54,434 nt of DNA from an uncultured Schlesneria sp. (GTDB taxonomy: Bacteria; Planctomycetota; Planctomycetia; Planctomycetales; Planctomycetaceae). The DNA is taken from assembly GCA_903899985.1 (NCBI GenBank), contig CAIULL010000291.1, forward strand, positions 1-54,434. The letters run 5' to 3'. The notes beneath the pieces are model-generated. The model made no database searches and was not told where the DNA came from. It saw only the letters and a list, made by a program, of their open reading frames with translations. Positions within the stretch are counted from its first letter, which is position 1, and every line of letters begins with the position of its first letter. A program made the translations under genes and the position numbers. Positions 1-54,434 of the stretch are shown one piece after another.

Positions 1-2
1 AA

Positions 3-1415
3 TCGGGTGATCGTAACTGGTCAGACTTTGCGATTTTTTATCGAGTGAATTCGCTTTCGCGTTCGCTTGAAACGGCACTCTCACGCTGGAAGATACCGTA
101 CCAGGTCGCTGGAGGTCTTGCGTTCTACGAGCGGGCAGAAATCAAAGATGTGCTGGGGTATCTGCGGTTGATCGACAATCCGCGAGACCGAATCGCGTTT
201 CTGCGAGTCGTCAACGCGCCCGCGCGGGGAGTGGGAAAAAGTTCGCTGGATCGTCTGGTGCAATGGGCTGATGTGGCGGGCATTGAACTGCTGGCTGCCG
301 CAAGAAATTCCGAGCGAGTTCCCAATCTTTCCAAGAAGGCCGCCGTAGGACTTCGAGCCTTTGCCTCGCTGATCGATGAATTTGCAGAACTGGCCGCGAA
401 CCCGTTTGGAGATCAGGCAGGTTCCACCGATTTTCAGTTTGGTGACGAGCCGACGGAGTCAGATGACAACGCCGAATCGGTCGGGCCGGTGTCGATGTTG
501 CTGCGGACCGTGCTGGAACGAACCGGTTATTACCGCCAATACGAGGGATCATTAGAGGAAGATGAAATCCAGCGGAAGTCGAACGTGGACGAACTGATCA
601 GTTCAGCAATGCTGTATGATCGCCAGCTGGCCGAAAAGGAAGAAGTCGCGACGCTCGGTGGTTTTCTTGAAACAGCCAGTCTGACTCAAGACGTGGACTC
701 ATTAGAGGAAGACGTCGGTGCCGTGACTTTGATGACGTTGCACGCGGCCAAGGGCCTGGAATTCCCGAATGTGTATGTCATCGGTGTCGAACAGAATCTC
801 ATCCCGCACGAGCGGTCGCTTCGTGAGAACGATCCCTCGCAACTCGAAGAGGAGAGGAGACTCTTGTTCGTCGGAATCACTCGCGCGAAGGATCAGCTGG
901 TTCTCACTCATACGCAGCGCAGGGAAATCCATGGCCGAACTCTTTCGACAATTCCCAGCGATTTTCTGCAAGAACTGCACGTCGAACGCAAGGATTGCAC
1001 TGCGGGTGACAACTACGGTGATGAGCCATCCAGCGAGTCATTCGCCAGCGATACCGACGCCGACAATCTTGATGAATTTCTGTCAGACGAAATAACGATC
1101 AGCGGTCGAGGTTTAAAGCGAAAGTCGGGGTTAAGACGGGGGAAATCGTCAGCAACTGATAAACGCAAGGCGAAAGGGATCCCGCATCTCACAACGGGGG
1201 CGGCCTTGCAGTCAGGATCCAATCAAGGTGTTGCACTTCCGATTGGATTCGCGATTGGCATGCAGGTCAGACACCCGAGATATGGTCTGGGGACGGTGGT
1301 TGACGTCAGTGGTTTTTCATTGAGACGAACCGTAACGGTGGACTTTACCGTCGATAATCGTCGTGAAAGCTTTATCGCGGCGAAGTGTCCGCTTCAGCCG
1401 GTAGGGTTGAGCTAA
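3..1415 (+). CDS. uvrD: UvrD/PcrA-type superfamily 1 DNA helicase, C-terminal part (5' end outside window)
   Basis: ATP-dependent 3'-5' DNA helicase of the UvrD/Rep/PcrA family, acting in excision repair and replication-fork maintenance. The reading frame is open from base 3, so the gene begins upstream; about 470 C-terminal residues are visible and the N-terminal Walker A half is missing. Seen: helicase motif IV region (AIFYRVNSLSR, visible residues ~10-20), the 2B-domain segment with GVGKSSLDRL, motif V (TLHAAKGLEFPNVYVIG, ~244), motif VI (LLFVGITRAKDQL, ~288) and a C-terminal Tudor-like module (GMQVRHPRYGLGTVV, ~419 on), as in PcrA/UvrD. An acidic, then basic linker separates motif VI from the Tudor part. 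The GTPase gene follows after 18 bases, so co-transcription is likely. UvrD and PcrA cannot be separated from this part alone. Confidence 0.95.
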   Translation, partial: SGDRNWSDFAIFYRVNSLSRSLETALSRWKIPYQVAGGLAFYERAEIKDVLGYLRLIDNPRDRIAFLRVVNAPARGVGKSSLDRLVQWADVAGIELLAAARNSERVPNLSKKAAVGLRAFASLIDEFAELAANPFGDQAGSTDFQFGDEPTESDDNAESVGPVSMLLRTVLERTGYYRQYEGSLEEDEIQRKSNVDELISSAMLYDRQLAEKEEVATLGGFLETASLTQDVDSLEEDVGAVTLMTLHAAKGLEFPNVYVIGVEQNLIPHERSLRENDPSQLEEERRLLFVGITRAKDQLVLTHTQRREIHGRTLSTIPSDFLQELHVERKDCTAGDNYGDEPSSESFASDTDADNLDEFLSDEITISGRGLKRKSGLRRGKSSATDKRKAKGIPHLTTGAALQSGSNQGVALPIGFAIGMQVRHPRYGLGTVVDVSGFSLRRTVTVDFTVDNRRESFIAAKCPLQPVGLS

Positions 1416-1433
1416 CAATTGATTGGAAGTCAG

Positions 1434-3248
1434 ATGACCTCGGAATTGGCTCAGTTGGAATTGCTGGCAAACGTCGACGATCTTGTTGCTCGACTGAGTG
1501 CATGGTCAACGGAGCCGTCGGCGTGGGAGCCCGTTCAGCAGAGTCAGGCGCTGATCAAACGACTCTTAACTCGGCTTGAGCCGTTAAGGGCGCGAGTCGA
1601 AGCACCATTGGTCGTGGCGACATTTGGTGGGACGGGCGTCGGCAAAAGCTCGCTGGTTAACGGGTTGGTCGGAAAAGAGGTCACTTCGGCGGGGCGGCAA
1701 CGACCCACGACAACGCTTCCCATCGTGCTGGCGCATCCCCAGGCCGATCTTGCTGTTTATGACTTACCCGCCAATGCGGACGACGCCGAGGTTCAAATCG
1801 TTCGCGTTGATACTCCGCTGCTGCGAGACATTGTTATTATCGATTGCCCTGATCCCGATACATCGGAGTCTGAAACATCAACCAGTAATCTCGCGCGTCT
1901 GCATCGGTTGTTGCCATATTGTGATGTTCTGCTGTACGTCGGAACGCAACAGAAGTATCGGTCGGCCAAAGTCAGTGATGAACTGTTGCAGGCAGCCAGC
2001 GGTTGTCGGCTGGTGTTCATTCAGTCACACGCCGACCTTGATTCAGACATTCGTGACGATTGGCGAGCACACCTCAGTCCCAGGTTTCAGGTTGCCGAGA
2101 TGTTCTTTGTCAACTCAAAGCAGGCGTTCCAGGAACAGCAATCAGGAATCCGACCGACAGGCGAATTCGGACGCCTGCTTGACTTGTTAATGCAGGAACT
2201 TTCGGCGACACAGCGCGTCCGAATCCGTCGCAGCAATCTCATGGGACTGGTCCATGAGGTGCTCTCGCATGCCCGCGAGGTCCTGGATAAGCATGCTCCG
2301 CTCGTTCAGCGATTAGAGCAGGCATTGAATGATCAGCGTCACCGCGCGACCGAACGCATGGCCAGCCGTTTGCAGGATGAACTGCTCGTCAGTCGTGGTC
2401 TCTGGGAGCGGCGATTGCTCGGGCAGGTGACGCAGATGTGGGGCTACAGTCCGTTTGCGTCCGTGTTGAAGCTGTGGCACAGTCAGGCCAGCCTGCTCGC
2501 GTCGTTCTCGTTGATGAGATCACAGACGACGGCCCAGATGGCATTGGTCGGTCTCGTGCATGGAACCCGCTGGCTCACATCACAGCAACAGGAACATGAT
2601 GCCGAGAAGCGTCTCGATTCATTGTCCTCGCTCGGTTTCACCGATTCGGAATTGCGAGAAGCCCAGATGGTAATTACGGGGCATGTTCATTCTGCAAAAC
2701 TGGATCGGGCTCCGCAGGAGACGGGATCGTTTGATCACCTTCGCCATTCCGCCGCTGATGTGCAGATGGAGTTTCTGACGGATGCCGCCCGACGGATTGA
2801 TGATTTAATTCTCGATGCCGCCAAAAGAAATTCGCACTGGTTCACCCGATTTTTGTACGAAGCCTTATTTACACTGCTCCCTGGATTTCTGTTGTACCGA
2901 GTTGGCCGCAATTTCTTCTATGACTCGTTCTGGCTCGAAAAGCCGCTGCTGGATACAAACTTCTATATTCCTGCCGCGTTGTTTCTGGCCTGCTGGGCGG
3001 GAATGTTCGTGATGAGCTACACATGGCGTCTGCGTCGTGGCCTGACCCGCCGGATTCAAGCCATGGCTCGCGAACTTGCCAGTGCGAAAGCCGGGGCAGG
3101 ATTATTCCCGGAACTTGAGAATCGCTGCGCCGAGTATGCTCGTCACCGCGACCGCCTCGACCAATTCTCGGCAAGTCTCGATTCAATCCGCCAAACCTAT
3201 TCTGCGGTGCAAGGAAATGATCGCTTGAGTCTCAAACAGCAGGATTAG
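1434..3248 (+). CDS. Membrane-anchored P-loop GTPase (dynamin/Era-like), function unknown
   Basis: A 604-residue GTP-binding protein. The P-loop GGTGVGKSSL lies at ~64-73, a switch I-like RPTTTLP follows, the G3 segment is DCPDPD (~137, DxxG not strict) and the expected NKxD box is replaced by QSHAD (~197). The middle is long and helical, and two hydrophobic segments near 477-491 (ALFTLLPGFLLYRVG) and 514-528 (AALFLACWAGMFVMS) should anchor it in the inner membrane, followed by a short helical tail. This order (GTPase, helical stalk, paired membrane helices) resembles dynamin-like or YcjX/DUF697-type GTPases, but I cannot name the family. ATG 1434 is preferred because GGAAG sits four bases upstream; TTG 1419 is an in-frame alternative. 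It ends 117 bases before a convergent gene. Confidence 0.85.
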   Translation: MTSELAQLELLANVDDLVARLSAWSTEPSAWEPVQQSQALIKRLLTRLEPLRARVEAPLVVATFGGTGVGKSSLVNGLVGKEVTSAGRQRPTTTLPIVLAHPQADLAVYDLPANADDAEVQIVRVDTPLLRDIVIIDCPDPDTSESETSTSNLARLHRLLPYCDVLLYVGTQQKYRSAKVSDELLQAASGCRLVFIQSHADLDSDIRDDWRAHLSPRFQVAEMFFVNSKQAFQEQQSGIRPTGEFGRLLDLLMQELSATQRVRIRRSNLMGLVHEVLSHAREVLDKHAPLVQRLEQALNDQRHRATERMASRLQDELLVSRGLWERRLLGQVTQMWGYSPFASVLKLWHSQASLLASFSLMRSQTTAQMALVGLVHGTRWLTSQQQEHDAEKRLDSLSSLGFTDSELREAQMVITGHVHSAKLDRAPQETGSFDHLRHSAADVQMEFLTDAARRIDDLILDAAKRNSHWFTRFLYEALFTLLPGFLLYRVGRNFFYDSFWLEKPLLDTNFYIPAALFLACWAGMFVMSYTWRLRRGLTRRIQAMARELASAKAGAGLFPELENRCAEYARHRDRLDQFSASLDSIRQTYSAVQGNDRLSLKQQD

Positions 3249-3365
3249 TCCAAGTTCGGCGATTCGTGCGTTCGGCCAAAGATGATTTTCGCGATTTACA
3301 AAGTTCGTTAATCGTTTCGACGGGTAGAACTGTCGGAAGCCGCCGGTTGATGTTTGCGTTACAAA

Positions 3366-4427
3366 TCAGATGGCATTTTGTGTTTCAGCGACTTGAGTCA
3401 CTCGAAGGATTTGTGCTCTCGACGTTAAATAATAAGCGATTCCAATTGCCGCGAGAATCATGACGGTCAGCCGATTGACTAAAGCCGTGAGAACTCCGTT
3501 CGAAAAAGCGGTCGCAATTTGTTCCTCGGTGCTGTTGGGAACGACATTCTTCTGATGTTGCTCGTAAAACCAGGCGACCGTTCCCTCGAGCACACCGATA
3601 CCTCCCGGAGTTGGCACCACGGCACTCACGGTGATGGGAAGAGGAAGCCCGACAAGGTGGTCAATGTAACCAGGTGTTGTCTGTCCACCGTGGATCGCTT
3701 GTGCGCAAAAGTAAAATGACGTCAAAAAGAAAACGTGACCGACGATTCCTAAACCAGCGGCTACAATCAGGACATAAGGTTTGCCTTGGTAAAGCTGGAC
3801 CGATTCCATGAGTTCTTTAACGATATGACCTACGAACTTCCAGCTTGACAACCAATGCATCAGCGACGAATGCGTAAACGCTGGAACGAACATCAGTCCA
3901 ATCCCGACCAGTCCCGCGATCGCCCCACACCATAGAACAAGAACAGCCCAATGCATTTCCGTCGCCACTTCGGCTCGGGCTGGGATCAGCGATGCAATCG
4001 CACCCAGTACAAATAGTGCCCACATCCCCAGTACACGATCCAGAAACACGGTCGCCGAGGCCGACGCCCTTCGCGTTGGATGATCCTTCGCGAGCAAAGC
4101 GGCTTTGATCAGGTCGCCACCGACCGCTCCAGGACCCATGACGTTGATGGCTTCGCCAAGCATCCCGAGCCGGAAGTTTTCACGAAATGAAAATGGTAAA
4201 CCAATTCCCTGAACGAGAAGTCGCCAACGTGTGAAGGAGATTAAAAGAGCGATGAATCGGACCCCGAGCGCAATCCCAAATGCTTGCCACGCGAATTGAC
4301 GATTCTGTAGCTTTGCGAGGCTATCACGGCTCATCCACCACAACACTGCCATCATCGCCACAGCGAGTAGCCACTTGAGCACGAGAATCACTCGCTGTTG
4401 ATTCGAATTCGTTAATGAAAACTTCAA
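3366..4427 (-). CDS. Lysylphosphatidylglycerol synthase TM-region / UPF0104 family membrane protein
   Basis: A 353-residue polytopic inner-membrane protein of the LPG_synthase_TM (YbhN/AglD2/UPF0104) family. Seen: repeated hydrophobic segments from residue ~14 on, the family signature GPGAVGGDLIK (~98-108), FLDRVLG (~128-134) and a C-terminal PTPGGIGVLEG block (~271-281). MprF-like relatives move lipids between leaflets; stand-alone members often lie in glycan or lipid clusters and are thought to help flip lipid-linked intermediates. No soluble aminoacyl-transferase domain is present, so lysyl-PG synthesis is not expected. It is transcribed away from the sugar cluster that begins at 5.4 kb, and a role in exporting its products is an inference from position only. 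Confidence 0.9.
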   Translation of the reverse strand: MKFSLTNSNQQRVILVLKWLLAVAMMAVLWWMSRDSLAKLQNRQFAWQAFGIALGVRFIALLISFTRWRLLVQGIGLPFSFRENFRLGMLGEAINVMGPGAVGGDLIKAALLAKDHPTRRASASATVFLDRVLGMWALFVLGAIASLIPARAEVATEMHWAVLVLWCGAIAGLVGIGLMFVPAFTHSSLMHWLSSWKFVGHIVKELMESVQLYQGKPYVLIVAAGLGIVGHVFFLTSFYFCAQAIHGGQTTPGYIDHLVGLPLPITVSAVVPTPGGIGVLEGTVAWFYEQHQKNVVPNSTEEQIATAFSNGVLTALVNRLTVMILAAIGIAYYLTSRAQILRVTQVAETQNAI

Positions 4428-5388
4428 ACAAAGGCTCGCTTGAGGATGAATAAGAAGCGGTTCATTGATCTTCCGCTTAACAAAAAGATAAGAATCTAAC
4501 TTAACTAAAATTTAACAATCGAGAATTGGTGTGAAACCATTCTCAATGTACTCAGCCGATCTAACGCCCGAATACTGACTCTTCGAAAGTTGTGCCTCGT
4601 GATGCGGAATTCTACATTTTCCACATTTAGTAAGTATAAAGTACCGTCGGGCAGGAATTCAAGCGAGTGCGCGTGCATGTCACGTCGAGGGCCTGGCAGA
4701 ATTCCGATATCTGGTTCTTCATCGGATGCCGTACACCCAGGCCAAACGCCTGAATTCGATTGATTTTGCGGTCGGTAGTCGCCATTTACCTTCCATGTCA
4801 TCGTGCGCGGATGACGCGGCGGAAGGGTCTGTTTGCATGGCCGAAGGTGGATCCACCGTCACCTGCTCAACTGACTCACTTTTTTCCATCATGAATAATG
4901 TACAATTCCCCGGCAGATTGGTGGTAATGCCTTCCATTTACTTCATTTGAAAACGCGTTGACTGTGTGGATTCAAATAGTCCCCTGTCATGCCAAATGCT
5001 TGATCTTCAAAACAGCGGATCTTTGAGACGGCTAACGGGAGGCTGATGAATTTTGCGCTAAGAGTTGCTTCGGTGTTCCGGCTATTCATGTTGTTTTACG
5101 ACGGTCATGGCTTTCCTTCATTGGGTCACTCTGCTATGAATTGTTTGCTCGGCAGAAATCTCTGTTTATGTTGTTCGTCAGGTCGTTCCGTTAGTGCTGT
5201 CGACGACAATGTAAGTCAGACTGAAACGAGGTCATGCGGTATCCCGAAGTTTCCAGAGAAGATCAGCAGGCGAAAACGCGCCTGGTATTTGCTTCAAGCG
5301 TGAATCGCGTCGGAATTCTTTGACACCCTGAACCCCTTTTCACAAATTCATAGAGTTTCCATTACAGGAAATGGATAGGCATTTATCA
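4428..5388. other. 960-base intergenic region, no supported gene
   Basis: Space between the minus-strand UPF0104 gene and the plus-strand UDP-glucuronate decarboxylase, so it must hold two divergent promoters. Short open frames exist on both strands (for example 4505-4801 minus and 5046-5303 plus), but they have no family resemblance, no convincing ribosome site and uneven codon use. A/T-rich stretches near 4480-4520 could be promoter sequence. I see no repeat or RNA gene. Confidence 0.4.
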
Positions 5389-6342
5389 ATGCGTTCGATT
5401 CTCGTTACTGGCGGGGCTGGATTTCTGGGTAGCCATCTTTGCGAACGGCTGCTTGAGAGAGGCGATAACGTCATCTGCCTCGACAATTTCTTTACGGGAC
5501 GAAAAGAAAATATCCTTCATCTGTTGGGTAATCCCCGGTTCGAATTACTGCGACACGATATCGTCCAACCGTTCGTATTAGAGGTCGATCAGATTTACAA
5601 TCTGGCGTGTCCGGCATCACCCGTTGCCTATCAGTATAATCCGATTAAGACAATCAAGACCTCAACAATCGGGGTTGTTAATGTGCTGGGTCTGGCAAAA
5701 CGCTGCAAGGCCCGGGTTCTGCACTGTTCGACGTCGGAGGTTTACGGCGACCCGTTTGTCCACCCGCAACGCGAAGACTATTGGGGTCACGTTAATCCGA
5801 TTGGGCCTCGCAGCTGTTATGATGAAGGGAAACGAGTTGCTGAATCGCTTTGCATCAGTTATCACGAACAGCACAATATGGAAGTTCGAATCATTCGAAT
5901 CTTTAACACATACGGTCCCCGGATGGACCCCCATGATGGTCGGGTGATTTCTAATTTTATCAATCAGGCATTACGAGACGAACCCATTACGATCTATGGT
6001 GACGGGACGCAGACACGATCATTCTGTTACTGTGATGATTTGATTCGCGGAATGATGTTAATGATGGACCAGGATCATGAGATTGGGCCGGTGAATCTGG
6101 GAAATCCCGGTGAATACACAATGCTGGAACTGGCACGAGAGGTTTTTAAACAAGTGCCAGATACCAAGTCGACGATCACCCACGTCCCTTTGCCTAAGGA
6201 CGATCCCAAGCAACGGTGCCCTGATATTACAAAAGCTATGACAGTACTGGGATGGTCTCCAACAATTGGTTTAAGTGCAGGGTTATCGAAGACAGTGGAA
6301 TACTATCGAGCGGCATTGTTGAACGCTTCCCCGCGAAAATGA
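5389..6342 (+). CDS. uxs: UDP-glucuronate decarboxylase (UDP-xylose synthase), extended SDR
   Basis: Converts UDP-glucuronate to UDP-xylose via an NAD-bound 4-keto intermediate, supplying pentose for glycan assembly. The 317-residue protein has the NAD motif GGAGFLG (8-14), [10 protein letters not shown] at the end of beta-2, the UXS-typical CPASPVAYQ segment, the catalytic Y144xxxK148 (SCYDEGKR), and [19 protein letters not shown] followed by [11 protein letters not shown], both characteristic of UXS rather than of galE or rmlB. Full length for the family. ATG 5389 fits the family N-terminus and has GGATAGG about nine bases upstream; ATG 5371 is an alternative. It is the first gene of a rightward series of sugar genes, separated from the next by about 670 bases. 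Confidence 0.93.
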
Positions 6343-7014
6343 GTCGACTTAGCTGATAAAGTAACGGAATTGAGTCGCGACTGGGCTTCTCAGGTAAAAG
6401 TCGGTTTACCAAGGTGACTCAGTGCAATGTGAAGTTCCTAACAGGCAAGTGCGATGCGGCTGACGTGTGTAGCGGGTTGAAGCAAATTGCGCACAAATGC
6501 CTTTGATCGATTTCTCAATCTGACCCCAAGGGGGCAGAATCGGTTTGATTACTTGAATGGTGCCGTCCGGGATCGCTCTGTCGACTCGCTGTCGATCTCG
6601 TGTGTGCAGTCAGGAGACGAGCTTTTCTACGAGAAAACAGCTGACTCGGTAGGAAGTCGCGCGGTGACTTGTCGGCTGACCGTCAAAGAGGCCGGGGCTC
6701 CAGGTTAAGGTTCTGTTAAGGCGTGGCTTTTCGATCCGTTTTAAACGACGGCCTCCCAAGTTCACGTCCAAAGAATATTGATTCGCTCCATGACCCATTC
6801 AAAAGCCCTTGATGCTGTGCTCGGGGCATTAATTTACGTTCGATGGAATGAACGCTGAACTCGGCTGCAGCAATCATTCAAAGTCCCAGACGATTCCATT
6901 TTCAAATAGAGTTTCCGCTGGTACACTTCAAATTCTTTATTTATGGGTGCTCGGAGTTCACACTCCTACTTCAGTGTGGCGCGAGCCATCTCCCGGGCTT
7001 TCAGGTATCGTGAC
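6343..7014. other. 670-base intergenic region, no supported gene
   Basis: Between the UDP-xylose synthase and the FAD oxidoreductase. Open frames such as 6487-6708 have no recognisable domain and no good start. An extended frame from 6943 runs into the next gene, but its first 24 codons lack family similarity, so I treat them as leader. I see no hairpin with a T-run; the region presumably holds the promoter of the downstream set. Confidence 0.4.
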
Positions 7015-8148
7015 ATGCAGTCCGAAAAATTCGGTGCAGTGGTAATCGGAGGGGGATTCTACGGATGTGAGGTCGCCCGCGAATTGAAGCAGTATTTTGA
7101 GAAAGTTCTGCTTCTCGAAAGTGAGAGCGATCTCATGCAGCGGGCTTCTTATCGAAATCAAGCTCGGGTTCATCAAGGGTATCATTATCCTCGCAGTCTC
7201 TTGACCTCGCTTCGTTCTCGTATGAATTTTTCTCGCTTTATTAGCGAATACAAGGGATGTGTATACTCGGAATTCGAAAAAGTTTACGCCATTGCTAAGT
7301 CCTACTCCAAGACCTCGGCCGCACAGTTCAAGGGGTTTTGCGATCGGATTGGTGCCCCTGTCTGGCCCGCTGCGGACGAACTGAAGGCGCTTCTTAATCC
7401 GTACAACGTTGAAGATGTATTTTCTGTTCTTGAATATGTGTTTGATGCCGCAAAACTCAAAGACATCGTGAAGGTACGGCTCGCAGAAGCAAACGTTGAG
7501 TATGAACTCAACGCTCCGGTCGAACGGCTTCGTTGTGTCGGTGACTCGTACAGGGTGGAATTCCGGCAGGGTGACGAGATTCGTGAAGTCGAGACGAAAT
7601 ACATTTTTATCTGTGCTTATTCGCACATCAACGGGGTGTTGTGGAGATCTGAGCTCCCACTCATTCCGATGAAACACGAGTTTGCGGAAATGGCGTTGAT
7701 CGATGTTCCCGAAGAGCTGAAGAACAAGGGGATCACGATCATGGATGGTCCGTTCTTTGCGGTGATGCCTTTTCCGGACCGCGGATTGCATACGCTTCAC
7801 CACGTTCGATACACCCCCCACCACTGGTGGACCGATGCGCCTGGCGAAGGTTATCTCGACGCCCGCAAGCACTTCGAAAGTGCTCCTCGTGAAAGTCAAT
7901 ATGAACACATGATTCGAGACGCGGCGCGTTTTATTCCAAGCATCTCACGGTCGAAATACGTGGAAAGTCTTTGGGAAGTGAAGACGATCCTTCCGCGGAG
8001 CGAAGTTGATGACAGTCGTCCGATTTTGTTTCGACCAGTTGATCAGGCGCGGAATGTGATTTGCGTCCTCGGTGGAAAGATCGATAATGTTTTTGATGTT
8101 ATAGACTACATCCGTGAATTCGTTGAATCGAACGGTGTGAAGATTTGA
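7015..8148 (+). CDS. FAD-dependent oxidoreductase of surface-sugar clusters (DAO/UGM-like fold)
   Basis: A 377-residue flavoprotein. The FAD-binding GxGxxG is GGGFYG (12-17), the acidic residue ending beta-2 is E35 (VLLLESE), and NQARVHQGYHYPRS (48-61) is a signature of an uncharacterised FAD oxidoreductase group found in O-antigen and polysaccharide clusters. The substrate is unknown; a sugar or nucleotide-sugar ring or redox conversion is an inference. ATG 7015 is chosen because it puts the Rossmann strand at the N-terminus and has AGG nine bases upstream; an in-frame start at 6943 would add 24 unlikely residues. It opens a compact module with a GT2, a Rossmann protein and a TIM-barrel isomerase. 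A long antisense open frame over it is a codon-bias shadow. Confidence 0.85.
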   Translation: MQSEKFGAVVIGGGFYGCEVARELKQYFEKVLLLESESDLMQRASYRNQARVHQGYHYPRSLLTSLRSRMNFSRFISEYKGCVYSEFEKVYAIAKSYSKTSAAQFKGFCDRIGAPVWPAADELKALLNPYNVEDVFSVLEYVFDAAKLKDIVKVRLAEANVEYELNAPVERLRCVGDSYRVEFRQGDEIREVETKYIFICAYSHINGVLWRSELPLIPMKHEFAEMALIDVPEELKNKGITIMDGPFFAVMPFPDRGLHTLHHVRYTPHHWWTDAPGEGYLDARKHFESAPRESQYEHMIRDAARFIPSISRSKYVESLWEVKTILPRSEVDDSRPILFRPVDQARNVICVLGGKIDNVFDVIDYIREFVESNGVKI

Positions 8149-8204
8149 TTCCACCAGAGTGAGTGTTTCAGGCACAGATAGCACTTGTAAATATGGGGAT
8201 CTCC

Positions 8205-9248
8205 ATGAATACAAAAATAGACTGTTTTGTTTCGGTCATCGTGCCGGTACACGAAGATGCTGACATCATTGAGAACTTTATTCACAAGACGATCAACGTT
8301 CTGGAAGAGAATTTCGCGAACCACGAGTTGCTGATTATTGATGACGGTTCCGCGGGTCAAACAGTGCCGAAAATCCAGGCGTTGCTGAGCCGTTACCGCG
8401 GAATTCGCCTCATTCAGCTGTCTCGACGATTCGGGACTGAAGTTGCGATTTCGGCTGGAATGGAGTCGGTCATTGGTGATTTTGTTGTTGTGATGCTGCC
8501 ATACATGGATCCGCCAGAGTTGATTCGGCCACTGGTCGAAAGGGCACGCTCTGGAGTTGACGTCGTCTTCGGAGTGCGCGAGAACGCGGGTAACGTCGGA
8601 AAGTTCTATCAGGCCGGTTCGGAACTGTTTCATTGGTACGTGCGACGTTTCCTGGGGATTAAGCTCCCGCAGTATGCGACTCAGCTTCGCTGCCTGAGTC
8701 GAAAAGCGCTTAATTCGTTAACTCAAATAAAAGACTATCATCGATATTTGCGTCTCTATAGTGCCTACGTTGGCTATTCCCAGCAGGAGTTTGCCTATAC
8801 CCCGCTCGAATTAGGCGAGGGAAAGCAGAGTCGCAATTTTATGAGCGCTGCAAACACCTGTATTGACTTGATCATCGAGAATTCCAAGCATCCGCTCCGG
8901 TTCGTCACGTGGACTTGCCTTGCGGCAGCGGTGCTGAATGTCGCGTATCTTTTATTAATTGTCGCAATTTATTTTTTCAAACCGGATGTGACGCCGGGTT
9001 GGACTTCACTCTCGTTTCAAAGCGCATTTCAGTTTTTGCTGATCTCGTTGATGCTCACAATTTTGAGTGAGTATACGGGGCGGATTCTTGAGCGATTGGG
9101 AGATCGACCCTTTTACTATGTGACGAATGAGCAAACGAGTTCCGTGCTGTTGTCTGAAAAAGAGAAATATAACATCGTCACGGATTCACCTGAAGTTCCT
9201 ATCGTCCCGGACTTGAATGTTCCCACGTTAGGGGGAGCGGAAAGATAA
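8205..9248 (+). CDS. Family 2 glycosyltransferase with two C-terminal membrane helices (DPM1/ArnC-like), altered DxD
   Basis: A 347-residue GT-A-fold protein. The N-terminus has VSVIVPVHED and LLIIDDGSAG (~41-50), typical of GT2 enzymes such as polyprenyl-phosphate glycosyltransferases. Two membrane helices follow (~233-258 and ~272-291), as in GtrB/ArnC-type enzymes that load sugars onto polyprenyl phosphate. The usual DADLQDPPE is here MLPYMDPPE (~96-104): the metal-binding aspartates are lost while DPPE remains. Activity may therefore be altered, or the protein may have become a partner subunit. ATG 8205 is preferred (GGGGA five bases upstream), with 8193 and 8163 as in-frame alternatives. 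Start is 56 bases after the FAD oxidoreductase. Confidence 0.87.
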   Translation: MNTKIDCFVSVIVPVHEDADIIENFIHKTINVLEENFANHELLIIDDGSAGQTVPKIQALLSRYRGIRLIQLSRRFGTEVAISAGMESVIGDFVVVMLPYMDPPELIRPLVERARSGVDVVFGVRENAGNVGKFYQAGSELFHWYVRRFLGIKLPQYATQLRCLSRKALNSLTQIKDYHRYLRLYSAYVGYSQQEFAYTPLELGEGKQSRNFMSAANTCIDLIIENSKHPLRFVTWTCLAAAVLNVAYLLLIVAIYFFKPDVTPGWTSLSFQSAFQFLLISLMLTILSEYTGRILERLGDRPFYYVTNEQTSSVLLSEKEKYNIVTDSPEVPIVPDLNVPTLGGAER

Positions 9249-9398
9249 CCTGCTGTAAACCATGGAATAGTCCGGCATCTTTTTCAGTATTCGTCGGGCG
9301 ATTCATGGATTTGCCGCCGTAGGATGACAATCAACCGGGGAGGCCGGGGGCGAGGTCGTTGGGAGAAGTGGTTTTCAGAAATCCTGGGGGAATTTGTC

Positions 9399-10181
9399 GT
9401 GGCAGGTGAAAGCGCTCTTGTCGGGTATACGGGTTTCGTGGGGGGGAATCTGCATCGTCAGAATCGTTTTGACTTACTTTATAACTCGAAGAATATTGAT
9501 GAAATTCGAGGGAAGGAATTCGAACTCCTGGTGCTCTCGGCAACGCAGGCGCAGCGTTGGTGGGCGAACCTGCATCCCCAGGAAGATCGTGATGGAATTG
9601 AGCGTTTGCTCGTTTCTTTAGAGACGGTAAAGTCGCAGCGCGTCGTGTTGATTTCTACGATTGACGTACTTCCGCTTGTGCCAGGGGCTGATGAGGATTT
9701 TGATGCGCATTCTCAGGAGACGCACCCCTATGGCGCCAATCGTCTCCGTCTGGAAGACGAAATAACGCAACGATTTTCCAATGTCTGTATTGTCAGGCTT
9801 CCCTCCTTGTTTGGTGCCGGTCTCAAGAAAAATGTCATCTACGATCTATTGAATTTGAATCAGGTCGAGAAGATCAATCCGGCAAGTAGCTTCCAGTATT
9901 ATGATCTTAGCAACATTTGGCACGATATCACGCTGGCATTAGATAAGAATATCCCCAAACTTCATCTCTTTCCGGAACCGGTGACGAGCCTGGAGATCAT
10001 CGATTGTTTCTTTCCCGGCGTAGAGGTCGGTGGAAATCCAGGTCCTGCTTCTCATTATGCCTTTCGAACGAAATACGCCGAACTTTTCGGAGGTTCACAA
10101 GGCTACCTGTATCTGCGAGAGGAAGTCATTCGCCGTATTGGCCAGTTTGTGGATGGATACAGGCGCGGGGAAATCCGATGA
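9399..10181 (+). CDS. NAD(P)-binding Rossmann protein, atypical extended SDR
   Basis: A 260-residue protein with the nucleotide-binding motif GYTGFVG (9-15) right at the N-terminus. The central part keeps SDR-like landmarks: VVLISTIDV (beta strand plus Ser/Thr) and HPYGANRLRLED, where the expected YxxxK is Y111xxxR115. The catalytic lysine is thus replaced by arginine, so it could be an unusual epimerase or reductase, or a binding protein. GTG 9399 is preferred: GGGGGAA lies about eight bases upstream and homologues of this type begin just before the glycine motif; ATG 9324 is an alternative that adds 25 basic, Gly-rich residues. It overlaps the next gene by four bases (ATGA), so the two are translationally coupled. 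Confidence 0.75.
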   Translation: MAGESALVGYTGFVGGNLHRQNRFDLLYNSKNIDEIRGKEFELLVLSATQAQRWWANLHPQEDRDGIERLLVSLETVKSQRVVLISTIDVLPLVPGADEDFDAHSQETHPYGANRLRLEDEITQRFSNVCIVRLPSLFGAGLKKNVIYDLLNLNQVEKINPASSFQYYDLSNIWHDITLALDKNIPKLHLFPEPVTSLEIIDCFFPGVEVGGNPGPASHYAFRTKYAELFGGSQGYLYLREEVIRRIGQFVDGYRRGEIR

Positions 10182-10990
10182 GAATTGCCGTCTCTAATAT
10201 CGCTTGGGACAGTGGAGAACATGACGAGGTTCTGTCCCTTTTGCGCGAACGGGGTGTCAAAGGAATTGAAATCGCGCCGACAAAACTCTGGTCAGAATGG
10301 AATGGTGCCGACGCAACCTCTGCCGCAAATTGGCGTCAGATTTATGCCGACGCCCAGTTCGAGTTGCCTTCCCTGCAAGCCATTCTTTTTGGCAAGCCTG
10401 ATTTGCGGGTATTTGGCTCTGAAATAGAACAGGAGCAGACGCTGAACCATCTTGCTCTCGTGGCAGAGTTGGCTGCGGCGTTAGGAGCTCAACCGCTTGT
10501 GTTTGGCTCACCTGCCAATCGAAAGCGAGGCGAGCTTTCCGCTGGTGAAGCCTTTACGAGGTCGATTCCATTTTTTCGTGAGGCGGGAAGACGATGTGCC
10601 GTTCACGGTGTCTGGCTTTGTATTGAGCCACTTCCCGAAGCCTACGGAAGTAATTTCATCACGAATTGGCGAGAGGCCGTCGATCTGGTTGCTGCCGTCG
10701 ATGCCCCCGGCTTCGGTCTCCATCTGGATACCGGTTGTATTCATCTGGCTGGCGACGACCCTGTCGAGGCCGTTCGCGCTTGCAAAGGGATCACGCGACA
10801 TTTCCATGTCAGTGAGCCGCAACTTGTCGATCTTAGCCAGCCGACGATCGATCATCGCACCGTTGGAGCCGCCCTTTGTCAAACAGGCTACACAGGCTGG
10901 GTTTCCATCGAAATGCGCAGGCCAAGCCATCCGTTGCAGAGTATTTCCCAGGCCGTAAATCTCGTCAACGAATGTTATCAAAGCGTTTGA
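10178..10990 (+). CDS. Sugar phosphate isomerase/epimerase (xylose isomerase-like TIM barrel)
   Basis: A 270-residue AP-endonuclease-2-type TIM barrel. Putative metal ligands are visible at the barrel mouth: Glu in CIEPLPEA (~149), Asp in HLDTGC (~186), His in HFHVSEPQ (~210) and Glu in SIEMRR (~245). Members isomerise or epimerise sugars, inositols or sugar phosphates; the substrate here is not deducible. ATG 10178 overlaps the stop of the Rossmann gene (ATGA), which fixes the start; longer in-frame extensions upstream lie inside the previous gene. Functionally it probably completes a four-step module with the FAD oxidoreductase, GT2 and Rossmann protein. Confidence 0.88.
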   Translation: MRIAVSNIAWDSGEHDEVLSLLRERGVKGIEIAPTKLWSEWNGADATSAANWRQIYADAQFELPSLQAILFGKPDLRVFGSEIEQEQTLNHLALVAELAAALGAQPLVFGSPANRKRGELSAGEAFTRSIPFFREAGRRCAVHGVWLCIEPLPEAYGSNFITNWREAVDLVAAVDAPGFGLHLDTGCIHLAGDDPVEAVRACKGITRHFHVSEPQLVDLSQPTIDHRTVGAALCQTGYTGWVSIEMRRPSHPLQSISQAVNLVNECYQSV

Positions 10991-11030
10991 TTCACCCAAT
11001 TTAATTCTTTAATCAGAATCCAATATATTC

Positions 11031-11762
11031 ATGCTCTCTGTGATCATCCCCGCCTACAACGAAGAGCTTACGCTTGATGCGTCAATTAAGTCCTTTTCCG
11101 AGGCGTTGAGTTCCGCGGGTCTGGATTTTGAGCTTCTTGTCATCGATGACGGCAGTTCTGACGGAACGAAGCAAAAACTGATTGAATTGGAAAAGGTTTA
11201 TCCATCATTGCGGCATATTACCAATGAGGGAAAACATGGATTCGGGCATGCCGTGAGGTGCGGGCTGGCAAATTATCGAGGTGATGCGGTGTCAGTCGTG
11301 ATGGCGGACAGTTCCGACAGTCCTCAGGATTTGATTGCCTATTACAGAAAAATTGAAGAGGGCTATCAGTGCGCGTTCGGCTCGCGTTTCATCAAGGGGG
11401 CTCAAGTCGATGACTATCCGCAGTTTAAGCGTATGCTCAATCGCATGGGGAACCGGCTGATCGCAATTCTGTTTGGACAGCGTTACTACGATTTTACGAA
11501 TCCTTTCAAGTGCTACCGTCGGGAAATCATTGACGGAATGCAGCCGCTCGTTTCCGGACAGTTTGGTCTTTCGATTGAAATGTCCATCAAGGCGATTGCA
11601 CAGGGCGCTCGATATGCAGTCGTCCCCAACTCGTGGAAAAACCGGGATGGGGGAGAGTCGAAGTTTAAGGTGTTTTCGCAGGCCAAGCTCTATCTCATGA
11701 CGCTGCTCTACTGCCGGGTTGTCACAGCGATTGTTCCTGTTCTTGATCGATCGGCTCGATGA
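11031..11762 (+). CDS. Family 2 glycosyltransferase (dolichyl-phosphate mannose synthase-like)
   Basis: A 243-residue soluble GT-A enzyme. Seen: SVIIPAYNEE near the N-terminus, VIDDGSSDGT (37-46), the metal site in MADSSDSPQD (ADSSD at 92-96), GSRFIKGAQVDDYP and the DPM1-like acceptor region with NRMGNRL and DFTNPFKCYRREI. It likely transfers a sugar from a nucleotide donor to polyprenyl phosphate; the donor is unknown. No membrane helix is evident, unlike the GT2 at 8.2 kb. It starts 40 bases after the isomerase; no clear Shine-Dalgarno site precedes the ATG. Confidence 0.9.
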   Translation: MLSVIIPAYNEELTLDASIKSFSEALSSAGLDFELLVIDDGSSDGTKQKLIELEKVYPSLRHITNEGKHGFGHAVRCGLANYRGDAVSVVMADSSDSPQDLIAYYRKIEEGYQCAFGSRFIKGAQVDDYPQFKRMLNRMGNRLIAILFGQRYYDFTNPFKCYRREIIDGMQPLVSGQFGLSIEMSIKAIAQGARYAVVPNSWKNRDGGESKFKVFSQAKLYLMTLLYCRVVTAIVPVLDRSAR

Positions 11763-11834
11763 GCAAACCAGGTGTTAATTAAAATTATGTATCGAATAAG
11801 AAATTGTTGAAAAGACAAAGAGGTATCAAACCAA

Positions 11835-13535
11835 ATGATTTTGAACGAAGGCAATGAGGCATTGGAGGGATCTGATTCGAAATCAGTATCCCCGGCAATA
11901 CTCCAGGCCGGAGTCGTTTTGGTTTCTTTCATTCTTTATGTGAGTACATTATCAAAACACTTCAGCGAAGGGGAAGATAGCGCCTGGTATGTGCAGGATG
12001 TAACGGCTCCTTCGTCGATCGTCGACCTCTTTCATCCAAATCATCTCTTGTACAATGCTCTGAACCATCTTTTCTACAAATTATGCCAGTTGGGTGGGTA
12101 TCAAGGTAACGCGTGCTTGCCGATGCAGATTGCGAATGCTGCGTCAGGCGCGCTCGCGCTGGGTATCATGTTGAAGATTTTAAGTCGACTCAACGTTGAG
12201 AACCGTCTTTCTCTCGCCTGGGTGGGTGTGGCAGCTGTCTGCTACGGTTTCTGGTCTTACAGCGTACAGCCAGAAACCTATGTCATGCCACTGCCTGCGC
12301 TTTTGATCTGCATTGATCAGCTGATCAAATTGTCGGACGGCCGGTCTTCCTACAAAACATTTGCAGTGATTGGTTTCTTTGGTGCGATTGCGACGCTGTT
12401 GCATCAACAGCACGTGCTGGCCCTCGTCGCGTTTACGATCGCTGCGGCTGTGATCGGCTTCCGATGCCGGTCAGAAGATTCAATGGGTCGGGTGATCATC
12501 GGGATGGGGATCTTGTGTTTAACGGCTGCGGTTGTCGTTGGAGTTCCCTATCTTACCGTGGCGATCGGAGTCAACGGATTGCGGGATGTCGAAACAATTG
12601 TCGCCTGGTCGAAGGGACACGGAAGGAACGGGATGTGGGTCCCCTGGTCAAATAGTAATTTTCTGAAATCGATCGTGGGGTTTGGTCGTACGGTTGTGGG
12701 TGGACATTTTCTTTTCGGCGTTCCTGCTTTCAATCAGTTTATTTCCCGTGTTTTTCCCAGAAACCCGCTGATCGAAGAACGCTTCATTGCACATCAGCTT
12801 CCTGTGGCCGCCCTGGTGGGATGTCTTATTGCCTCGTTCCTGGCGTTTGTTTCGTCGCTGGCGGTGCTTGGGTCGATGTTATTTCCTGTTCAGTCTGAAT
12901 GCATTTCCCCGCGTCGATCACAGTCGGCCTTGTTCGTCATTACATTGCTGATTCTGGAGTATTACCTGTTCAATACAGTGTGGGAACCGATGAACATCGA
13001 ATATTGGATTGTGCTGATTCCGGTTCTTGGGATTGCGTTAGCGTTGCTTCAGTCGCACCGTCCGGGTGCGAGGCGAATGTGGTTTACTGTGGTGATTCTG
13101 ATGTTATCGTTGTTCGTTGCCAATGGTATGGGAAGCGTTGTGCCGCAGACGAGGCGCGATATGGATTACTGGTATCAGGCAAATCGATTTCTCATCGAGA
13201 ATGCAAAACCCGGTGACATTGTGATCACTGAAGATGGGTGGATTTGCCGTCATTATTTAAAGATGTTTGTGGGTGCTGACGTGATTGGTGTCCGCTCAAA
13301 TGCAACCGATCGCGTTCCGATGGCTCTTGAAGACCGAAGTGGGTTGCATCGTGTCTGGATCTCGTCATGGGCACTGGAAATGCGGCGTAATTCGGACAGT
13401 CCGCTCAGCAGGAAGTTGACCTCTGAGGAAGAGAAAACCTTAAGAGCTTTGCTTGACTCTGTTGCAGGTCGAATGGTTTTACGCGACAAAAGTGACTTTC
13501 AGGCGATCTGGGAACTGATGCCAGAGGCCGAGTGA
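11835..13535 (+). CDS. Polytopic membrane protein, probable GT-C-type glycosyltransferase
   Basis: A 566-residue protein with about ten hydrophobic segments and a soluble C-terminal domain of about 140 residues. After the first helix comes an acidic luminal loop (HFSEGEDSAWYVQD) and then HPNHLLYNAL; an acidic loop after TM1 is the hallmark of GT-C enzymes that use polyprenyl-phosphate sugars (DUF2723/GT39-like). The C-terminal part (GDIVITEDGWICRHYLK) may be the periplasmic recognition domain. Substrate unknown. A GAGG lies 13 bases upstream of the ATG, a loose ribosome site. Gap to the preceding GT2 is 72 bases, so the two may be co-transcribed. Confidence 0.75.
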   Translation: MILNEGNEALEGSDSKSVSPAILQAGVVLVSFILYVSTLSKHFSEGEDSAWYVQDVTAPSSIVDLFHPNHLLYNALNHLFYKLCQLGGYQGNACLPMQIANAASGALALGIMLKILSRLNVENRLSLAWVGVAAVCYGFWSYSVQPETYVMPLPALLICIDQLIKLSDGRSSYKTFAVIGFFGAIATLLHQQHVLALVAFTIAAAVIGFRCRSEDSMGRVIIGMGILCLTAAVVVGVPYLTVAIGVNGLRDVETIVAWSKGHGRNGMWVPWSNSNFLKSIVGFGRTVVGGHFLFGVPAFNQFISRVFPRNPLIEERFIAHQLPVAALVGCLIASFLAFVSSLAVLGSMLFPVQSECISPRRSQSALFVITLLILEYYLFNTVWEPMNIEYWIVLIPVLGIALALLQSHRPGARRMWFTVVILMLSLFVANGMGSVVPQTRRDMDYWYQANRFLIENAKPGDIVITEDGWICRHYLKMFVGADVIGVRSNATDRVPMALEDRSGLHRVWISSWALEMRRNSDSPLSRKLTSEEEKTLRALLDSVAGRMVLRDKSDFQAIWELMPEAE

Positions 13536-14004
13536 CACAATGTCGGTCGCCGCTGACGTGCGGAGTGTCCAGTTTCTTAATGAGTCCGTTGCCGGGAAGA
13601 GCCTGCTGAGTTCCATCGGTCGGTGGTGGGAAACCGCAGCTGCAATCCGTTCAATAAGGGTTGTGAAGTTGTGTCACAGCTATCTCAACTTTAACTTAAG
13701 CTCCACGAATCCCAGATTGAGGTGTGTCTTCGATTCAGAATGCATCCTGCGTCCTGCATCTGGAGCACGGCATTCTGAAGATTGGGCAGCAGCGGGAGTG
13801 TACTTTTGTGATCAATGTTTGTTAACGGTAATGCCTTCGTTTTTTGTAGATACAAGTCGGCCGTTTTTACCATTTTTACCTCAAGTTGCTTTCGGGTGAC
13901 AGCAACGTTTCCATAGTCTACAATGCCTCGAAGAACAGGTGACATCTTTCATAACTGGCATTGTGGCTTCATAAAAAGGTCGCGACTTGAGTCTTGGAGC
14001 AGGT
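13536..14004. other. 470-base gap, doubtful 119-codon open frame only
   Basis: An open frame at 13540-13899 starts four bases after the membrane protein's stop, but its translation has no domain, is rich in Ser/Arg/Cys and shows no conserved-looking core. I do not call it. The 3' part (13900-14004) presumably carries a promoter and leader for the next glycosyltransferase. No terminator hairpin is evident. Confidence 0.35.
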
Positions 14005-14844
14005 ATGATTCCCGAGGATACTGAGGCAAAAGAGCTCCCGTATTCAGAGAAGTGGTATGAAGATCTTAAACAGACACTTGGTGAGGCGCCGTGCCGTCAA
14101 TTGGGGCTTTATGCGATTCCCGACAGTTTTGTCTTATCCGTCGTCATTCCTGTCTACAACGAGGAGCGCACTTTACAAGTTCTGATCGATCGTGTCAGAG
14201 CAGTTCCCATCCGAAAGCAACTGGTCCTTGTTGAAGATTGCAGTAAAGACAATACGAGAGACATACTAAAGCGTCTTGAACAAGAAAATGTGGATCATCC
14301 CGATCCCATGAATTCGATTATTGTGGCGTATCACGAGGTGAACAAAGGTAAGGGGGCCGCCGTTCGTACCGGCTTTTCCAAAGCGACCGGCGATGCCATC
14401 GTGATTCAAGATGCCGATCTGGAATATGACCCCGAAGAATACCCCCGTTTACTGCATCCGATCATTGATGGATCTGCGGACGTGGTTTACGGTAGCCGGT
14501 TCCTTGGGGGGCAAGAGCACCGCGTTCTCTACTTCTGGCATTCCATCGGAAACAAAGTTCTGACAATGTTGTCTAACGGCTTTACAAATTTGAACCTGAC
14601 GGACATGGAAACCTGTTATAAGCTGTTCACTAAAAAAGCGTTATCTGACATTTGGCCGACATTGAAACAAAATCGTTTTGGTATTGAGCCCGAGTTGACC
14701 GCAAAAATTGCCCGCCGTCGACTGCGCGTCTTTGAAATGTCAATCAGCTACCACGGTCGTACTTATCAAGAGGGCAAACACATCGGTATGTTGGATGGAT
14801 TCCAGGCACTCTGGTGCATTGTCAGATACTGGTGGAAAGATTGA
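14005..14844 (+). CDS. Family 2 glycosyltransferase (DPM1/GtrB-like) with intact DxD
   Basis: A 279-residue GT-A enzyme with all expected landmarks: [10 protein letters not shown] (45-54), [10 protein letters not shown] (75-84), [12 protein letters not shown] (113-124), the metal site DADLEYD (136-142), YGSRFLGG, and the C-terminal DMETCYKLF and [12 protein letters not shown] blocks typical of polyprenyl-phosphate mannose or glucose synthases. No membrane helices. ATG 14005 is chosen over TTG 13987 because GGAG lies five bases upstream. With the two GT-C proteins nearby it is the best candidate for making the lipid-linked sugar donor. Confidence 0.92.
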
Positions 14845-15106
14845 CGGTACAGTCGTTAGTTTCGTGATGACATGCGAATTATAAGTTAATACTCTGTCCG
14901 AAGGGCTTGATTCCCTCGATCGCCCTGGTCGCTTTGTCCCAAGTCCGCCGCCATGTCGGTCGAGTTTCGCACGATATTTGCTGAGAATCTGATCTGATGA
15001 TGCGGCGAGGGCGATCAGGTCTTTACGTGGGGTTGTCGAGATGCCTGTACGCTCCGGCGAAGCCAGTCGGCGCTCTTGTGGACAATCGAATTGTTGGAGG
15101 CGATCA

Positions 15107-15541
15107 GTGGTGAAATCCCTGCGCTTTTTTGTACCGCGTTTCGTGATTGTGTTTATCTGTCTCTGGGGTTTAGCGATCGTGCGTTTGGGGTTGGTTGCCG
15201 CATTGAGGTTCTCTTTGCGCCAGGATGTTTCGAGTTTGCTGGATCGAGTGACACCACTCAAGCCCTGGCTGAAAGATGAAAAGATTGTGGGTTATGTCGA
15301 AAAGGATGAAAAACACAAAATCGTCGCTTTCGGGAATGACCATCATTTTAGTGCGCTGCAGTATGTCTTAAGTCCAGTGCTGGTTCGTCATTACGAGAAG
15401 CATCCAGATTGCCCGCTCGTGATTGTGGATTCCGACGATCCGTCCGCGTTGCAGAGTCTTGTCAACGAACGTGGCTGGACGCTCATCGTCGATCTGGGGA
15501 ATGGCATTAATTTATACCGTCAAGCAGCGGGTGGGCGATGA
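15107..15541 (+). CDS. Small membrane-anchored hypothetical protein coupled to a GT-C-like gene
   Basis: A 144-residue protein with one N-terminal hydrophobic helix (about residues 5-30, FVIVFICLWGLAIVRLG) and a soluble remainder containing VAFGNDHHFSALQYVL and CPLVIVDSDDPSALQ. I do not recognise a family. The start is set by a strong Shine-Dalgarno site, GGAGG at 15096-15100, six bases before GTG 15107 (a second GTG follows at 15110). The upstream in-frame extension to 15041 has no such support. The stop overlaps the next gene's ATG (ATGA), so it is probably translated together with the membrane glycosyltransferase and could be its accessory subunit; this is inference. Confidence 0.65.
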   Translation: MVKSLRFFVPRFVIVFICLWGLAIVRLGLVAALRFSLRQDVSSLLDRVTPLKPWLKDEKIVGYVEKDEKHKIVAFGNDHHFSALQYVLSPVLVRHYEKHPDCPLVIVDSDDPSALQSLVNERGWTLIVDLGNGINLYRQAAGGR

Positions 15542-16962
15542 TCTTCTGGTTGATTGTCTCTGTGATTGCGCCGTGGTTTGCTTCGCATCAAATGATCGCT
15601 TGCTTCCACGCAAAACGTGGTGGAAAAGCTTCGGTAGTCCTCTGGTCGCTGGTCGCTTTGGGGTTATCGATTTCCCTGTCGTCTTGCACCTATTTCCTTG
15701 GGTTGTTGATTCTCGGCAAGCCCACCCTGACCTACTGCGTCTTCGAGACTCTTGCCTTTATTGTGGTCGGAATTGCCTGCTATCTCGTTCCAAAAAACGA
15801 GAAATCTTCTCTGGCAATCTCGCTCTTAAGGTTGCCGGAATTGACGCGAAGTGCGAACAATTATGCAAAGTACCTTCTGGGCGTATTCGCGATCTCACTT
15901 ATTCTTGGGCTGCTTGGTGTGATGATTTTCACGGCCAATGAACCCAACGGTCAATATGACGCGATTGCCATCTGGAGTCTGAGAGCCCGTTCGCTGTTTC
16001 GCCTGGAAAGTGAGTGGCGCAATGCGTTCTTGCCTGATTTCTGGCACTCCGATTATCCATTGCTGATTAGCGGTTCAATAGCGAGGTATTGGAGTTATAT
16101 TGGTTCAGACGCAATTTGGATTCCTCCATTTGTAGCAGTGGTCTTTACGATCGCGACTGTTGGTCTTTTGACGGCAGGTGTTTCACGCTTTCGAGGATTA
16201 AGTCAAGGGCTGCTTGGAGGGTTGCTTCTATTAGGGACCTACAAGTTTATGCGAAATGGTGCAATGCTCAATGCCGACGTTCCCCTGAGCTTCTATATCC
16301 TTGCGACAATAGTTATTATAAGCGTCTATGATTCAGGTCGTTGGACCGCGCCTGGGCTGCTGGTTTTGGCCGGTGTTTCGGCTGCCAGCGCGGCCTGGAC
16401 AAAAAATGAGGGAATGCTGTTTCTCGTCACTGTATTGGCCTCCCGTACGCTTGTTTGTTGGATAAATCATCGCCGTCGAAAAATTCTGCGAGAAATCGGC
16501 TTGTGCCTTGTCGGCGTTGTGCCACTGTTGATATTGATCCTTTCGTTTAGATACCCAAGCCCAACGGGAAACGATCTCTTTGTCGGGCAGACTTGGGGTA
16601 CGATCAAGTCGAGGTTATTTGATTTTTCCCGCGTCGGTTTAATTGTTTATGGATTTGTCGAGCATTTATGGTATCTGGGGACAATGTCGCTGGTGGTGGC
16701 GGCGTTGGCAGTAACGTTTCTCGGGTATTCACCAAGTCGCGCTCCGCACACAATTGCGGGTGTAGTAAGTGTCGTGTTGCTAATGATTGCTGGTTATTTC
16801 CTGGTTTATTTGGTAACCCCCTGGGATCTGGCATTTCATTTATTTCATTCAACGGACCGCCTGTTAATACATTTATGGCCATCCATGCTTTTCGGTCTGT
16901 TTCTGTACCTGGGCGACCCGGTCGCCGCAACCGTTCCGCAGGGGCAGGAAACGAATGGCTAA
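15538..16962 (+). CDS. Polytopic GT-C-like membrane glycosyltransferase (ArnT/PMT-like)
   Basis: A 474-residue protein with ten or more hydrophobic helices. The loop after the early helices reads NGQYDAIAIWSLRARSLF and then DFWHSDYPLL, like ArnT/PMT-type enzymes where an Asp in the first large periplasmic loop binds the polyprenyl-phosphate sugar. AAWTKNEG is another segment shared with such proteins. It would act in the inner membrane and transfer a lipid-linked sugar to a periplasmic acceptor; the substrates are unknown. It overlaps the small membrane-anchored gene by four bases. Confidence 0.75.
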   Translation: MIFWLIVSVIAPWFASHQMIACFHAKRGGKASVVLWSLVALGLSISLSSCTYFLGLLILGKPTLTYCVFETLAFIVVGIACYLVPKNEKSSLAISLLRLPELTRSANNYAKYLLGVFAISLILGLLGVMIFTANEPNGQYDAIAIWSLRARSLFRLESEWRNAFLPDFWHSDYPLLISGSIARYWSYIGSDAIWIPPFVAVVFTIATVGLLTAGVSRFRGLSQGLLGGLLLLGTYKFMRNGAMLNADVPLSFYILATIVIISVYDSGRWTAPGLLVLAGVSAASAAWTKNEGMLFLVTVLASRTLVCWINHRRRKILREIGLCLVGVVPLLILILSFRYPSPTGNDLFVGQTWGTIKSRLFDFSRVGLIVYGFVEHLWYLGTMSLVVAALAVTFLGYSPSRAPHTIAGVVSVVLLMIAGYFLVYLVTPWDLAFHLFHSTDRLLIHLWPSMLFGLFLYLGDPVAATVPQGQETNG

Positions 16963-17712
16963 TCCGTTTTCACCACCATGCCAACAATGAAACTTTGTTT
17001 TCATTCTCAAATGGTCATCGACTCGTCGTGCTTCGTTCTCGTTGATGTAAAGTTGGTAATGAGACGCATTTTGCCGGTCGATTTTGCGCCAGTAATCGAA
17101 TCGCCGTTAATTGAATCCCCTTTTTGCCGCTGTTTCTCGGCGTATTTGACTTTCGAAACTTGGCAGGTTCTGCTATCCTCAGAGGCTTAAAACAAATATT
17201 TAAACTTTGGCACTCGTGTTGCTGTCGCCCTTCGAGCGTTTGACTTCAGGGTCGGTTCTGAGTTTCGTGATGTGCTATGCGAGTGATTGATAGAAGTGTG
17301 CTCACGTTATTTGGGCGGTCTGTTTTGCTGATGTCGAGAGACGTGAACTTTCTTAATTGAAGCCCGTCGACGTCTTCCTGTAAATGAGACGTCGTCCTGT
17401 AAGAGATAAGCCGTGAAGGTGAAGCCGTTTGCCGTGCGAGTGGCGAAAAGCGTTCCTGTAAGGCTGAATTCAGATTAAGTTCTATCTCTAAAACCTGAGA
17501 TTTGTAGCAAGAAGGGACAACAGGACCTTGTTCGCCTTTGATTCGTTTGTTTCAGGGATGTTGGTGTGATGTGACTCTTGCGGGTCTGAGTGTATCGCAA
17601 CAGGTCAGTGTTTTAAAACGTACATAAGCGGATGAGCCTGGATAAGTGTCGTTAATTACCGTCCTTGTAAAGAAAGATTAGTTAGTCCGCTGGAAGTCAA
17701 TAAGATTTTTAA
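16963..17712. other. 750-base intergenic region / long leader before the HAD-UbiA gene
   Basis: No supported gene. Short frames such as 16978-17190 lack any family signal. The 3' half contains three CCTGTAA heptamers (17377, 17396 and 17455) and one hairpin, listed separately. No clear -35/-10 pair could be chosen. A structured 5' leader for the downstream gene is possible. Confidence 0.35.
17368..17394 (+). other. Perfect hairpin in the leader of the HAD-UbiA gene
   Basis: Arms 17368-17375 and 17387-17394 are perfectly complementary (CGACGTCT/AGACGTCG) around an 11-base loop that contains one of three CCTGTAA heptamers. No T-run follows, so it is not an intrinsic terminator. Could be a regulatory or protein-binding structure; function unknown. 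Confidence 0.35.
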
Positions 17713-19230
17713 ATGAACTCTATCTCAGATGCCCCATCGACCGCGAACCCGGATGGCAGTCTGGATTCGTCCGTGGAAAGAAACGGTGCGGATTCAGGTC
17801 GAGTGCCATTGTTTGTGGACTTGGATGGTACGATAATTGCCACTGACCTTCTCTATGAGGGGATGTCAGCCATCGCAGCCGGGCAACCGCTGGAGCTATT
17901 CAAGCTGCCGTACTGGATCCTACAAGGGCGAGCACAATTTAAGAACGAGGTTGCGAGCCAGGCTGGGGCGGATGCGGACTACTTACCCTATCGTCGGGAA
18001 GTTATCGACTTTTTGACTGAACAACGAAAAGCGGGGGTGTCCTTAGTCCTTGCGACGGCAAGTCCTCTTGCGTCGGCTCAGTCGGTTGCCGAGCACTTGC
18101 AGCTTTTTGACGGTGTGCTGGCGACTGATGGGACACTGAATTTAAAGGCCGAGCAAAAGTGCGTCGCGATTCAAGATTATTGTCGTGAGCACGGATTTTC
18201 AGAATTCGCATACATCGGAGACTCGAAAGCCGATTTAGCGATCTGGAAACATGCGTCGAAGTGTTACATTGTTGCATCGGCACCTCCATCGCTCATCAAG
18301 AAATTGCAGACATTGAATACTGGGGCGCAAGTCGTCGGTAGTCGATCGCATATCGCTAAATCCATTTGGAGCGTTTTGCGGCCCCATCAATGGATCAAGA
18401 ATATCTTGTTGTTTGTACCGATGATCGTCAGCATTCCACAGAATTGGTCGCATGTTTGGTTGGAGCTTGCTGCATTTGTAGCTTTCAGTCTTTGCGCATC
18501 GTCGGTTTACGTGTTTAACGACATGATCGATATACGAGCGGATCGAAGACATCTTCGGAAGCGCCGCCGCCCCTTTGCTTCCGGGGATCTGCCACTTGAA
18601 TACGGACCTTTTCTCGGCCTGGGTACGTTTCTGTCAGGCTTTGCCGTCGCAGTGATATTTCTCAATAAAATATTTCTTTTGCTTTTAATGGTCTATTTCG
18701 TTTCAACCACTTTGTATTCCATCTGGTGGAAGCGAAAGATGCTGGTTGACGTATTTGTCCTGTCAGGCCTGTATACAATTCGGCTGTTCGCGGGTGGTGT
18801 CGCCGTCGGCATTCCGGTGTCTGAGTGGCTGTTGACTTTTTCCGTGTTTCTTTTTTCGTCATTGGCGTTCCTGAAAAGGTATGCTGAATTGCTTCATCAC
18901 TTTTCTTCAAAAATGACACAGCAGGAACGACGACGTGGATATCTCGTAACGGACTTGACACTCGTTGAGAGCATGGGTGTGACTGCGGGCTACTTATCGG
19001 TGCTTGTATTGGCGCTTTATATCAATAGCCCTGAAATTCGACCGGCCTACACGCGAAGCTGGCCAATGTGGATTAATTGTGGGATGTTGCTTTACTGGAT
19101 CAGTCGTATGTGGATGAAAGCTCGACGGGGATCTCTCACAGATGACCCGATTGTTTTCGCGGTGAAGGATCGGATCAGCCTCATCGCGGCAGGAATCGTT
19201 GGCATTCTCCTGTTGATCGCAAAATTATGA
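17713..19230 (+). CDS. HAD phosphatase fused to UbiA prenyltransferase (decaprenyl-phosphate phosphoribosyltransferase-like)
   Basis: A 505-residue two-domain protein. Residues ~31-205 form a HAD-IB phosphatase: FVDLDGT (34-40, nucleophile D36, acid D38), ATASP (~115), GDSKAD (~170). Residues ~218-505 form a UbiA membrane domain: RPHQWIKN at its start, the Asp-rich motif NDMIDIRADRRH (from 269) and KRRRPFASG, followed by about seven helices. KxRPxASG and the RPxQWxKN start are typical of decaprenyl-phosphate 5-phosphoribosyltransferases, which transfer phosphoribose from PRPP to polyprenyl phosphate. A fused HAD domain could remove the 5-phosphate to give polyprenyl-phosphate ribose in one polypeptide. 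With two GT-C-like enzymes close by, the product could be their donor (inference). No Shine-Dalgarno site precedes ATG 17713. Confidence 0.9.
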   Translation: MNSISDAPSTANPDGSLDSSVERNGADSGRVPLFVDLDGTIIATDLLYEGMSAIAAGQPLELFKLPYWILQGRAQFKNEVASQAGADADYLPYRREVIDFLTEQRKAGVSLVLATASPLASAQSVAEHLQLFDGVLATDGTLNLKAEQKCVAIQDYCREHGFSEFAYIGDSKADLAIWKHASKCYIVASAPPSLIKKLQTLNTGAQVVGSRSHIAKSIWSVLRPHQWIKNILLFVPMIVSIPQNWSHVWLELAAFVAFSLCASSVYVFNDMIDIRADRRHLRKRRRPFASGDLPLEYGPFLGLGTFLSGFAVAVIFLNKIFLLLLMVYFVSTTLYSIWWKRKMLVDVFVLSGLYTIRLFAGGVAVGIPVSEWLLTFSVFLFSSLAFLKRYAELLHHFSSKMTQQERRRGYLVTDLTLVESMGVTAGYLSVLVLALYINSPEIRPAYTRSWPMWINCGMLLYWISRMWMKARRGSLTDDPIVFAVKDRISLIAAGIVGILLLIAKL

Positions 19231-19745
19231 AGAGGCGATTCACAGAGAATAGAATTCTTCAATAATTAATCATTGAGCCATGTCCCCAAATCTTGGGTGA
19301 TTCAACGAATCCGCTGCATTGATCATCAATGTTCAAGAACCACATCGTATCCCGTATGACGATTAAATTCTGGTGAATGCGAGTTCAACCGCAGACGCAT
19401 TCGATTTCAAAACGGTTCGGAGAATTTCCTGTTTGTCGTGCTACGAATCCTTTGTTTGCGGCTGAACTGTGTTTCATTTTTGCGTTGCGACTGTCTCCTG
19501 AAATCGGGCCGCGTGTGTCTTTAATGTCGCTGCAGTCGCTGGAAGCGTCTTGATCGGCTGGCCGCGCATTGTCCTTGCCTCGTTGGCAAAGTCGTGTTTT
19601 GCATCCTCGTCACCGGGGATTTCCGAGTTTGTCAGCAAAAGAAAAGTCTGTGCTGATACTCGTGGGGCGGCAAAAGTTTGTGATCAAGGCTCGATTTACT
19701 TGGACGCGAAGGAGACATTGACGCGTGGAAAAAGGCTCAGGGGGA
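19231..19745. other. 515-base gap between convergent genes, nothing recognised
   Basis: Lies between the ends of the UbiA gene (plus) and the HAD-IIA gene (minus). An 83-codon frame at 19550-19801 runs antisense into the HAD gene and has no protein resemblance. No T-run terminator was found on either strand. Confidence 0.35.
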
Positions 19746-20576
19746 TCATGCGTCGCTCGCTTCGAAGAGTGCGCGAAGTTCCAACAGGTCCCGGGCAATG
19801 ATATGAGGTGGTTTGACCGCTGTTTCGAAATCGTGGCGGGAACTGACGCCGGTTAAGACGCCTGTCGTGGCCAGCCCCATTCCTAATGCGCCGGAAATGT
19901 CCGTATCGTAGCGATCTCCGACCATCATCGCTTCATGGGGTTGAACTCCGATTCGTCGAATTGCCTGATCATACATCCCTCGGTTTGGCTTGCCGATGAC
20001 AATCGGCTCGACACCGGTCGCTGTGTGCAGCAAAGAGAGGATACTGCCGGCACCAGGTAACAGGCCTCGTTCGCTGGGGTAGCTTGGGTCGGAATTCGTT
20101 CCGAGGAAGCGAGCACCGTTTCGGATCGCGAGGGCGACTCGGGCCAGTTCTTCGTAAGTCAATTCAAAATTGATTCCTGCGATCGCGTAAGTTGCTTCGC
20201 CCGAATCCGTTGTCAATTCGAATCCATGCTGTTTGAGGGCGGCTTTCAAACCGTCCTGGCCCACGATAATGACTTTCCCTTTTGGCCATCCTTGATCGCG
20301 AATTTGTTCGGCGAGCCAGCCGGCCGTCGCCTCAGCGCTTCCCAGAATCTGTTCTGGTTTGGCTCGAACTCCCATCCCAGTCAGCTTTTCGACAAACTGT
20401 GCGGGAGTCCTGCTGGCGTTATTCGTGACGCATAGCCATTTTCGGCCGGTTTGTTCGAGGTAGTCGAACATCGCCTGAACGCCGGGGAGTAATTGGGTTC
20501 CGACATAGATCACACCGTCCATGTCGAAAAGGACTCCTCGGACACGTCGCAGATCGACCGAAGGTGAAGTTGTCAC
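19746..20576 (-). CDS. HAD-IIA family phosphatase (NagD-like)
   Basis: A 276-residue cytosolic phosphatase that likely removes phosphate from a small metabolite such as a nucleotide, p-nitrophenyl phosphate-like compound or phosphoglycolate. Seen: motif I FDMDGV (17-22, D18 and D20), motif [10 protein letters not shown], the C2-cap region, the substrate/motif III stretch [11 protein letters not shown], and motif [15 protein letters not shown] 20576 is chosen: GAGGAG lies seven bases upstream, one of the best ribosome sites in the window, and the resulting length matches the family. The longer in-frame reading to 20720 adds 48 basic residues with no homology. Confidence 0.9.
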
Positions 20577-20993
20577 ACAAAAACTCCTCAGTAAAGCGTG
20601 TTTCAAATCTCGAATTTGAAGGAAAGGTAGCGAAGACTTTGAAGGAATGCACCTGAGGCTGCCATTCACACAGGATGACCGAAGGCGACATTCAGGTCTG
20701 GCAGCCCGACGCGTCTTCACAGTTCTTGTTTTGTTCTCCTTTGCGGAGGTGTCGGGCTAATGCATGAATTCAGCCTGTTCAATGGTCGACTGAAACCTAA
20801 CCAGATGCTCAATTTGGATTCTTACCTGAATTTTTTCTGAATTCCACGAAACATCTTCTGCATTTCTGGGTTTAGTGTACTATCGGCAAAACTTTTCTCG
20901 TGAATCCTCGGGTACAGTGTGGTAGGAATGCCGAAACAACTTCAGGATCGTCCGAAGAATTGATCTTTTTTGGCACGAAACAGGAACCATGTG
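20577..20993. other. 417-base divergent promoter region
   Basis: Separates the minus-strand HAD-IIA gene from the plus-strand DUF1549/DUF1553 gene. The 48-codon N-terminal extension of the HAD frame falls here and is rejected. Short frames lack support. No repeat or RNA element was seen. Confidence 0.4.
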
Positions 20994-22949
20994 ATGATCA
21001 GGCCAGGTATCCACGTTGCGTTCGTCCTTGTTCAAGCTGCAATTTTTGCCGGCTTCTCGGTCGCAGAAGAAAAGCAAGGTTCGTCGTCGAAAAGCATTTC
21101 GTCAAATCAGGTTGCCCAGGAAGTTGATCATCAGATCCTGGCGGAACTGCAAAAAGCGGGTGTTTCAGTCGCTGAGCGTTGCAGTGATGAGGACTTTCTG
21201 CGACGGGTATCGCTCGATATTACGGGGCAATTGCCGTCTCCCGATCAGGTGATCGCATTTCGGCAGAATAAAGATCCGGACAAGCGGTCTGCTCTTATTG
21301 ATAAACTGGTCGATTCTTCGGAATTCGGTCTGAATTGGGCCAGGTACTGGCGGGACGTTATTTATTTCCGAGCGACCGAACAGCGGTCTCGATTTAACCA
21401 GGAAGAATTCACGGAGTGGATGGCGGAGCAGTGGAACAAGGGGACGGGATGGAATTCGACAGTCACTGCCATGCTGACCGCGTCCGGCAATGTGGAAGAG
21501 CATCCTGAAACGGCATTGATTTTTGCGCAAGGTGCTATGTCAGAGGATGTTGCAGCCGAAGCGTGTCGGGTGTTTTTGGGTATCCAGCTTCAATGTGCGA
21601 ACTGCCATGATCATCCGTCCGATATTTGGAAACGTGAGCAATTCCATCAATTAGCCGCTTACTTCCCTCGGATCGCTGAGCGTCGAATGAATGCCGGGAT
21701 GCCCGAGTATGAGATCGTTTCGGTGAATACCGAAAGTCGGCAAGGGGACTTCATGCGAGAGAACCCCGAAATGTTTATTCGTGCGTTTGACCGCGATAAC
21801 GATCTGAAGCTATCCAAGAAAGAGCTTGAAGCGGGACCTAAGCGAATCGGAAGGCGCATCGCTGCGAGGATGAAAGAAGGCAACAGCGACGAAATGCAGA
21901 ATGAAGGGATGCAGGAAGACAAAATGGCCGCGGGACGGATTCCTGCCAAAGCGATCGACAGGCTTTTCGCATTTGGGGATACCAACAAGGACGATTTGCT
22001 GACAGTCGAAGAGCTCAAGGCGGCCCAACCACCCGTCAACCGTCGTCGAGGTTCGACGGAGCATCACATGGTCGATCTCAAGAATCCCAATTCTCTTGGT
22101 GCCATCGTCGATCCGAAGTTCTTTGTCAGTGGAGAAACATTGCCTCGCGGGCAGACTGATGAAGAGCGACGAGCAGCCGTGGCAAAATCATTTACTTCTC
22201 CCGAGAATCCCTGGTTCGCCCGAGCGATCGTCAATCGCGTCTGGGCTGAGATGCTGGGCGAAGGGTTCTATATGCCGGTCGACGATATTGGTCCGACGCG
22301 AGAAGCTCGCTATCCCGCTGTGCTCGACTTGATTTGTCAGAACTTTGTTGCGAACGGGATGAATCCGAAGTGGCTGGTTCGAACGATTGCCAATACGGAG
22401 ACCTATCAACGGAAGATTCAGTCCAGGCCCGCATCGGAAAATGAGCTTCCCTTTGCGTCCGCGACGCCGGTTCCACTTCGTTCGGATGTCGTCTTCAATT
22501 CTTTAGTTCAGGTGTTTGGCGTCAACGAAGGTGAGATGAATGGACGTACCGCCAAGGTGGTGGACAAGAAGGAGAAAAAAGACAAGCCTCGCGCGTTTCT
22601 ACAAAGTCCGCGGTTCTTGTTCGATACTTTGTTCGGGATCGATCCATCCGTCCCCAAGGACGATGTCATGGGTAATATCCCTCAATCATTGATGATGATG
22701 AATTCTCGCGTTTTTCGAGCGAGAATGTCGGCCGGAAAAAACACGCAGCTTTCTAAGATTCTTGATGAGCACAAAGACAATCGCGATGCCCTGCGAGAGC
22801 TCTATCTACTCGTGCTGGCGCGTGAACCATCGGCCGAAGAACTGAAAATCTGTGCGGATTACATCGCGGAAGTTAAGGATCGGCCGGAAGCGTTTGAAGA
22901 CATGATGTGGAGTTTGCTGAACTCAAGCGAGTTCGTTTCGCGGCGGTAA
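20994..22949 (+). CDS. Secreted DUF1549/DUF1553 (PSCyt2/PSD1) protein with EF-hand insertion
   Basis: A 651-residue exported protein of the planctomycete PSD1 family, function unproven. Residues 1-25 form a signal peptide (hydrophobic HVAFVLVQAAIFAGF). DUF1549 spans ~40-240 and contains a c-type-heme-like CANCH (C201, C204, H205) in LGIQLQCANCHDHP. DUF1553 spans ~395-645 (FARAIVNRVWAEMLGEG, WLVRTIANTETYQ, LYLLVLAREPSAEE). Between them lie two EF-hand-like loops, DRDNDLKLSKKE (~266-277) and DTNKDDLLTVEE (~329-340), with canonical Asp/Asn/Glu positions. No N-terminal PSCyt1 cytochrome domain is present, unlike the paralogue at 43.8 kb. ATG 20994 is chosen for the signal peptide and AGGA seven bases upstream. 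Followed by its DUF1501 partner. Confidence 0.92.
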   Translation: MIRPGIHVAFVLVQAAIFAGFSVAEEKQGSSSKSISSNQVAQEVDHQILAELQKAGVSVAERCSDEDFLRRVSLDITGQLPSPDQVIAFRQNKDPDKRSALIDKLVDSSEFGLNWARYWRDVIYFRATEQRSRFNQEEFTEWMAEQWNKGTGWNSTVTAMLTASGNVEEHPETALIFAQGAMSEDVAAEACRVFLGIQLQCANCHDHPSDIWKREQFHQLAAYFPRIAERRMNAGMPEYEIVSVNTESRQGDFMRENPEMFIRAFDRDNDLKLSKKELEAGPKRIGRRIAARMKEGNSDEMQNEGMQEDKMAAGRIPAKAIDRLFAFGDTNKDDLLTVEELKAAQPPVNRRRGSTEHHMVDLKNPNSLGAIVDPKFFVSGETLPRGQTDEERRAAVAKSFTSPENPWFARAIVNRVWAEMLGEGFYMPVDDIGPTREARYPAVLDLICQNFVANGMNPKWLVRTIANTETYQRKIQSRPASENELPFASATPVPLRSDVVFNSLVQVFGVNEGEMNGRTAKVVDKKEKKDKPRAFLQSPRFLFDTLFGIDPSVPKDDVMGNIPQSLMMMNSRVFRARMSAGKNTQLSKILDEHKDNRDALRELYLLVLAREPSAEELKICADYIAEVKDRPEAFEDMMWSLLNSSEFVSRR

Positions 22950-23013
22950 TCGGGCTTCGTCTGCTTTCGCCTCACTTCGAAAATACAAACAACTCTCGTA
23001 TTGGAGATTCGTC

Positions 23014-24312
23014 ATGACCGAATTCAGCTGGCACGAAAACGTCGCACTCAATCGTCAGTCGGTTTCTCGCCGACGGTTCTTGTATGGCGCTTCGGCGGTC
23101 GCGGCTGCTGGAGCCGTGAATTTTCGTGATGTGATGTCGGTTCAGGCCGATGAGCTGCGAAAACAGGGGCGCGCGATGATCCTGCTGTTCATGCAGGGTG
23201 GTCCGTCCCAGTTCGAGACATTCGACCCAAAGCCGGGGACGGAAAATGGCGGTCCAACAACCGCGATCAGTACCGCTGCGTCTGGTATCCAGATTGCCGA
23301 GGGATGGGAAAAGACCGCTCAGCTGATGAATGACATCGCAATTATTCGCTCGATGACCACCAAAGAAGGGGAACATCAGCGGGCCGCCTATCAAATGCAC
23401 ACCGGCTATATCCCGTCGGGTTCTGTGAAGCATCCGTCGTTGGGTTCGTGTATCGCGAAGGAACTAGCGGTCACAGAACGTGAATTACCCTCCGTGGTCA
23501 CGATCGGTGATCGCGGTAACCTTGGGTCCGGGGCAGGTTTTCTCGGCGTCGATTACGAGCCATTTCAAGTCTCAGGTCGTAGCGTCGGCACTGTGCCAGA
23601 CAATGTCGGGCCGATCGTTGGCGAGAAGCGATTTACGCGTCGACAAGGTTTGCTCGACAAGCTCGAAGGCGAGTTTTCCGCACGCGGTGGTGAGACGGTC
23701 GTGAATAATCATCGCCGAATCTACGACAAGTCCGCGAAGCTGGTCCTGTCGCCGATGACGAAGACGTTTGACTTGAGCCTTGAATCCGCGGAAACGAAAG
23801 AACGTTACGGCAATTCGGAATTTGGCAAAGGCTGCCTCCTCGCACGTCGGCTCATTGAAGCTGGCGTCACATTTGTGGAAGTCAGGCTGGGCAATTGGGA
23901 TAGCCATAAAGATGTGTTCGATAGCGTCAAAGGACTCGCCAGCAAATGCGATCCAGCGTTGTCAGCATTGATTACCGACCTGAAAGATCGGGGTTTGTTC
24001 GACAAGACATTGATCATGTGGACGGGCGAGTTCGGACGGACACCAAAAATCAATCCTAATACCGGTCGCGATCACTGGCCTCGCAATTTTAATGCATTGC
24101 TCGCTGGCGGTGGGATTCAAGGGGGACAGGTCATCGGCGAAACGGCCAAAGACGGCATGGGGATCGTTAATGATCCCGTTAACATTCCTGACCTGTTCAG
24201 TACGATCTGCAAGTCACTTGAAGTGGATCCCGCCAAGGAAAACATGAGTCCGATTGGCAGACCGCTGAAGATTGTGGACGGCGGAAAACCGGTCGCCAAG
24301 TTGTTCAGTTAA
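23014..24312 (+). CDS. Tat-exported DUF1501 protein
   Basis: A 432-residue protein with a twin-arginine signal (SRRRFLYGA, ~18-26) followed by an Ala-rich hydrophobic stretch. The body is DUF1501, a fold related to alkaline phosphatases/sulfatases: FMQGGPSQFETFDPKPG near the start, EVRLGNWDSHKD and TGEFGRTPKIN with GRDHWP towards the end, which hold the His/Asp-rich putative metal site. Function is unproven; these proteins almost always accompany DUF1549/DUF1553 proteins, as here (64-base gap). It ends only 12 bases from a convergent gene. Confidence 0.92.
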   Translation: MTEFSWHENVALNRQSVSRRRFLYGASAVAAAGAVNFRDVMSVQADELRKQGRAMILLFMQGGPSQFETFDPKPGTENGGPTTAISTAASGIQIAEGWEKTAQLMNDIAIIRSMTTKEGEHQRAAYQMHTGYIPSGSVKHPSLGSCIAKELAVTERELPSVVTIGDRGNLGSGAGFLGVDYEPFQVSGRSVGTVPDNVGPIVGEKRFTRRQGLLDKLEGEFSARGGETVVNNHRRIYDKSAKLVLSPMTKTFDLSLESAETKERYGNSEFGKGCLLARRLIEAGVTFVEVRLGNWDSHKDVFDSVKGLASKCDPALSALITDLKDRGLFDKTLIMWTGEFGRTPKINPNTGRDHWPRNFNALLAGGGIQGGQVIGETAKDGMGIVNDPVNIPDLFSTICKSLEVDPAKENMSPIGRPLKIVDGGKPVAKLFS

Positions 24313-24324
24313 CGCAAAACGTTT

Positions 24325-25926
24325 TCATCGAGGCGATTCGAGCAACAGGTACAGGACATTGTCTGTAAAAGCCGGGTCTTTAGTTAGACCCAGATGGTCA
24401 GTAAACAGAAATGTGACGCTGTTCCACTTGATCGGGCTCTGCAGGCGTGGAGCCCAGTTCGAGCGATCGGCAAGACGCTCGTCCATCAGGGCGCTGTGCC
24501 GGGTGACAAGTCCGTCCCCGGCGACTCGTGCGGTCGGAATAAGCGTGCCGCGACTGTCCATCAGATATTGAAACAAGGTCGGGTGAGCGTCGCTGGCGAT
24601 GAGATGGATCGATGTTCCTTCAGGCGGACTGACCTTTGTGTCGATCGCTGCGTGAAACTGTTCTGCTCGACGCAAGCATTTCGACAGGTGTTCATAGGCG
24701 ATTTGCAGCCGACGCTGAGGGTCGGGTTCGTCTGGTAGTAAGAGCCGAAGAACTTCGGATTGACTTGGATTAAAGAACCCCCAGCGAGCTTCTGCCCAGA
24801 CATTGGGATCGTAAAGATCGACAGCGACTCGCTTGGGACCGGAAACGACCGGGCGATGTCGAGGCCGGGGAAGCAGTTGGTAAACAGAAGGCATCGTTCC
24901 CAGGAGTGCGGGTTCATACTTCGAAAAGAATCGAGAGAACTGCACTCCTTTTGTCAGATATTCGACGGCCTGTAAAGACCCGGCGTTCGGAGGAGCAACC
25001 ATCACGAGTCGATCGACGTATTTGGCACCTGCCCATGTCACTTCAGGTGGTGAATCATCGTCAGGAAGGGGCGCATTTCCATATTGCAGGTAGTATCGCG
25101 CCATGACGCCTCCCATCGAGTGGGCGACGATGTCGAAACGAACTGGTTGAGCGTCATCGCCATATCGTTTGCGACGTTCTTCTTCTACGTACGCTTTCTT
25201 TTCAAGAATGAATTGGTGCAGCAGAGCTGCAGTTTCGACGTTATCGCGTCGCCAGTCGTAGGCGAATTGAAAGCAGTTCGCGGTCTGTGATCCTGGATCA
25301 ACGCTTGCGGCCGTGGATGCAGCGTCACGATAACCGCCAATACCGAGCGCCGTGACGATGTCCCTGTAAGCAGCAATCTGAAACAGTACGCCAAAGACGC
25401 GGACATTGAGCGTGTCGAGCGGCCCGGTGACTTTGTTTGTATCAGTCAATTCTTCCAGAGGTTGGCCGTCTTCGATGGGTAACGCGAGCAGTCTTGCTCC
25501 TTCGGGAGTGGACGGATCGATTCCATTCCCACCGAATTCGCCCCAAACGACACGCCGTTCAGTGTCGTCAACAAGTTTCGAACCGAGAATTCCCGGAATG
25601 ACAATAATGGGATTCCGTTGCAATTCGTCGGACTGCGAGGTTCGGCTGTAAATGCTGCCGAGATCGGGGCGACCCCAGGCGGTACGGGATTCGTTCGTCG
25701 CCGTTGGTATCACTTCGCCGGTCTCGTCTTCCGACGACGCTGACGTTTGTTGAATCTTCAAATCGGAGGGACTCGATTTCCAAATCCCGGCTGCTGAAGG
25801 GGTTGCGACGTCTCGGTTCACCGCACGGTCGTTCAGTACGGTGGCGCGCCCCGTCGGAGCAAACGAGCGGCAACCTGCCACCGTCGCCCAGATACAGACC
25901 GCGAACCAGACTGTTTTCCGATACAT
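24325..25926 (-). CDS. Lipoprotein alpha/beta-hydrolase, LCAT-like lipase/acyltransferase
   Basis: A 533-residue envelope hydrolase. ATG 25926 gives a lipoprotein signal with lipobox TVAGC (15-19), preferred over ATG 25950, which delays it. The hydrolase core begins at NPIIVIPGILGSKL, as in lecithin:cholesterol acyltransferase-like and PGAP1-like enzymes. The nucleophile elbow is AHSMGGVMARYY (Ser ~270). Later blocks VAPPNAGSLQAVEY, GDGLVTRHSAL and TDHLGLTKDP could supply the acid and the histidine. Likely substrate is a phospholipid or other acyl ester; not deducible. It converges with the DUF1501 gene and lies back to back with a DUF2294 gene. Confidence 0.85.
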   Translation of the reverse strand: MYRKTVWFAVCIWATVAGCRSFAPTGRATVLNDRAVNRDVATPSAAGIWKSSPSDLKIQQTSASSEDETGEVIPTATNESRTAWGRPDLGSIYSRTSQSDELQRNPIIVIPGILGSKLVDDTERRVVWGEFGGNGIDPSTPEGARLLALPIEDGQPLEELTDTNKVTGPLDTLNVRVFGVLFQIAAYRDIVTALGIGGYRDAASTAASVDPGSQTANCFQFAYDWRRDNVETAALLHQFILEKKAYVEEERRKRYGDDAQPVRFDIVAHSMGGVMARYYLQYGNAPLPDDDSPPEVTWAGAKYVDRLVMVAPPNAGSLQAVEYLTKGVQFSRFFSKYEPALLGTMPSVYQLLPRPRHRPVVSGPKRVAVDLYDPNVWAEARWGFFNPSQSEVLRLLLPDEPDPQRRLQIAYEHLSKCLRRAEQFHAAIDTKVSPPEGTSIHLIASDAHPTLFQYLMDSRGTLIPTARVAGDGLVTRHSALMDERLADRSNWAPRLQSPIKWNSVTFLFTDHLGLTKDPAFTDNVLYLLLESPR

Positions 25927-26004
25927 GAACCGCCCCGTCCATGGAGCCATTTTGAAGAGAACCGGATCATAGTCAAAGATCCCAATCGGGGACAGAGGAT
26001 TTTC

Positions 26005-26385
26005 CTACCGATGTTTTATCTCTCGAAACTTCGGTGGATGTGCCAGCGTGAAGACAACGACCTCTTCGCCGGTGGCGGTACTGATGTCATGATGCAGGCT
26101 GATCACACGAACTCCGGTGGATTCCTGGACCATGCCCTCCATCAGCGGACGGGCCAATTCAATCAATTGGGTTCGAACTTGCTTCAGCAAATCTCGTCCC
26201 TTTTCGGGTTGCAGCGTCTTCACCAGGTGTTGTTCGGCTGCGGTCAGCACGCCGTAAAGTCGAACCACGACCAGATCGCCGATCAGGTGGGTCTGAATGT
26301 CCTTGGGGCCGCGCCCCATATATTCCTGTTCGAATCGCGAGATTCCCTGGCTGATCGCTGCTTCGATTTCGCCTTGTGACTTCAT
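26005..26385 (-). CDS. DUF2294 / MpsC-like protein, copy 1
   Basis: A 126-residue protein of the DUF2294 family (also named MpsC, a component reported with a Na+-translocating membrane-potential system in Bacillus-type bacteria). Seen: GEIEAAISQGISRFEQEYMGRGPKDI at the N-terminus, LIGDLVVVRLYGVLTAAEQ, then a helix with LIELARPLMEGMVQ and the C-terminal GVRVISLHHDISTATGEEVVVFTL, all typical of the family. ATG 26385 is chosen for family length and AGGA about seven bases upstream; the frame is open to 26484. Divergent from the stress island, whose first element starts ~190 bases away. Its diverged paralogue is at 27.6 kb. Confidence 0.88.
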   Translation of the reverse strand: MKSQGEIEAAISQGISRFEQEYMGRGPKDIQTHLIGDLVVVRLYGVLTAAEQHLVKTLQPEKGRDLLKQVRTQLIELARPLMEGMVQESTGVRVISLHHDISTATGEEVVVFTLAHPPKFREIKHR

Positions 26386-26540
26386 TACAGTTCCTGCTTT
26401 CACTGACGACCTTGGCGTATATTGCTTATCGAGGCCCGCCAGGAAAATCGAACCGATACGGACGGCATATTTAACGCGATTCACATTTTTGTCGCGTGGA
26501 GTTTATCAATGTTATTATGAAATAAATAGAACAATTGCAT

Positions 26541-26568
26541 TGCAAAATCTTCAAAGTCCCGTAAAATG
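26541..26568 (+). promoter_or_regulatory. Sigma70-like promoter of candidate small RNA A
   Basis: TTGCAA (26541-26546), a 16-base spacer, and TAAAAT (26563-26568). It lies in A/T-rich sequence and is followed within about 50 bases by the conserved element. Predicted transcription start near 26575. Consensus match is good but unproven. Confidence 0.45.
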
Positions 26569-26574
26569 ACTTTC

Positions 26575-26721
26575 GTTAAGAGAAAGTAGCTTTAAACCTT
26601 CTTTTAACACTGATCGGAAAACTAATTAAAAAGCAACTCGGCCTGTGCCGGGGGGCTCGTTAGGAAGTAAGCCGACGCAGCAGAATACCTCAGGGTGATC
26701 TGCTGCGTCGGCTTTTTTTTT
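26575..26721 (+). ncRNA. Candidate small RNA A, paralogous to the element at 38.2 kb
   Basis: A non-coding stretch of ~147 bases between a promoter-like sequence and a strong terminator. It shares two identical 11-mers with element B, GATCGGAAAAC (26612-26622) and GTAAGCCGACG (26667-26677), 55 bases apart here and 53 apart in B, plus GGGCTC between them. A short hairpin (ACTTTC/GAAAGT, 26570-26588) lies at the predicted 5' end. GGCT upstream can pair with AGCC of the second 11-mer as an alternative to the terminator stem, so a switch is possible. No open frame is conserved between the copies. I do not recognise the family. A 47-codon gene starts 97 bases beyond the terminator. Confidence 0.5.
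26669..26721 (+). terminator. Strong intrinsic terminator ending candidate RNA A
   Basis: Perfect 15-bp stem (26669-26683 with 26700-26714), a 16-base loop that can itself form ACC-TCAG-GGT, and a run of nine T ending at 26721. One of the two clearest Rho-independent terminators in the window. Confidence 0.85.
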
Positions 26722-26818
26722 GCCCGGTGCTCCCCTTCCCTGCCCTGACTATTGCTCAGAATTCACGAGTGGTATGTCCGCTCAATCCGCTTTGGATCTC
26801 TTCAGTGGGGTGATCACG

Positions 26819-26962
26819 ATGCGCCGTTTATTAATTGCGGACTGGAATGGGCGACTCTACGAAGTTGACTTACTGCAACCCATTTTTCGACGTATTTCGA
26901 TGGCACTTGCGATCGCAGGCCTCTTGTGTCTCAGCGTGGTGTTCGGTGTGAGCCTGTCGTGA
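26819..26962 (+). CDS. 47-residue single-helix membrane protein
   Basis: Translation begins MRRLLIADWNGRLYEVD and ends in one hydrophobic helix (about residues 26-47, ISMALAIAGLLCLSVVFGVS). GGGGTGA about five to eight bases upstream of ATG 26819 supports this start over upstream in-frame starts from 26720, which lack resemblance to protein. Family unknown. Small one-helix proteins are common in stress regulons. It is the first frame after RNA A. Confidence 0.5.
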   Translation: MRRLLIADWNGRLYEVDLLQPIFRRISMALAIAGLLCLSVVFGVSLS

Positions 26963-27031
26963 GCAAAGGGGCCGTGACGGTATTGCGGGCTCGATTCGTC
27001 GAAGACGCCAGTCCTTTAACAGGAATCAACA

Positions 27032-27412
27032 ATGCAACGAGGATGTTTCGTAACGGTGATCACTTTAAGTCTGATCACTGCCATTCTTTCAGCGAATAAC
27101 GCACACGGCTACGGTCCTGGATGGCGAAGTTCAATCGGACCGCGCGGTTCCAACGACGGATATGGCCAGGGATCGTATGGCGGATACGGACAGGGCAATC
27201 ACTCGAATGGTCCGGGGTTTAGTGGCGGATATGGAAATGGAAATGGAAGCTATGGGTATTCAGGTTATGGAAACGGCCCATACGGATACGGCGACACCAA
27301 TGCAAACTATTACGATCGGTACGGGACCTACGGATATTACGGACCGGCTTATTCGCCTGTTTATAGTCCATACGGATTCGGAATTTATAGCTCGTTCACG
27401 AACGGCTGGTAA
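27032..27412 (+). CDS. Exported Gly/Tyr-rich low-complexity protein
   Basis: A 126-residue protein with a signal peptide (hydrophobic VTVITLSLITAILSA, probable cleavage after NNAHG, ~26). The mature part is almost entirely Gly, Tyr, Ser, Asn and Pro in irregular GYG/GGYG/NGY steps. Such sequences are seen in extracellular matrix, cell-wall or amyloid-forming proteins; a structural surface role is inference. AGGA about eight bases before the ATG supports the start. The larger Gly/Tyr-rich protein at 29.2 kb has a similar segment. Confidence 0.75.
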   Translation: MQRGCFVTVITLSLITAILSANNAHGYGPGWRSSIGPRGSNDGYGQGSYGGYGQGNHSNGPGFSGGYGNGNGSYGYSGYGNGPYGYGDTNANYYDRYGTYGYYGPAYSPVYSPYGFGIYSSFTNGW

Positions 27413-27606
27413 CGATTCACATGCTTATGAACCGGATGGGAACGAGTAACCAGTTACGGCGAATGTGTGGGGGCAGACCGATTTTCATGCGGAAAAACGA
27501 TGAATCCGACGTCATGTGTGCTCGGTGTTTGTCGCCAGGAAAATGCACGATTCCCCGGCACTTGAACAGTGACGTGTCATGACAGCAGATCATCCGGAAG
27601 ATCACG

Positions 27607-27999
27607 ATGGACCACCCTAATTTGATTATGGCACAGCGGATTGCGCAGGTGGCCAGCACCCTGGAACAGCAACGAACTGGCCACTTGCCCGGTTCCGTGA
27701 CGGTTGTTTTAAGTGATGACATTCTGGTTGTGACGCTGCATGAGCATATGACGCTTGCCGAGAAGGCGTTGTCGAAGACCCCTGCGGGATCGGAACAGGT
27801 CCAGCATTTTCACAAAGAACTTTTTTCCAACTCGTCTGATCCGCTTCGGCTGGAAATCAATCGAATTTCCGGACGGTTGGTGCGGGAAGCCGCAACGGAA
27901 ATCGAGCCGAAATCTGGCTCGGTAGTTCATGCTTTTACGACCGGCACGATGGTGCAAGTGTTCTTGCTCACTAACGACACTCCGTCAAAAGAGGGGTGA
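27607..27999 (+). CDS. DUF2294 / MpsC-like protein, copy 2 (diverged)
   Basis: A 130-residue protein with the DUF2294 layout: an N-terminal helix (MAQRIAQVASTLEQQRTGHLP), beta strands around SVTVVLSDDILVVTLHEHMTLAEKAL, a helix ending FHKELFSNSSDPLRLEINRISG, and the C-terminal strand pair SGSVVHAFTTGTMVQVFLL. It is clearly diverged from copy 1 at 26.0 kb. GGAAGA lies about eight bases upstream of the ATG. The next gene starts 26 bases after its stop. Confidence 0.7.
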   Translation: MDHPNLIMAQRIAQVASTLEQQRTGHLPGSVTVVLSDDILVVTLHEHMTLAEKALSKTPAGSEQVQHFHKELFSNSSDPLRLEINRISGRLVREAATEIEPKSGSVVHAFTTGTMVQVFLLTNDTPSKEG

Positions 28000-28025
28000 T
28001 TAACGATGAAGAAAAGGACCCTGTT

Positions 28026-29132
28026 ATGAATCGAAAGCGAATCGCCATTTGTGTCGCTGTGCACTTGTTTGCGGGACTCGGGCAAATTGTCGTCGGAGAC
28101 GAGGCACCCGTTTCCGGTGTCAAACGGAATCTGCCCGCTGCCGAAAACGTGGGCGGCAAACCTGCCGGCATAACGGAATTAAAGTCGAACGAAAAGGGTA
28201 ATCAGAAATCGCTTGCCAGGGAGCCTCAAACGAAACCAGATGACGAAGTCGAATCTGCGAAGCGTACTCCCGACGAAGTGGCGATCAGATTAACGGGCGA
28301 AACGTATATCAAGGCGTTTTGCGATGCTGACGCCAAGGCCGTTGCCGCCCACTTTACGTCAGACGCGGAGTACGTGGATGAAGACGGGACGGTTTATCAG
28401 GGCCGTGAAGAAATCGAAGGGGCGATGACTGCCTTGTTCAAGCAAACCAGGGAATGCGAAATCGAAATTGACATCGACAGTATCCGGTTCATCAGTCCTG
28501 GAGTGGCGATTGAAGATGGAACGACGACGATTACGGTATCAGACGATGATGAAATCGAAATTATTTTGAGCGGATACACTGCGATTCATGTGAAATCAAA
28601 CGGTCAATGGCTGACCGCCAGCGTCCGCGAACAGGCTCCGAAAAATCGGCGGCAACATCGAACAAAGCTCCAGCAACTCAGTTGGTTGCAGGGAGACTGG
28701 GTTGATGAGGGTGACGATACGCTCGTGACTTTCTCGTGCAAAACCGTCGACGGAGGCAACTTTCTACTTCGCGAATTCAGAATTCATATCGAGGGGCAGG
28801 AAGCCATGAATGGGACTCAGCGAATTGGCTGGGACCCACTGTCGGGAAAACTGAAATCCTGGGTCTTCGACTCGGAAGGTGGCTACAGCGAAGGCTTCTG
28901 GCATCGTGACAACGAAAGCTGGGTACTGAAGTTGTCTGGTGTGACAGCGGACGGTGAGCCGGCTTCGAGTACCACGATCTACACGCTGGTTAATGATGAC
29001 ACCATGACCTGGCAATCGGTGGATCATGAGATCGGCGGAGTCGAGCGACCTGACAGCGATCCGGTGACGATTGTTCGTCGGGCACCCGTTCCATTGACGG
29101 CCGACGACACGCTCACATCGAAATCAGAATAA
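28026..29132 (+). CDS. Exported SnoaL/DUF4440-like protein with a C-terminal DUF1579-like domain
   Basis: A 368-residue exported protein. Residues 1-25 are a signal peptide (IAICVAVHLFAGLGQIVVG). A linker follows, then a cone-shaped SnoaL/SgcJ-EcaC domain (~85-210; YIKAFCDADAKAVAAHFTSD, YVDEDGTVYQGREEI). A second beta-rich domain (~215-360; SWLQGDWVDEGDD, RIGWDPLSGKLKSWVFDS) resembles DUF1579-type lipocalin-like folds. Both may bind small hydrophobic ligands; no enzyme activity can be stated. ATG 28026 has AAGGA seven bases upstream; GTG 27996 would delay the signal peptide. Same strand as the DUF2294 gene, 26 bases away. Confidence 0.82.
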   Translation: MNRKRIAICVAVHLFAGLGQIVVGDEAPVSGVKRNLPAAENVGGKPAGITELKSNEKGNQKSLAREPQTKPDDEVESAKRTPDEVAIRLTGETYIKAFCDADAKAVAAHFTSDAEYVDEDGTVYQGREEIEGAMTALFKQTRECEIEIDIDSIRFISPGVAIEDGTTTITVSDDDEIEIILSGYTAIHVKSNGQWLTASVREQAPKNRRQHRTKLQQLSWLQGDWVDEGDDTLVTFSCKTVDGGNFLLREFRIHIEGQEAMNGTQRIGWDPLSGKLKSWVFDSEGGYSEGFWHRDNESWVLKLSGVTADGEPASSTTIYTLVNDDTMTWQSVDHEIGGVERPDSDPVTIVRRAPVPLTADDTLTSKSE

Positions 29133-29190
29133 TTTTTTCACACGACCCCTTCGTACAAAATATTGCAATCAATCGTTGGAGATCCAGGTT

Positions 29191-30888
29191 ATGAAACGCA
29201 GTTTCTGGAAAACGCTAATCGTCTGCAGTCTTGCGGCCGCACTCAGTTCGTCTGATCTCCTTGCACGTGGAGGTGGAGGCGGCGGCCATGCCGGAGGTGG
29301 TGGTGGAGGACACCCAGGCGGCGGAGGCTTTAGCGGAGGAGGCGGAGGACGGCCTGGCGGTAATTTGAGCGGTGGGGGCGGTGCCGTGCACGGTGCTTCT
29401 GCCGGGATGCGAGCATCTCCAGGCGGCGGAAATGCAGGCGGAGTCCATTCGGCAGGTGCGGCTCGCTCACCATCCTTCAGTCAGCCTCACAGTTCAGGTC
29501 AACTTCGTTCATCGCAGGGAGCTGGCCACATTGGATCAGCCGGACAAATACGATCAGGTGGTGCACAAGGTATTGCCGGGGCTCGAACGAACGGAGGTCC
29601 TGGCAATCAATCCCGAGGAATAAACACCGTCAATCATCAGACGATTAACAACTTCAACAACAATTCCAATATCAATAATCACTCTCTTTATCACGGCAAC
29701 TGGAACGGAAATTACGCCGGCCGTGGAGGGTATAGTGGTTACCGAGGGTATGGAGGCTACGGAGGGTATGGTGGATTTGGCGGAGGATTGGGGACCGGTT
29801 TAGGCCTGGGTCTCGGCTTTGGTCTCGGGTACGGATTGCTGGGGGGATACGGCGGATACGGTTGGGGCGGTGGCTACGGTGGATACGGACTGGGATATGG
29901 TGGCTATGGCCTGGGTTACGGTGGATATGGTAGCTATATGGGCTACAACAGCGGATATCTTGGCTATAGTAATCCCTACTACAACAATAGTTACGGTACT
30001 TATGGTAACTACAGCTATGCGCAACCAATTCCTGTGACCAATCCGGCGACGACCGTTTCTGACAGTGTGTCGACCTGCGATCAAAGTTTGGATAGTGCTG
30101 CCCAGGCGTTCAAGCAGAATAATTACGATGCGGCACTAGATACGATCAACAAGGGGATCGTTCAGTGTCCCACGGATGCCGTGTTACATGAGTTCCGCGC
30201 GTTAATTCTGTTTGCCAAAAGCGATTATCAGCAGGCTGCCGCAACGATTCACTCGGTTTTAGCCGTTGGTTCGGGATGGAACTGGACGACATTAAGCGGA
30301 CTTTACAGCGGCGTCCCGGTTTATACCGTTCAGCTTCGAGCACTCGAAGCATTCAGCCGTGCGAATCCACAGGATGCCGCAGCACATTTCCTGCTGGGCT
30401 ATCACTACATGGTTGACGGTTATCCTGAAGCGGCAGCGAGGCAGTTGAAACAGGTTCCTGACGATCGTATTGCTGCAGATGTCCTGGCAATGATCTCGAA
30501 ACCCGCACCCGGACAATCGGCTTCCGCTGGGGATCACCCGTTGCCGCAACCTCCCGTCGATGGAGTGGCGACTACCACGACCACCGCCCCGGCCGTAACA
30601 CCGATCGACGCGTCAATGATTCTGGGGACCTGGAAGGCGACTCGCGAAGACGGTTCGCTGTTCGAGCTGACACTGACGAAAGAGTCCACCTTCAATTGGA
30701 AGTTCACGTTGAAAGGAAAGGTCGAAGAATTCGGCGGCAAATACAAATTTGAAAACAACGCTCTGGCCCTTGAGCGAAAAGAGGGTGGTGTCCTGATCGC
30801 CGGTCTGGTCGCCGATGGTACGCAGAAATTTAACTTCAAACTTCTGGGGGCACCCAAAGAGGACCCCGGTCTCGATTTCAGCAAATGA
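29191..30888 (+). CDS. Exported Gly/Tyr-rich protein with TPR-like repeats and C-terminal beta domain
   Basis: A 565-residue protein. Signal peptide at 1-26 (LIVCSLAAALSSSDLLA). About residues 27-290 are low complexity: Gly/His-rich first, then Asn-rich, then GYGGYG repeats ending in Tyr/Asn. A TPR-like helical segment follows (~295-440; AAQAFKQNNYDAALDTINKG, AAHFLLGYHYMVDGYPEAA). The last ~90 residues form a small beta domain starting MILGTWKATREDGSLFEL, lipocalin-like. Likely envelope or surface-located. GGAG nine bases before ATG 29191 supports the start; TTG 29176 is the alternative. Confidence 0.8.
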   Translation: MKRSFWKTLIVCSLAAALSSSDLLARGGGGGGHAGGGGGGHPGGGGFSGGGGGRPGGNLSGGGGAVHGASAGMRASPGGGNAGGVHSAGAARSPSFSQPHSSGQLRSSQGAGHIGSAGQIRSGGAQGIAGARTNGGPGNQSRGINTVNHQTINNFNNNSNINNHSLYHGNWNGNYAGRGGYSGYRGYGGYGGYGGFGGGLGTGLGLGLGFGLGYGLLGGYGGYGWGGGYGGYGLGYGGYGLGYGGYGSYMGYNSGYLGYSNPYYNNSYGTYGNYSYAQPIPVTNPATTVSDSVSTCDQSLDSAAQAFKQNNYDAALDTINKGIVQCPTDAVLHEFRALILFAKSDYQQAAATIHSVLAVGSGWNWTTLSGLYSGVPVYTVQLRALEAFSRANPQDAAAHFLLGYHYMVDGYPEAAARQLKQVPDDRIAADVLAMISKPAPGQSASAGDHPLPQPPVDGVATTTTTAPAVTPIDASMILGTWKATREDGSLFELTLTKESTFNWKFTLKGKVEEFGGKYKFENNALALERKEGGVLIAGLVADGTQKFNFKLLGAPKEDPGLDFSK

Positions 30889-30935
30889 AGTCAGTCTTGC
30901 AAATGAACACGTATTTTTTCGAAGGAGCATGAACC

Positions 30936-31274
30936 ATGAAGTTCGTCATGAATTGGGATCAAATCAAGAGTGGTTGGAATCAAATGGCCAACCAGGTTCA
31001 GGGAAACTGGCGCAAGCTGACTGACGACGAGTTGACCATTATCGCGTTGAAGCGGGATCAATTGATCGGCTTTCTTCAAGAAAGCTATGGCTACGAAAAG
31101 GAACAGGCCGAGCGTGAACTCGATCAACTCACCCAGGGGCGAGCATCACACGCTGCTAAAACCAAGAGTGTTCAACGATCGTCCGTGACCGCTTCAACCA
31201 AAAGTTGGACGTTTCCTCATCAAAATGCCTCAGTCAGTTTTGCCAAAGGCGTTACGGAAACGCGACTTTATTAG
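30936..31274 (+). CDS. CsbD family general-stress protein with C-terminal tail, copy 1
   Basis: A 112-residue protein whose first ~68 residues are a CsbD domain: MNWDQIKSGWNQMANQ, KLTDDELTIIALKRDQL and YGYEKEQAERELDQL. CsbD proteins are small, abundant sigmaB-type stress proteins of unknown mechanism. The ~43-residue basic, Ser/Thr-rich tail is not part of the usual 60-70-residue family. AAGGAG lies about ten bases upstream of ATG 30936; ATG 30948 would match the copy at 34.98 kb exactly at MNWDQI. The ferritin-like gene begins 10 bases after its stop. Confidence 0.9.
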   Translation: MKFVMNWDQIKSGWNQMANQVQGNWRKLTDDELTIIALKRDQLIGFLQESYGYEKEQAERELDQLTQGRASHAAKTKSVQRSSVTASTKSWTFPHQNASVSFAKGVTETRLY

Positions 31275-31284
31275 AAAGAACGAA

Positions 31285-31785
31285 ATGCTTGAAACAACAC
31301 ACGTCCGTCACGACCGCCAGGAGGTGACGAGAGACGAATTGGTCGAGTTTCTGAACGAGGACCTTGCGGGTGAGTACCAGGCGATCATTTCCTATGTGAT
31401 CTATTCGCAGGTGATCAAAGGGGCGAAGTTCATGAACATTGCGGCAGAACTGGAACTGCACGCAGCGGAAGAGCTTTCACACGCCTTGATCATTGCCGGT
31501 CAGATTGACTATCTCGGTGGCATGCCATCAGCAGTTCCAAAACCGGTCAAAACGTCATCCGACGCTGAAGAAATGTTGAGGTTCGATCTGGAGAACGAGA
31601 ACACGACGATCGCACGTTATCGGCAACGCGTTCGTCAGTGCGAGGCGCTAGGCGAGTATGCCGTCGCCGAGCAAATTCGAAATATCCTGGTTCAGGAGCA
31701 AGACCACCAGATTGCTCTGGCAACGGCGCTCGGTGTGCAGGTTCCGAATGTGACCGAGCTGCAGAATTCCGCCGCAGTTTGCTGA
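31285..31785 (+). CDS. Ferritin-like / bacterioferritin-like di-iron protein
   Basis: A 166-residue four-helix-bundle protein. Metal ligands expected of a ferritin-like di-iron site are visible: E30 (LAGEYQAI), E63xxH66 (AAEELSHA), E103/E105 (DLENEN) and E138xxH141 (VQEQDHQ), giving two ExxH pairs. It may oxidise and store iron or detoxify peroxide under stress, acting in the cytoplasm. It is shorter than classical bacterioferritin and has no obvious heme methionine. ATG 31285 gives the family N-terminus; earlier in-frame starts overlap the CsbD gene. Confidence 0.88.
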   Translation: MLETTHVRHDRQEVTRDELVEFLNEDLAGEYQAIISYVIYSQVIKGAKFMNIAAELELHAAEELSHALIIAGQIDYLGGMPSAVPKPVKTSSDAEEMLRFDLENENTTIARYRQRVRQCEALGEYAVAEQIRNILVQEQDHQIALATALGVQVPNVTELQNSAAVC

Positions 31786-32019
31786 GTCATCAAAAGGTAA
31801 CCGTTCACGGGAAATGCATGGGGACAGCCTCTTTGTCATGGACAAGCCGTGATACAGACGTGGACGACGCAAACGACTGTCGATGTCTTTCACGTTGAAA
31901 ATGCGTCAATCACCTGTCCGTGAACGTTTACGATCAAAAGTATTTTCCTCAGGTTCCGGGCCTGCTTCTTGTGGAAGCAAGTGTCAAGCACCGTCACGAC
32001 TTCATGAAAGTTATTTGAA

Positions 32020-32208
32020 ATGAAACGCCTGATTCCAACATTACTGATCGCAGGTCTGACATCGATCAGCATCATCGGATGTACCGAGACGAAAAAGTCA
32101 TCTGCCAAGCAAGAAACGAAAATCACGACACCGGGTGGCACAACAACAATTACGACTGAAAAGGACATCAAGACGACCGGGGAAAAACCACCCTCCGCGA
32201 CTCCTTAA
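32020..32208 (+). CDS. Small lipoprotein, 62 residues
   Basis: Signal peptide with lipobox SIIGC (17-21) and a mature part of about 40 residues rich in Thr, Lys and Glu with no domain (TETKKSSAKQETKITTPGG). It would be lipid-anchored at the envelope. The Shine-Dalgarno site is weak. A 9-bp inverted repeat (CGTTCACGG near 31803, CCGTGAACG near 31919) lies upstream in the 234-base gap. Confidence 0.6.
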   Translation: MKRLIPTLLIAGLTSISIIGCTETKKSSAKQETKITTPGGTTTITTEKDIKTTGEKPPSATP

Positions 32209-32285
32209 TCCGCAACGCAGAATGCAAACGAGACTCAGGTTCGCCCGTAGAACTCATCAAATCTCTTACGAGAAGGAATTTCAGA

Positions 32286-32711
32286 ATGTCGAATGCAACA
32301 ACCATGTCAGGTCCGGAAAAGAAAGAATGGGATCAGGCTGTCGGTATGGCCAAGCAAGCTGCCGCATCCGCAGGAGAAGTAGCTTGCCACGCAACCTCGG
32401 CCGTTGGTGCCATGGCCAGTCGTGCGGTTGGTGATCTTGGGAAAGAAGCAGATCACCTGACGGCGAATGCCGGTGCATGCATCGAGGGGCTTGGTGACAG
32501 ACTCAGTAAGAACATTCCTCATTCAGGCATCCTCGGAAACACCTCCCAAGCAGTGGCCGGGGCGGTCAAGGAGAGTGGCGAATATTTACAGGGTGCCAAG
32601 CTGAGCGGAATGACCGAAGACGTGGCTCATCTGGTTCGCCGAAATCCGATCCCATCGATACTGATCGCGATTGGTTTAGGTTGGTTCATCGCTCGCAACC
32701 TGAAAACGTGA
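32286..32711 (+). CDS. YqjD/ElaB/DUF883-like membrane-anchored protein
   Basis: A 141-residue protein with a long amphipathic helical region (residues ~12-115, Ala/Gly/Ser-rich) and one C-terminal helix (IPSILIAIGLGWFIA, ~121-135) ending in a short basic tail. This is the layout of ElaB/YqjD proteins, which are C-tail-anchored and stress-induced and, in E. coli, associate with ribosomes. AAGGAA lies upstream of the ATG. It begins a three-gene set with a YqjE-like holin-family protein and a DUF3618 protein. Confidence 0.75.
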   Translation: MSNATTMSGPEKKEWDQAVGMAKQAAASAGEVACHATSAVGAMASRAVGDLGKEADHLTANAGACIEGLGDRLSKNIPHSGILGNTSQAVAGAVKESGEYLQGAKLSGMTEDVAHLVRRNPIPSILIAIGLGWFIARNLKT

Positions 32712-32802
32712 GAACGATCTACACAGTCACCATGGAATTGTCATGCCTGTGCCACGGGCATTCGCTTCCATGGTCCGCTGTGGCAAATTGAGGATGAAGG
32801 CG

Positions 32803-33198
32803 ATGTCGATTGTTGTCGAAGACTCTGCAGAAGAACGCACTGTTTCGCTGCTACATGGTATCCTTACTGATCTTCAAAAACTTGTCGAGCAGCAATTCCG
32901 ATTGACGCGACGAGAGATCGAAACGGAACTTCGCCGGCAATCGACAGCGGCCATCATTGTTGCCCTCGGACTGGCGGCTCTCTTTCTCGCAGCTCTGATG
33001 CTCAGTCTGGCCTCGGCTCATTTACTGCACTGGCTGACATCTCCTGTCGGGACCGATCCTGCGGGAATGTCGATGTGGGTTTGTCAGGCCCTTGTCGGCA
33101 CCGTGCTGATCGTTATCGGCGGAATCCTGGCCGGTTATGGCCAATCGAAGTTCAGGTCGGTTGATCCTCATTCGGGGCCGGCCACAAAGAACTTGTAG
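32803..33198 (+). CDS. Phage holin superfamily (YqjE/PF07332-like) membrane protein
   Basis: A 131-residue protein: an N-terminal helix (SLLHGILTDLQKLVEQQFRL), then two membrane helices (~48-75 IIVALGLAALFLAALMLSL and ~95-115 ALVGTVLIVIGGILAG). This matches the Phage_holin_3_6/YqjE family, which in spite of the name is chromosomal and stress-linked. GAGG nine bases upstream supports ATG 32803; earlier in-frame ATGs at 32743, 32770 and 32794 are alternatives. The DUF3618 gene starts 10 bases downstream. Confidence 0.8.
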   Translation: MSIVVEDSAEERTVSLLHGILTDLQKLVEQQFRLTRREIETELRRQSTAAIIVALGLAALFLAALMLSLASAHLLHWLTSPVGTDPAGMSMWVCQALVGTVLIVIGGILAGYGQSKFRSVDPHSGPATKNL

Positions 33199-33208
33199 GA
33201 ACACAAAA

Positions 33209-33889
33209 ATGGACGAAACACCTGAAGCAATCCGACAGCAGATGGACGAGACACGATTGCAGCTCAACGCAAAGCTGGAAACCCTGGAACTTCAAGTCGC
33301 GGAAACCGTTCAGTCGACAGGAACCGCCGTAAACGCAACTGTCGAGTCGGTTCAAGAGACAGTTGAATCAGTGTCCGATGCAGTTCAGGATGCGGTCCAC
33401 TCGGTCAGCAACGCATTTGATCTTGGGCTTCAGATCGAACGACATCCATTGATGGTTCTAGGCGGAGCAGTTGTGCTCGGCTACCTCGCCTCCGAATTAT
33501 TGAAAGGGCCTGCACAGACGTCCGGCCCGTTGCGAGCGGCCCCGCTCTCTCCCCGTTCATCGTCAAACAGCGAAAGTGGAAGTACTGAAGCGTCTGCCAC
33601 ACGGCAAATGGCCGCTGCAGCCTGTGAACCAGGTCGAGCAACGTCCTCGTGGATTCAGCTGAGAGATGTCGCTCTCGGAGTATTGATTGGCGTGGTCCAG
33701 GATATCGCCATTCGCTCTGTTCCGAGAATCGCCGGTTACCTGACTGGTGACTCAGGTGGTGTTGAACTTCGTGATCCGAACAAGTTTGACGAACAAACGG
33801 TGTTCACAGACGGGGCGAAGTCATTTGACGAAGGCAATCACTTTCGAATCGCCTCTTCCGGTAGTGTACGCACGAGAAAGACGTTTTAA
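33209..33889 (+). CDS. DUF3618-like membrane protein
   Basis: A 226-residue protein. The N-terminus, PEAIRQQMDETRLQLNAKLE, matches the DUF3618 signature of proteins with one N-terminal helix-rich region. The helical stretch (~20-75; TVESVQETVESVSDAVQDAV) is heptad-like and probably a coiled coil. A membrane helix follows (~80-95; HPLMVLGGAVVLGYLAS) and the rest is Ser/Thr-rich with a second short hydrophobic segment (VALGVLIGVVQDIAI). TAGGA about eight bases upstream fixes ATG 33209. It completes the YqjD-like/YqjE-like/DUF3618 set. Confidence 0.78.
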   Translation: MDETPEAIRQQMDETRLQLNAKLETLELQVAETVQSTGTAVNATVESVQETVESVSDAVQDAVHSVSNAFDLGLQIERHPLMVLGGAVVLGYLASELLKGPAQTSGPLRAAPLSPRSSSNSESGSTEASATRQMAAAACEPGRATSSWIQLRDVALGVLIGVVQDIAIRSVPRIAGYLTGDSGGVELRDPNKFDEQTVFTDGAKSFDEGNHFRIASSGSVRTRKTF

Positions 33890-33898
33890 CAGAAAGTC

Positions 33899-34108
33899 AT
33901 GACGATGAAACTTTATCCGATGCAAGATAAGTCGAATCAATGGACTGAAAAGGTCCAACTGAATCGAAACGACTTCAGCGACCGCGAATTGACCGTCATC
34001 AGTTGGAAGAGCAACCGAATCCAGATCCCCGTTCAGTGCTCGGATGGGCAGAAACGCGAGAGCGACGCCATCGAACGGCTAGATCAATCGTTGAAACGGC
34101 AGGCTTGA
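33899..34108 (+). CDS. Small hypothetical protein, possible highly diverged CsbD
   Basis: A 69-residue protein. Read against the CsbD proteins at 30.9 and 34.98 kb it keeps the pattern DFSDRELTVISWKSNR, then DGQKRESDAIERLDQSL, which lines up with KLTDDELTIIALKRDQ and YEKEQAERELDQL without a frameshift. The N-terminal W-D-Q-I box is lost. It could be a third, decayed or repurposed CsbD. It starts 9 bases after the DUF3618 stop, with a weak ribosome site. The family link is by eye only. Confidence 0.5.
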   Translation: MTMKLYPMQDKSNQWTEKVQLNRNDFSDRELTVISWKSNRIQIPVQCSDGQKRESDAIERLDQSLKRQA

Positions 34109-34203
34109 CCAGTCTGTCCCGCGTAAATGTTCACTTGATCGATGCCGGGTTCGTAATTCGCGAAGTCGACTCGATCTCATACTCTCACAAAAGGCGATGA
34201 TAA

Positions 34204-34953
34204 ATGAAACGGCTATTTACAGGTTTTACGATGGTCACGCTGGCGGTTCTGAACGGCTGCTCGCAAGGCACACCAGGTGGGCCGGGAACGACTGACACGA
34301 ACGTCAAAAAGCCTGCCTATGGGCAGGCCGATGACACTTTCAATTTAAGCGTGCCCGTGATGTCGTCCTCTCTTCAGCAGGGTTCGATGTCGGAATCGAC
34401 GATTGGCATTAAGCGGGCCAGGAACTTCGACGAAGACGTTTCGCTGACATTTGCAGATGTCCCCAAGGGGGTCACGATTGATCCTGCCAGTCCGGTGATC
34501 AAGCATGGCGACGCTGATGTGAAGGTCACGTTCCACGCCGCGAACGAGTCGACAGTCGGGGAGTTCAAGATCAAGATCACGGGGCACCCGGCGAAGGGAG
34601 GCGACGCAAAAGTCGACTTCAAGCTCGCGATTTCTGCAAAAGATACTTTCACGCTCAGCACGCCTCGCCTCTCGACATCGCTCAAGCAGGGCGAAACGAA
34701 ATCGGTCTCAATCAGTATCAGCCGAGACAAGACTTTCGATCAGGATGTTGCATTGTCATTCGGTGAAATGCCGACTGGCGTCACACTCGAACCGGCCGCT
34801 CCGGTGATCAAGCAAGGCGAAGCCAACACCGAAATCACGCTGACAACTGCGGACGATGCAGCGCTGGGAACATTTGCGATCAAGCTGACTGGCCATCCCG
34901 CGATCGGGGCTGACGCCTCGAATGAATTGAAGCTGACTGTCATCAAGCAATGA
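34204..34953 (+). CDS. Lipoprotein with two tandem Ig-like repeats
   Basis: A 249-residue envelope lipoprotein with lipobox VLNGC (15-19). The mature part is two beta-sandwich-like repeats of ~100 residues: repeat 1 (~46-148) with DTFNLSVPVMSSSLQQG and GVTIDPASPVIKHGDA, repeat 2 (~150-249) with DTFTLSTPRLSTSLKQG and GVTLEPAAPVIKQGEA. Both end in IKITGHPA/IKLTGHPA. The repeats are nearly the same length, pointing to a recent internal duplication. Function unknown, possibly adhesive or binding. The next gene's leader begins at its stop. Confidence 0.82.
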   Translation: MKRLFTGFTMVTLAVLNGCSQGTPGGPGTTDTNVKKPAYGQADDTFNLSVPVMSSSLQQGSMSESTIGIKRARNFDEDVSLTFADVPKGVTIDPASPVIKHGDADVKVTFHAANESTVGEFKIKITGHPAKGGDAKVDFKLAISAKDTFTLSTPRLSTSLKQGETKSVSISISRDKTFDQDVALSFGEMPTGVTLEPAAPVIKQGEANTEITLTTADDAALGTFAIKLTGHPAIGADASNELKLTVIKQ

Positions 34954-34979
34954 AATTTGTCTTTAAAGGAGACGCGATC

Positions 34980-35195
34980 ATGAATTGGGATCAAATTCAA
35001 GGCGACTGGAAACAAATGACCGGTCAAGTCAAAGAGAAGTGGGGCAAGCTGACCGATAGCGACCTCACGGTTGTCGCTGGAAAGCGGGACCAGCTCGCTG
35101 GCCTGCTACAGCAACGGTATGGCTATGCCAAGGAGAAGGCTGAAAAGGAACTGGATGACTTTCTCAAAGCGTTAAAGCCGACGCCAACGAAATAA
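34980..35195 (+). CDS. CsbD family general-stress protein, copy 2
   Basis: A 71-residue, full-length CsbD protein: MNWDQIQGDWKQMTGQ, KLTDSDLTVVAGKRDQL, YGYAKEKAEKELDDF. AAAGGAGA about eight bases before ATG 34980 fixes the start; the longer reading from 34950 would overlap the lipoprotein stop. Soluble, cytoplasmic, stress-induced in other bacteria. It is closer to the family norm than the tailed copy at 30.9 kb. Confidence 0.93.
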   Translation: MNWDQIQGDWKQMTGQVKEKWGKLTDSDLTVVAGKRDQLAGLLQQRYGYAKEKAEKELDDFLKALKPTPTK

Positions 35196-35510
35196 AGTGA
35201 GAATTCGCGGGTTATTGCCGCTCGTTGCCAGTCCGCTCCTTATGAGGAGTTCGTGGTTCGATGCGTTCAATCGTGGGCGACACGACACCACACCAGATGC
35301 TGTTGCATCGTGCATTCTGACCAGCGTTCTCACCTTACGGGTTTCGATCGCGTGCCGAACGAATGGAGTCTGGATCGATTTTTCGATCCAGCAGCACGCA
35401 AAAAGCCGCGTGGACCAGACGCTCTAACGGCCCGCAAGGGTTGATGGAAAGCGGAAACATGTTGCTTCCGTATAAGAGTCCATGCCAATTCGCCTGGAAA
35501 GGCACATTTT
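35196..35510. other. 315-base intergenic region with one hairpin
   Basis: Contains a perfect 9-bp hairpin (CTGGATCGA, 35370-35378, with TCGATCCAG, 35383-35391, loop TTTT) without a following T-run. Open frames here (35197-35427, 35253-35444) have no protein resemblance. A promoter for the next gene probably lies near 35400-35500. Confidence 0.4.
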
Positions 35511-35846
35511 ATGACCACGCATACAACGGATCACAGCAAGAAGCCTGAAGACAAAAAAGCGGCCATGTCGGCCGAGGGGTCGACCAAGCCAGCGGCTTGT
35601 GCCAACACGCACGAAGGTAAGGTCAGCAGCGTTGCTGGTAACAAGCTTCATTCGACTTGCCAGGAAGGCAAATCACATTCCCACACCGTGGCACCCGATG
35701 CCAAGGTGACCTGTGACGGTGCCACCTGCAAGACGGAAGATCTGAAACCAGGTGACAAAATCCGGTTGACGACGAAGCCCGAAGACAAGCACACGGCGAC
35801 CAAGGTCGAGTCACTGAAAAAGCATACTGAATTCGCCAAAGTCTGA
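35511..35846 (+). CDS. Small protein with one CDG-x2-C domain (DUF5666-like), cytoplasmic
   Basis: A 111-residue protein without signal peptide. A polar N-terminal region (~30 residues) precedes one ~75-residue domain: ANTHEGKVSSVAGNKL, GKSHSHTVAPDAKVTCDG, CKTEDLKPGDKIRLTT, TATKVESL. The same domain occurs twice in the next gene. The alternation of short strands and GKxHS, TCDGxxC and DKIRLTT blocks suggests a small beta barrel like DUF5666/OB-type folds. The two Cys in CDGATC could bind metal or form a disulfide. Function unknown. A GC-rich terminator-like hairpin follows. Confidence 0.7.
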   Translation: MTTHTTDHSKKPEDKKAAMSAEGSTKPAACANTHEGKVSSVAGNKLHSTCQEGKSHSHTVAPDAKVTCDGATCKTEDLKPGDKIRLTTKPEDKHTATKVESLKKHTEFAKV

Positions 35847-35885
35847 TCAGAACTTCCGTTAAGCACGGGCTGACCACGACGACAA

Positions 35886-35918
35886 ACTCATGTGCCGGTG
35901 TTGCGCCGGCACATGGGT
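35886..35918 (+). terminator. GC-rich hairpin, probable terminator after the one-domain gene
   Basis: Perfect 10-bp stem (CATGTGCCGG 35889-35898, CCGGCACATG 35906-35915), extendable to 13 bp with one G-U pair, loop of seven bases, followed by the pyrimidine-rich GTCTTCTCTCTTTCC rather than a pure T-run. It lies 40 bases after the stop. Confidence 0.5.
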
Positions 35919-35953
35919 TGTCTTCTCTCTTTCCTGTCACGAAAGCAATCACA

Positions 35954-36508
35954 ATGTTTTACCGTACATGCGTGATGTTCACCGCAGCTGCGACAATGCT
36001 CTCGCTTTCTACTGCCTGGGGAGCCAATGAAATCGTCGAAAGCATTCAAGACGGTAAGTTCGTCAGTTTCACTGGCAGCAAAATAGAAATGACGAGTTTC
36101 AAAGGAAAAGAGCACTCTTACTTGTTGGCATTTGAAGCCAAAGTCACCTGCGACGGTAACGAATGCAAAGCGGCCGACTTGAAGTCTGGCATGAAAATTC
36201 GAGTCACTACGATCAACAGTGATAAGAGAGTCGTAACTCGTATCGAAGCACTCGATAAGAACCAGATGTTCGCCAATACGCACGACGGCAAGTTTGTCAG
36301 CCTGAAAGGGACAACACTTGAGATGATCGATGCCCAGGGGAAAGAACATTCTCGAACATTAGTCAGGGACGCCGCCATGACTGTCGATGGAATGGCCTGC
36401 AAAGCCGAGCACCTGAAGGCCGGAATGAAAATCCGAGTGACCACAGAAAAGAACGACGCAAGCGTTGCCACGCGCGTCGACGCGATCCACCTGGAAACCG
36501 AATTCTAA
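35954..36508 (+). CDS. Exported protein with two tandem CDG-x2-C domains
   Basis: A 184-residue protein with a signal peptide (FTAAATMLSLSTAWG, cleavage ~24). Two copies of the domain seen in the preceding gene follow: first with EAKVTCDGNECKAADLKSG and MKIRVTT, second with DAAMTVDGMACKAEHLKAG and MKIRVTT. The second copy has lost the first Cys (TVDGMAC). ANTHDGKFVSL links the copies, the same box that opens the domain of the cytoplasmic paralogue (ANTHEGKVSSV). ATG 35954 gives the signal peptide; the frame is open from 35918. Function unknown. Confidence 0.72.
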   Translation: MFYRTCVMFTAAATMLSLSTAWGANEIVESIQDGKFVSFTGSKIEMTSFKGKEHSYLLAFEAKVTCDGNECKAADLKSGMKIRVTTINSDKRVVTRIEALDKNQMFANTHDGKFVSLKGTTLEMIDAQGKEHSRTLVRDAAMTVDGMACKAEHLKAGMKIRVTTEKNDASVATRVDAIHLETEF

Positions 36509-36526
36509 AAGGAGAGAAAGCACATC

Positions 36527-37060
36527 ATGTCTACAAACGCCACTGCGATAGCGGTTTTTCACACACACGAGAAGGCCGAAGCCGCGATCCGCGAACTTGA
36601 AAAGAGCGGATTTAATCTGAAAAAACTGTCGATCATCGGCAAGGACTACCATACGGAAGAAAACGTGGTCGGTTACTACAACACCGGCGATCGCATGATG
36701 AGCTGGGGTCAGAACGGCGCCTTCTGGGGCGGCCTGTGGGGTTTGCTGTTTGGATCAGCATTTTTCTTACTTCCGGGGGTTGGTCCGGTTCTCGTCGCAG
36801 GCCCGATGGTCGGGTGGATTGTCGGGGCGATCGAAGGAGCTGCGGTCGTCGGCGGGATCGGTGTTCTGGGTGGAGCTCTCGCCAGTATCGGTGTTCCGGA
36901 AAATACCATCGTACAGTACGAGTCCGAACTGAAAATTGGGAAGTTCCTGGTCATTGCTCACGGGACGCCCGAAGAGGTTGCACGCGCCAAACATCATTTC
37001 GATCAGTCGAAATCAGCTGTTACGACGATTCATGGCGAGCCAGTGGTGGTTTCCGCATAA
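36527..37060 (+). CDS. General stress protein, YflT/DUF1269-like with glycine-rich membrane hairpin
   Basis: A 177-residue protein: N-terminal ferredoxin-like half (AIAVFHTHEKAEAAIRELEK, LSIIGKDYHTEENVVGYYN), then ~60 residues of Gly/Ala-rich hydrophobic sequence (WGGLWGLLFGSAFFLLPGVG and VGWIVGAIEGAAVVGG), then a second half-domain (LKIGKFLVIAHGTPEEVARA). This is the DUF1269/general stress protein 17M layout. AGGAGA lies upstream of the ATG. Probably peripheral or inserted at the membrane under stress. Confidence 0.88.
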   Translation: MSTNATAIAVFHTHEKAEAAIRELEKSGFNLKKLSIIGKDYHTEENVVGYYNTGDRMMSWGQNGAFWGGLWGLLFGSAFFLLPGVGPVLVAGPMVGWIVGAIEGAAVVGGIGVLGGALASIGVPENTIVQYESELKIGKFLVIAHGTPEEVARAKHHFDQSKSAVTTIHGEPVVVSA

Positions 37061-37197
37061 GCCCGAATATTGTTCGCCGTTTCTATCAACGTTGGAAGCG
37101 ACAAATGCATGTCGGCTTTGTCGCAAGATCAGGAAGTGAATCCGGACGTCCATGTCACGACCGGCAGCAAAACCGATTTTAAAAAGAAAGAACGAAA

Positions 37198-37347
37198 ATG
37201 CTCTGGACAATTTTTATGGTGCTGTTGGTCCTGTGGTTGTTGGGTGTCGTTACGTCGTACACGCTGGGAGGGTTTATCCATATCCTGCTCGTGCTTGCGA
37301 TTGTGTCGTTACTGATTGGCATCATCCAAGGCCGAAGAGTGATTTAA
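37198..37347 (+). CDS. lmo0937-family membrane miniprotein, 49 residues
   Basis: Translation starts MLWTIFMVLLVLWLLGVV and ends GIIQGRRVI; two hydrophobic helices separated by TSYTLGGFIH. This pattern (MLWxI, VLWLLG, GGxIH, LLVxAI) is the lmo0937 family of stress-associated membrane miniproteins. AAAGAA about six bases before the ATG. It sits 137 bases after the DUF1269 gene. Confidence 0.85.
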   Translation: MLWTIFMVLLVLWLLGVVTSYTLGGFIHILLVLAIVSLLIGIIQGRRVI

Positions 37348-37401
37348 CAAGGACGCCTGGGATCACCTTCACCCAAGTGTTCTAAAGCAGAAAGTCGTTG
37401 C

Positions 37402-37788
37402 ATGTCATTATTGCCACTTCTCGATCAAAACCAGGAGATGCCCGAGCTGCAAGGGCATACGATTGGTTTTATTGACACGCGAACCGATTGTGATGCGGCC
37501 ATTCTGGAATTGAATTCGGCGGGATTTTCAGATTCCACGATGAGTGTGTTGAACGGTGATCATGGTATTCGCCTGCTGACACGGATGATGTCAGGTTCGC
37601 TATGGGGAGAGACCGCTGAAGATTTGCTGAAGCAGGGAGTGATCGAACTGTCTCACGGGCACTTTGCCCTGATAATTGAGGCGCGAGATCGCGACCAGGC
37701 ATTGGCTGTTGCGGCTGCTGCTGCAAAACACAGCGGACACGGTTTCAGTTATTTTGGAGAATTGACTGACGAGAGGTTAACCCGATAA
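37402..37788 (+). CDS. Small hypothetical protein, membrane-less relative of the DUF1269 stress protein
   Basis: A 128-residue soluble protein. Its halves resemble those of the DUF1269 protein at 36.5 kb: HTIGFIDTRTDCDAAILELN against AIAVFHTHEKAEAAIRELEK, and LSHGHFALIIEARDRDQALA against LKIGKFLVIAHGTPEEVARA. The glycine-rich hydrophobic middle is replaced by LLTRMMSGSLWGETAEDLLK. I infer descent from a DUF1269-type protein with loss of the membrane part. Homology judged by eye. Confidence 0.55.
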   Translation: MSLLPLLDQNQEMPELQGHTIGFIDTRTDCDAAILELNSAGFSDSTMSVLNGDHGIRLLTRMMSGSLWGETAEDLLKQGVIELSHGHFALIIEARDRDQALAVAAAAAKHSGHGFSYFGELTDERLTR

Positions 37789-38194
37789 CAAAGACGACGA
37801 TCTTGTTAAGCGCTTGCCGAATCCTCGAAACACGATTGAACGAGGTCGACAGCAACAATCTGGCACCACGTTTGTCGTGACTGCCCTGCAGGAAACAGGC
37901 AGAATATTGACGACTGACAATGGCCTTAAAGCCGTTCATCCGTCGGTTCCACCTCTCTTAACGTAGCGGTCATACCGCGCGTTTCGAAGGGTGCGTGATT
38001 AATAAGTGGAATTCTTTTTTAAGTCGGAAAAGATTCAACGTCACGACGAATAACCGACGATCTCGACCTGTGGTTGACACGGTAACCTGCGACGAATCGT
38101 GCCGATCGCAGCGACGGATTGCGCAGATTTTGAAGCGGCAAGGCTGGGGAACGGCTGATTGCTGCTGATGTTTGTGTCTCGAATCGTTCGATCT
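37789..38194. other. Gap after the stress island, no supported gene
   Basis: No gene supported. Possible frames on the minus strand (37745-37939, 38019-38252) have no protein resemblance. Upstream flank of RNA B and its promoter. Confidence 0.35.
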
Positions 38195-38222
38195 TTGGCA
38201 CGTCGTTTGGGCTGGGAATAAT
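38195..38222 (+). promoter_or_regulatory. Sigma70-like promoter of candidate small RNA B
   Basis: TTGGCA (38195-38200), a 16-base spacer and AATAAT (38217-38222). Same 16-base spacing as the promoter of RNA A. Predicted start near 38229, 11 bases before the conserved element. Confidence 0.45.
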
Positions 38223-38228
38223 CACAGC

Positions 38229-38343
38229 CCTGTCGTTTTGATCGGAAAACAAAATAGAGAACAGCCGGTTAAAGCGGGCTCTTCATTATTACGTAAGCCG
38301 ACGAGGGGAAATGTCTTCAGACAAATGACCTCGTCGGTTTTTT
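38229..38343 (+). ncRNA. Candidate small RNA B, paralogous to the element at 26.6 kb
   Basis: About 115 bases with GATCGGAAAAC (38240-38250) and GTAAGCCGACG (38293-38303), both identical to element A, and GGGCTC between them. The remaining bases differ but the fold is kept: a GC-rich 3' hairpin with a small inner stem and a T-run. GGCT can alternatively pair with AGCC of the second block. It ends 120 bases before the acyltransferase start, so it is either an independent small RNA or a leader/attenuator for that gene. Confidence 0.5.
38295..38343 (+). terminator. Intrinsic terminator of candidate RNA B
   Basis: Stem 38295-38306 (AAGCCGACGAGG) with 38329-38340 (CCTCGTCGGTTT), one G-U pair, an inner TGTC-TTCA-GACA stem in the loop, and six T at 38338-38343. 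Confidence 0.8.
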
Positions 38344-38463
38344 CATTCTGGCGGCGTATCACGGACGCTACCTCGATGCGTCAAATTCGTCCGTGAGATG
38401 CGTGGCGGACATTTCAAGTACGTTCCACCTCGAAAAAAACTCGTGTTTTCAGCGGAGGTTGAC

Positions 38464-39777
38464 GTGCAATTTGCTGTTTCTGCCACTCCTTCATGTCAGA
38501 TATCTGCAAACCCCATGCGTCTGCACGGGTTAGATGCCTTACGCGGAATTGCTGCCGTATTCGTCGTGTTACTGCATGCGGGGATTCCCTATATGACAGC
38601 CCCCCTGTCATATCTTGTCTGGCCATCGCGCGATGCCCATCCTTGCCCGGTTGTGGATGGGCTGACATGGTGTACCGAGTGCTTTCTGATGCCACTGTTC
38701 TTCGTGCTGGCGGGATTCTTTTCTCAGGGGATTCTGATCTCACGCGGCGAACGAAAATTTCTTGCGGGCCGAACTCATCGCCTGATGGTGACTCAGTTCT
38801 TCGCCGGACCGTTAGTCATGCTTCCTTGCCTGGGTATCTGGTCACTCGGCTGGATCGGTGATGGATTGTTCGTCCCGAAGAATCTTATGAACTGGGGGAT
38901 GCCGCGAGAGGTCGAATCGGAACTTTACGGATTCGGGCACTTCTGGTTTCTCAATTATCTTTACACTTATTGTCTGATTCTGTGCGGCGCCAGCTGGCTG
39001 ACAAAACGTATCTGCGGGCCCGAGCTCGTCGAGGCCGACCGTCAGACGCCACGATTTCTGGCGATTGACCGGGTGATGGTGTCGGTCTGGAAGCCGCTAT
39101 TACCCGCGATTCCGTGTGCGATCGTCCTGTTTTATGACCCGCGAATCGTGCTCGGCTTTTATCAGACATTTCTACCGGTTCTTTCAAAACTGGTTTATTA
39201 CTCGATCTATTTCTTCGTCGGTGTCGCGATGTACCGACATCGTACGGCGCTGCATCTGCACGCCCGTTTCGGCAAGTCGTATTTAGCGATTGCGAGTCTG
39301 CTTTTCGCAGCCAGCTTGCCGATGATTCACGAACATCAGGCATCGGAATTGAATGGTGGCCGACTGGCACTGATGTCCGGGTTGCTGGCCTTGTTCGCCT
39401 GGTACACGACTTTCGGTCTGCTGGCGATTTCGTTACGAACGAAGCATGGTGAGAACGCGATCCTGCGTTATCTCGCGGAAGCTTCGTTCTGGGTCTATAT
39501 CGTTCATTTGCCGTTTGTCGGATTGACGCACGTGGCGATTACTCGATTGGCCATACCGACGATCGCCAAATTTCTGTTGGCGGGACTGATCCCACTCTCA
39601 ATTTCGCTGACGACTTACCAGGTGTTCGTGCGAGAAAAATGGTTGGGACAGTTTTTAGACGGACGTTCTCGACGAGTTAATCCCGTCACAAACCTTGCGG
39701 CGACGGAGGTACGTCGTCCGCTGAAGGCGCCCCACTTTGCGGTTTCTGCTGCAAGCAAAGCGAGAAGCGGTGTTTAA
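38464..39777 (+). CDS. Acyltransferase family 3 membrane protein (OpgC/OafA-like)
   Basis: A 437-residue protein with about ten membrane helices. The Acyl_transf_3 signature is present near the start: RLHGLDALRGIAAVFVVLLH with the conserved His ending helix 1, followed by MPLFFVLAGFFSQ and ERKFLAGRTHRL. OpgC-type proteins succinylate periplasmic glucans and OafA-type proteins acetylate surface sugars; the substrate is unknown. GTG 38464 is chosen for GGAGG five bases upstream; ATG 38515 is nearest to the domain and ATG 38398 is possible. Candidate RNA B and its terminator precede the gene. Confidence 0.88.
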   Translation: MQFAVSATPSCQISANPMRLHGLDALRGIAAVFVVLLHAGIPYMTAPLSYLVWPSRDAHPCPVVDGLTWCTECFLMPLFFVLAGFFSQGILISRGERKFLAGRTHRLMVTQFFAGPLVMLPCLGIWSLGWIGDGLFVPKNLMNWGMPREVESELYGFGHFWFLNYLYTYCLILCGASWLTKRICGPELVEADRQTPRFLAIDRVMVSVWKPLLPAIPCAIVLFYDPRIVLGFYQTFLPVLSKLVYYSIYFFVGVAMYRHRTALHLHARFGKSYLAIASLLFAASLPMIHEHQASELNGGRLALMSGLLALFAWYTTFGLLAISLRTKHGENAILRYLAEASFWVYIVHLPFVGLTHVAITRLAIPTIAKFLLAGLIPLSISLTTYQVFVREKWLGQFLDGRSRRVNPVTNLAATEVRRPLKAPHFAVSAASKARSGV

Positions 39778-39958
39778 TGCGGATGACTGATCTGATTTCT
39801 GTTATTGGGCAGAAAATCATCTTCAAAAAGAGGCAAGCGGATCTCGCCTGGATGTCGTGGAGCGATTTGCCGATGAAGAAACGAGCGATCTGCTCTTGAA
39901 TTCAATGATCATCCGACGCTTGTGTGTCGGGCAATTGGATACGACCGGTTAGCGGGCT

Positions 39959-42865
39959 TCACTGGCGGCGCTTTTGCAGAGGATTCAGCCGGCGCAGGTC
40001 GATTGGCGAGTACTTGGCTGGTTCGATCGCCGACTTATTTGTCGACGGCAGTGGCTGGTTGGGGCCGAGTTCAAATGCGGTAATCCGCAGATCGTCGATA
40101 AGAAGTTCGCCAAGTCCCTGAAGCGAAATCGTCATCGTCATTTCCTGGGTTTCAGGGACGGGACGCAACAGCTCAAATTTCTGCCAGTCTTGAACGGCCT
40201 TCAAACGAACGGCTCCTGATTTTCCAAGCAGGCTATCGTAGATCAACGCACCTTCAATATTTCCGATGATCGGGGTCGGAATCTTTGCCCAACCGGTCAC
40301 GCGGACATACTGACCCGCGTGCACACTGACTCCGGGTGAGACGACCGTGACGGGTGGATTCGAAATCGAATTGGGGATTGGTTCACGAGCGATCGGACTT
40401 GCTGCGAGTCTGAGGCTGAATTTTCCCTGCTTGGCGACAGGATAAAGTTCGGCACTTGACTGAACCGTCTCGAGCATCGTTTGCTGGTGCTTCCAGTGCT
40501 CGGCGACAAGCGTTCCAAGATCTTCGAATTCACCTGACGGAAGAAGATTTTCCATCGTTTCCAGTGAACCAAGTTTGTCGAGACGCCGCGTCAGATTCCA
40601 GTGCTCTGGTAACGATTGGTATGAGACCGCCCAGGGACTGGTTGTGACGTTCTGAGACGTGCGAATTGCGTGCTCCCAATGCGTTCGCTGCAGGAAGCGA
40701 CCATATTGAAGTGCTTCACTCGCGTGCTGGCGGGCGTCGTCAGTTTGCTTTGCCTGTAACGCAGATTCCGCTTTATCCATGTGTTGCCGGGCTTCGCCGA
40801 GCAATTTCCAGGCGTCCGGTCGACCGACGTCCATGTTCTGAAGCGCCTGGTCAACCTTTCGGATTCTATCGAGTTTAAGTTTTGCCAGTTCGACGAGCAG
40901 GTGCGCACTTTGTTCCTGGATGCTGGCGATTTTCTGGTTCAGTTCCTCGACCAGTAACGGGTCTGACGTGATTAAGATTGCGGACGTCTGATCGAGCCGA
41001 GGGAGTGTGATTTTTACCCCTCCCGCAGCGGTTTCCCGATCCAGATTTCGCAGTCGGCCCGTCGTGGTGATTTCCCACGCAGCGGCGGTGTCACCTCCAC
41101 CCGGGACGATGATCGTGACATTGCGAGCGGCAAGCGGTCCTGGAACAAACTGTGAATTCTCTTCCAGCCACATCGGCAGCAGAAGTGCTCCGCGGTCTGA
41201 ACCGAACATTGCCGCCTGCATTTCACGTGGCCGTTTTGCAAGGCCGGCTTTGGCGTCGCGGAATCTGGTTGATGCTTCCGTTGCTCGATTCCGACCGATC
41301 GATCCTGCGGAATCGGATCGGGGTGTGTCGAGTGTGAATGGGACAAGCTCTGGTTTTCCGCCGGAGGTGATCCAAGGCTTATACAGTTCCAGCTCAAGGT
41401 TCAATTGGGTCAGTGTCAGCAATCGCTCACGGGCGGACGGAGTGTCGTCGTCGAGAGGGGTTGTTGTCCAGAATCCGAGGCCACGGCATCCTGCGGCCAG
41501 CGCGGCGTAAACTTGCAAGCGGATCTGTTCGGGTTCCAGCATTGGTCGGTACTGAGGTTCGAGCCCTCTCGACGATTCGGACAACGACGGGACCACTTCC
41601 GTCTGAATCCAGGTCCAGCAAAACGAGTCGGGCCACGCTTGATCACGTCGCTGAATCATCCAGTCGCGATAGTCCGCCAGCGAGAATGTGCTATTGATGG
41701 CATGACGACTGATTCCCAGCAGATCGACGTGTCGGGAAATCAGTCGTTCGTTGTCGATGACGTCCGCAGCGATAGGACGCTTGACCTTACGATCGGCATC
41801 TCGAATCTGATTTGTCCAGCTACTGATTCGCGGACGTCCGTCGAGGGTCATTCGAGCACCCAGCATCCAGAACAAAACAGCAGACGTAGACGTATTGGAC
41901 TCGAAGGAAATCAGGCTGGCATCCTCAGAATCAAGCGGTTCGCCGTCGATTCCTTTTGCATACGGTGGTGCGGCAGTGACCCACAAACCCTGTCGACGGA
42001 GAGGCCCGGTGACACTGGTATCCTCGTAATCCGAGACCCACGCCACGTTGATTCCGGCTGCATCCAGAACCTCAGGACGCTCTTTTTGATCTTTATGATA
42101 GGTGATGATCCGTGGAAAAAAGGGGCGACCGCCGACTTCAAGACGGTGGAGATTAAACTTTACCGGGATTCGCGTGCGGGAATCAAAGGGGGCGTCGCCC
42201 GACGTCTGGTTGACCTGTTGAATCGGCGTGGCATCAGCGGTCCGATTGTTTGTTTGAAAGCGAACAACCGGACTGAGTGCCAGATCGTCCAACTGCAGGT
42301 CTGTCGTTCCGGGTGGAAGTTGTGCGTCGAGAATCACTCGATCAACGTACATCTTTTTTGGTTGGCCTGAGATCTGGTTCAACGCGCGCTGTAATCGCAA
42401 TTGATCACGCATTGCCCGGTCGGTTGTGCGACACTTGATTTGCTGCCATTGACCTGGCGTTCTGTACTGTTCGCCGACAATTAATAACGTTCGCGGAGCG
42501 TTCGTTTCCGGGTCGAGCACTTCAGGGAGGTTGATCCTTAACGCGAGTGAAAAGCCTTCGTGATTCGACTTGACCCACAAAGAGGCCTCAAGCTCATCAA
42601 GGACAATTGCAGGGGGAAGAGCATGCTCGAACCGGACTGCTGTGTTTTCGCGAGTGGAGTTGATCCGGATAAACTCTGCACCCCCGGTTCGTCCCATTCC
42701 TCGACGGCGCTGATGTATTGCGACTTGCACATCCTGTGACCGAAGTCCAATCTGCCAGGAAACTTCCGGGCCATCAAATTCCGCGAGATAATCCTCTCCC
42801 CTCACGGTCATTACCGAAACGAAGAGAATTACGATCATCGCGAAAGCAGTGGACAGCGGTTGCAT
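39959..42865 (-). CDS. Large exported protein, possible glycoside-hydrolase-like TIM barrel with carbohydrate-binding-like ends
   Basis: A 968-residue protein with a signal peptide (MIVILFVSVMTVRG, ~10-23). The N-terminal ~220 residues look like a beta-sandwich (EASLWVKSNHEGFSLALRI), then comes a segment typical of barrel-type hydrolases: FFPRIITYHKDQ, GINVAWVSDYEDTS, GLWVTAAPPYAKG, DLLGISRHAINS and AGCRGLGFWTTTPLDDDT. A helical middle (~660-740) and a second beta-sandwich at the C-terminus (VRVTGWAKI, GLGELLIDDLRITAF) follow. I do not recognise a named family. Likely acts outside the cytoplasm on or with polysaccharide (inference). Divergent from the small gene at 43.2 kb. Confidence 0.7.
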   Translation of the reverse strand: MQPLSTAFAMIVILFVSVMTVRGEDYLAEFDGPEVSWQIGLRSQDVQVAIHQRRRGMGRTGGAEFIRINSTRENTAVRFEHALPPAIVLDELEASLWVKSNHEGFSLALRINLPEVLDPETNAPRTLLIVGEQYRTPGQWQQIKCRTTDRAMRDQLRLQRALNQISGQPKKMYVDRVILDAQLPPGTTDLQLDDLALSPVVRFQTNNRTADATPIQQVNQTSGDAPFDSRTRIPVKFNLHRLEVGGRPFFPRIITYHKDQKERPEVLDAAGINVAWVSDYEDTSVTGPLRRQGLWVTAAPPYAKGIDGEPLDSEDASLISFESNTSTSAVLFWMLGARMTLDGRPRISSWTNQIRDADRKVKRPIAADVIDNERLISRHVDLLGISRHAINSTFSLADYRDWMIQRRDQAWPDSFCWTWIQTEVVPSLSESSRGLEPQYRPMLEPEQIRLQVYAALAAGCRGLGFWTTTPLDDDTPSARERLLTLTQLNLELELYKPWITSGGKPELVPFTLDTPRSDSAGSIGRNRATEASTRFRDAKAGLAKRPREMQAAMFGSDRGALLLPMWLEENSQFVPGPLAARNVTIIVPGGGDTAAAWEITTTGRLRNLDRETAAGGVKITLPRLDQTSAILITSDPLLVEELNQKIASIQEQSAHLLVELAKLKLDRIRKVDQALQNMDVGRPDAWKLLGEARQHMDKAESALQAKQTDDARQHASEALQYGRFLQRTHWEHAIRTSQNVTTSPWAVSYQSLPEHWNLTRRLDKLGSLETMENLLPSGEFEDLGTLVAEHWKHQQTMLETVQSSAELYPVAKQGKFSLRLAASPIAREPIPNSISNPPVTVVSPGVSVHAGQYVRVTGWAKIPTPIIGNIEGALIYDSLLGKSGAVRLKAVQDWQKFELLRPVPETQEMTMTISLQGLGELLIDDLRITAFELGPNQPLPSTNKSAIEPAKYSPIDLRRLNPLQKRRQ

Positions 42866-43222
42866 TCTGATCTCTCATGACCGGAAAATCCTTGTACGGT
42901 CGATTTAAGTCGCGGATCCTACTGGACTTCGCAAATTTCGACTAGAGCGATGTCAAACGCAAAAGTGACGTGCCGCTGTTGTACGGTCTTCGGTCAAGCA
43001 GCGCTGTTGGTTTCCTTTTCGAAAACGGGAAGACACTGCTTCTCCGAAGACTCCGATGCAGTGGCACAGGATCTGAACTTTGGCCGTTTGGGAGCGCAGA
43101 CATCTGGTTGGTCGTCAAGGATTTCTGGCCAAATCAGCAGTTTGTCGTTGTGAACGGTCAGTTGTGAGACCACAATCTATCTGTCTTATCGCGATGTCGA
43201 CTGCGGTCGGAAGGATGAAATT
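42866..43222. other. 357-base divergent promoter region
   Basis: Between the minus-strand 968-residue protein gene and the plus-strand 96-residue gene. Cys-rich short frames (42950-43153 and 42970-43167) overlap one another and lack ribosome sites; not called. No repeat seen. Confidence 0.35.
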
Positions 43223-43513
43223 GTGAGTCAGTTTAACCGAATTGCTGGGGTGTCCCAAAATCAATCAAAAAATGAGATTCCGCGAGAACTGGCGGAGCTT
43301 GGCCAGTTGATCGTGGCGCTACCGAACGCGCAGAAGCTCGAATTGGAAGTCGCCTTTCAGCGTGTTGTCGATTCCGCTCATCGACGCCGGCGAACGCTGG
43401 AGGTTGTTCAGAATGCTCTTTCGCAGCTTCGCCTGGATCTCAAATACTTGATGTTTGATCTTGGTGCCACGCGACAGGAACGAGACCTGCTTCGTCAGCA
43501 GTTGGAAGAATGA
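43223..43513 (+). CDS. Small helical protein, function unknown
   Basis: A 96-residue, highly charged, helical protein: PRELAELGQLIVALPNAQKL and HRRRRTLEVVQNALSQLRL, ending in a coiled-coil-like ERDLLRQQLEE. No DNA-binding motif is certain, though the basic helix and small size would fit a regulator. GGAAGGA seven bases before GTG 43223 fixes the start. Family not recognised. Confidence 0.6.
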   Translation: MSQFNRIAGVSQNQSKNEIPRELAELGQLIVALPNAQKLELEVAFQRVVDSAHRRRRTLEVVQNALSQLRLDLKYLMFDLGATRQERDLLRQQLEE

Positions 43514-43807
43514 CTGGGATTTCGTTGTAACATCGCAGCTTGTGAGGTGGGTCGAGTCTCCCAGGCCCACCATTCTGCCAACGCACATTCCGGCGAATTG
43601 ATGGGGCTCGAAGACTTGACCCACCCTTCAATGATCCAAGAGGGATCACCGCCGCTTTCTCTCAGAATAAATGCGTCATTCTTGATATGTTGCGCCTGTT
43701 CGACACAATGGATGGAACAGGATGGAATTATTTTTATCTGAGTTATCTGCGTGCGACATTACGGGTTGGACAACGACGTCAACACCGTGACCAAGGGACT
43801 TTTCATC

Positions 43808-46800
43808 ATGGAACAATCTATGAATTGGCGGATTGTTTGCGCCACGTTGGCTTTGTTCTTGCTTTCCTGCTGTGTCTTTGAGGCAATGGCGGCGGATGAC
43901 ATTCCCAAGGTGATTGAATTCAATCGGGACATTCGGCCGATTTTGTCCGAGAATTGTTTCTTCTGTCACGGTCCAGACAAGAATAAGCGTCAGGCCGATC
44001 TCCGGCTGGATACTTCGGAGGGGTTAACTCGCCATAGTACTGATCCTGCGAAGCAAGGGGCCGTCGTTCCTGGAAAGCCTGGTGAAAGCGAACTTTTTCG
44101 ACGGGTCAGTTCATCTGATCCGGAAAAAGTCATGCCGCCGACCGACAGCGGCAAGCGACTGTCGCCACGCGACATGCAACTGTTGAAGCTGTGGATAGAA
44201 CAGGGTGCTAATTACGAGGGGCATTGGGCCTTTCTGCCGATCAGGCGTCCCACAAATGTCAATCAAATCGAAGCTGTCCAGTCAGGCGCAGCCACGCCGA
44301 CTGCAAGCTCCCTCATTGATGCCATGGTTCGTGACGGGTTGGCCGGTCAGGGGCTGAAGCCAAGTCCTGAGGCTGACAGAATCACCCTGATTCGTCGATT
44401 GAGCTTTGACTTGATTGGCTTACCCCCGACCCCCGAACAGGTCGATGCCTTTGTGCGAGATCCGTCGCCAAACGCCTATGAAAAGGTTGTCGATGGTCTG
44501 CTTCAATCGCCGCACTATGGTGAGCGTCTTGCCATCTGGTGGCTGGATCTCGTGCGGTATGCTGACAGCGTTGGCTATCACGGTGATCAGGACGTCAGCG
44601 TGTCACCTTTCCGGCAATATGTGATTGATTCATTCAATAAGAATCAGCGGTTCGATCAGTTCACGATCGAGCAACTTGCTGGCGATCTTCTTCCCGAACC
44701 AAGTCGAGATCAAAAAATTGCTTCGGGATATAACCGGCTGGGGATGATGTCGGCTGAGGGTGGTGTGCAAGACAAAGAGTATCTCGCGAAGTACATCGCG
44801 GAACGTGTCCGCAATGCCAGCGGCACGTGGCTGGGAGTGACCTTAGGTTGTGCGGAATGTCACGACCATAAATACGACCCCTTCACGACTCGCGACTTCT
44901 ACCGTTTCGAAGCGTTTTTTGCCGACATTCAGGAGCGAGGTCTGTACTCTGGAGCAAATTCCGATGGGAATTGGGGTTCATTCATCAAGGTCCCCAATCC
45001 GGACCAAGAAGCGGCGCTGGCTGATCTGGACCGACAAATCGCGGCCACCAAAACGGTTCTCAATACGGCAACGGGCGAACTCGCCGATGCGCAGGCGGCC
45101 TGGGAAAAGACTCAGATTCTCTGGACAGTGCTCAAACCGTCATCGATCGTCTCCACGGGCGGAGCCACCCTGACACTGAAAGAGGACGGATCGATCCTGG
45201 CCAGCGGAACAAGCCCCGCCACGGATACTTATGTTCTCAAAATCAATGACTTGCCGAGCGGTGTCACGGCGTTTCGACTCGAAGTCATGCCGGATGATTC
45301 GCTACCCGCCAAGGGGCCAGGGCGAGCCGGCAATGGCAACTTTGTGCTGAGTGAATTGATTGTGGAGCAAAATTCTGTCGAAGCGACCGATCGCAGGGTG
45401 AAGTTTCAATCGGCCACCGCCAGCTACGAACAAACGGGGGCGGCAGGCGCGAACCCCTACGGAAAATGGGCAGTCGCGGCGGCCATTGATGGAGACATCA
45501 AGGGAAAAACGTGGGGCTGGGCCGTCATGGAAAAGGTGGGACAACCAAACGTGGCAGTCTTTGAATCGGCACGAGACGTTATCAATGAAAATGGCGTGAC
45601 AATCTCGTTGCTGCAGAATCTTGATAACCCCCAGCATACGCTGGGACGCTTTCGAATTTCCGCGACGACCGCACCACGGCCAGTCAAGGTCGACCAGTCT
45701 CTTCCTCCACAGATCAGTGCGATCTTGGCGATTGCGGGTGAGCAACGCAGCGAAGCTCAGCGAAACGAACTCGCTGCTCACTACCGCAAGATCGCCCCCG
45801 CGTTAGAGCCGATGCGGCAGCAGTTGGCCGGACTGGAAAAGAGTCGAAAGGAACTCGACGCACGCATTCCCAGTACACTGGTGACGACGGCAGTCCAACC
45901 GCGAATGGTTCGCATTTTACGGCGAGGGAACTGGATGGACGACAGCGGTGAACAGGTCACCCCTGCCTATCCCGCGATCTTCTCCAATGGTCCCCTCGAT
46001 GATCGTCGATTGACTCGTCTGGATCTGGCGCGGTGGATCACCGCAGGTGACAATCCACTCACAGCCCGTGTGTTCGTCAATCGGGTCTGGAAACTCCTTT
46101 TCGGAGCGGGATTGTCACGTCGAGTCGACGATCTCGGAGCACAGGGAGACTGGCCGAGCCATCCTCTACTTGTTGATCAGCTGGCAGCTCAGTTCATCGA
46201 GTCTGGCTGGGACATCAAGCAACTGATCAAGACGATCGTCATGTCACAAACGTACCGGCAGGCGTCGTTTTCCAATAGCGAAGTTCGCGAAATCGATCCC
46301 TACAACCGCTGGCTGGCTCGTCAGGGTCGCTTCCGGCTGGATGCAGAACTTGTTCGCGACAATGCACTCGCCATCAGTGGATTGCTGGTGTCAAAAATCG
46401 GCGGAACCAGCGTCAAACCGTATCAGCCGCCTGGCTATTGGGCTCATCTCAATTTCCCGACTCGCGAATGGCAGAACGGAAATGGCGAGGACCTGTATCG
46501 ACGAGGTCTTTACACGCATTGGCAGAGGCAATACCTGCATCCAAGCCTGATGGCGTTCGATGCACCCAGTCGTGAAGAATGTACTGCCGACCGGGCTCGA
46601 TCAAACACCCCCTTGCAGTCGCTGGTATTGCTCAATGATCCCAGTTACATCGAAGCCGCACGAGCGTTCGCCGAGCAGATCATTCGCCACGGAGGAGCCT
46701 CAACGAGTGAGCGGTTAAAGTTCGCGTTCCGCCGTGCCGTGTCGCGCGACATCACTCCTGCAGAAACCGAGATTCTTGATCGCCTGCTTCAAGGTCACCT

Positions 46801-46954
46801 GGCGGAATACAAATCTGATCCGAACGCCGCGAGCGAACTATTGAGTGTCGGAGCGAAACCGGTGTCGGCTGAGGTTGATAAAACCGAACTCGCTGCCTGG
46901 ACGAGTGTCGCACGAACGATCTTGAATTTGCACGAAACGATCACGCGGAACTGA
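43808..46954 (+). CDS. Secreted PSCyt1-DUF1549-DUF1553 protein
   Basis: A 1048-residue planctomycete exported protein. Signal peptide ~1-28 (CATLALFLLSCCVFEAMA). PSCyt1 cytochrome domain ~37-130 with CFFCH (C50, C53, H54) and RLDTSEG. DUF1549 ~150-370 with a second CxxCH, CAECH (C348, C351, H352). A central insert (~400-690) contains a coiled stretch (ATKTVLNTATGELADAQAAW) and a beta-rich F5/8-like or concanavalin-like domain (AFRLEVMPDDSLP). DUF1553 ~715-1010 (FVNRVWKLLFGAGL, QTYRQASF, LDAELVRDNALAISG, ECTADRARSNTPLQSLVLLN). Possibly binds heme covalently; role unproven. ATG 43808 has AAGGGAC upstream; ATG 43820 is an alternative. Partner DUF1501 follows. Confidence 0.93.
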   Translation: MEQSMNWRIVCATLALFLLSCCVFEAMAADDIPKVIEFNRDIRPILSENCFFCHGPDKNKRQADLRLDTSEGLTRHSTDPAKQGAVVPGKPGESELFRRVSSSDPEKVMPPTDSGKRLSPRDMQLLKLWIEQGANYEGHWAFLPIRRPTNVNQIEAVQSGAATPTASSLIDAMVRDGLAGQGLKPSPEADRITLIRRLSFDLIGLPPTPEQVDAFVRDPSPNAYEKVVDGLLQSPHYGERLAIWWLDLVRYADSVGYHGDQDVSVSPFRQYVIDSFNKNQRFDQFTIEQLAGDLLPEPSRDQKIASGYNRLGMMSAEGGVQDKEYLAKYIAERVRNASGTWLGVTLGCAECHDHKYDPFTTRDFYRFEAFFADIQERGLYSGANSDGNWGSFIKVPNPDQEAALADLDRQIAATKTVLNTATGELADAQAAWEKTQILWTVLKPSSIVSTGGATLTLKEDGSILASGTSPATDTYVLKINDLPSGVTAFRLEVMPDDSLPAKGPGRAGNGNFVLSELIVEQNSVEATDRRVKFQSATASYEQTGAAGANPYGKWAVAAAIDGDIKGKTWGWAVMEKVGQPNVAVFESARDVINENGVTISLLQNLDNPQHTLGRFRISATTAPRPVKVDQSLPPQISAILAIAGEQRSEAQRNELAAHYRKIAPALEPMRQQLAGLEKSRKELDARIPSTLVTTAVQPRMVRILRRGNWMDDSGEQVTPAYPAIFSNGPLDDRRLTRLDLARWITAGDNPLTARVFVNRVWKLLFGAGLSRRVDDLGAQGDWPSHPLLVDQLAAQFIESGWDIKQLIKTIVMSQTYRQASFSNSEVREIDPYNRWLARQGRFRLDAELVRDNALAISGLLVSKIGGTSVKPYQPPGYWAHLNFPTREWQNGNGEDLYRRGLYTHWQRQYLHPSLMAFDAPSREECTADRARSNTPLQSLVLLNDPSYIEAARAFAEQIIRHGGASTSERLKFAFRRAVSRDITPAETEILDRLLQGHLAEYKSDPNAASELLSVGAKPVSAEVDKTELAAWTSVARTILNLHETITRN

Positions 46955-47053
46955 ATCGGACGCGGATGGTACCAGTGCCATGAACCGTTTGCTGAAAGAG
47001 GACGAAGAATTTGAACCACGAAGGGCACGAAGAGCATGAAGAATAAGAAAAAT

Positions 47054-47089
47054 AGTCCAGGCGAGCCGGGCGGCGTAAGCCCCCGGACT
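47054..47089 (+). repeat. REP-like palindromic element, copy 1
   Basis: Starts AGTCCAGGCGAGCCGGGCGG and ends GGACT, so the ends pair, with GCCGGGCGGC inside. A near-identical inverted copy is at 54363-54396. Located in the 351-base gap between the second PSCyt1/DUF1549/DUF1553 gene and its DUF1501 partner; just upstream is a CACGAAG-rich stretch (47013-47043). Confidence 0.6.
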
Positions 47090-47142
47090 CTTTTCTTCGA
47101 TGGATCTATCTCGCCCGGCAACAACGTTAAGAAAGAGTTTTA

Positions 47143-47274
47143 GAACACTAATCTTCGCTAATTAACGCTAATAAGAGAAAGAAGCAGAAAGTTCAGTAAA
47201 TAATTCGAACCGTGTGTCTTCCCGAAATCCGTCTTAATTGTCTTATTAGTGCAGATTAGCGAAGATTAGTGTTC
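47143..47274. repeat. 34-base inverted repeat around a 64-base spacer
   Basis: Arm 47143-47176 and arm 47241-47274 are complementary with four mismatches. The arms carry TAATCTTCGCTAAT-type sequence. The whole could form a long hairpin or be the remnant of a small non-autonomous element (MITE-like). It lies 31 bases before the start of the DUF1501 gene and may separate or regulate it. Confidence 0.6.
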
Positions 47275-47305
47275 CAATCCCGTATTTCTTGGAAATCATC
47301 GTATT

Positions 47306-48742
47306 ATGACTATTCCGACATCAATTGCTCGGCGTTCGTTCTTGCAGACGGCTGGAGTCAGTCTTGGTTCGATCGCTTTAACCTCACTGTTAAAGCAGGA
47401 CGGTTTCGCGGCGGAAGTGAAGCAAGAGGCGAGCGTGCCGAAGTGGACTGGCGTGTTGAATCCCACTCATTTTGCTCCCAAAGCCAAGCGAGTGATCTGG
47501 CTGTATATGGCGGGTGGGATGACTCACATCGACACGTTCGACAACAAGCCGAAGCTGGCAGAGCTTCACGGTCAGGCGATGCCCGAATCGATTACGAAAG
47601 GGCAACAGATCGCTCAACTGCAAGGTCAGAAACTGAATTGTTTCGCGCCGCAGCACGCGTTCAAACAGTTTGGTGCCTCAGGCCAGTCGATGGCCGAGAT
47701 CTGGCCGCATCTTGGCGAGAAGTGTGCTGACGACATGTGCATCGTACGGTCGCTTTACACTGAAGCGATTAATCACGATCCGGCTCACACGTTCATGAAT
47801 ACCGGTTCTATGAATGCCGGTCGTCCGGCGATGGGCTCGTGGCTGCTGTACGGTCTGGGGACCGAGTCAGAAAGCCTGCCCGGTTTCGTCGTGATGGTTT
47901 CGACAGGAAAATTCGGACAAAAGCAGCCCATCGCTGCACGCCAATGGCATTCCGGGTTTCTACCCGGTCAGTTTCAGGGAGTCGAATTTCGAGGGACGGG
48001 CGACCCCGTGCTGTACGTGGGCAATCCCAAAGGAGTGAACAGCAAACGACAACGAGACATCGTCGATTCCGTTCAAGCACTGAATGGTCTGGCGAATCAG
48101 ACGTTTGACGATCCTGAAATCGCCACTCGCGTCAGCCAATACGAACTGGCCTTTCGGATGCAGTCGAGTGTCCCGGAACTGATGGACGTGCGGAACGAAC
48201 CTCAACATATTTTTGATCTGTACGGAACCAAAGGAGGCGATGGTTCATTCGCCTCGAATTGCCTGCTGGCACGACGGCTGGCCGAACGAGGGACCCGATT
48301 TATCCAGCTCTATCATCGTGACTGGGATCACCACGGCGCGGTCAAAGAACATTCGGCAGGAACGGCGAAAGAAGTCGATCAAGGGATCGCAGCGCTGATC
48401 GTCGATCTCAAACAGCGAGACATGCTGAAAGACACGTTGATTGTCTTCGGTTCGGAATTCGGACGAACTCCCATGGCGCAAGGAAATGGCCGCGACCATC
48501 ACCTAGCCGGGTTCACGATGTGGTTCGCAGGAGGTGGCTTCAAGCCAGGCTTCAGTTATGGCGCCACCGACGAATTCGGTTATCACTCCATCGAAAACCG
48601 AGTCTCCGTCCACGACATTCATGCCACGCTTCTCCACCAACTGGGAATCGACCACAATAAATTCAGCTACAAATTCCAGGGCCTGGATTCCCGCCTGACC
48701 GGAGTCGAGCCATGCCGCGTTGTCCATGAGCTTTTAACGTAG
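47306..48742 (+). CDS. Tat-exported DUF1501 protein, second copy
   Basis: A 478-residue protein with a twin-arginine signal (ARRSFLQ, 8-14, then AGVSLGSIALTSLL). DUF1501 body: WLYMAGGMTHIDTFDNKP, INHDPAHTFMNTGS, FIQLYHRDWDHHGAVKEHS, FGSEFGRTP and GRDHHLAGF. The His/Asp-rich sites match an alkaline-phosphatase-like fold, and more of them are kept than in the shorter 23.0-kb copy. Pairs with the PSCyt1/DUF1549/DUF1553 protein upstream, but with a 351-base gap full of repeats, so separate promoters are possible. Confidence 0.93.
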   Translation: MTIPTSIARRSFLQTAGVSLGSIALTSLLKQDGFAAEVKQEASVPKWTGVLNPTHFAPKAKRVIWLYMAGGMTHIDTFDNKPKLAELHGQAMPESITKGQQIAQLQGQKLNCFAPQHAFKQFGASGQSMAEIWPHLGEKCADDMCIVRSLYTEAINHDPAHTFMNTGSMNAGRPAMGSWLLYGLGTESESLPGFVVMVSTGKFGQKQPIAARQWHSGFLPGQFQGVEFRGTGDPVLYVGNPKGVNSKRQRDIVDSVQALNGLANQTFDDPEIATRVSQYELAFRMQSSVPELMDVRNEPQHIFDLYGTKGGDGSFASNCLLARRLAERGTRFIQLYHRDWDHHGAVKEHSAGTAKEVDQGIAALIVDLKQRDMLKDTLIVFGSEFGRTPMAQGNGRDHHLAGFTMWFAGGGFKPGFSYGATDEFGYHSIENRVSVHDIHATLLHQLGIDHNKFSYKFQGLDSRLTGVEPCRVVHELLT

Positions 48743-48864
48743 GTCAGTTTCTGCTCGTTGCAATATGGCAAAGATGAGCATCTGATGTCTCGATCGCAGT
48801 TGATTATGTCAATGAAGCTCGCGGTCAGCACAGATCGTCGCGCGATGACCGTTTACGACCCAAG

Positions 48865-49719
48865 TCAGGTAACCGCCCCATCGTGGTCTGTCGAAAACGA
48901 TAGCATACCGTTCGAATTTTTTGGGATTTCATTCGAAATGTCTCGCCACACCCAGTTTTGAGGGCGCGATTCGCGTCTGGCAAACGCTGCGAGTATCGAT
49001 TTTACGTCAGCAGCACAGAGGCGTTCATTAGCCTTGACAATAAGATGGTGTCCGTTTGTCCGAATTTTTACGTCGCGTCGGCCCTTCGCTGGCGTTCCTG
49101 CGACCCAATGTTTGTAGACTCCATCAGAAGTCTCACGCCATTCACAAGTAAATTTTTCAAGTCCTCCAGCAGCTTGTGCGTAGGTTTCCTCTTTGTCTCC
49201 ATCTTTAAGAACGATAATTGATGGACCGCCGTCAGGTGTCATGGTATCTACGGCGTCACAGATCTGATTGAGAGTTGGGGATTCAAAGTTGGGTTTGTGC
49301 TCTAATCTCATGGTCATTTTATTGAATCCATCGGTTCGATAGATCCGTTTTGAAGACCGTTCAAAAAGTGTAATGCTCATATGGCGAGAAACTCGCGCAG
49401 CCCAATATCCTGCACGTGCCGCCTCCTCAAATGGGACGCGAAGGGTCCAAACCGATTTACAGACTGGGCCCAAATGTGCGCTGTCCAAACCCTCGTCATG
49501 CCACTCTCCCCAGCTTCTATGTCTCAATACGCCGATAAGTGAAAAATGCAAAATATTATAAAAACTTATGAATTTGTGTTGTGGTTTTAATCTGACCGGA
49601 ATCCCTCGTGATTTTTCAATCCACGATTCAAGGTCATTCCACGCAGTGGCGTCATTATCCGAAATCTTTTTAAACACAAAAAAGAACTCGTACATTTCCA
49701 GGTTAGGTTTCTTTTTCAT
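48865..49719 (-). CDS. Hypothetical protein, C-terminal half immunity-protein-like
   Basis: A 284-residue soluble protein of unknown family. The N-terminal half begins KKKPNLEMYEFFFVFKKIS and has aromatic-rich strands and helices. The C-terminal half, TLNQICDAVDTMTPDGG, SIIVLKDGDKEETYAQAAG and KFTCEWRETSDG, has the look of the Imm1-type immunity fold (strand-helix with a conserved Glu-rich strand). No toxin gene was found beside it. ATG 49719 is chosen for AAGG about eight bases upstream. Lower GC than its neighbours and bordered by repeats, so it may have been acquired horizontally. Confidence 0.6.
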   Translation of the reverse strand: MKKKPNLEMYEFFFVFKKISDNDATAWNDLESWIEKSRGIPVRLKPQHKFISFYNILHFSLIGVLRHRSWGEWHDEGLDSAHLGPVCKSVWTLRVPFEEAARAGYWAARVSRHMSITLFERSSKRIYRTDGFNKMTMRLEHKPNFESPTLNQICDAVDTMTPDGGPSIIVLKDGDKEETYAQAAGGLEKFTCEWRETSDGVYKHWVAGTPAKGRRDVKIRTNGHHLIVKANERLCAADVKSILAAFARRESRPQNWVWRDISNEIPKNSNGMLSFSTDHDGAVT

Positions 49720-49990
49720 CGAAGAAGCCTTCAGAAGGACCACGGAAGGTTGCACAATGTGCGGAAGTTATAGAGTCGCTGGTGAAACGCGGTTTCGAAA
49801 CCATTCGTGCAAATGGAAGCGGTGTCGATCATTGGAAGCTCAAATCTGTAATGGCGTTCGCTGTAAAATACAGGATAACAATGATATCTGTAAATAAAGT
49901 GTGGCAGAAGATCTGCGGACAGTCTGAGAAATTCAACGTGTCGTTGCCGACGATGCACGTAGATCGAAGCGAAAGAAATTGGATGTCTTT
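49720..49990 (+). other. Possible short coding remnant before a repeat
   Basis: The forward frame through 49720-50006 reads protein-like at first (VAQCAEVIESLVKRGFETIR, then NGSGVDHWKLKS) but has no good start and runs into the palindromic repeat that begins at 49991. It may be a decayed gene fragment. Not recognised; coding status is uncertain. Confidence 0.25.
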
Positions 49991-50104
49991 ACACCAAAGG
50001 TGTTGAATCACATAGCCCAGGGTCGGGAGCGTCAGCGAGCGCACCCTGGGTTAAGACCCGGTGAATGGTGTTTTACACCAAAGGTGTTACACCGGTCTTT
50101 TTTC
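49991..50104. repeat. Palindromic repeat cluster, unit 1 with terminator-like end
   Basis: Two identical 14-mers, ACACCAAAGGTGTT, at 49991-50004 and 50075-50088, themselves palindromic (ACACC/GGTGT). Between them lies a hairpin with GCCCAGGGT (50015-50023) and ACCCTGGGT (50043-50051). The second 14-mer sits inside a larger stem (AGACCCGGTG near 50055, CACCGGTCT near 50090) followed by six T, which could terminate transcription. Confidence 0.65.
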
Positions 50105-50201
50105 AAATTGTATCCTGGATCATCGATTTGCAATTCACGGATCTGCGTTGTGCGAATGATGACGAAATCCGGATGGGGTACGACCAATCTCTCACATTGC
50201 C

Positions 50202-50260
50202 ACCCAGGGTAGATCGCAAGCAATCAACCCTGGGATTTGTTATCAAACACCTTCGGTTTA
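50202..50260. repeat. Palindromic repeat cluster, degenerate unit 2
   Basis: A further ACCCAGGGT (50202-50210) pairs with ACCCTGGG (50227-50234), and AACACCTTCGGTTTA (from 50246) is a degenerate inverse of the 14-mer. It is the same architecture as unit 1, in weaker form. The kinase gene starts 240 bases downstream. Confidence 0.5.
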
Positions 50261-50500
50261 CGAAGACATTTTCGCCGAAGTTGAACTAAAAAACGATCGC
50301 AAAAACGCCCTCACAGCGTGGCCGAGGGCTGGCAACACAGGTAACCGTCGTCACCCGTCGATTTGGAAAATCTGTTCACGTGTTAGTATCGTGTGATCCA
50401 ATCAGTGCGAATTTGCGTTGTCAGGTTCAGAAAATGGTTTTGATTGTCTGCCGCGACTTCGGCCAAAATGCGATCCAGCGACCTTGGGAGTCTTGTTGCG

Positions 50501-53032
50501 ATGAAGAATGTGGGAGTCTTTTTGATCAAGCAGGTCGCCAAGGCGGTATTGAACACCAGCACGTTCGGGCTTGCCAGCTTTGCTGTCGATGCCATCGTGG
50601 ATGGTGGTGAAAGCGTTGCCAAGGATTTATGGGAACATTGGGGTTCGAAAACCTCCGAAGAAGACCGTAAGGCTGCGGTGGAAGAGATCGCGAAGGCGAC
50701 GGCGGATGAACTGCGTGATGCGATCGACGTTGCCGTACTGGAAGTCGCTGCAGATCGACCTGAACAACAGATGGCTCTGAAGAATCTGTTGCCGCAGTTG
50801 CAGCCGAACATTCGCCGGACATTGCGTCGACCCAACGATCCGCTCGGTCTGACGACGGCGAAGTGGCAGAAGTTCGATTCGCCACAAACTTTGCAGCCGT
50901 TGATTCCGACCAAACCGTCACGGTTTGCGACAGGTCAACAGCCACTCGCCGGAAGCGATTTGAAGTTGATCGAGCTATTGGGGATCGGGGGATTTGGCGA
51001 AGTCTGGAAAGCGTCAAATCCGTTTCAGCCACGCCGGCCGCCGGTTGCACTCAAGTTCTGCCTGGATGCCACGGCTGCAAATTCCCTTCGGAACGAAGCG
51101 GATTTGTTGGATCGAATTGTCCACGAGGGAAAACATCCGGGGATCGTGGAATTGCTGGATACCCATCTGTCGGCTGTGACTCCTGCACTGCAATACGAAT
51201 ACGTGGCTGGTGGAGATCTGGCCGATTTGATCAAGCATTGGTCCGCCCGGCCGGTGCCACCATCGACCGAGGATATTCGCGAATCGCTGATCGACCTGGT
51301 GGAAACAATGGCGTTCGCGCATCACGCCGGGATCGTCCATCGTGATCTCAAACCCGCAAACATCCTGATACCGGCCACCGAAAACTTTGAGCAGGAAGCC
51401 GCTCGTTGGCGTGCCGTTGCGGGGAGTTCATCAGTGCAACACGGATATTCGCTTTCCAAGAGATTTAAGATCGCCGATTTTGGGATTGGTGGGATTCAGG
51501 CCGAGATCGATCATCGGACACGACGGGCGCATACGATTGGCCAACGTTCGTTGGCGTCATTTCTGGGGTCTCATACACCGCTTTATGCATCGTCCGAACA
51601 GGCCAACGGAGAAAAAGCCCACACAGCGGACGACATCTACGCACTGGGTGTGATCTGGTATCAGATGCTGACGGGAAATATGAATCTCGGTGCTCCGACG
51701 GGGACGAAGTGGCAGGTGCGGATGACAGAGCGGGGATTGCAAGATTGCGAAATTGAATTGCTGGTCTGGTGTATTGAATCCCGCGACGACCGGCCACAGA
51801 ACGCGGTCATCCTGCTCGAAGAATTAAAAAGGCTTGGCGCGAAGGCCGATCCAGCCCCTCCGTTGGAACCGTCGAAGCGGGAACCGGAGCCCAGAAAATT
51901 CCCCAAGCCGATCATCAGTCCCTCGCCCCATCCGCTGATTTCTGCACCGTTGGATTCGTTTGCCGAGGAAATGGAGAATGCGACGGTGTTTGCGGCGGCT
52001 CAAAATAATAAGGGACAACGATTGTTCGATCGGTTCCAGTACGCCGAAGCAGCCAAGGAACTCGAAGAAATTCCAGTCAAGCTTCGCAATCAGCACCTCT
52101 ATCAGAACGCGGTAACGCGACGCGACCGGCTGGTGGAATTGGAAGAGCAGATTCGCGGATTGGTCAAAGACCATGAATACCCTAAATTGATCAATCCGGT
52201 ACAAGAAGCGTTACGTCTATTTCCCGGTCGCCCGGATTTTCTCAAGTTTCAGAAACTATGCCCGGATGTGGCATTGCGTCCGGGTACGAAAGCGGGTGAT
52301 CGCACCGTGATCCAATTGTCCGGTTTGGAGATTCCATTTCGCTGGTGCCCGGTAGGGACGTTCACAATGGGTTCGCCCAACAGTGAACCAAAACGCAGCG
52401 CTGACGAGAATCAAGTCAGCGTTAGATTATCGTCCGGATTTTGGCTGGGTGAAACCGTTGTCACACAAGAACTCTACAAAGCTGTCACTGGGTGTGATCC
52501 GAGCCACTTTAAAGGACCGAAAAGACCAGTGGAAAGTGTCTCTTGGGAGAAGGCGACAACGTTCTGCGAACGGATGTCAAATCTCTTACGCGAGGAAGGA
52601 ATTGTTTCGGCGAATGAAAGAGTGGCGCTGCCGACTGAAGCACAATGGGAATATGCGTGCCGTGCCGGGACTCGAACTGTCTATTGGTTTGGAGACGACG
52701 CTGCGCAATTGCGCCAGTTTGCATGGTTCATTGGGAACTCTGGAAGCGAAACCCACCCAGTTGCTACACATGCCCCCAATCCATGGGGATTCTACGATAT
52801 GCACGGGAACGTCTGGGAATGGTGTTCCGATTGGTACGTAGAACAACGAATCAGCGGCACAAGTCCAAACGGGTTATCCCCTTCAGACGACTGGAGTCTG
52901 GTAATTCGGGGTGGCAGTTGGAATAGCACTTCTGTGTCGTGTCGGGCAGCAGTTCGCTGCAAGAACCAGCGGTCGGAACTGAACCGCAATCTCGGCTTCC
53001 GCGTCTGCCTGACTTCGGGTATGCCAAGTTAA
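50501..53032 (+). CDS. Ser/Thr protein kinase fused to a formylglycine-generating-enzyme-like (SUMF1) domain
   Basis: An 843-residue protein. Residues ~1-110: Ala-rich, hydrophobic-to-acidic N-terminal region. Kinase ~145-420: glycine loop GIGGFGEVWKA (~162-172), lysine in VALKF (~186), catalytic loop VHRDLKPANIL (~279-289), DFG in IADFGIGG (~325-332). A Pro-rich linker and helical TPR-like segment (~470-590) follow. FGE-like domain ~605-838: WCPVGTFTMGSP, SVSWEKATTFCERMS, LPTEAQWEYACRAGT, MHGNVWEWCSDWY, IRGGSWNSTSVSCRAAVRC, LGFRV. By eye, one of the two catalytic cysteines of FGE is replaced by Ser, so this may be a binding module. No membrane helix between the domains. ATG 50501 (GGAG ten bases upstream) is preferred; TTG 50444 and ATG 50468 are alternatives. 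Confidence 0.92.
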   Translation: MKNVGVFLIKQVAKAVLNTSTFGLASFAVDAIVDGGESVAKDLWEHWGSKTSEEDRKAAVEEIAKATADELRDAIDVAVLEVAADRPEQQMALKNLLPQLQPNIRRTLRRPNDPLGLTTAKWQKFDSPQTLQPLIPTKPSRFATGQQPLAGSDLKLIELLGIGGFGEVWKASNPFQPRRPPVALKFCLDATAANSLRNEADLLDRIVHEGKHPGIVELLDTHLSAVTPALQYEYVAGGDLADLIKHWSARPVPPSTEDIRESLIDLVETMAFAHHAGIVHRDLKPANILIPATENFEQEAARWRAVAGSSSVQHGYSLSKRFKIADFGIGGIQAEIDHRTRRAHTIGQRSLASFLGSHTPLYASSEQANGEKAHTADDIYALGVIWYQMLTGNMNLGAPTGTKWQVRMTERGLQDCEIELLVWCIESRDDRPQNAVILLEELKRLGAKADPAPPLEPSKREPEPRKFPKPIISPSPHPLISAPLDSFAEEMENATVFAAAQNNKGQRLFDRFQYAEAAKELEEIPVKLRNQHLYQNAVTRRDRLVELEEQIRGLVKDHEYPKLINPVQEALRLFPGRPDFLKFQKLCPDVALRPGTKAGDRTVIQLSGLEIPFRWCPVGTFTMGSPNSEPKRSADENQVSVRLSSGFWLGETVVTQELYKAVTGCDPSHFKGPKRPVESVSWEKATTFCERMSNLLREEGIVSANERVALPTEAQWEYACRAGTRTVYWFGDDAAQLRQFAWFIGNSGSETHPVATHAPNPWGFYDMHGNVWEWCSDWYVEQRISGTSPNGLSPSDDWSLVIRGGSWNSTSVSCRAAVRCKNQRSELNRNLGFRVCLTSGMPS

Positions 53033-53455
53033 GACTGAGTAAAAAACGTGCGCGTAGCCAGGAACATAGACCTGTAGGGAGGTAGTGGATGTCCCGACTG
53101 CGGTGCCGGCGTGAATGACTGAGTGGGCGTGTTTCGTAGCGTCGGCTTCCAGCCGACGACCAATGCCGAGTCCCCGTCCTAGGGGAAGTGGCAAACGAAA
53201 TCAGGTGAGATCAATGGTCGCGGCATTTCCTGATTTAACCCGCAGCCAGCGGCGTCCAGCCGATCTCTTCAAACGTAGCCGCAGGTCCGTTTTTTCGCAA
53301 TGCCCCAACGAGAAATAACAACTCGGTTGACGGCAATTCCGCCGCTCCGCTCCCGCTTCTCTGCGAGGCGCGGTTAGACGATAAAACTTACGAACAAAGG
53401 GACGTCGTGCCACATTGCCACCTGCTCACGTTTCTTTTGTCGTGAGTGACTTCGC
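53033..53455. other. 423-base intergenic region with hairpin
   Basis: Between the ends of the kinase gene (plus) and the DUF4058 gene (minus). It contains a perfect 8-bp hairpin (CGTCGGCT 53140-53147, AGCCGACG 53151-53158, loop TCC). Short frames here are not supported. Similar hairpin phrases with CAGCCGA recur near 53255. Transcription from both sides converges here. Confidence 0.45.
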
Positions 53456-54217
53456 TCAGATCGCGTCGGCGGCGGAAAGCGGAGGATCGAGTTCCTGCGA
53501 ATAGTCGATGTCGTCGTATCGGCCTGCTTCGTAGGCCCGGTTTACTAGCGCCTGAAGTGCGACCTTACACGGCGGGTCTGACTGTCGCAGCGGGATTCGT
53601 ATGACGGGCAACGGCGAACGCAACGGCATTGCATAAAGCTCACGTCGTGAGCGGTTCCAACCGGGACTGATACAGGTCAGATAGTCCCCGCGATGCTGCT
53701 CGGGGATGTCGCTCGCAGGGAGTGAAAGGATGCGACGCCCTCCCCGCACCAGATCGACTTCAACAAGACTGGCACTCGATTTTAAGACTTCGTCCTGCTT
53801 CAGGCGATATTGCTCTTGTCCGGCGCCGGGGAGTTTGTTGGCTCGACTGAGAATTTCAATCACCGTGACGACGCGTCCGCCCCCTCGTTCGCGAATTTCG
53901 ATGAACCCCTCCGTGATCTCGACGCCGTGGAGTTCGAAGACATACGGTTCGGCTTCATTGACATCTGCGACGGCGGTCATCCCCGCAGCGCTTGGCGATC
54001 GCCGAGCCGTTGCAATTTCGGAGATTCGCACATCGGGTACGATCCGTCGTGAGTATCCCAAATCCGCCTCGTCGAAGACGCGTTCCTCGACGCGAGCACG
54101 CAAATCTTCAGGCAGATTCGATTGGATCGTATCACTCAAGTACGTGATCAGTCGTTGATGGACATCGCCCCAGTGCAGTTCCAGAAATGGATCCATACCG
54201 GGAAACGGACTTTTCAT
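53456..54217 (-). CDS. DUF4058 family protein
   Basis: A 253-residue soluble protein of DUF4058. The family N-terminus is PFPGMDPFLE (4-13), followed by WGDVHQRLITYLSDTIQSNL, RVEERVF, ILSRANKLPGAGQEQYRLKQ and VEVDLVRGGRR. Function is unknown; the family is widespread in planctomycetes and cyanobacteria. ATG 54217 places the family motif at residue 4; the longer reading from 54253 adds 12 residues. Convergent with the kinase gene. Confidence 0.92.
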   Translation of the reverse strand: MKSPFPGMDPFLELHWGDVHQRLITYLSDTIQSNLPEDLRARVEERVFDEADLGYSRRIVPDVRISEIATARRSPSAAGMTAVADVNEAEPYVFELHGVEITEGFIEIRERGGGRVVTVIEILSRANKLPGAGQEQYRLKQDEVLKSSASLVEVDLVRGGRRILSLPASDIPEQHRGDYLTCISPGWNRSRRELYAMPLRSPLPVIRIPLRQSDPPCKVALQALVNRAYEAGRYDDIDYSQELDPPLSAADAI

Positions 54218-54362
54218 GAGTATCTCGCTTGGGAACCCTTTGGGACGTTTCATAAAAAGTTTAGCCGGAAATAGACGAAACGCACGAACGAATTGTAGTC
54301 AAACGAGGTGCTGTTCTCGGAAATGCCTACCACGCGCCGTCGTAAATCATTGCCAAACGAAG

Positions 54363-54396
54363 AATCCGGGGACTCACGTCGCCCGGCTCGCCTGGT
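54363..54396 (-). repeat. REP-like palindromic element, copy 2 (inverted)
   Basis: Reads TCCGGGG, then GTCGCCCGGCTCGCCTGG on the plus strand, the inverse of the element at 47054-47089 with only a few mismatches. Lies in the upstream region of the DUF4058 gene. Confidence 0.55.
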
Positions 54397-54434
54397 CGAC
54401 GCGCGAACGATAGTCCTATTCTGAACCCGTCGTC

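Follow-up and report, generated by a model that had tools for sequence, protein, structure and literature searches.

A family of structured elements before stress-type genes in Planctomycetia, probable transcription-attenuating leaders

The locus and its two paralogous elements

The window, that is, the whole stretch of 54,434 nucleotides analysed here from an uncultured Schlesneria sp. (class Planctomycetia), carries two paralogous elements, A at 26612-26721 and B at 38240-38343, whose features are collected in Table 1 together with the neighbouring genes. Element A belongs to the window's copy of the mpsC locus, in which mpsC-a points away from the element and two small frames stand before mpsC-b on the element's own strand. 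The start of mpsC-a is read at the ATG at 26385; the listed frame extends to 26484 from a GTG. The first small frame behind A is by eye like the predicted protein behind the element of locus L008, itself grouped with one of genome G004, and it also resembles by eye the frames behind the orthologous elements of genomes G001 and G004. Element B stands before an acyltransferase gene, and the stretch from A to B carries, among others, genes for MpsC, two CsbD proteins (one below the Pfam cut-off), and ferritin-like, holin-X-like and YflT proteins. Elsewhere in the window, a 36-base inverted repeat (47057-47092 and 54360-54395, 89% complementary, 7.3 kb apart) has arms that may belong to a repeat scattered between genes, and a 45-base inverted repeat at 47140-47277 (82% complementary, 48 bases between the arms) makes a long hairpin immediately before the frame at 47306.

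Table 1. Features of elements A and B and of the genes beside them (window coordinates)
Feature	Position	Strand	Basis or remark
Promoter-like TTGCAA-N16-TAAAAT, element A	26540-26567	+	Read from sequence
P1, 5' hairpin of A	26575-26608	+	Folding; variable, some copies without it
5' motif GAUCGGAAAAC of A	26612-26622	+	UCGG at 26614-26617, potential partner of CCGA in the terminator arm
P2 of A, stem with three internal loops	26621-26668	+	Folds and covariation
Intrinsic terminator of A (predicted)	26669-26721	+	Hairpin 26669-26714, T-run 26713-26721
Terminator 5' arm of A, AAGCCGACG	26669-26677	+	Strand common to the terminator and the 5'-motif pairing
5' motif GAUCGGAAAAC of B	38240-38250	+	Sequence match
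P2 of B	38253-38290	+	Folds
Intrinsic terminator of B (predicted)	38295-38343	+	Folds; 5' arm AAGCCGACG at 38295-38303
mpsC-a, divergent neighbour of A	26005-26385	-	Pfam MpsC PF10057, 2e-38, on frame 26005-26484
First small ORF behind A, about 47 aa, membrane-like	26819-26962	+	Read from sequence; longer frame without Pfam family
Glycine/tyrosine-rich 126-aa ORF behind A	27032-27412	+	No Pfam family; grouped with the protein behind the G005 element
mpsC-b, on the strand of A	27607-27999	+	Pfam MpsC, 2.8e-18
Acyltransferase gene behind B	38515-39777	+	Pfam Acyl_transf_3, 2.4e-25, on longer frame 38398-39777; start 38515 from gene caller

The initial annotation had reported two identical blocks at 26.6 and 38.2 kb, a promoter-like site upstream of A, and a terminator whose 5' arm is the second block of A, all of which we recovered. 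The first block, GATCGGAAAAC, lies at 26612-26622 and 38240-38250, and the second, GTAAGCCGACG, at 26667-26677 and 38293-38303, with start-to-start spacings of 55 bases in A and 53 in B and no other exact copies of either in the window. With up to one mismatch, GTAAGCCGACG has 4 matches in the window versus 0.6 expected, a number reached in 0 of 100 shuffles, and GATCGGAAAAC alone is unremarkable, its count being reached by 12 of 100 shuffles. The two-block pattern occurs twice in the 8.0-Mb genome, both times in the window, and a reversed control pattern gives no occurrence. That the blocks themselves form a promoter was considered and rejected, as their starts are 53-55 bases apart and both lie inside the predicted transcript.

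A scan of the genome contigs with a nearly identical pattern gave 7 more stretches, each from one of three assemblies of uncultured Schlesneria. Among them, L007, L008 and L009 are orthologous to A and L005 to B, and L003, L004 and L006 form a third type, C, which is present in the window's own genome as well (L010). Element B was seen in two genomes; as A stands in the widespread mpsC locus, we infer that A is probably the older copy and B a younger paralogue placed before the acyltransferase gene.

Extent of the family

A covariance model built from ten copies (R1) matched in at least 15 of 40 genomes, the window's own included, with scoring confined to the best candidates, at most 95 per genome; in the own genus, no R1 match was found in 5 of 15 genomes at the thresholds used, again among the best candidates scored. 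The covariance search of fetched stretches led to set 1, with 138 copies in 13 genomes, 1 to 28 in each (137 of 222 matches kept, plus L045:9749 from an earlier search). The sense copies in the window's genome number at least 16 (17 kept out of 22 matches), and the largest number in one genome, up to 28 sense copies, is found in G005 (45 matches before cleaning). A second model, built from 119 copies (R2), matched in at least 68 of the 297 class genomes and in 44 of 155 genera, with up to 12 best candidates scored per genome. The distribution is patchy, the remaining 229 genomes giving no R2 match at the threshold used among the best candidates scored. In a sample of the whole phylum, R2 matched in at least 5 of 246 genomes, one of them the window's own, with up to 15 candidates scored per genome. 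From the class-scan matches we sampled 36 further genomes and kept 82 of 147 matches as set 2.

These numbers should be read with the properties of the search in mind. Shadows of the terminator on the opposite strand score 20-50 bits, so that a weak score alone is no proof of a copy; they were removed from the sets, together with two matches cut by contig ends, and are included in the raw match counts of R1 and of the class-wide R2 scan, which therefore overstate the copies. Conversely, genome and copy numbers may be too low where best candidates per genome were scored. Copies from close relatives are not independent, and in four weak rows that were kept (L045:9749, L098:450, L090:4901 and L120:7110) the motif is degenerate or unrecognisable.

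A and B had been seen as a special pair bracketing a stress island; as two among the many sense copies in the genome they lose this distinction. The search for further copies with compensatory changes, on which the initial annotation had staked its proposal of a family, yielded the 138 and 82 copies of the two sets, in which P2 and the terminator covary.

Several arrangements of copies were also observed. Tandem elements 10-20 bases apart, each with its own terminator, precede one gene at two loci, L057 (2948-3060 and 3071-3179) and L169 (4688-4789 and 4809-4916); such tandem arrangement is known for riboswitches. Divergent pairs occur as well, as at L042, where elements about 200 bases apart occupy 14263-14371 (-) and 14573-14683 (+), with similar pairs at L104 (8737-, 9050+), L120, L092, L093, L098 and L105.

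Position before genes

Among the copies with a gene call, the next downstream gene is on the element's strand in 206 of 212 (133/136 in set 1, 73/76 in set 2), and the terminator ends before that gene. The upstream gene shows no preference, being on the same or the opposite strand in 94 and 106 cases (52/74 in set 1, 42/32 in set 2). In element-free gaps of at least 150 bases from the same loci, taken on both strands, the gene downstream of a divergent upstream gene was same-strand in 46/161 and 22/85. Judged by position, the elements are 5' leaders of the downstream genes, since the downstream gene alone keeps the element's strand, and this is the site at which a riboswitch class is expected. 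The view of the element as a small-RNA gene, taken by the initial annotation, has to be given up for the same strand counts and the same order of terminator and gene; a trans-acting small RNA is expected to have no fixed relation to the next gene.

Genes were called by a codon-usage script, whose omissions include the 47-aa frame behind A and, in G195, mpsC-b. Between the element and the called start there are 25-184 bases in 135 of the 206 same-strand cases, with a median of 110. Promoter-like sites (TTGCTA-like plus TAnnnT, 15-18 apart, score of at least 8) were found between -115 and -15 in 63/138 copies of set 1 and 41/82 of set 2, versus 8/136 and 2/81 in the control region from -215 to -115; these counts are descriptive, as the consensus was picked after enriched hexamers had been found in the same regions. 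In set 1 the sites are commonest near -70, in set 2 near -90.

Target genes and the mpsC locus

The proteins downstream of set 1 fall into 59 groups (single linkage, blastp E 1e-5), and 23 of the 30 representatives scanned have Pfam matches. One Pfam group, CheB/CheR/PAS/histidine kinase, stands behind 13 copies. The others are BON, DUF3309, DUF5670, KaiC, Usp, CsbD, DUF4142, DUF308, TspO, MCRA, cation P-type ATPase, MpsC, DoxX, FtsX-type permease, ice-binding-like, chalcone-synthase-like, nitric oxide reductase, ArsA, CAP, PRC, short-chain dehydrogenase and CsrA. We read these targets as stress and envelope genes, by judgement of the Pfam list rather than by enrichment, and on the same judgement the link to stress genes that had been drawn from the neighbourhood of A and B holds across the copies.

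MpsC has matches in 94 of the 297 class genomes, and its occurrence goes with that of the element: 54 genomes have both, 14 the element alone and 40 MpsC alone (Fisher P 6.5e-21, a test which ignores kinship). A script check of genomes chosen by eye from among the matches listed gave the triad of mpsC-a pointing away, the element, and mpsC-b on the element's strand in at least 22. The same order is seen in a genome outside the class, G422 (locus L209), by eye from the frames.

Conserved structure

In the alignment of P2 and the terminator (119 copies), 33 of the 37 pairs have changes on both sides, and 90.5% of the cells are paired, a value reached by 0 of 500 shuffles and falling to 30-49% when the partners are slid; as the alignments were fitted to the model's structure, the covariation count leans towards that structure. 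The family thus has a conserved structured domain with covariation support, as is asked of a riboswitch class. The initial annotation had called the region between the blocks poorly conserved, which is right for its letters, as they vary, and wrong for its structure, which is kept as the P2 stem with compensating changes. The 5' motif, UCGGA-N-GAC, is near-invariant and made of unpaired letters: in the 82 copies of set 2 its counts run C78 G82 G81 A77 N G81, and CCG of the terminator arm is present in 82/82 at each base. A mini-hairpin GUC-GGAN-GAC at the motif, seen in other families, was considered and rejected for A and B, where by eye it cannot form. P1 is frequent but variable among the copies; shuffle-based folding gave its region (-55 to 0) a mean z of -0.98 over 220 copies versus -0.13 for a control region over 218.

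Competing helices

According to the folding, UCGG of the motif can pair with CCGA of the terminator 5' arm and would then close the base of P2 with a 3x3 internal loop; the closure and the terminator share the arm AAGCCGACG and are predicted to be mutually exclusive. The helix can reach three or more contiguous pairs in 194 of 201 copies and six in 66; in 7 it stays below three. Of leaders that end before the 3' arm of the terminator, 190/201 (111/119 and 79/82) show all three CGG:CCG pairs in their best fold, and the number drops to 12 (6 and 6) after a single shuffling of the 5' nine bases. In complete leaders the closure is in the best fold of 0/201 (0 and 0). These truncation folds begin where the model begins and so leave out P1; A and B fold to the closure when truncated, also with 5' sequence added.

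The covariation of the competing helix is weak, as the inner CGG and CCG hardly vary. Pooled over the copies, the outer pairs show no excess (x3-y4 159/201 versus 160.5 in shuffles; x2-y5 90/201 versus 94.0), and a small excess is found for x1-y6 (149/201 versus 141.3, P 0.001) and for the middle G-C (200/201 versus 199, P 0.01). Compensated CAG/CUG occurs in L086, L049, L118, L123 and L103, and since all five precede orthologous genes they are probably one event; the member of this orthologous set in G013 (L053) retains CGG/CCG. Compensated GGUCGG/CCGACC is found in L162 and L175. Taken together, the competing-helix step is strongly suggested by folding, with weak covariation.

Comparison with described RNAs

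Rfam 15 was consulted and, in agreement with the initial annotation, leaves the family unassigned. At gathering scores it gave no match in the window and 5 loci, and at E up to 0.5 none in 4 further loci. Below the cut-off, there are ten weak matches around A, the best being Lambda_thermo on the terminator hairpin with 23.6 bits versus 50, and one around B, with 13.8 bits versus a cut-off of 90. The parts seen of the open-access literature on planctomycete riboswitches, structured RNA and attenuation, a scope outside which a 2017 survey of 224 motifs falls, hold nothing recognisable as the family. The RNA switch family is thus apparently undescribed, in the sense of being absent from Rfam 15 and from the literature searched. 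One published candidate deserves mention: Rhodopirellula-1, listed for Proteobacteria and Planctomycetes as a probable cis-regulatory candidate of ambiguous RNA status and without an Rfam accession (Weinberg 2010, PMC2864571). The hosts and the cis-regulatory character agree, as far as a table entry rather than sequence or structure can be compared, and by this description the present family may be the same as Rhodopirellula-1 (PMC2864571).

Discussion

We consider it rather probable that A and B are 5' leaders working as transcription attenuators by means of competing helices. RNA polymerase would start at the leader's own predicted promoter and make in order UCGGA-N-GAC, P2 and then AAGCCGACG. 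UCGG and CCGA would pair, and P2 would be closed into one stem of about 60 bases acting as an antiterminator. The strand CGUCGGCUU, made next, would compete for CCGA, open the closed stem and form the terminator, at which transcription would halt ahead of the gene. Read-through into the stress gene would follow if a putative signal kept the stem closed or made the switch later. In this scheme the promoter activity, the termination and the way in which the switch runs are deduced from sequence and folding, and so is the signal, both that there is one and what it may be.

Regarding the signal, two readings seem to us as likely as each other. In the first, which we put forward tentatively, the family is a new riboswitch-like class that senses some general sign of stress, a nucleotide second messenger or alarmone perhaps. 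It would control termination, not initiation, across a planctomycete stress regulon of about 28 leaders per genome at the maximum. We think of a second messenger because up to 28 copies and mixed targets recall the regulon-wide riboswitches for such molecules, which likewise have many copies and mixed targets. Among transcription-terminating riboswitches, S-box and c-di-GMP-I are regulon-wide classes. The present family resembles these in being a 5' leader whose structured domain shares a strand with an intrinsic terminator, in its many copies per genome, in its unrelated downstream genes with a common theme and in its tandem copies; it differs in having no Rfam match, in a shared strand by which a single long stem is closed at its base, and in that the role of a ligand is putative.

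The second reading, to which we give the same tentative weight, keeps the attenuator and replaces the small molecule by an RNA-binding protein, for instance a CsrA paralogue recognising the near-invariant GGA of the motif. CsrA has matches in all 297 class genomes, 9 of them in the window's genome, and csrA-like genes stand behind the element in G015 (by Pfam), in G011 (grouped with it) and in G195 (by eye, behind mpsC-b); no second equally conserved GGA was seen, however, and a universal protein cannot track the element, so that its presence in 297/297 genomes is neutral in the matter. CsrA matches are numerous in the class, from 1 to 17 per genome. Other protein-controlled antiterminators are of the RAT/BglG-LicT and ANTAR types, whose stem overlaps the terminator 5' arm. 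The present stem, with its internal loops, overlaps the arm in like manner; it differs in that the closed stem has about 60 nt and lacks paired hexaloops. An ANTAR protein as the trigger was considered and rejected, the domain (PF03861) having no match in the window's genome (G000) or in G001, G004 and G005, all of which carry the element.

That the terminator is unregulated, merely damping expression or insulating genes, would agree with complete leaders, none of which has the closed antiterminator helix in its best fold, but a damper has no need of a conserved stem and of a 5' motif whose pairing ties up the terminator arm in nearly all truncated copies, and we regard this as unlikely.

That the elements are small RNAs that act in trans and end in intrinsic terminators, with UCGGA-N-GAC or GUAAGCCG as the seed for pairing with mRNA, seems quite unlikely to us. 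Length, terminator and multiple copies are indeed those of such families, and the promoter-like site of its own and the strongly conserved unpaired motif speak for it. Free-standing genes would have no reason, however, for the next gene downstream to share their strand in 206 of 212 cases, and in genomes of three families (G239, G116, G131, G067 and G274) the element stands 46-54 bases before mpsC-b. A terminated leader could nonetheless act in trans.

Ribosome-mediated attenuation through a leader peptide is highly improbable. ATG frames of at least six codons that start between -60 and +10 and stop in the leader occur in 125 of 220 copies versus 84-108 in ten shuffles; on the other side, 76 of the 220 have no ATG from -60 to +5, a Shine-Dalgarno-like stretch accompanies 40 of 347 ATGs, the 40 peptides concerned look unrelated, and no conserved short frame was found in the leader among the 220 copies. 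A dispersed repeat or small mobile element, which the up to 28 sense copies in G005 might recall, has hardly any probability left, as the copies are diverged with the pairing kept, keep one orientation towards the gene that follows and share the mpsC synteny across families, and neither plasmids (one copy as query) nor viral contigs (one strict pattern) gave a match.

To our knowledge, the control of stress genes in planctomycetes is a largely open field, and MpsC a poorly understood family. An attenuating leader shared by unrelated genes of stress type would be a readable address of a regulon, whose members can be listed by covariance search, and it would attach regulation to MpsC. If the trigger is a small molecule, the elements would make up a new regulon-wide riboswitch class, and if it is a protein, a new antitermination system.
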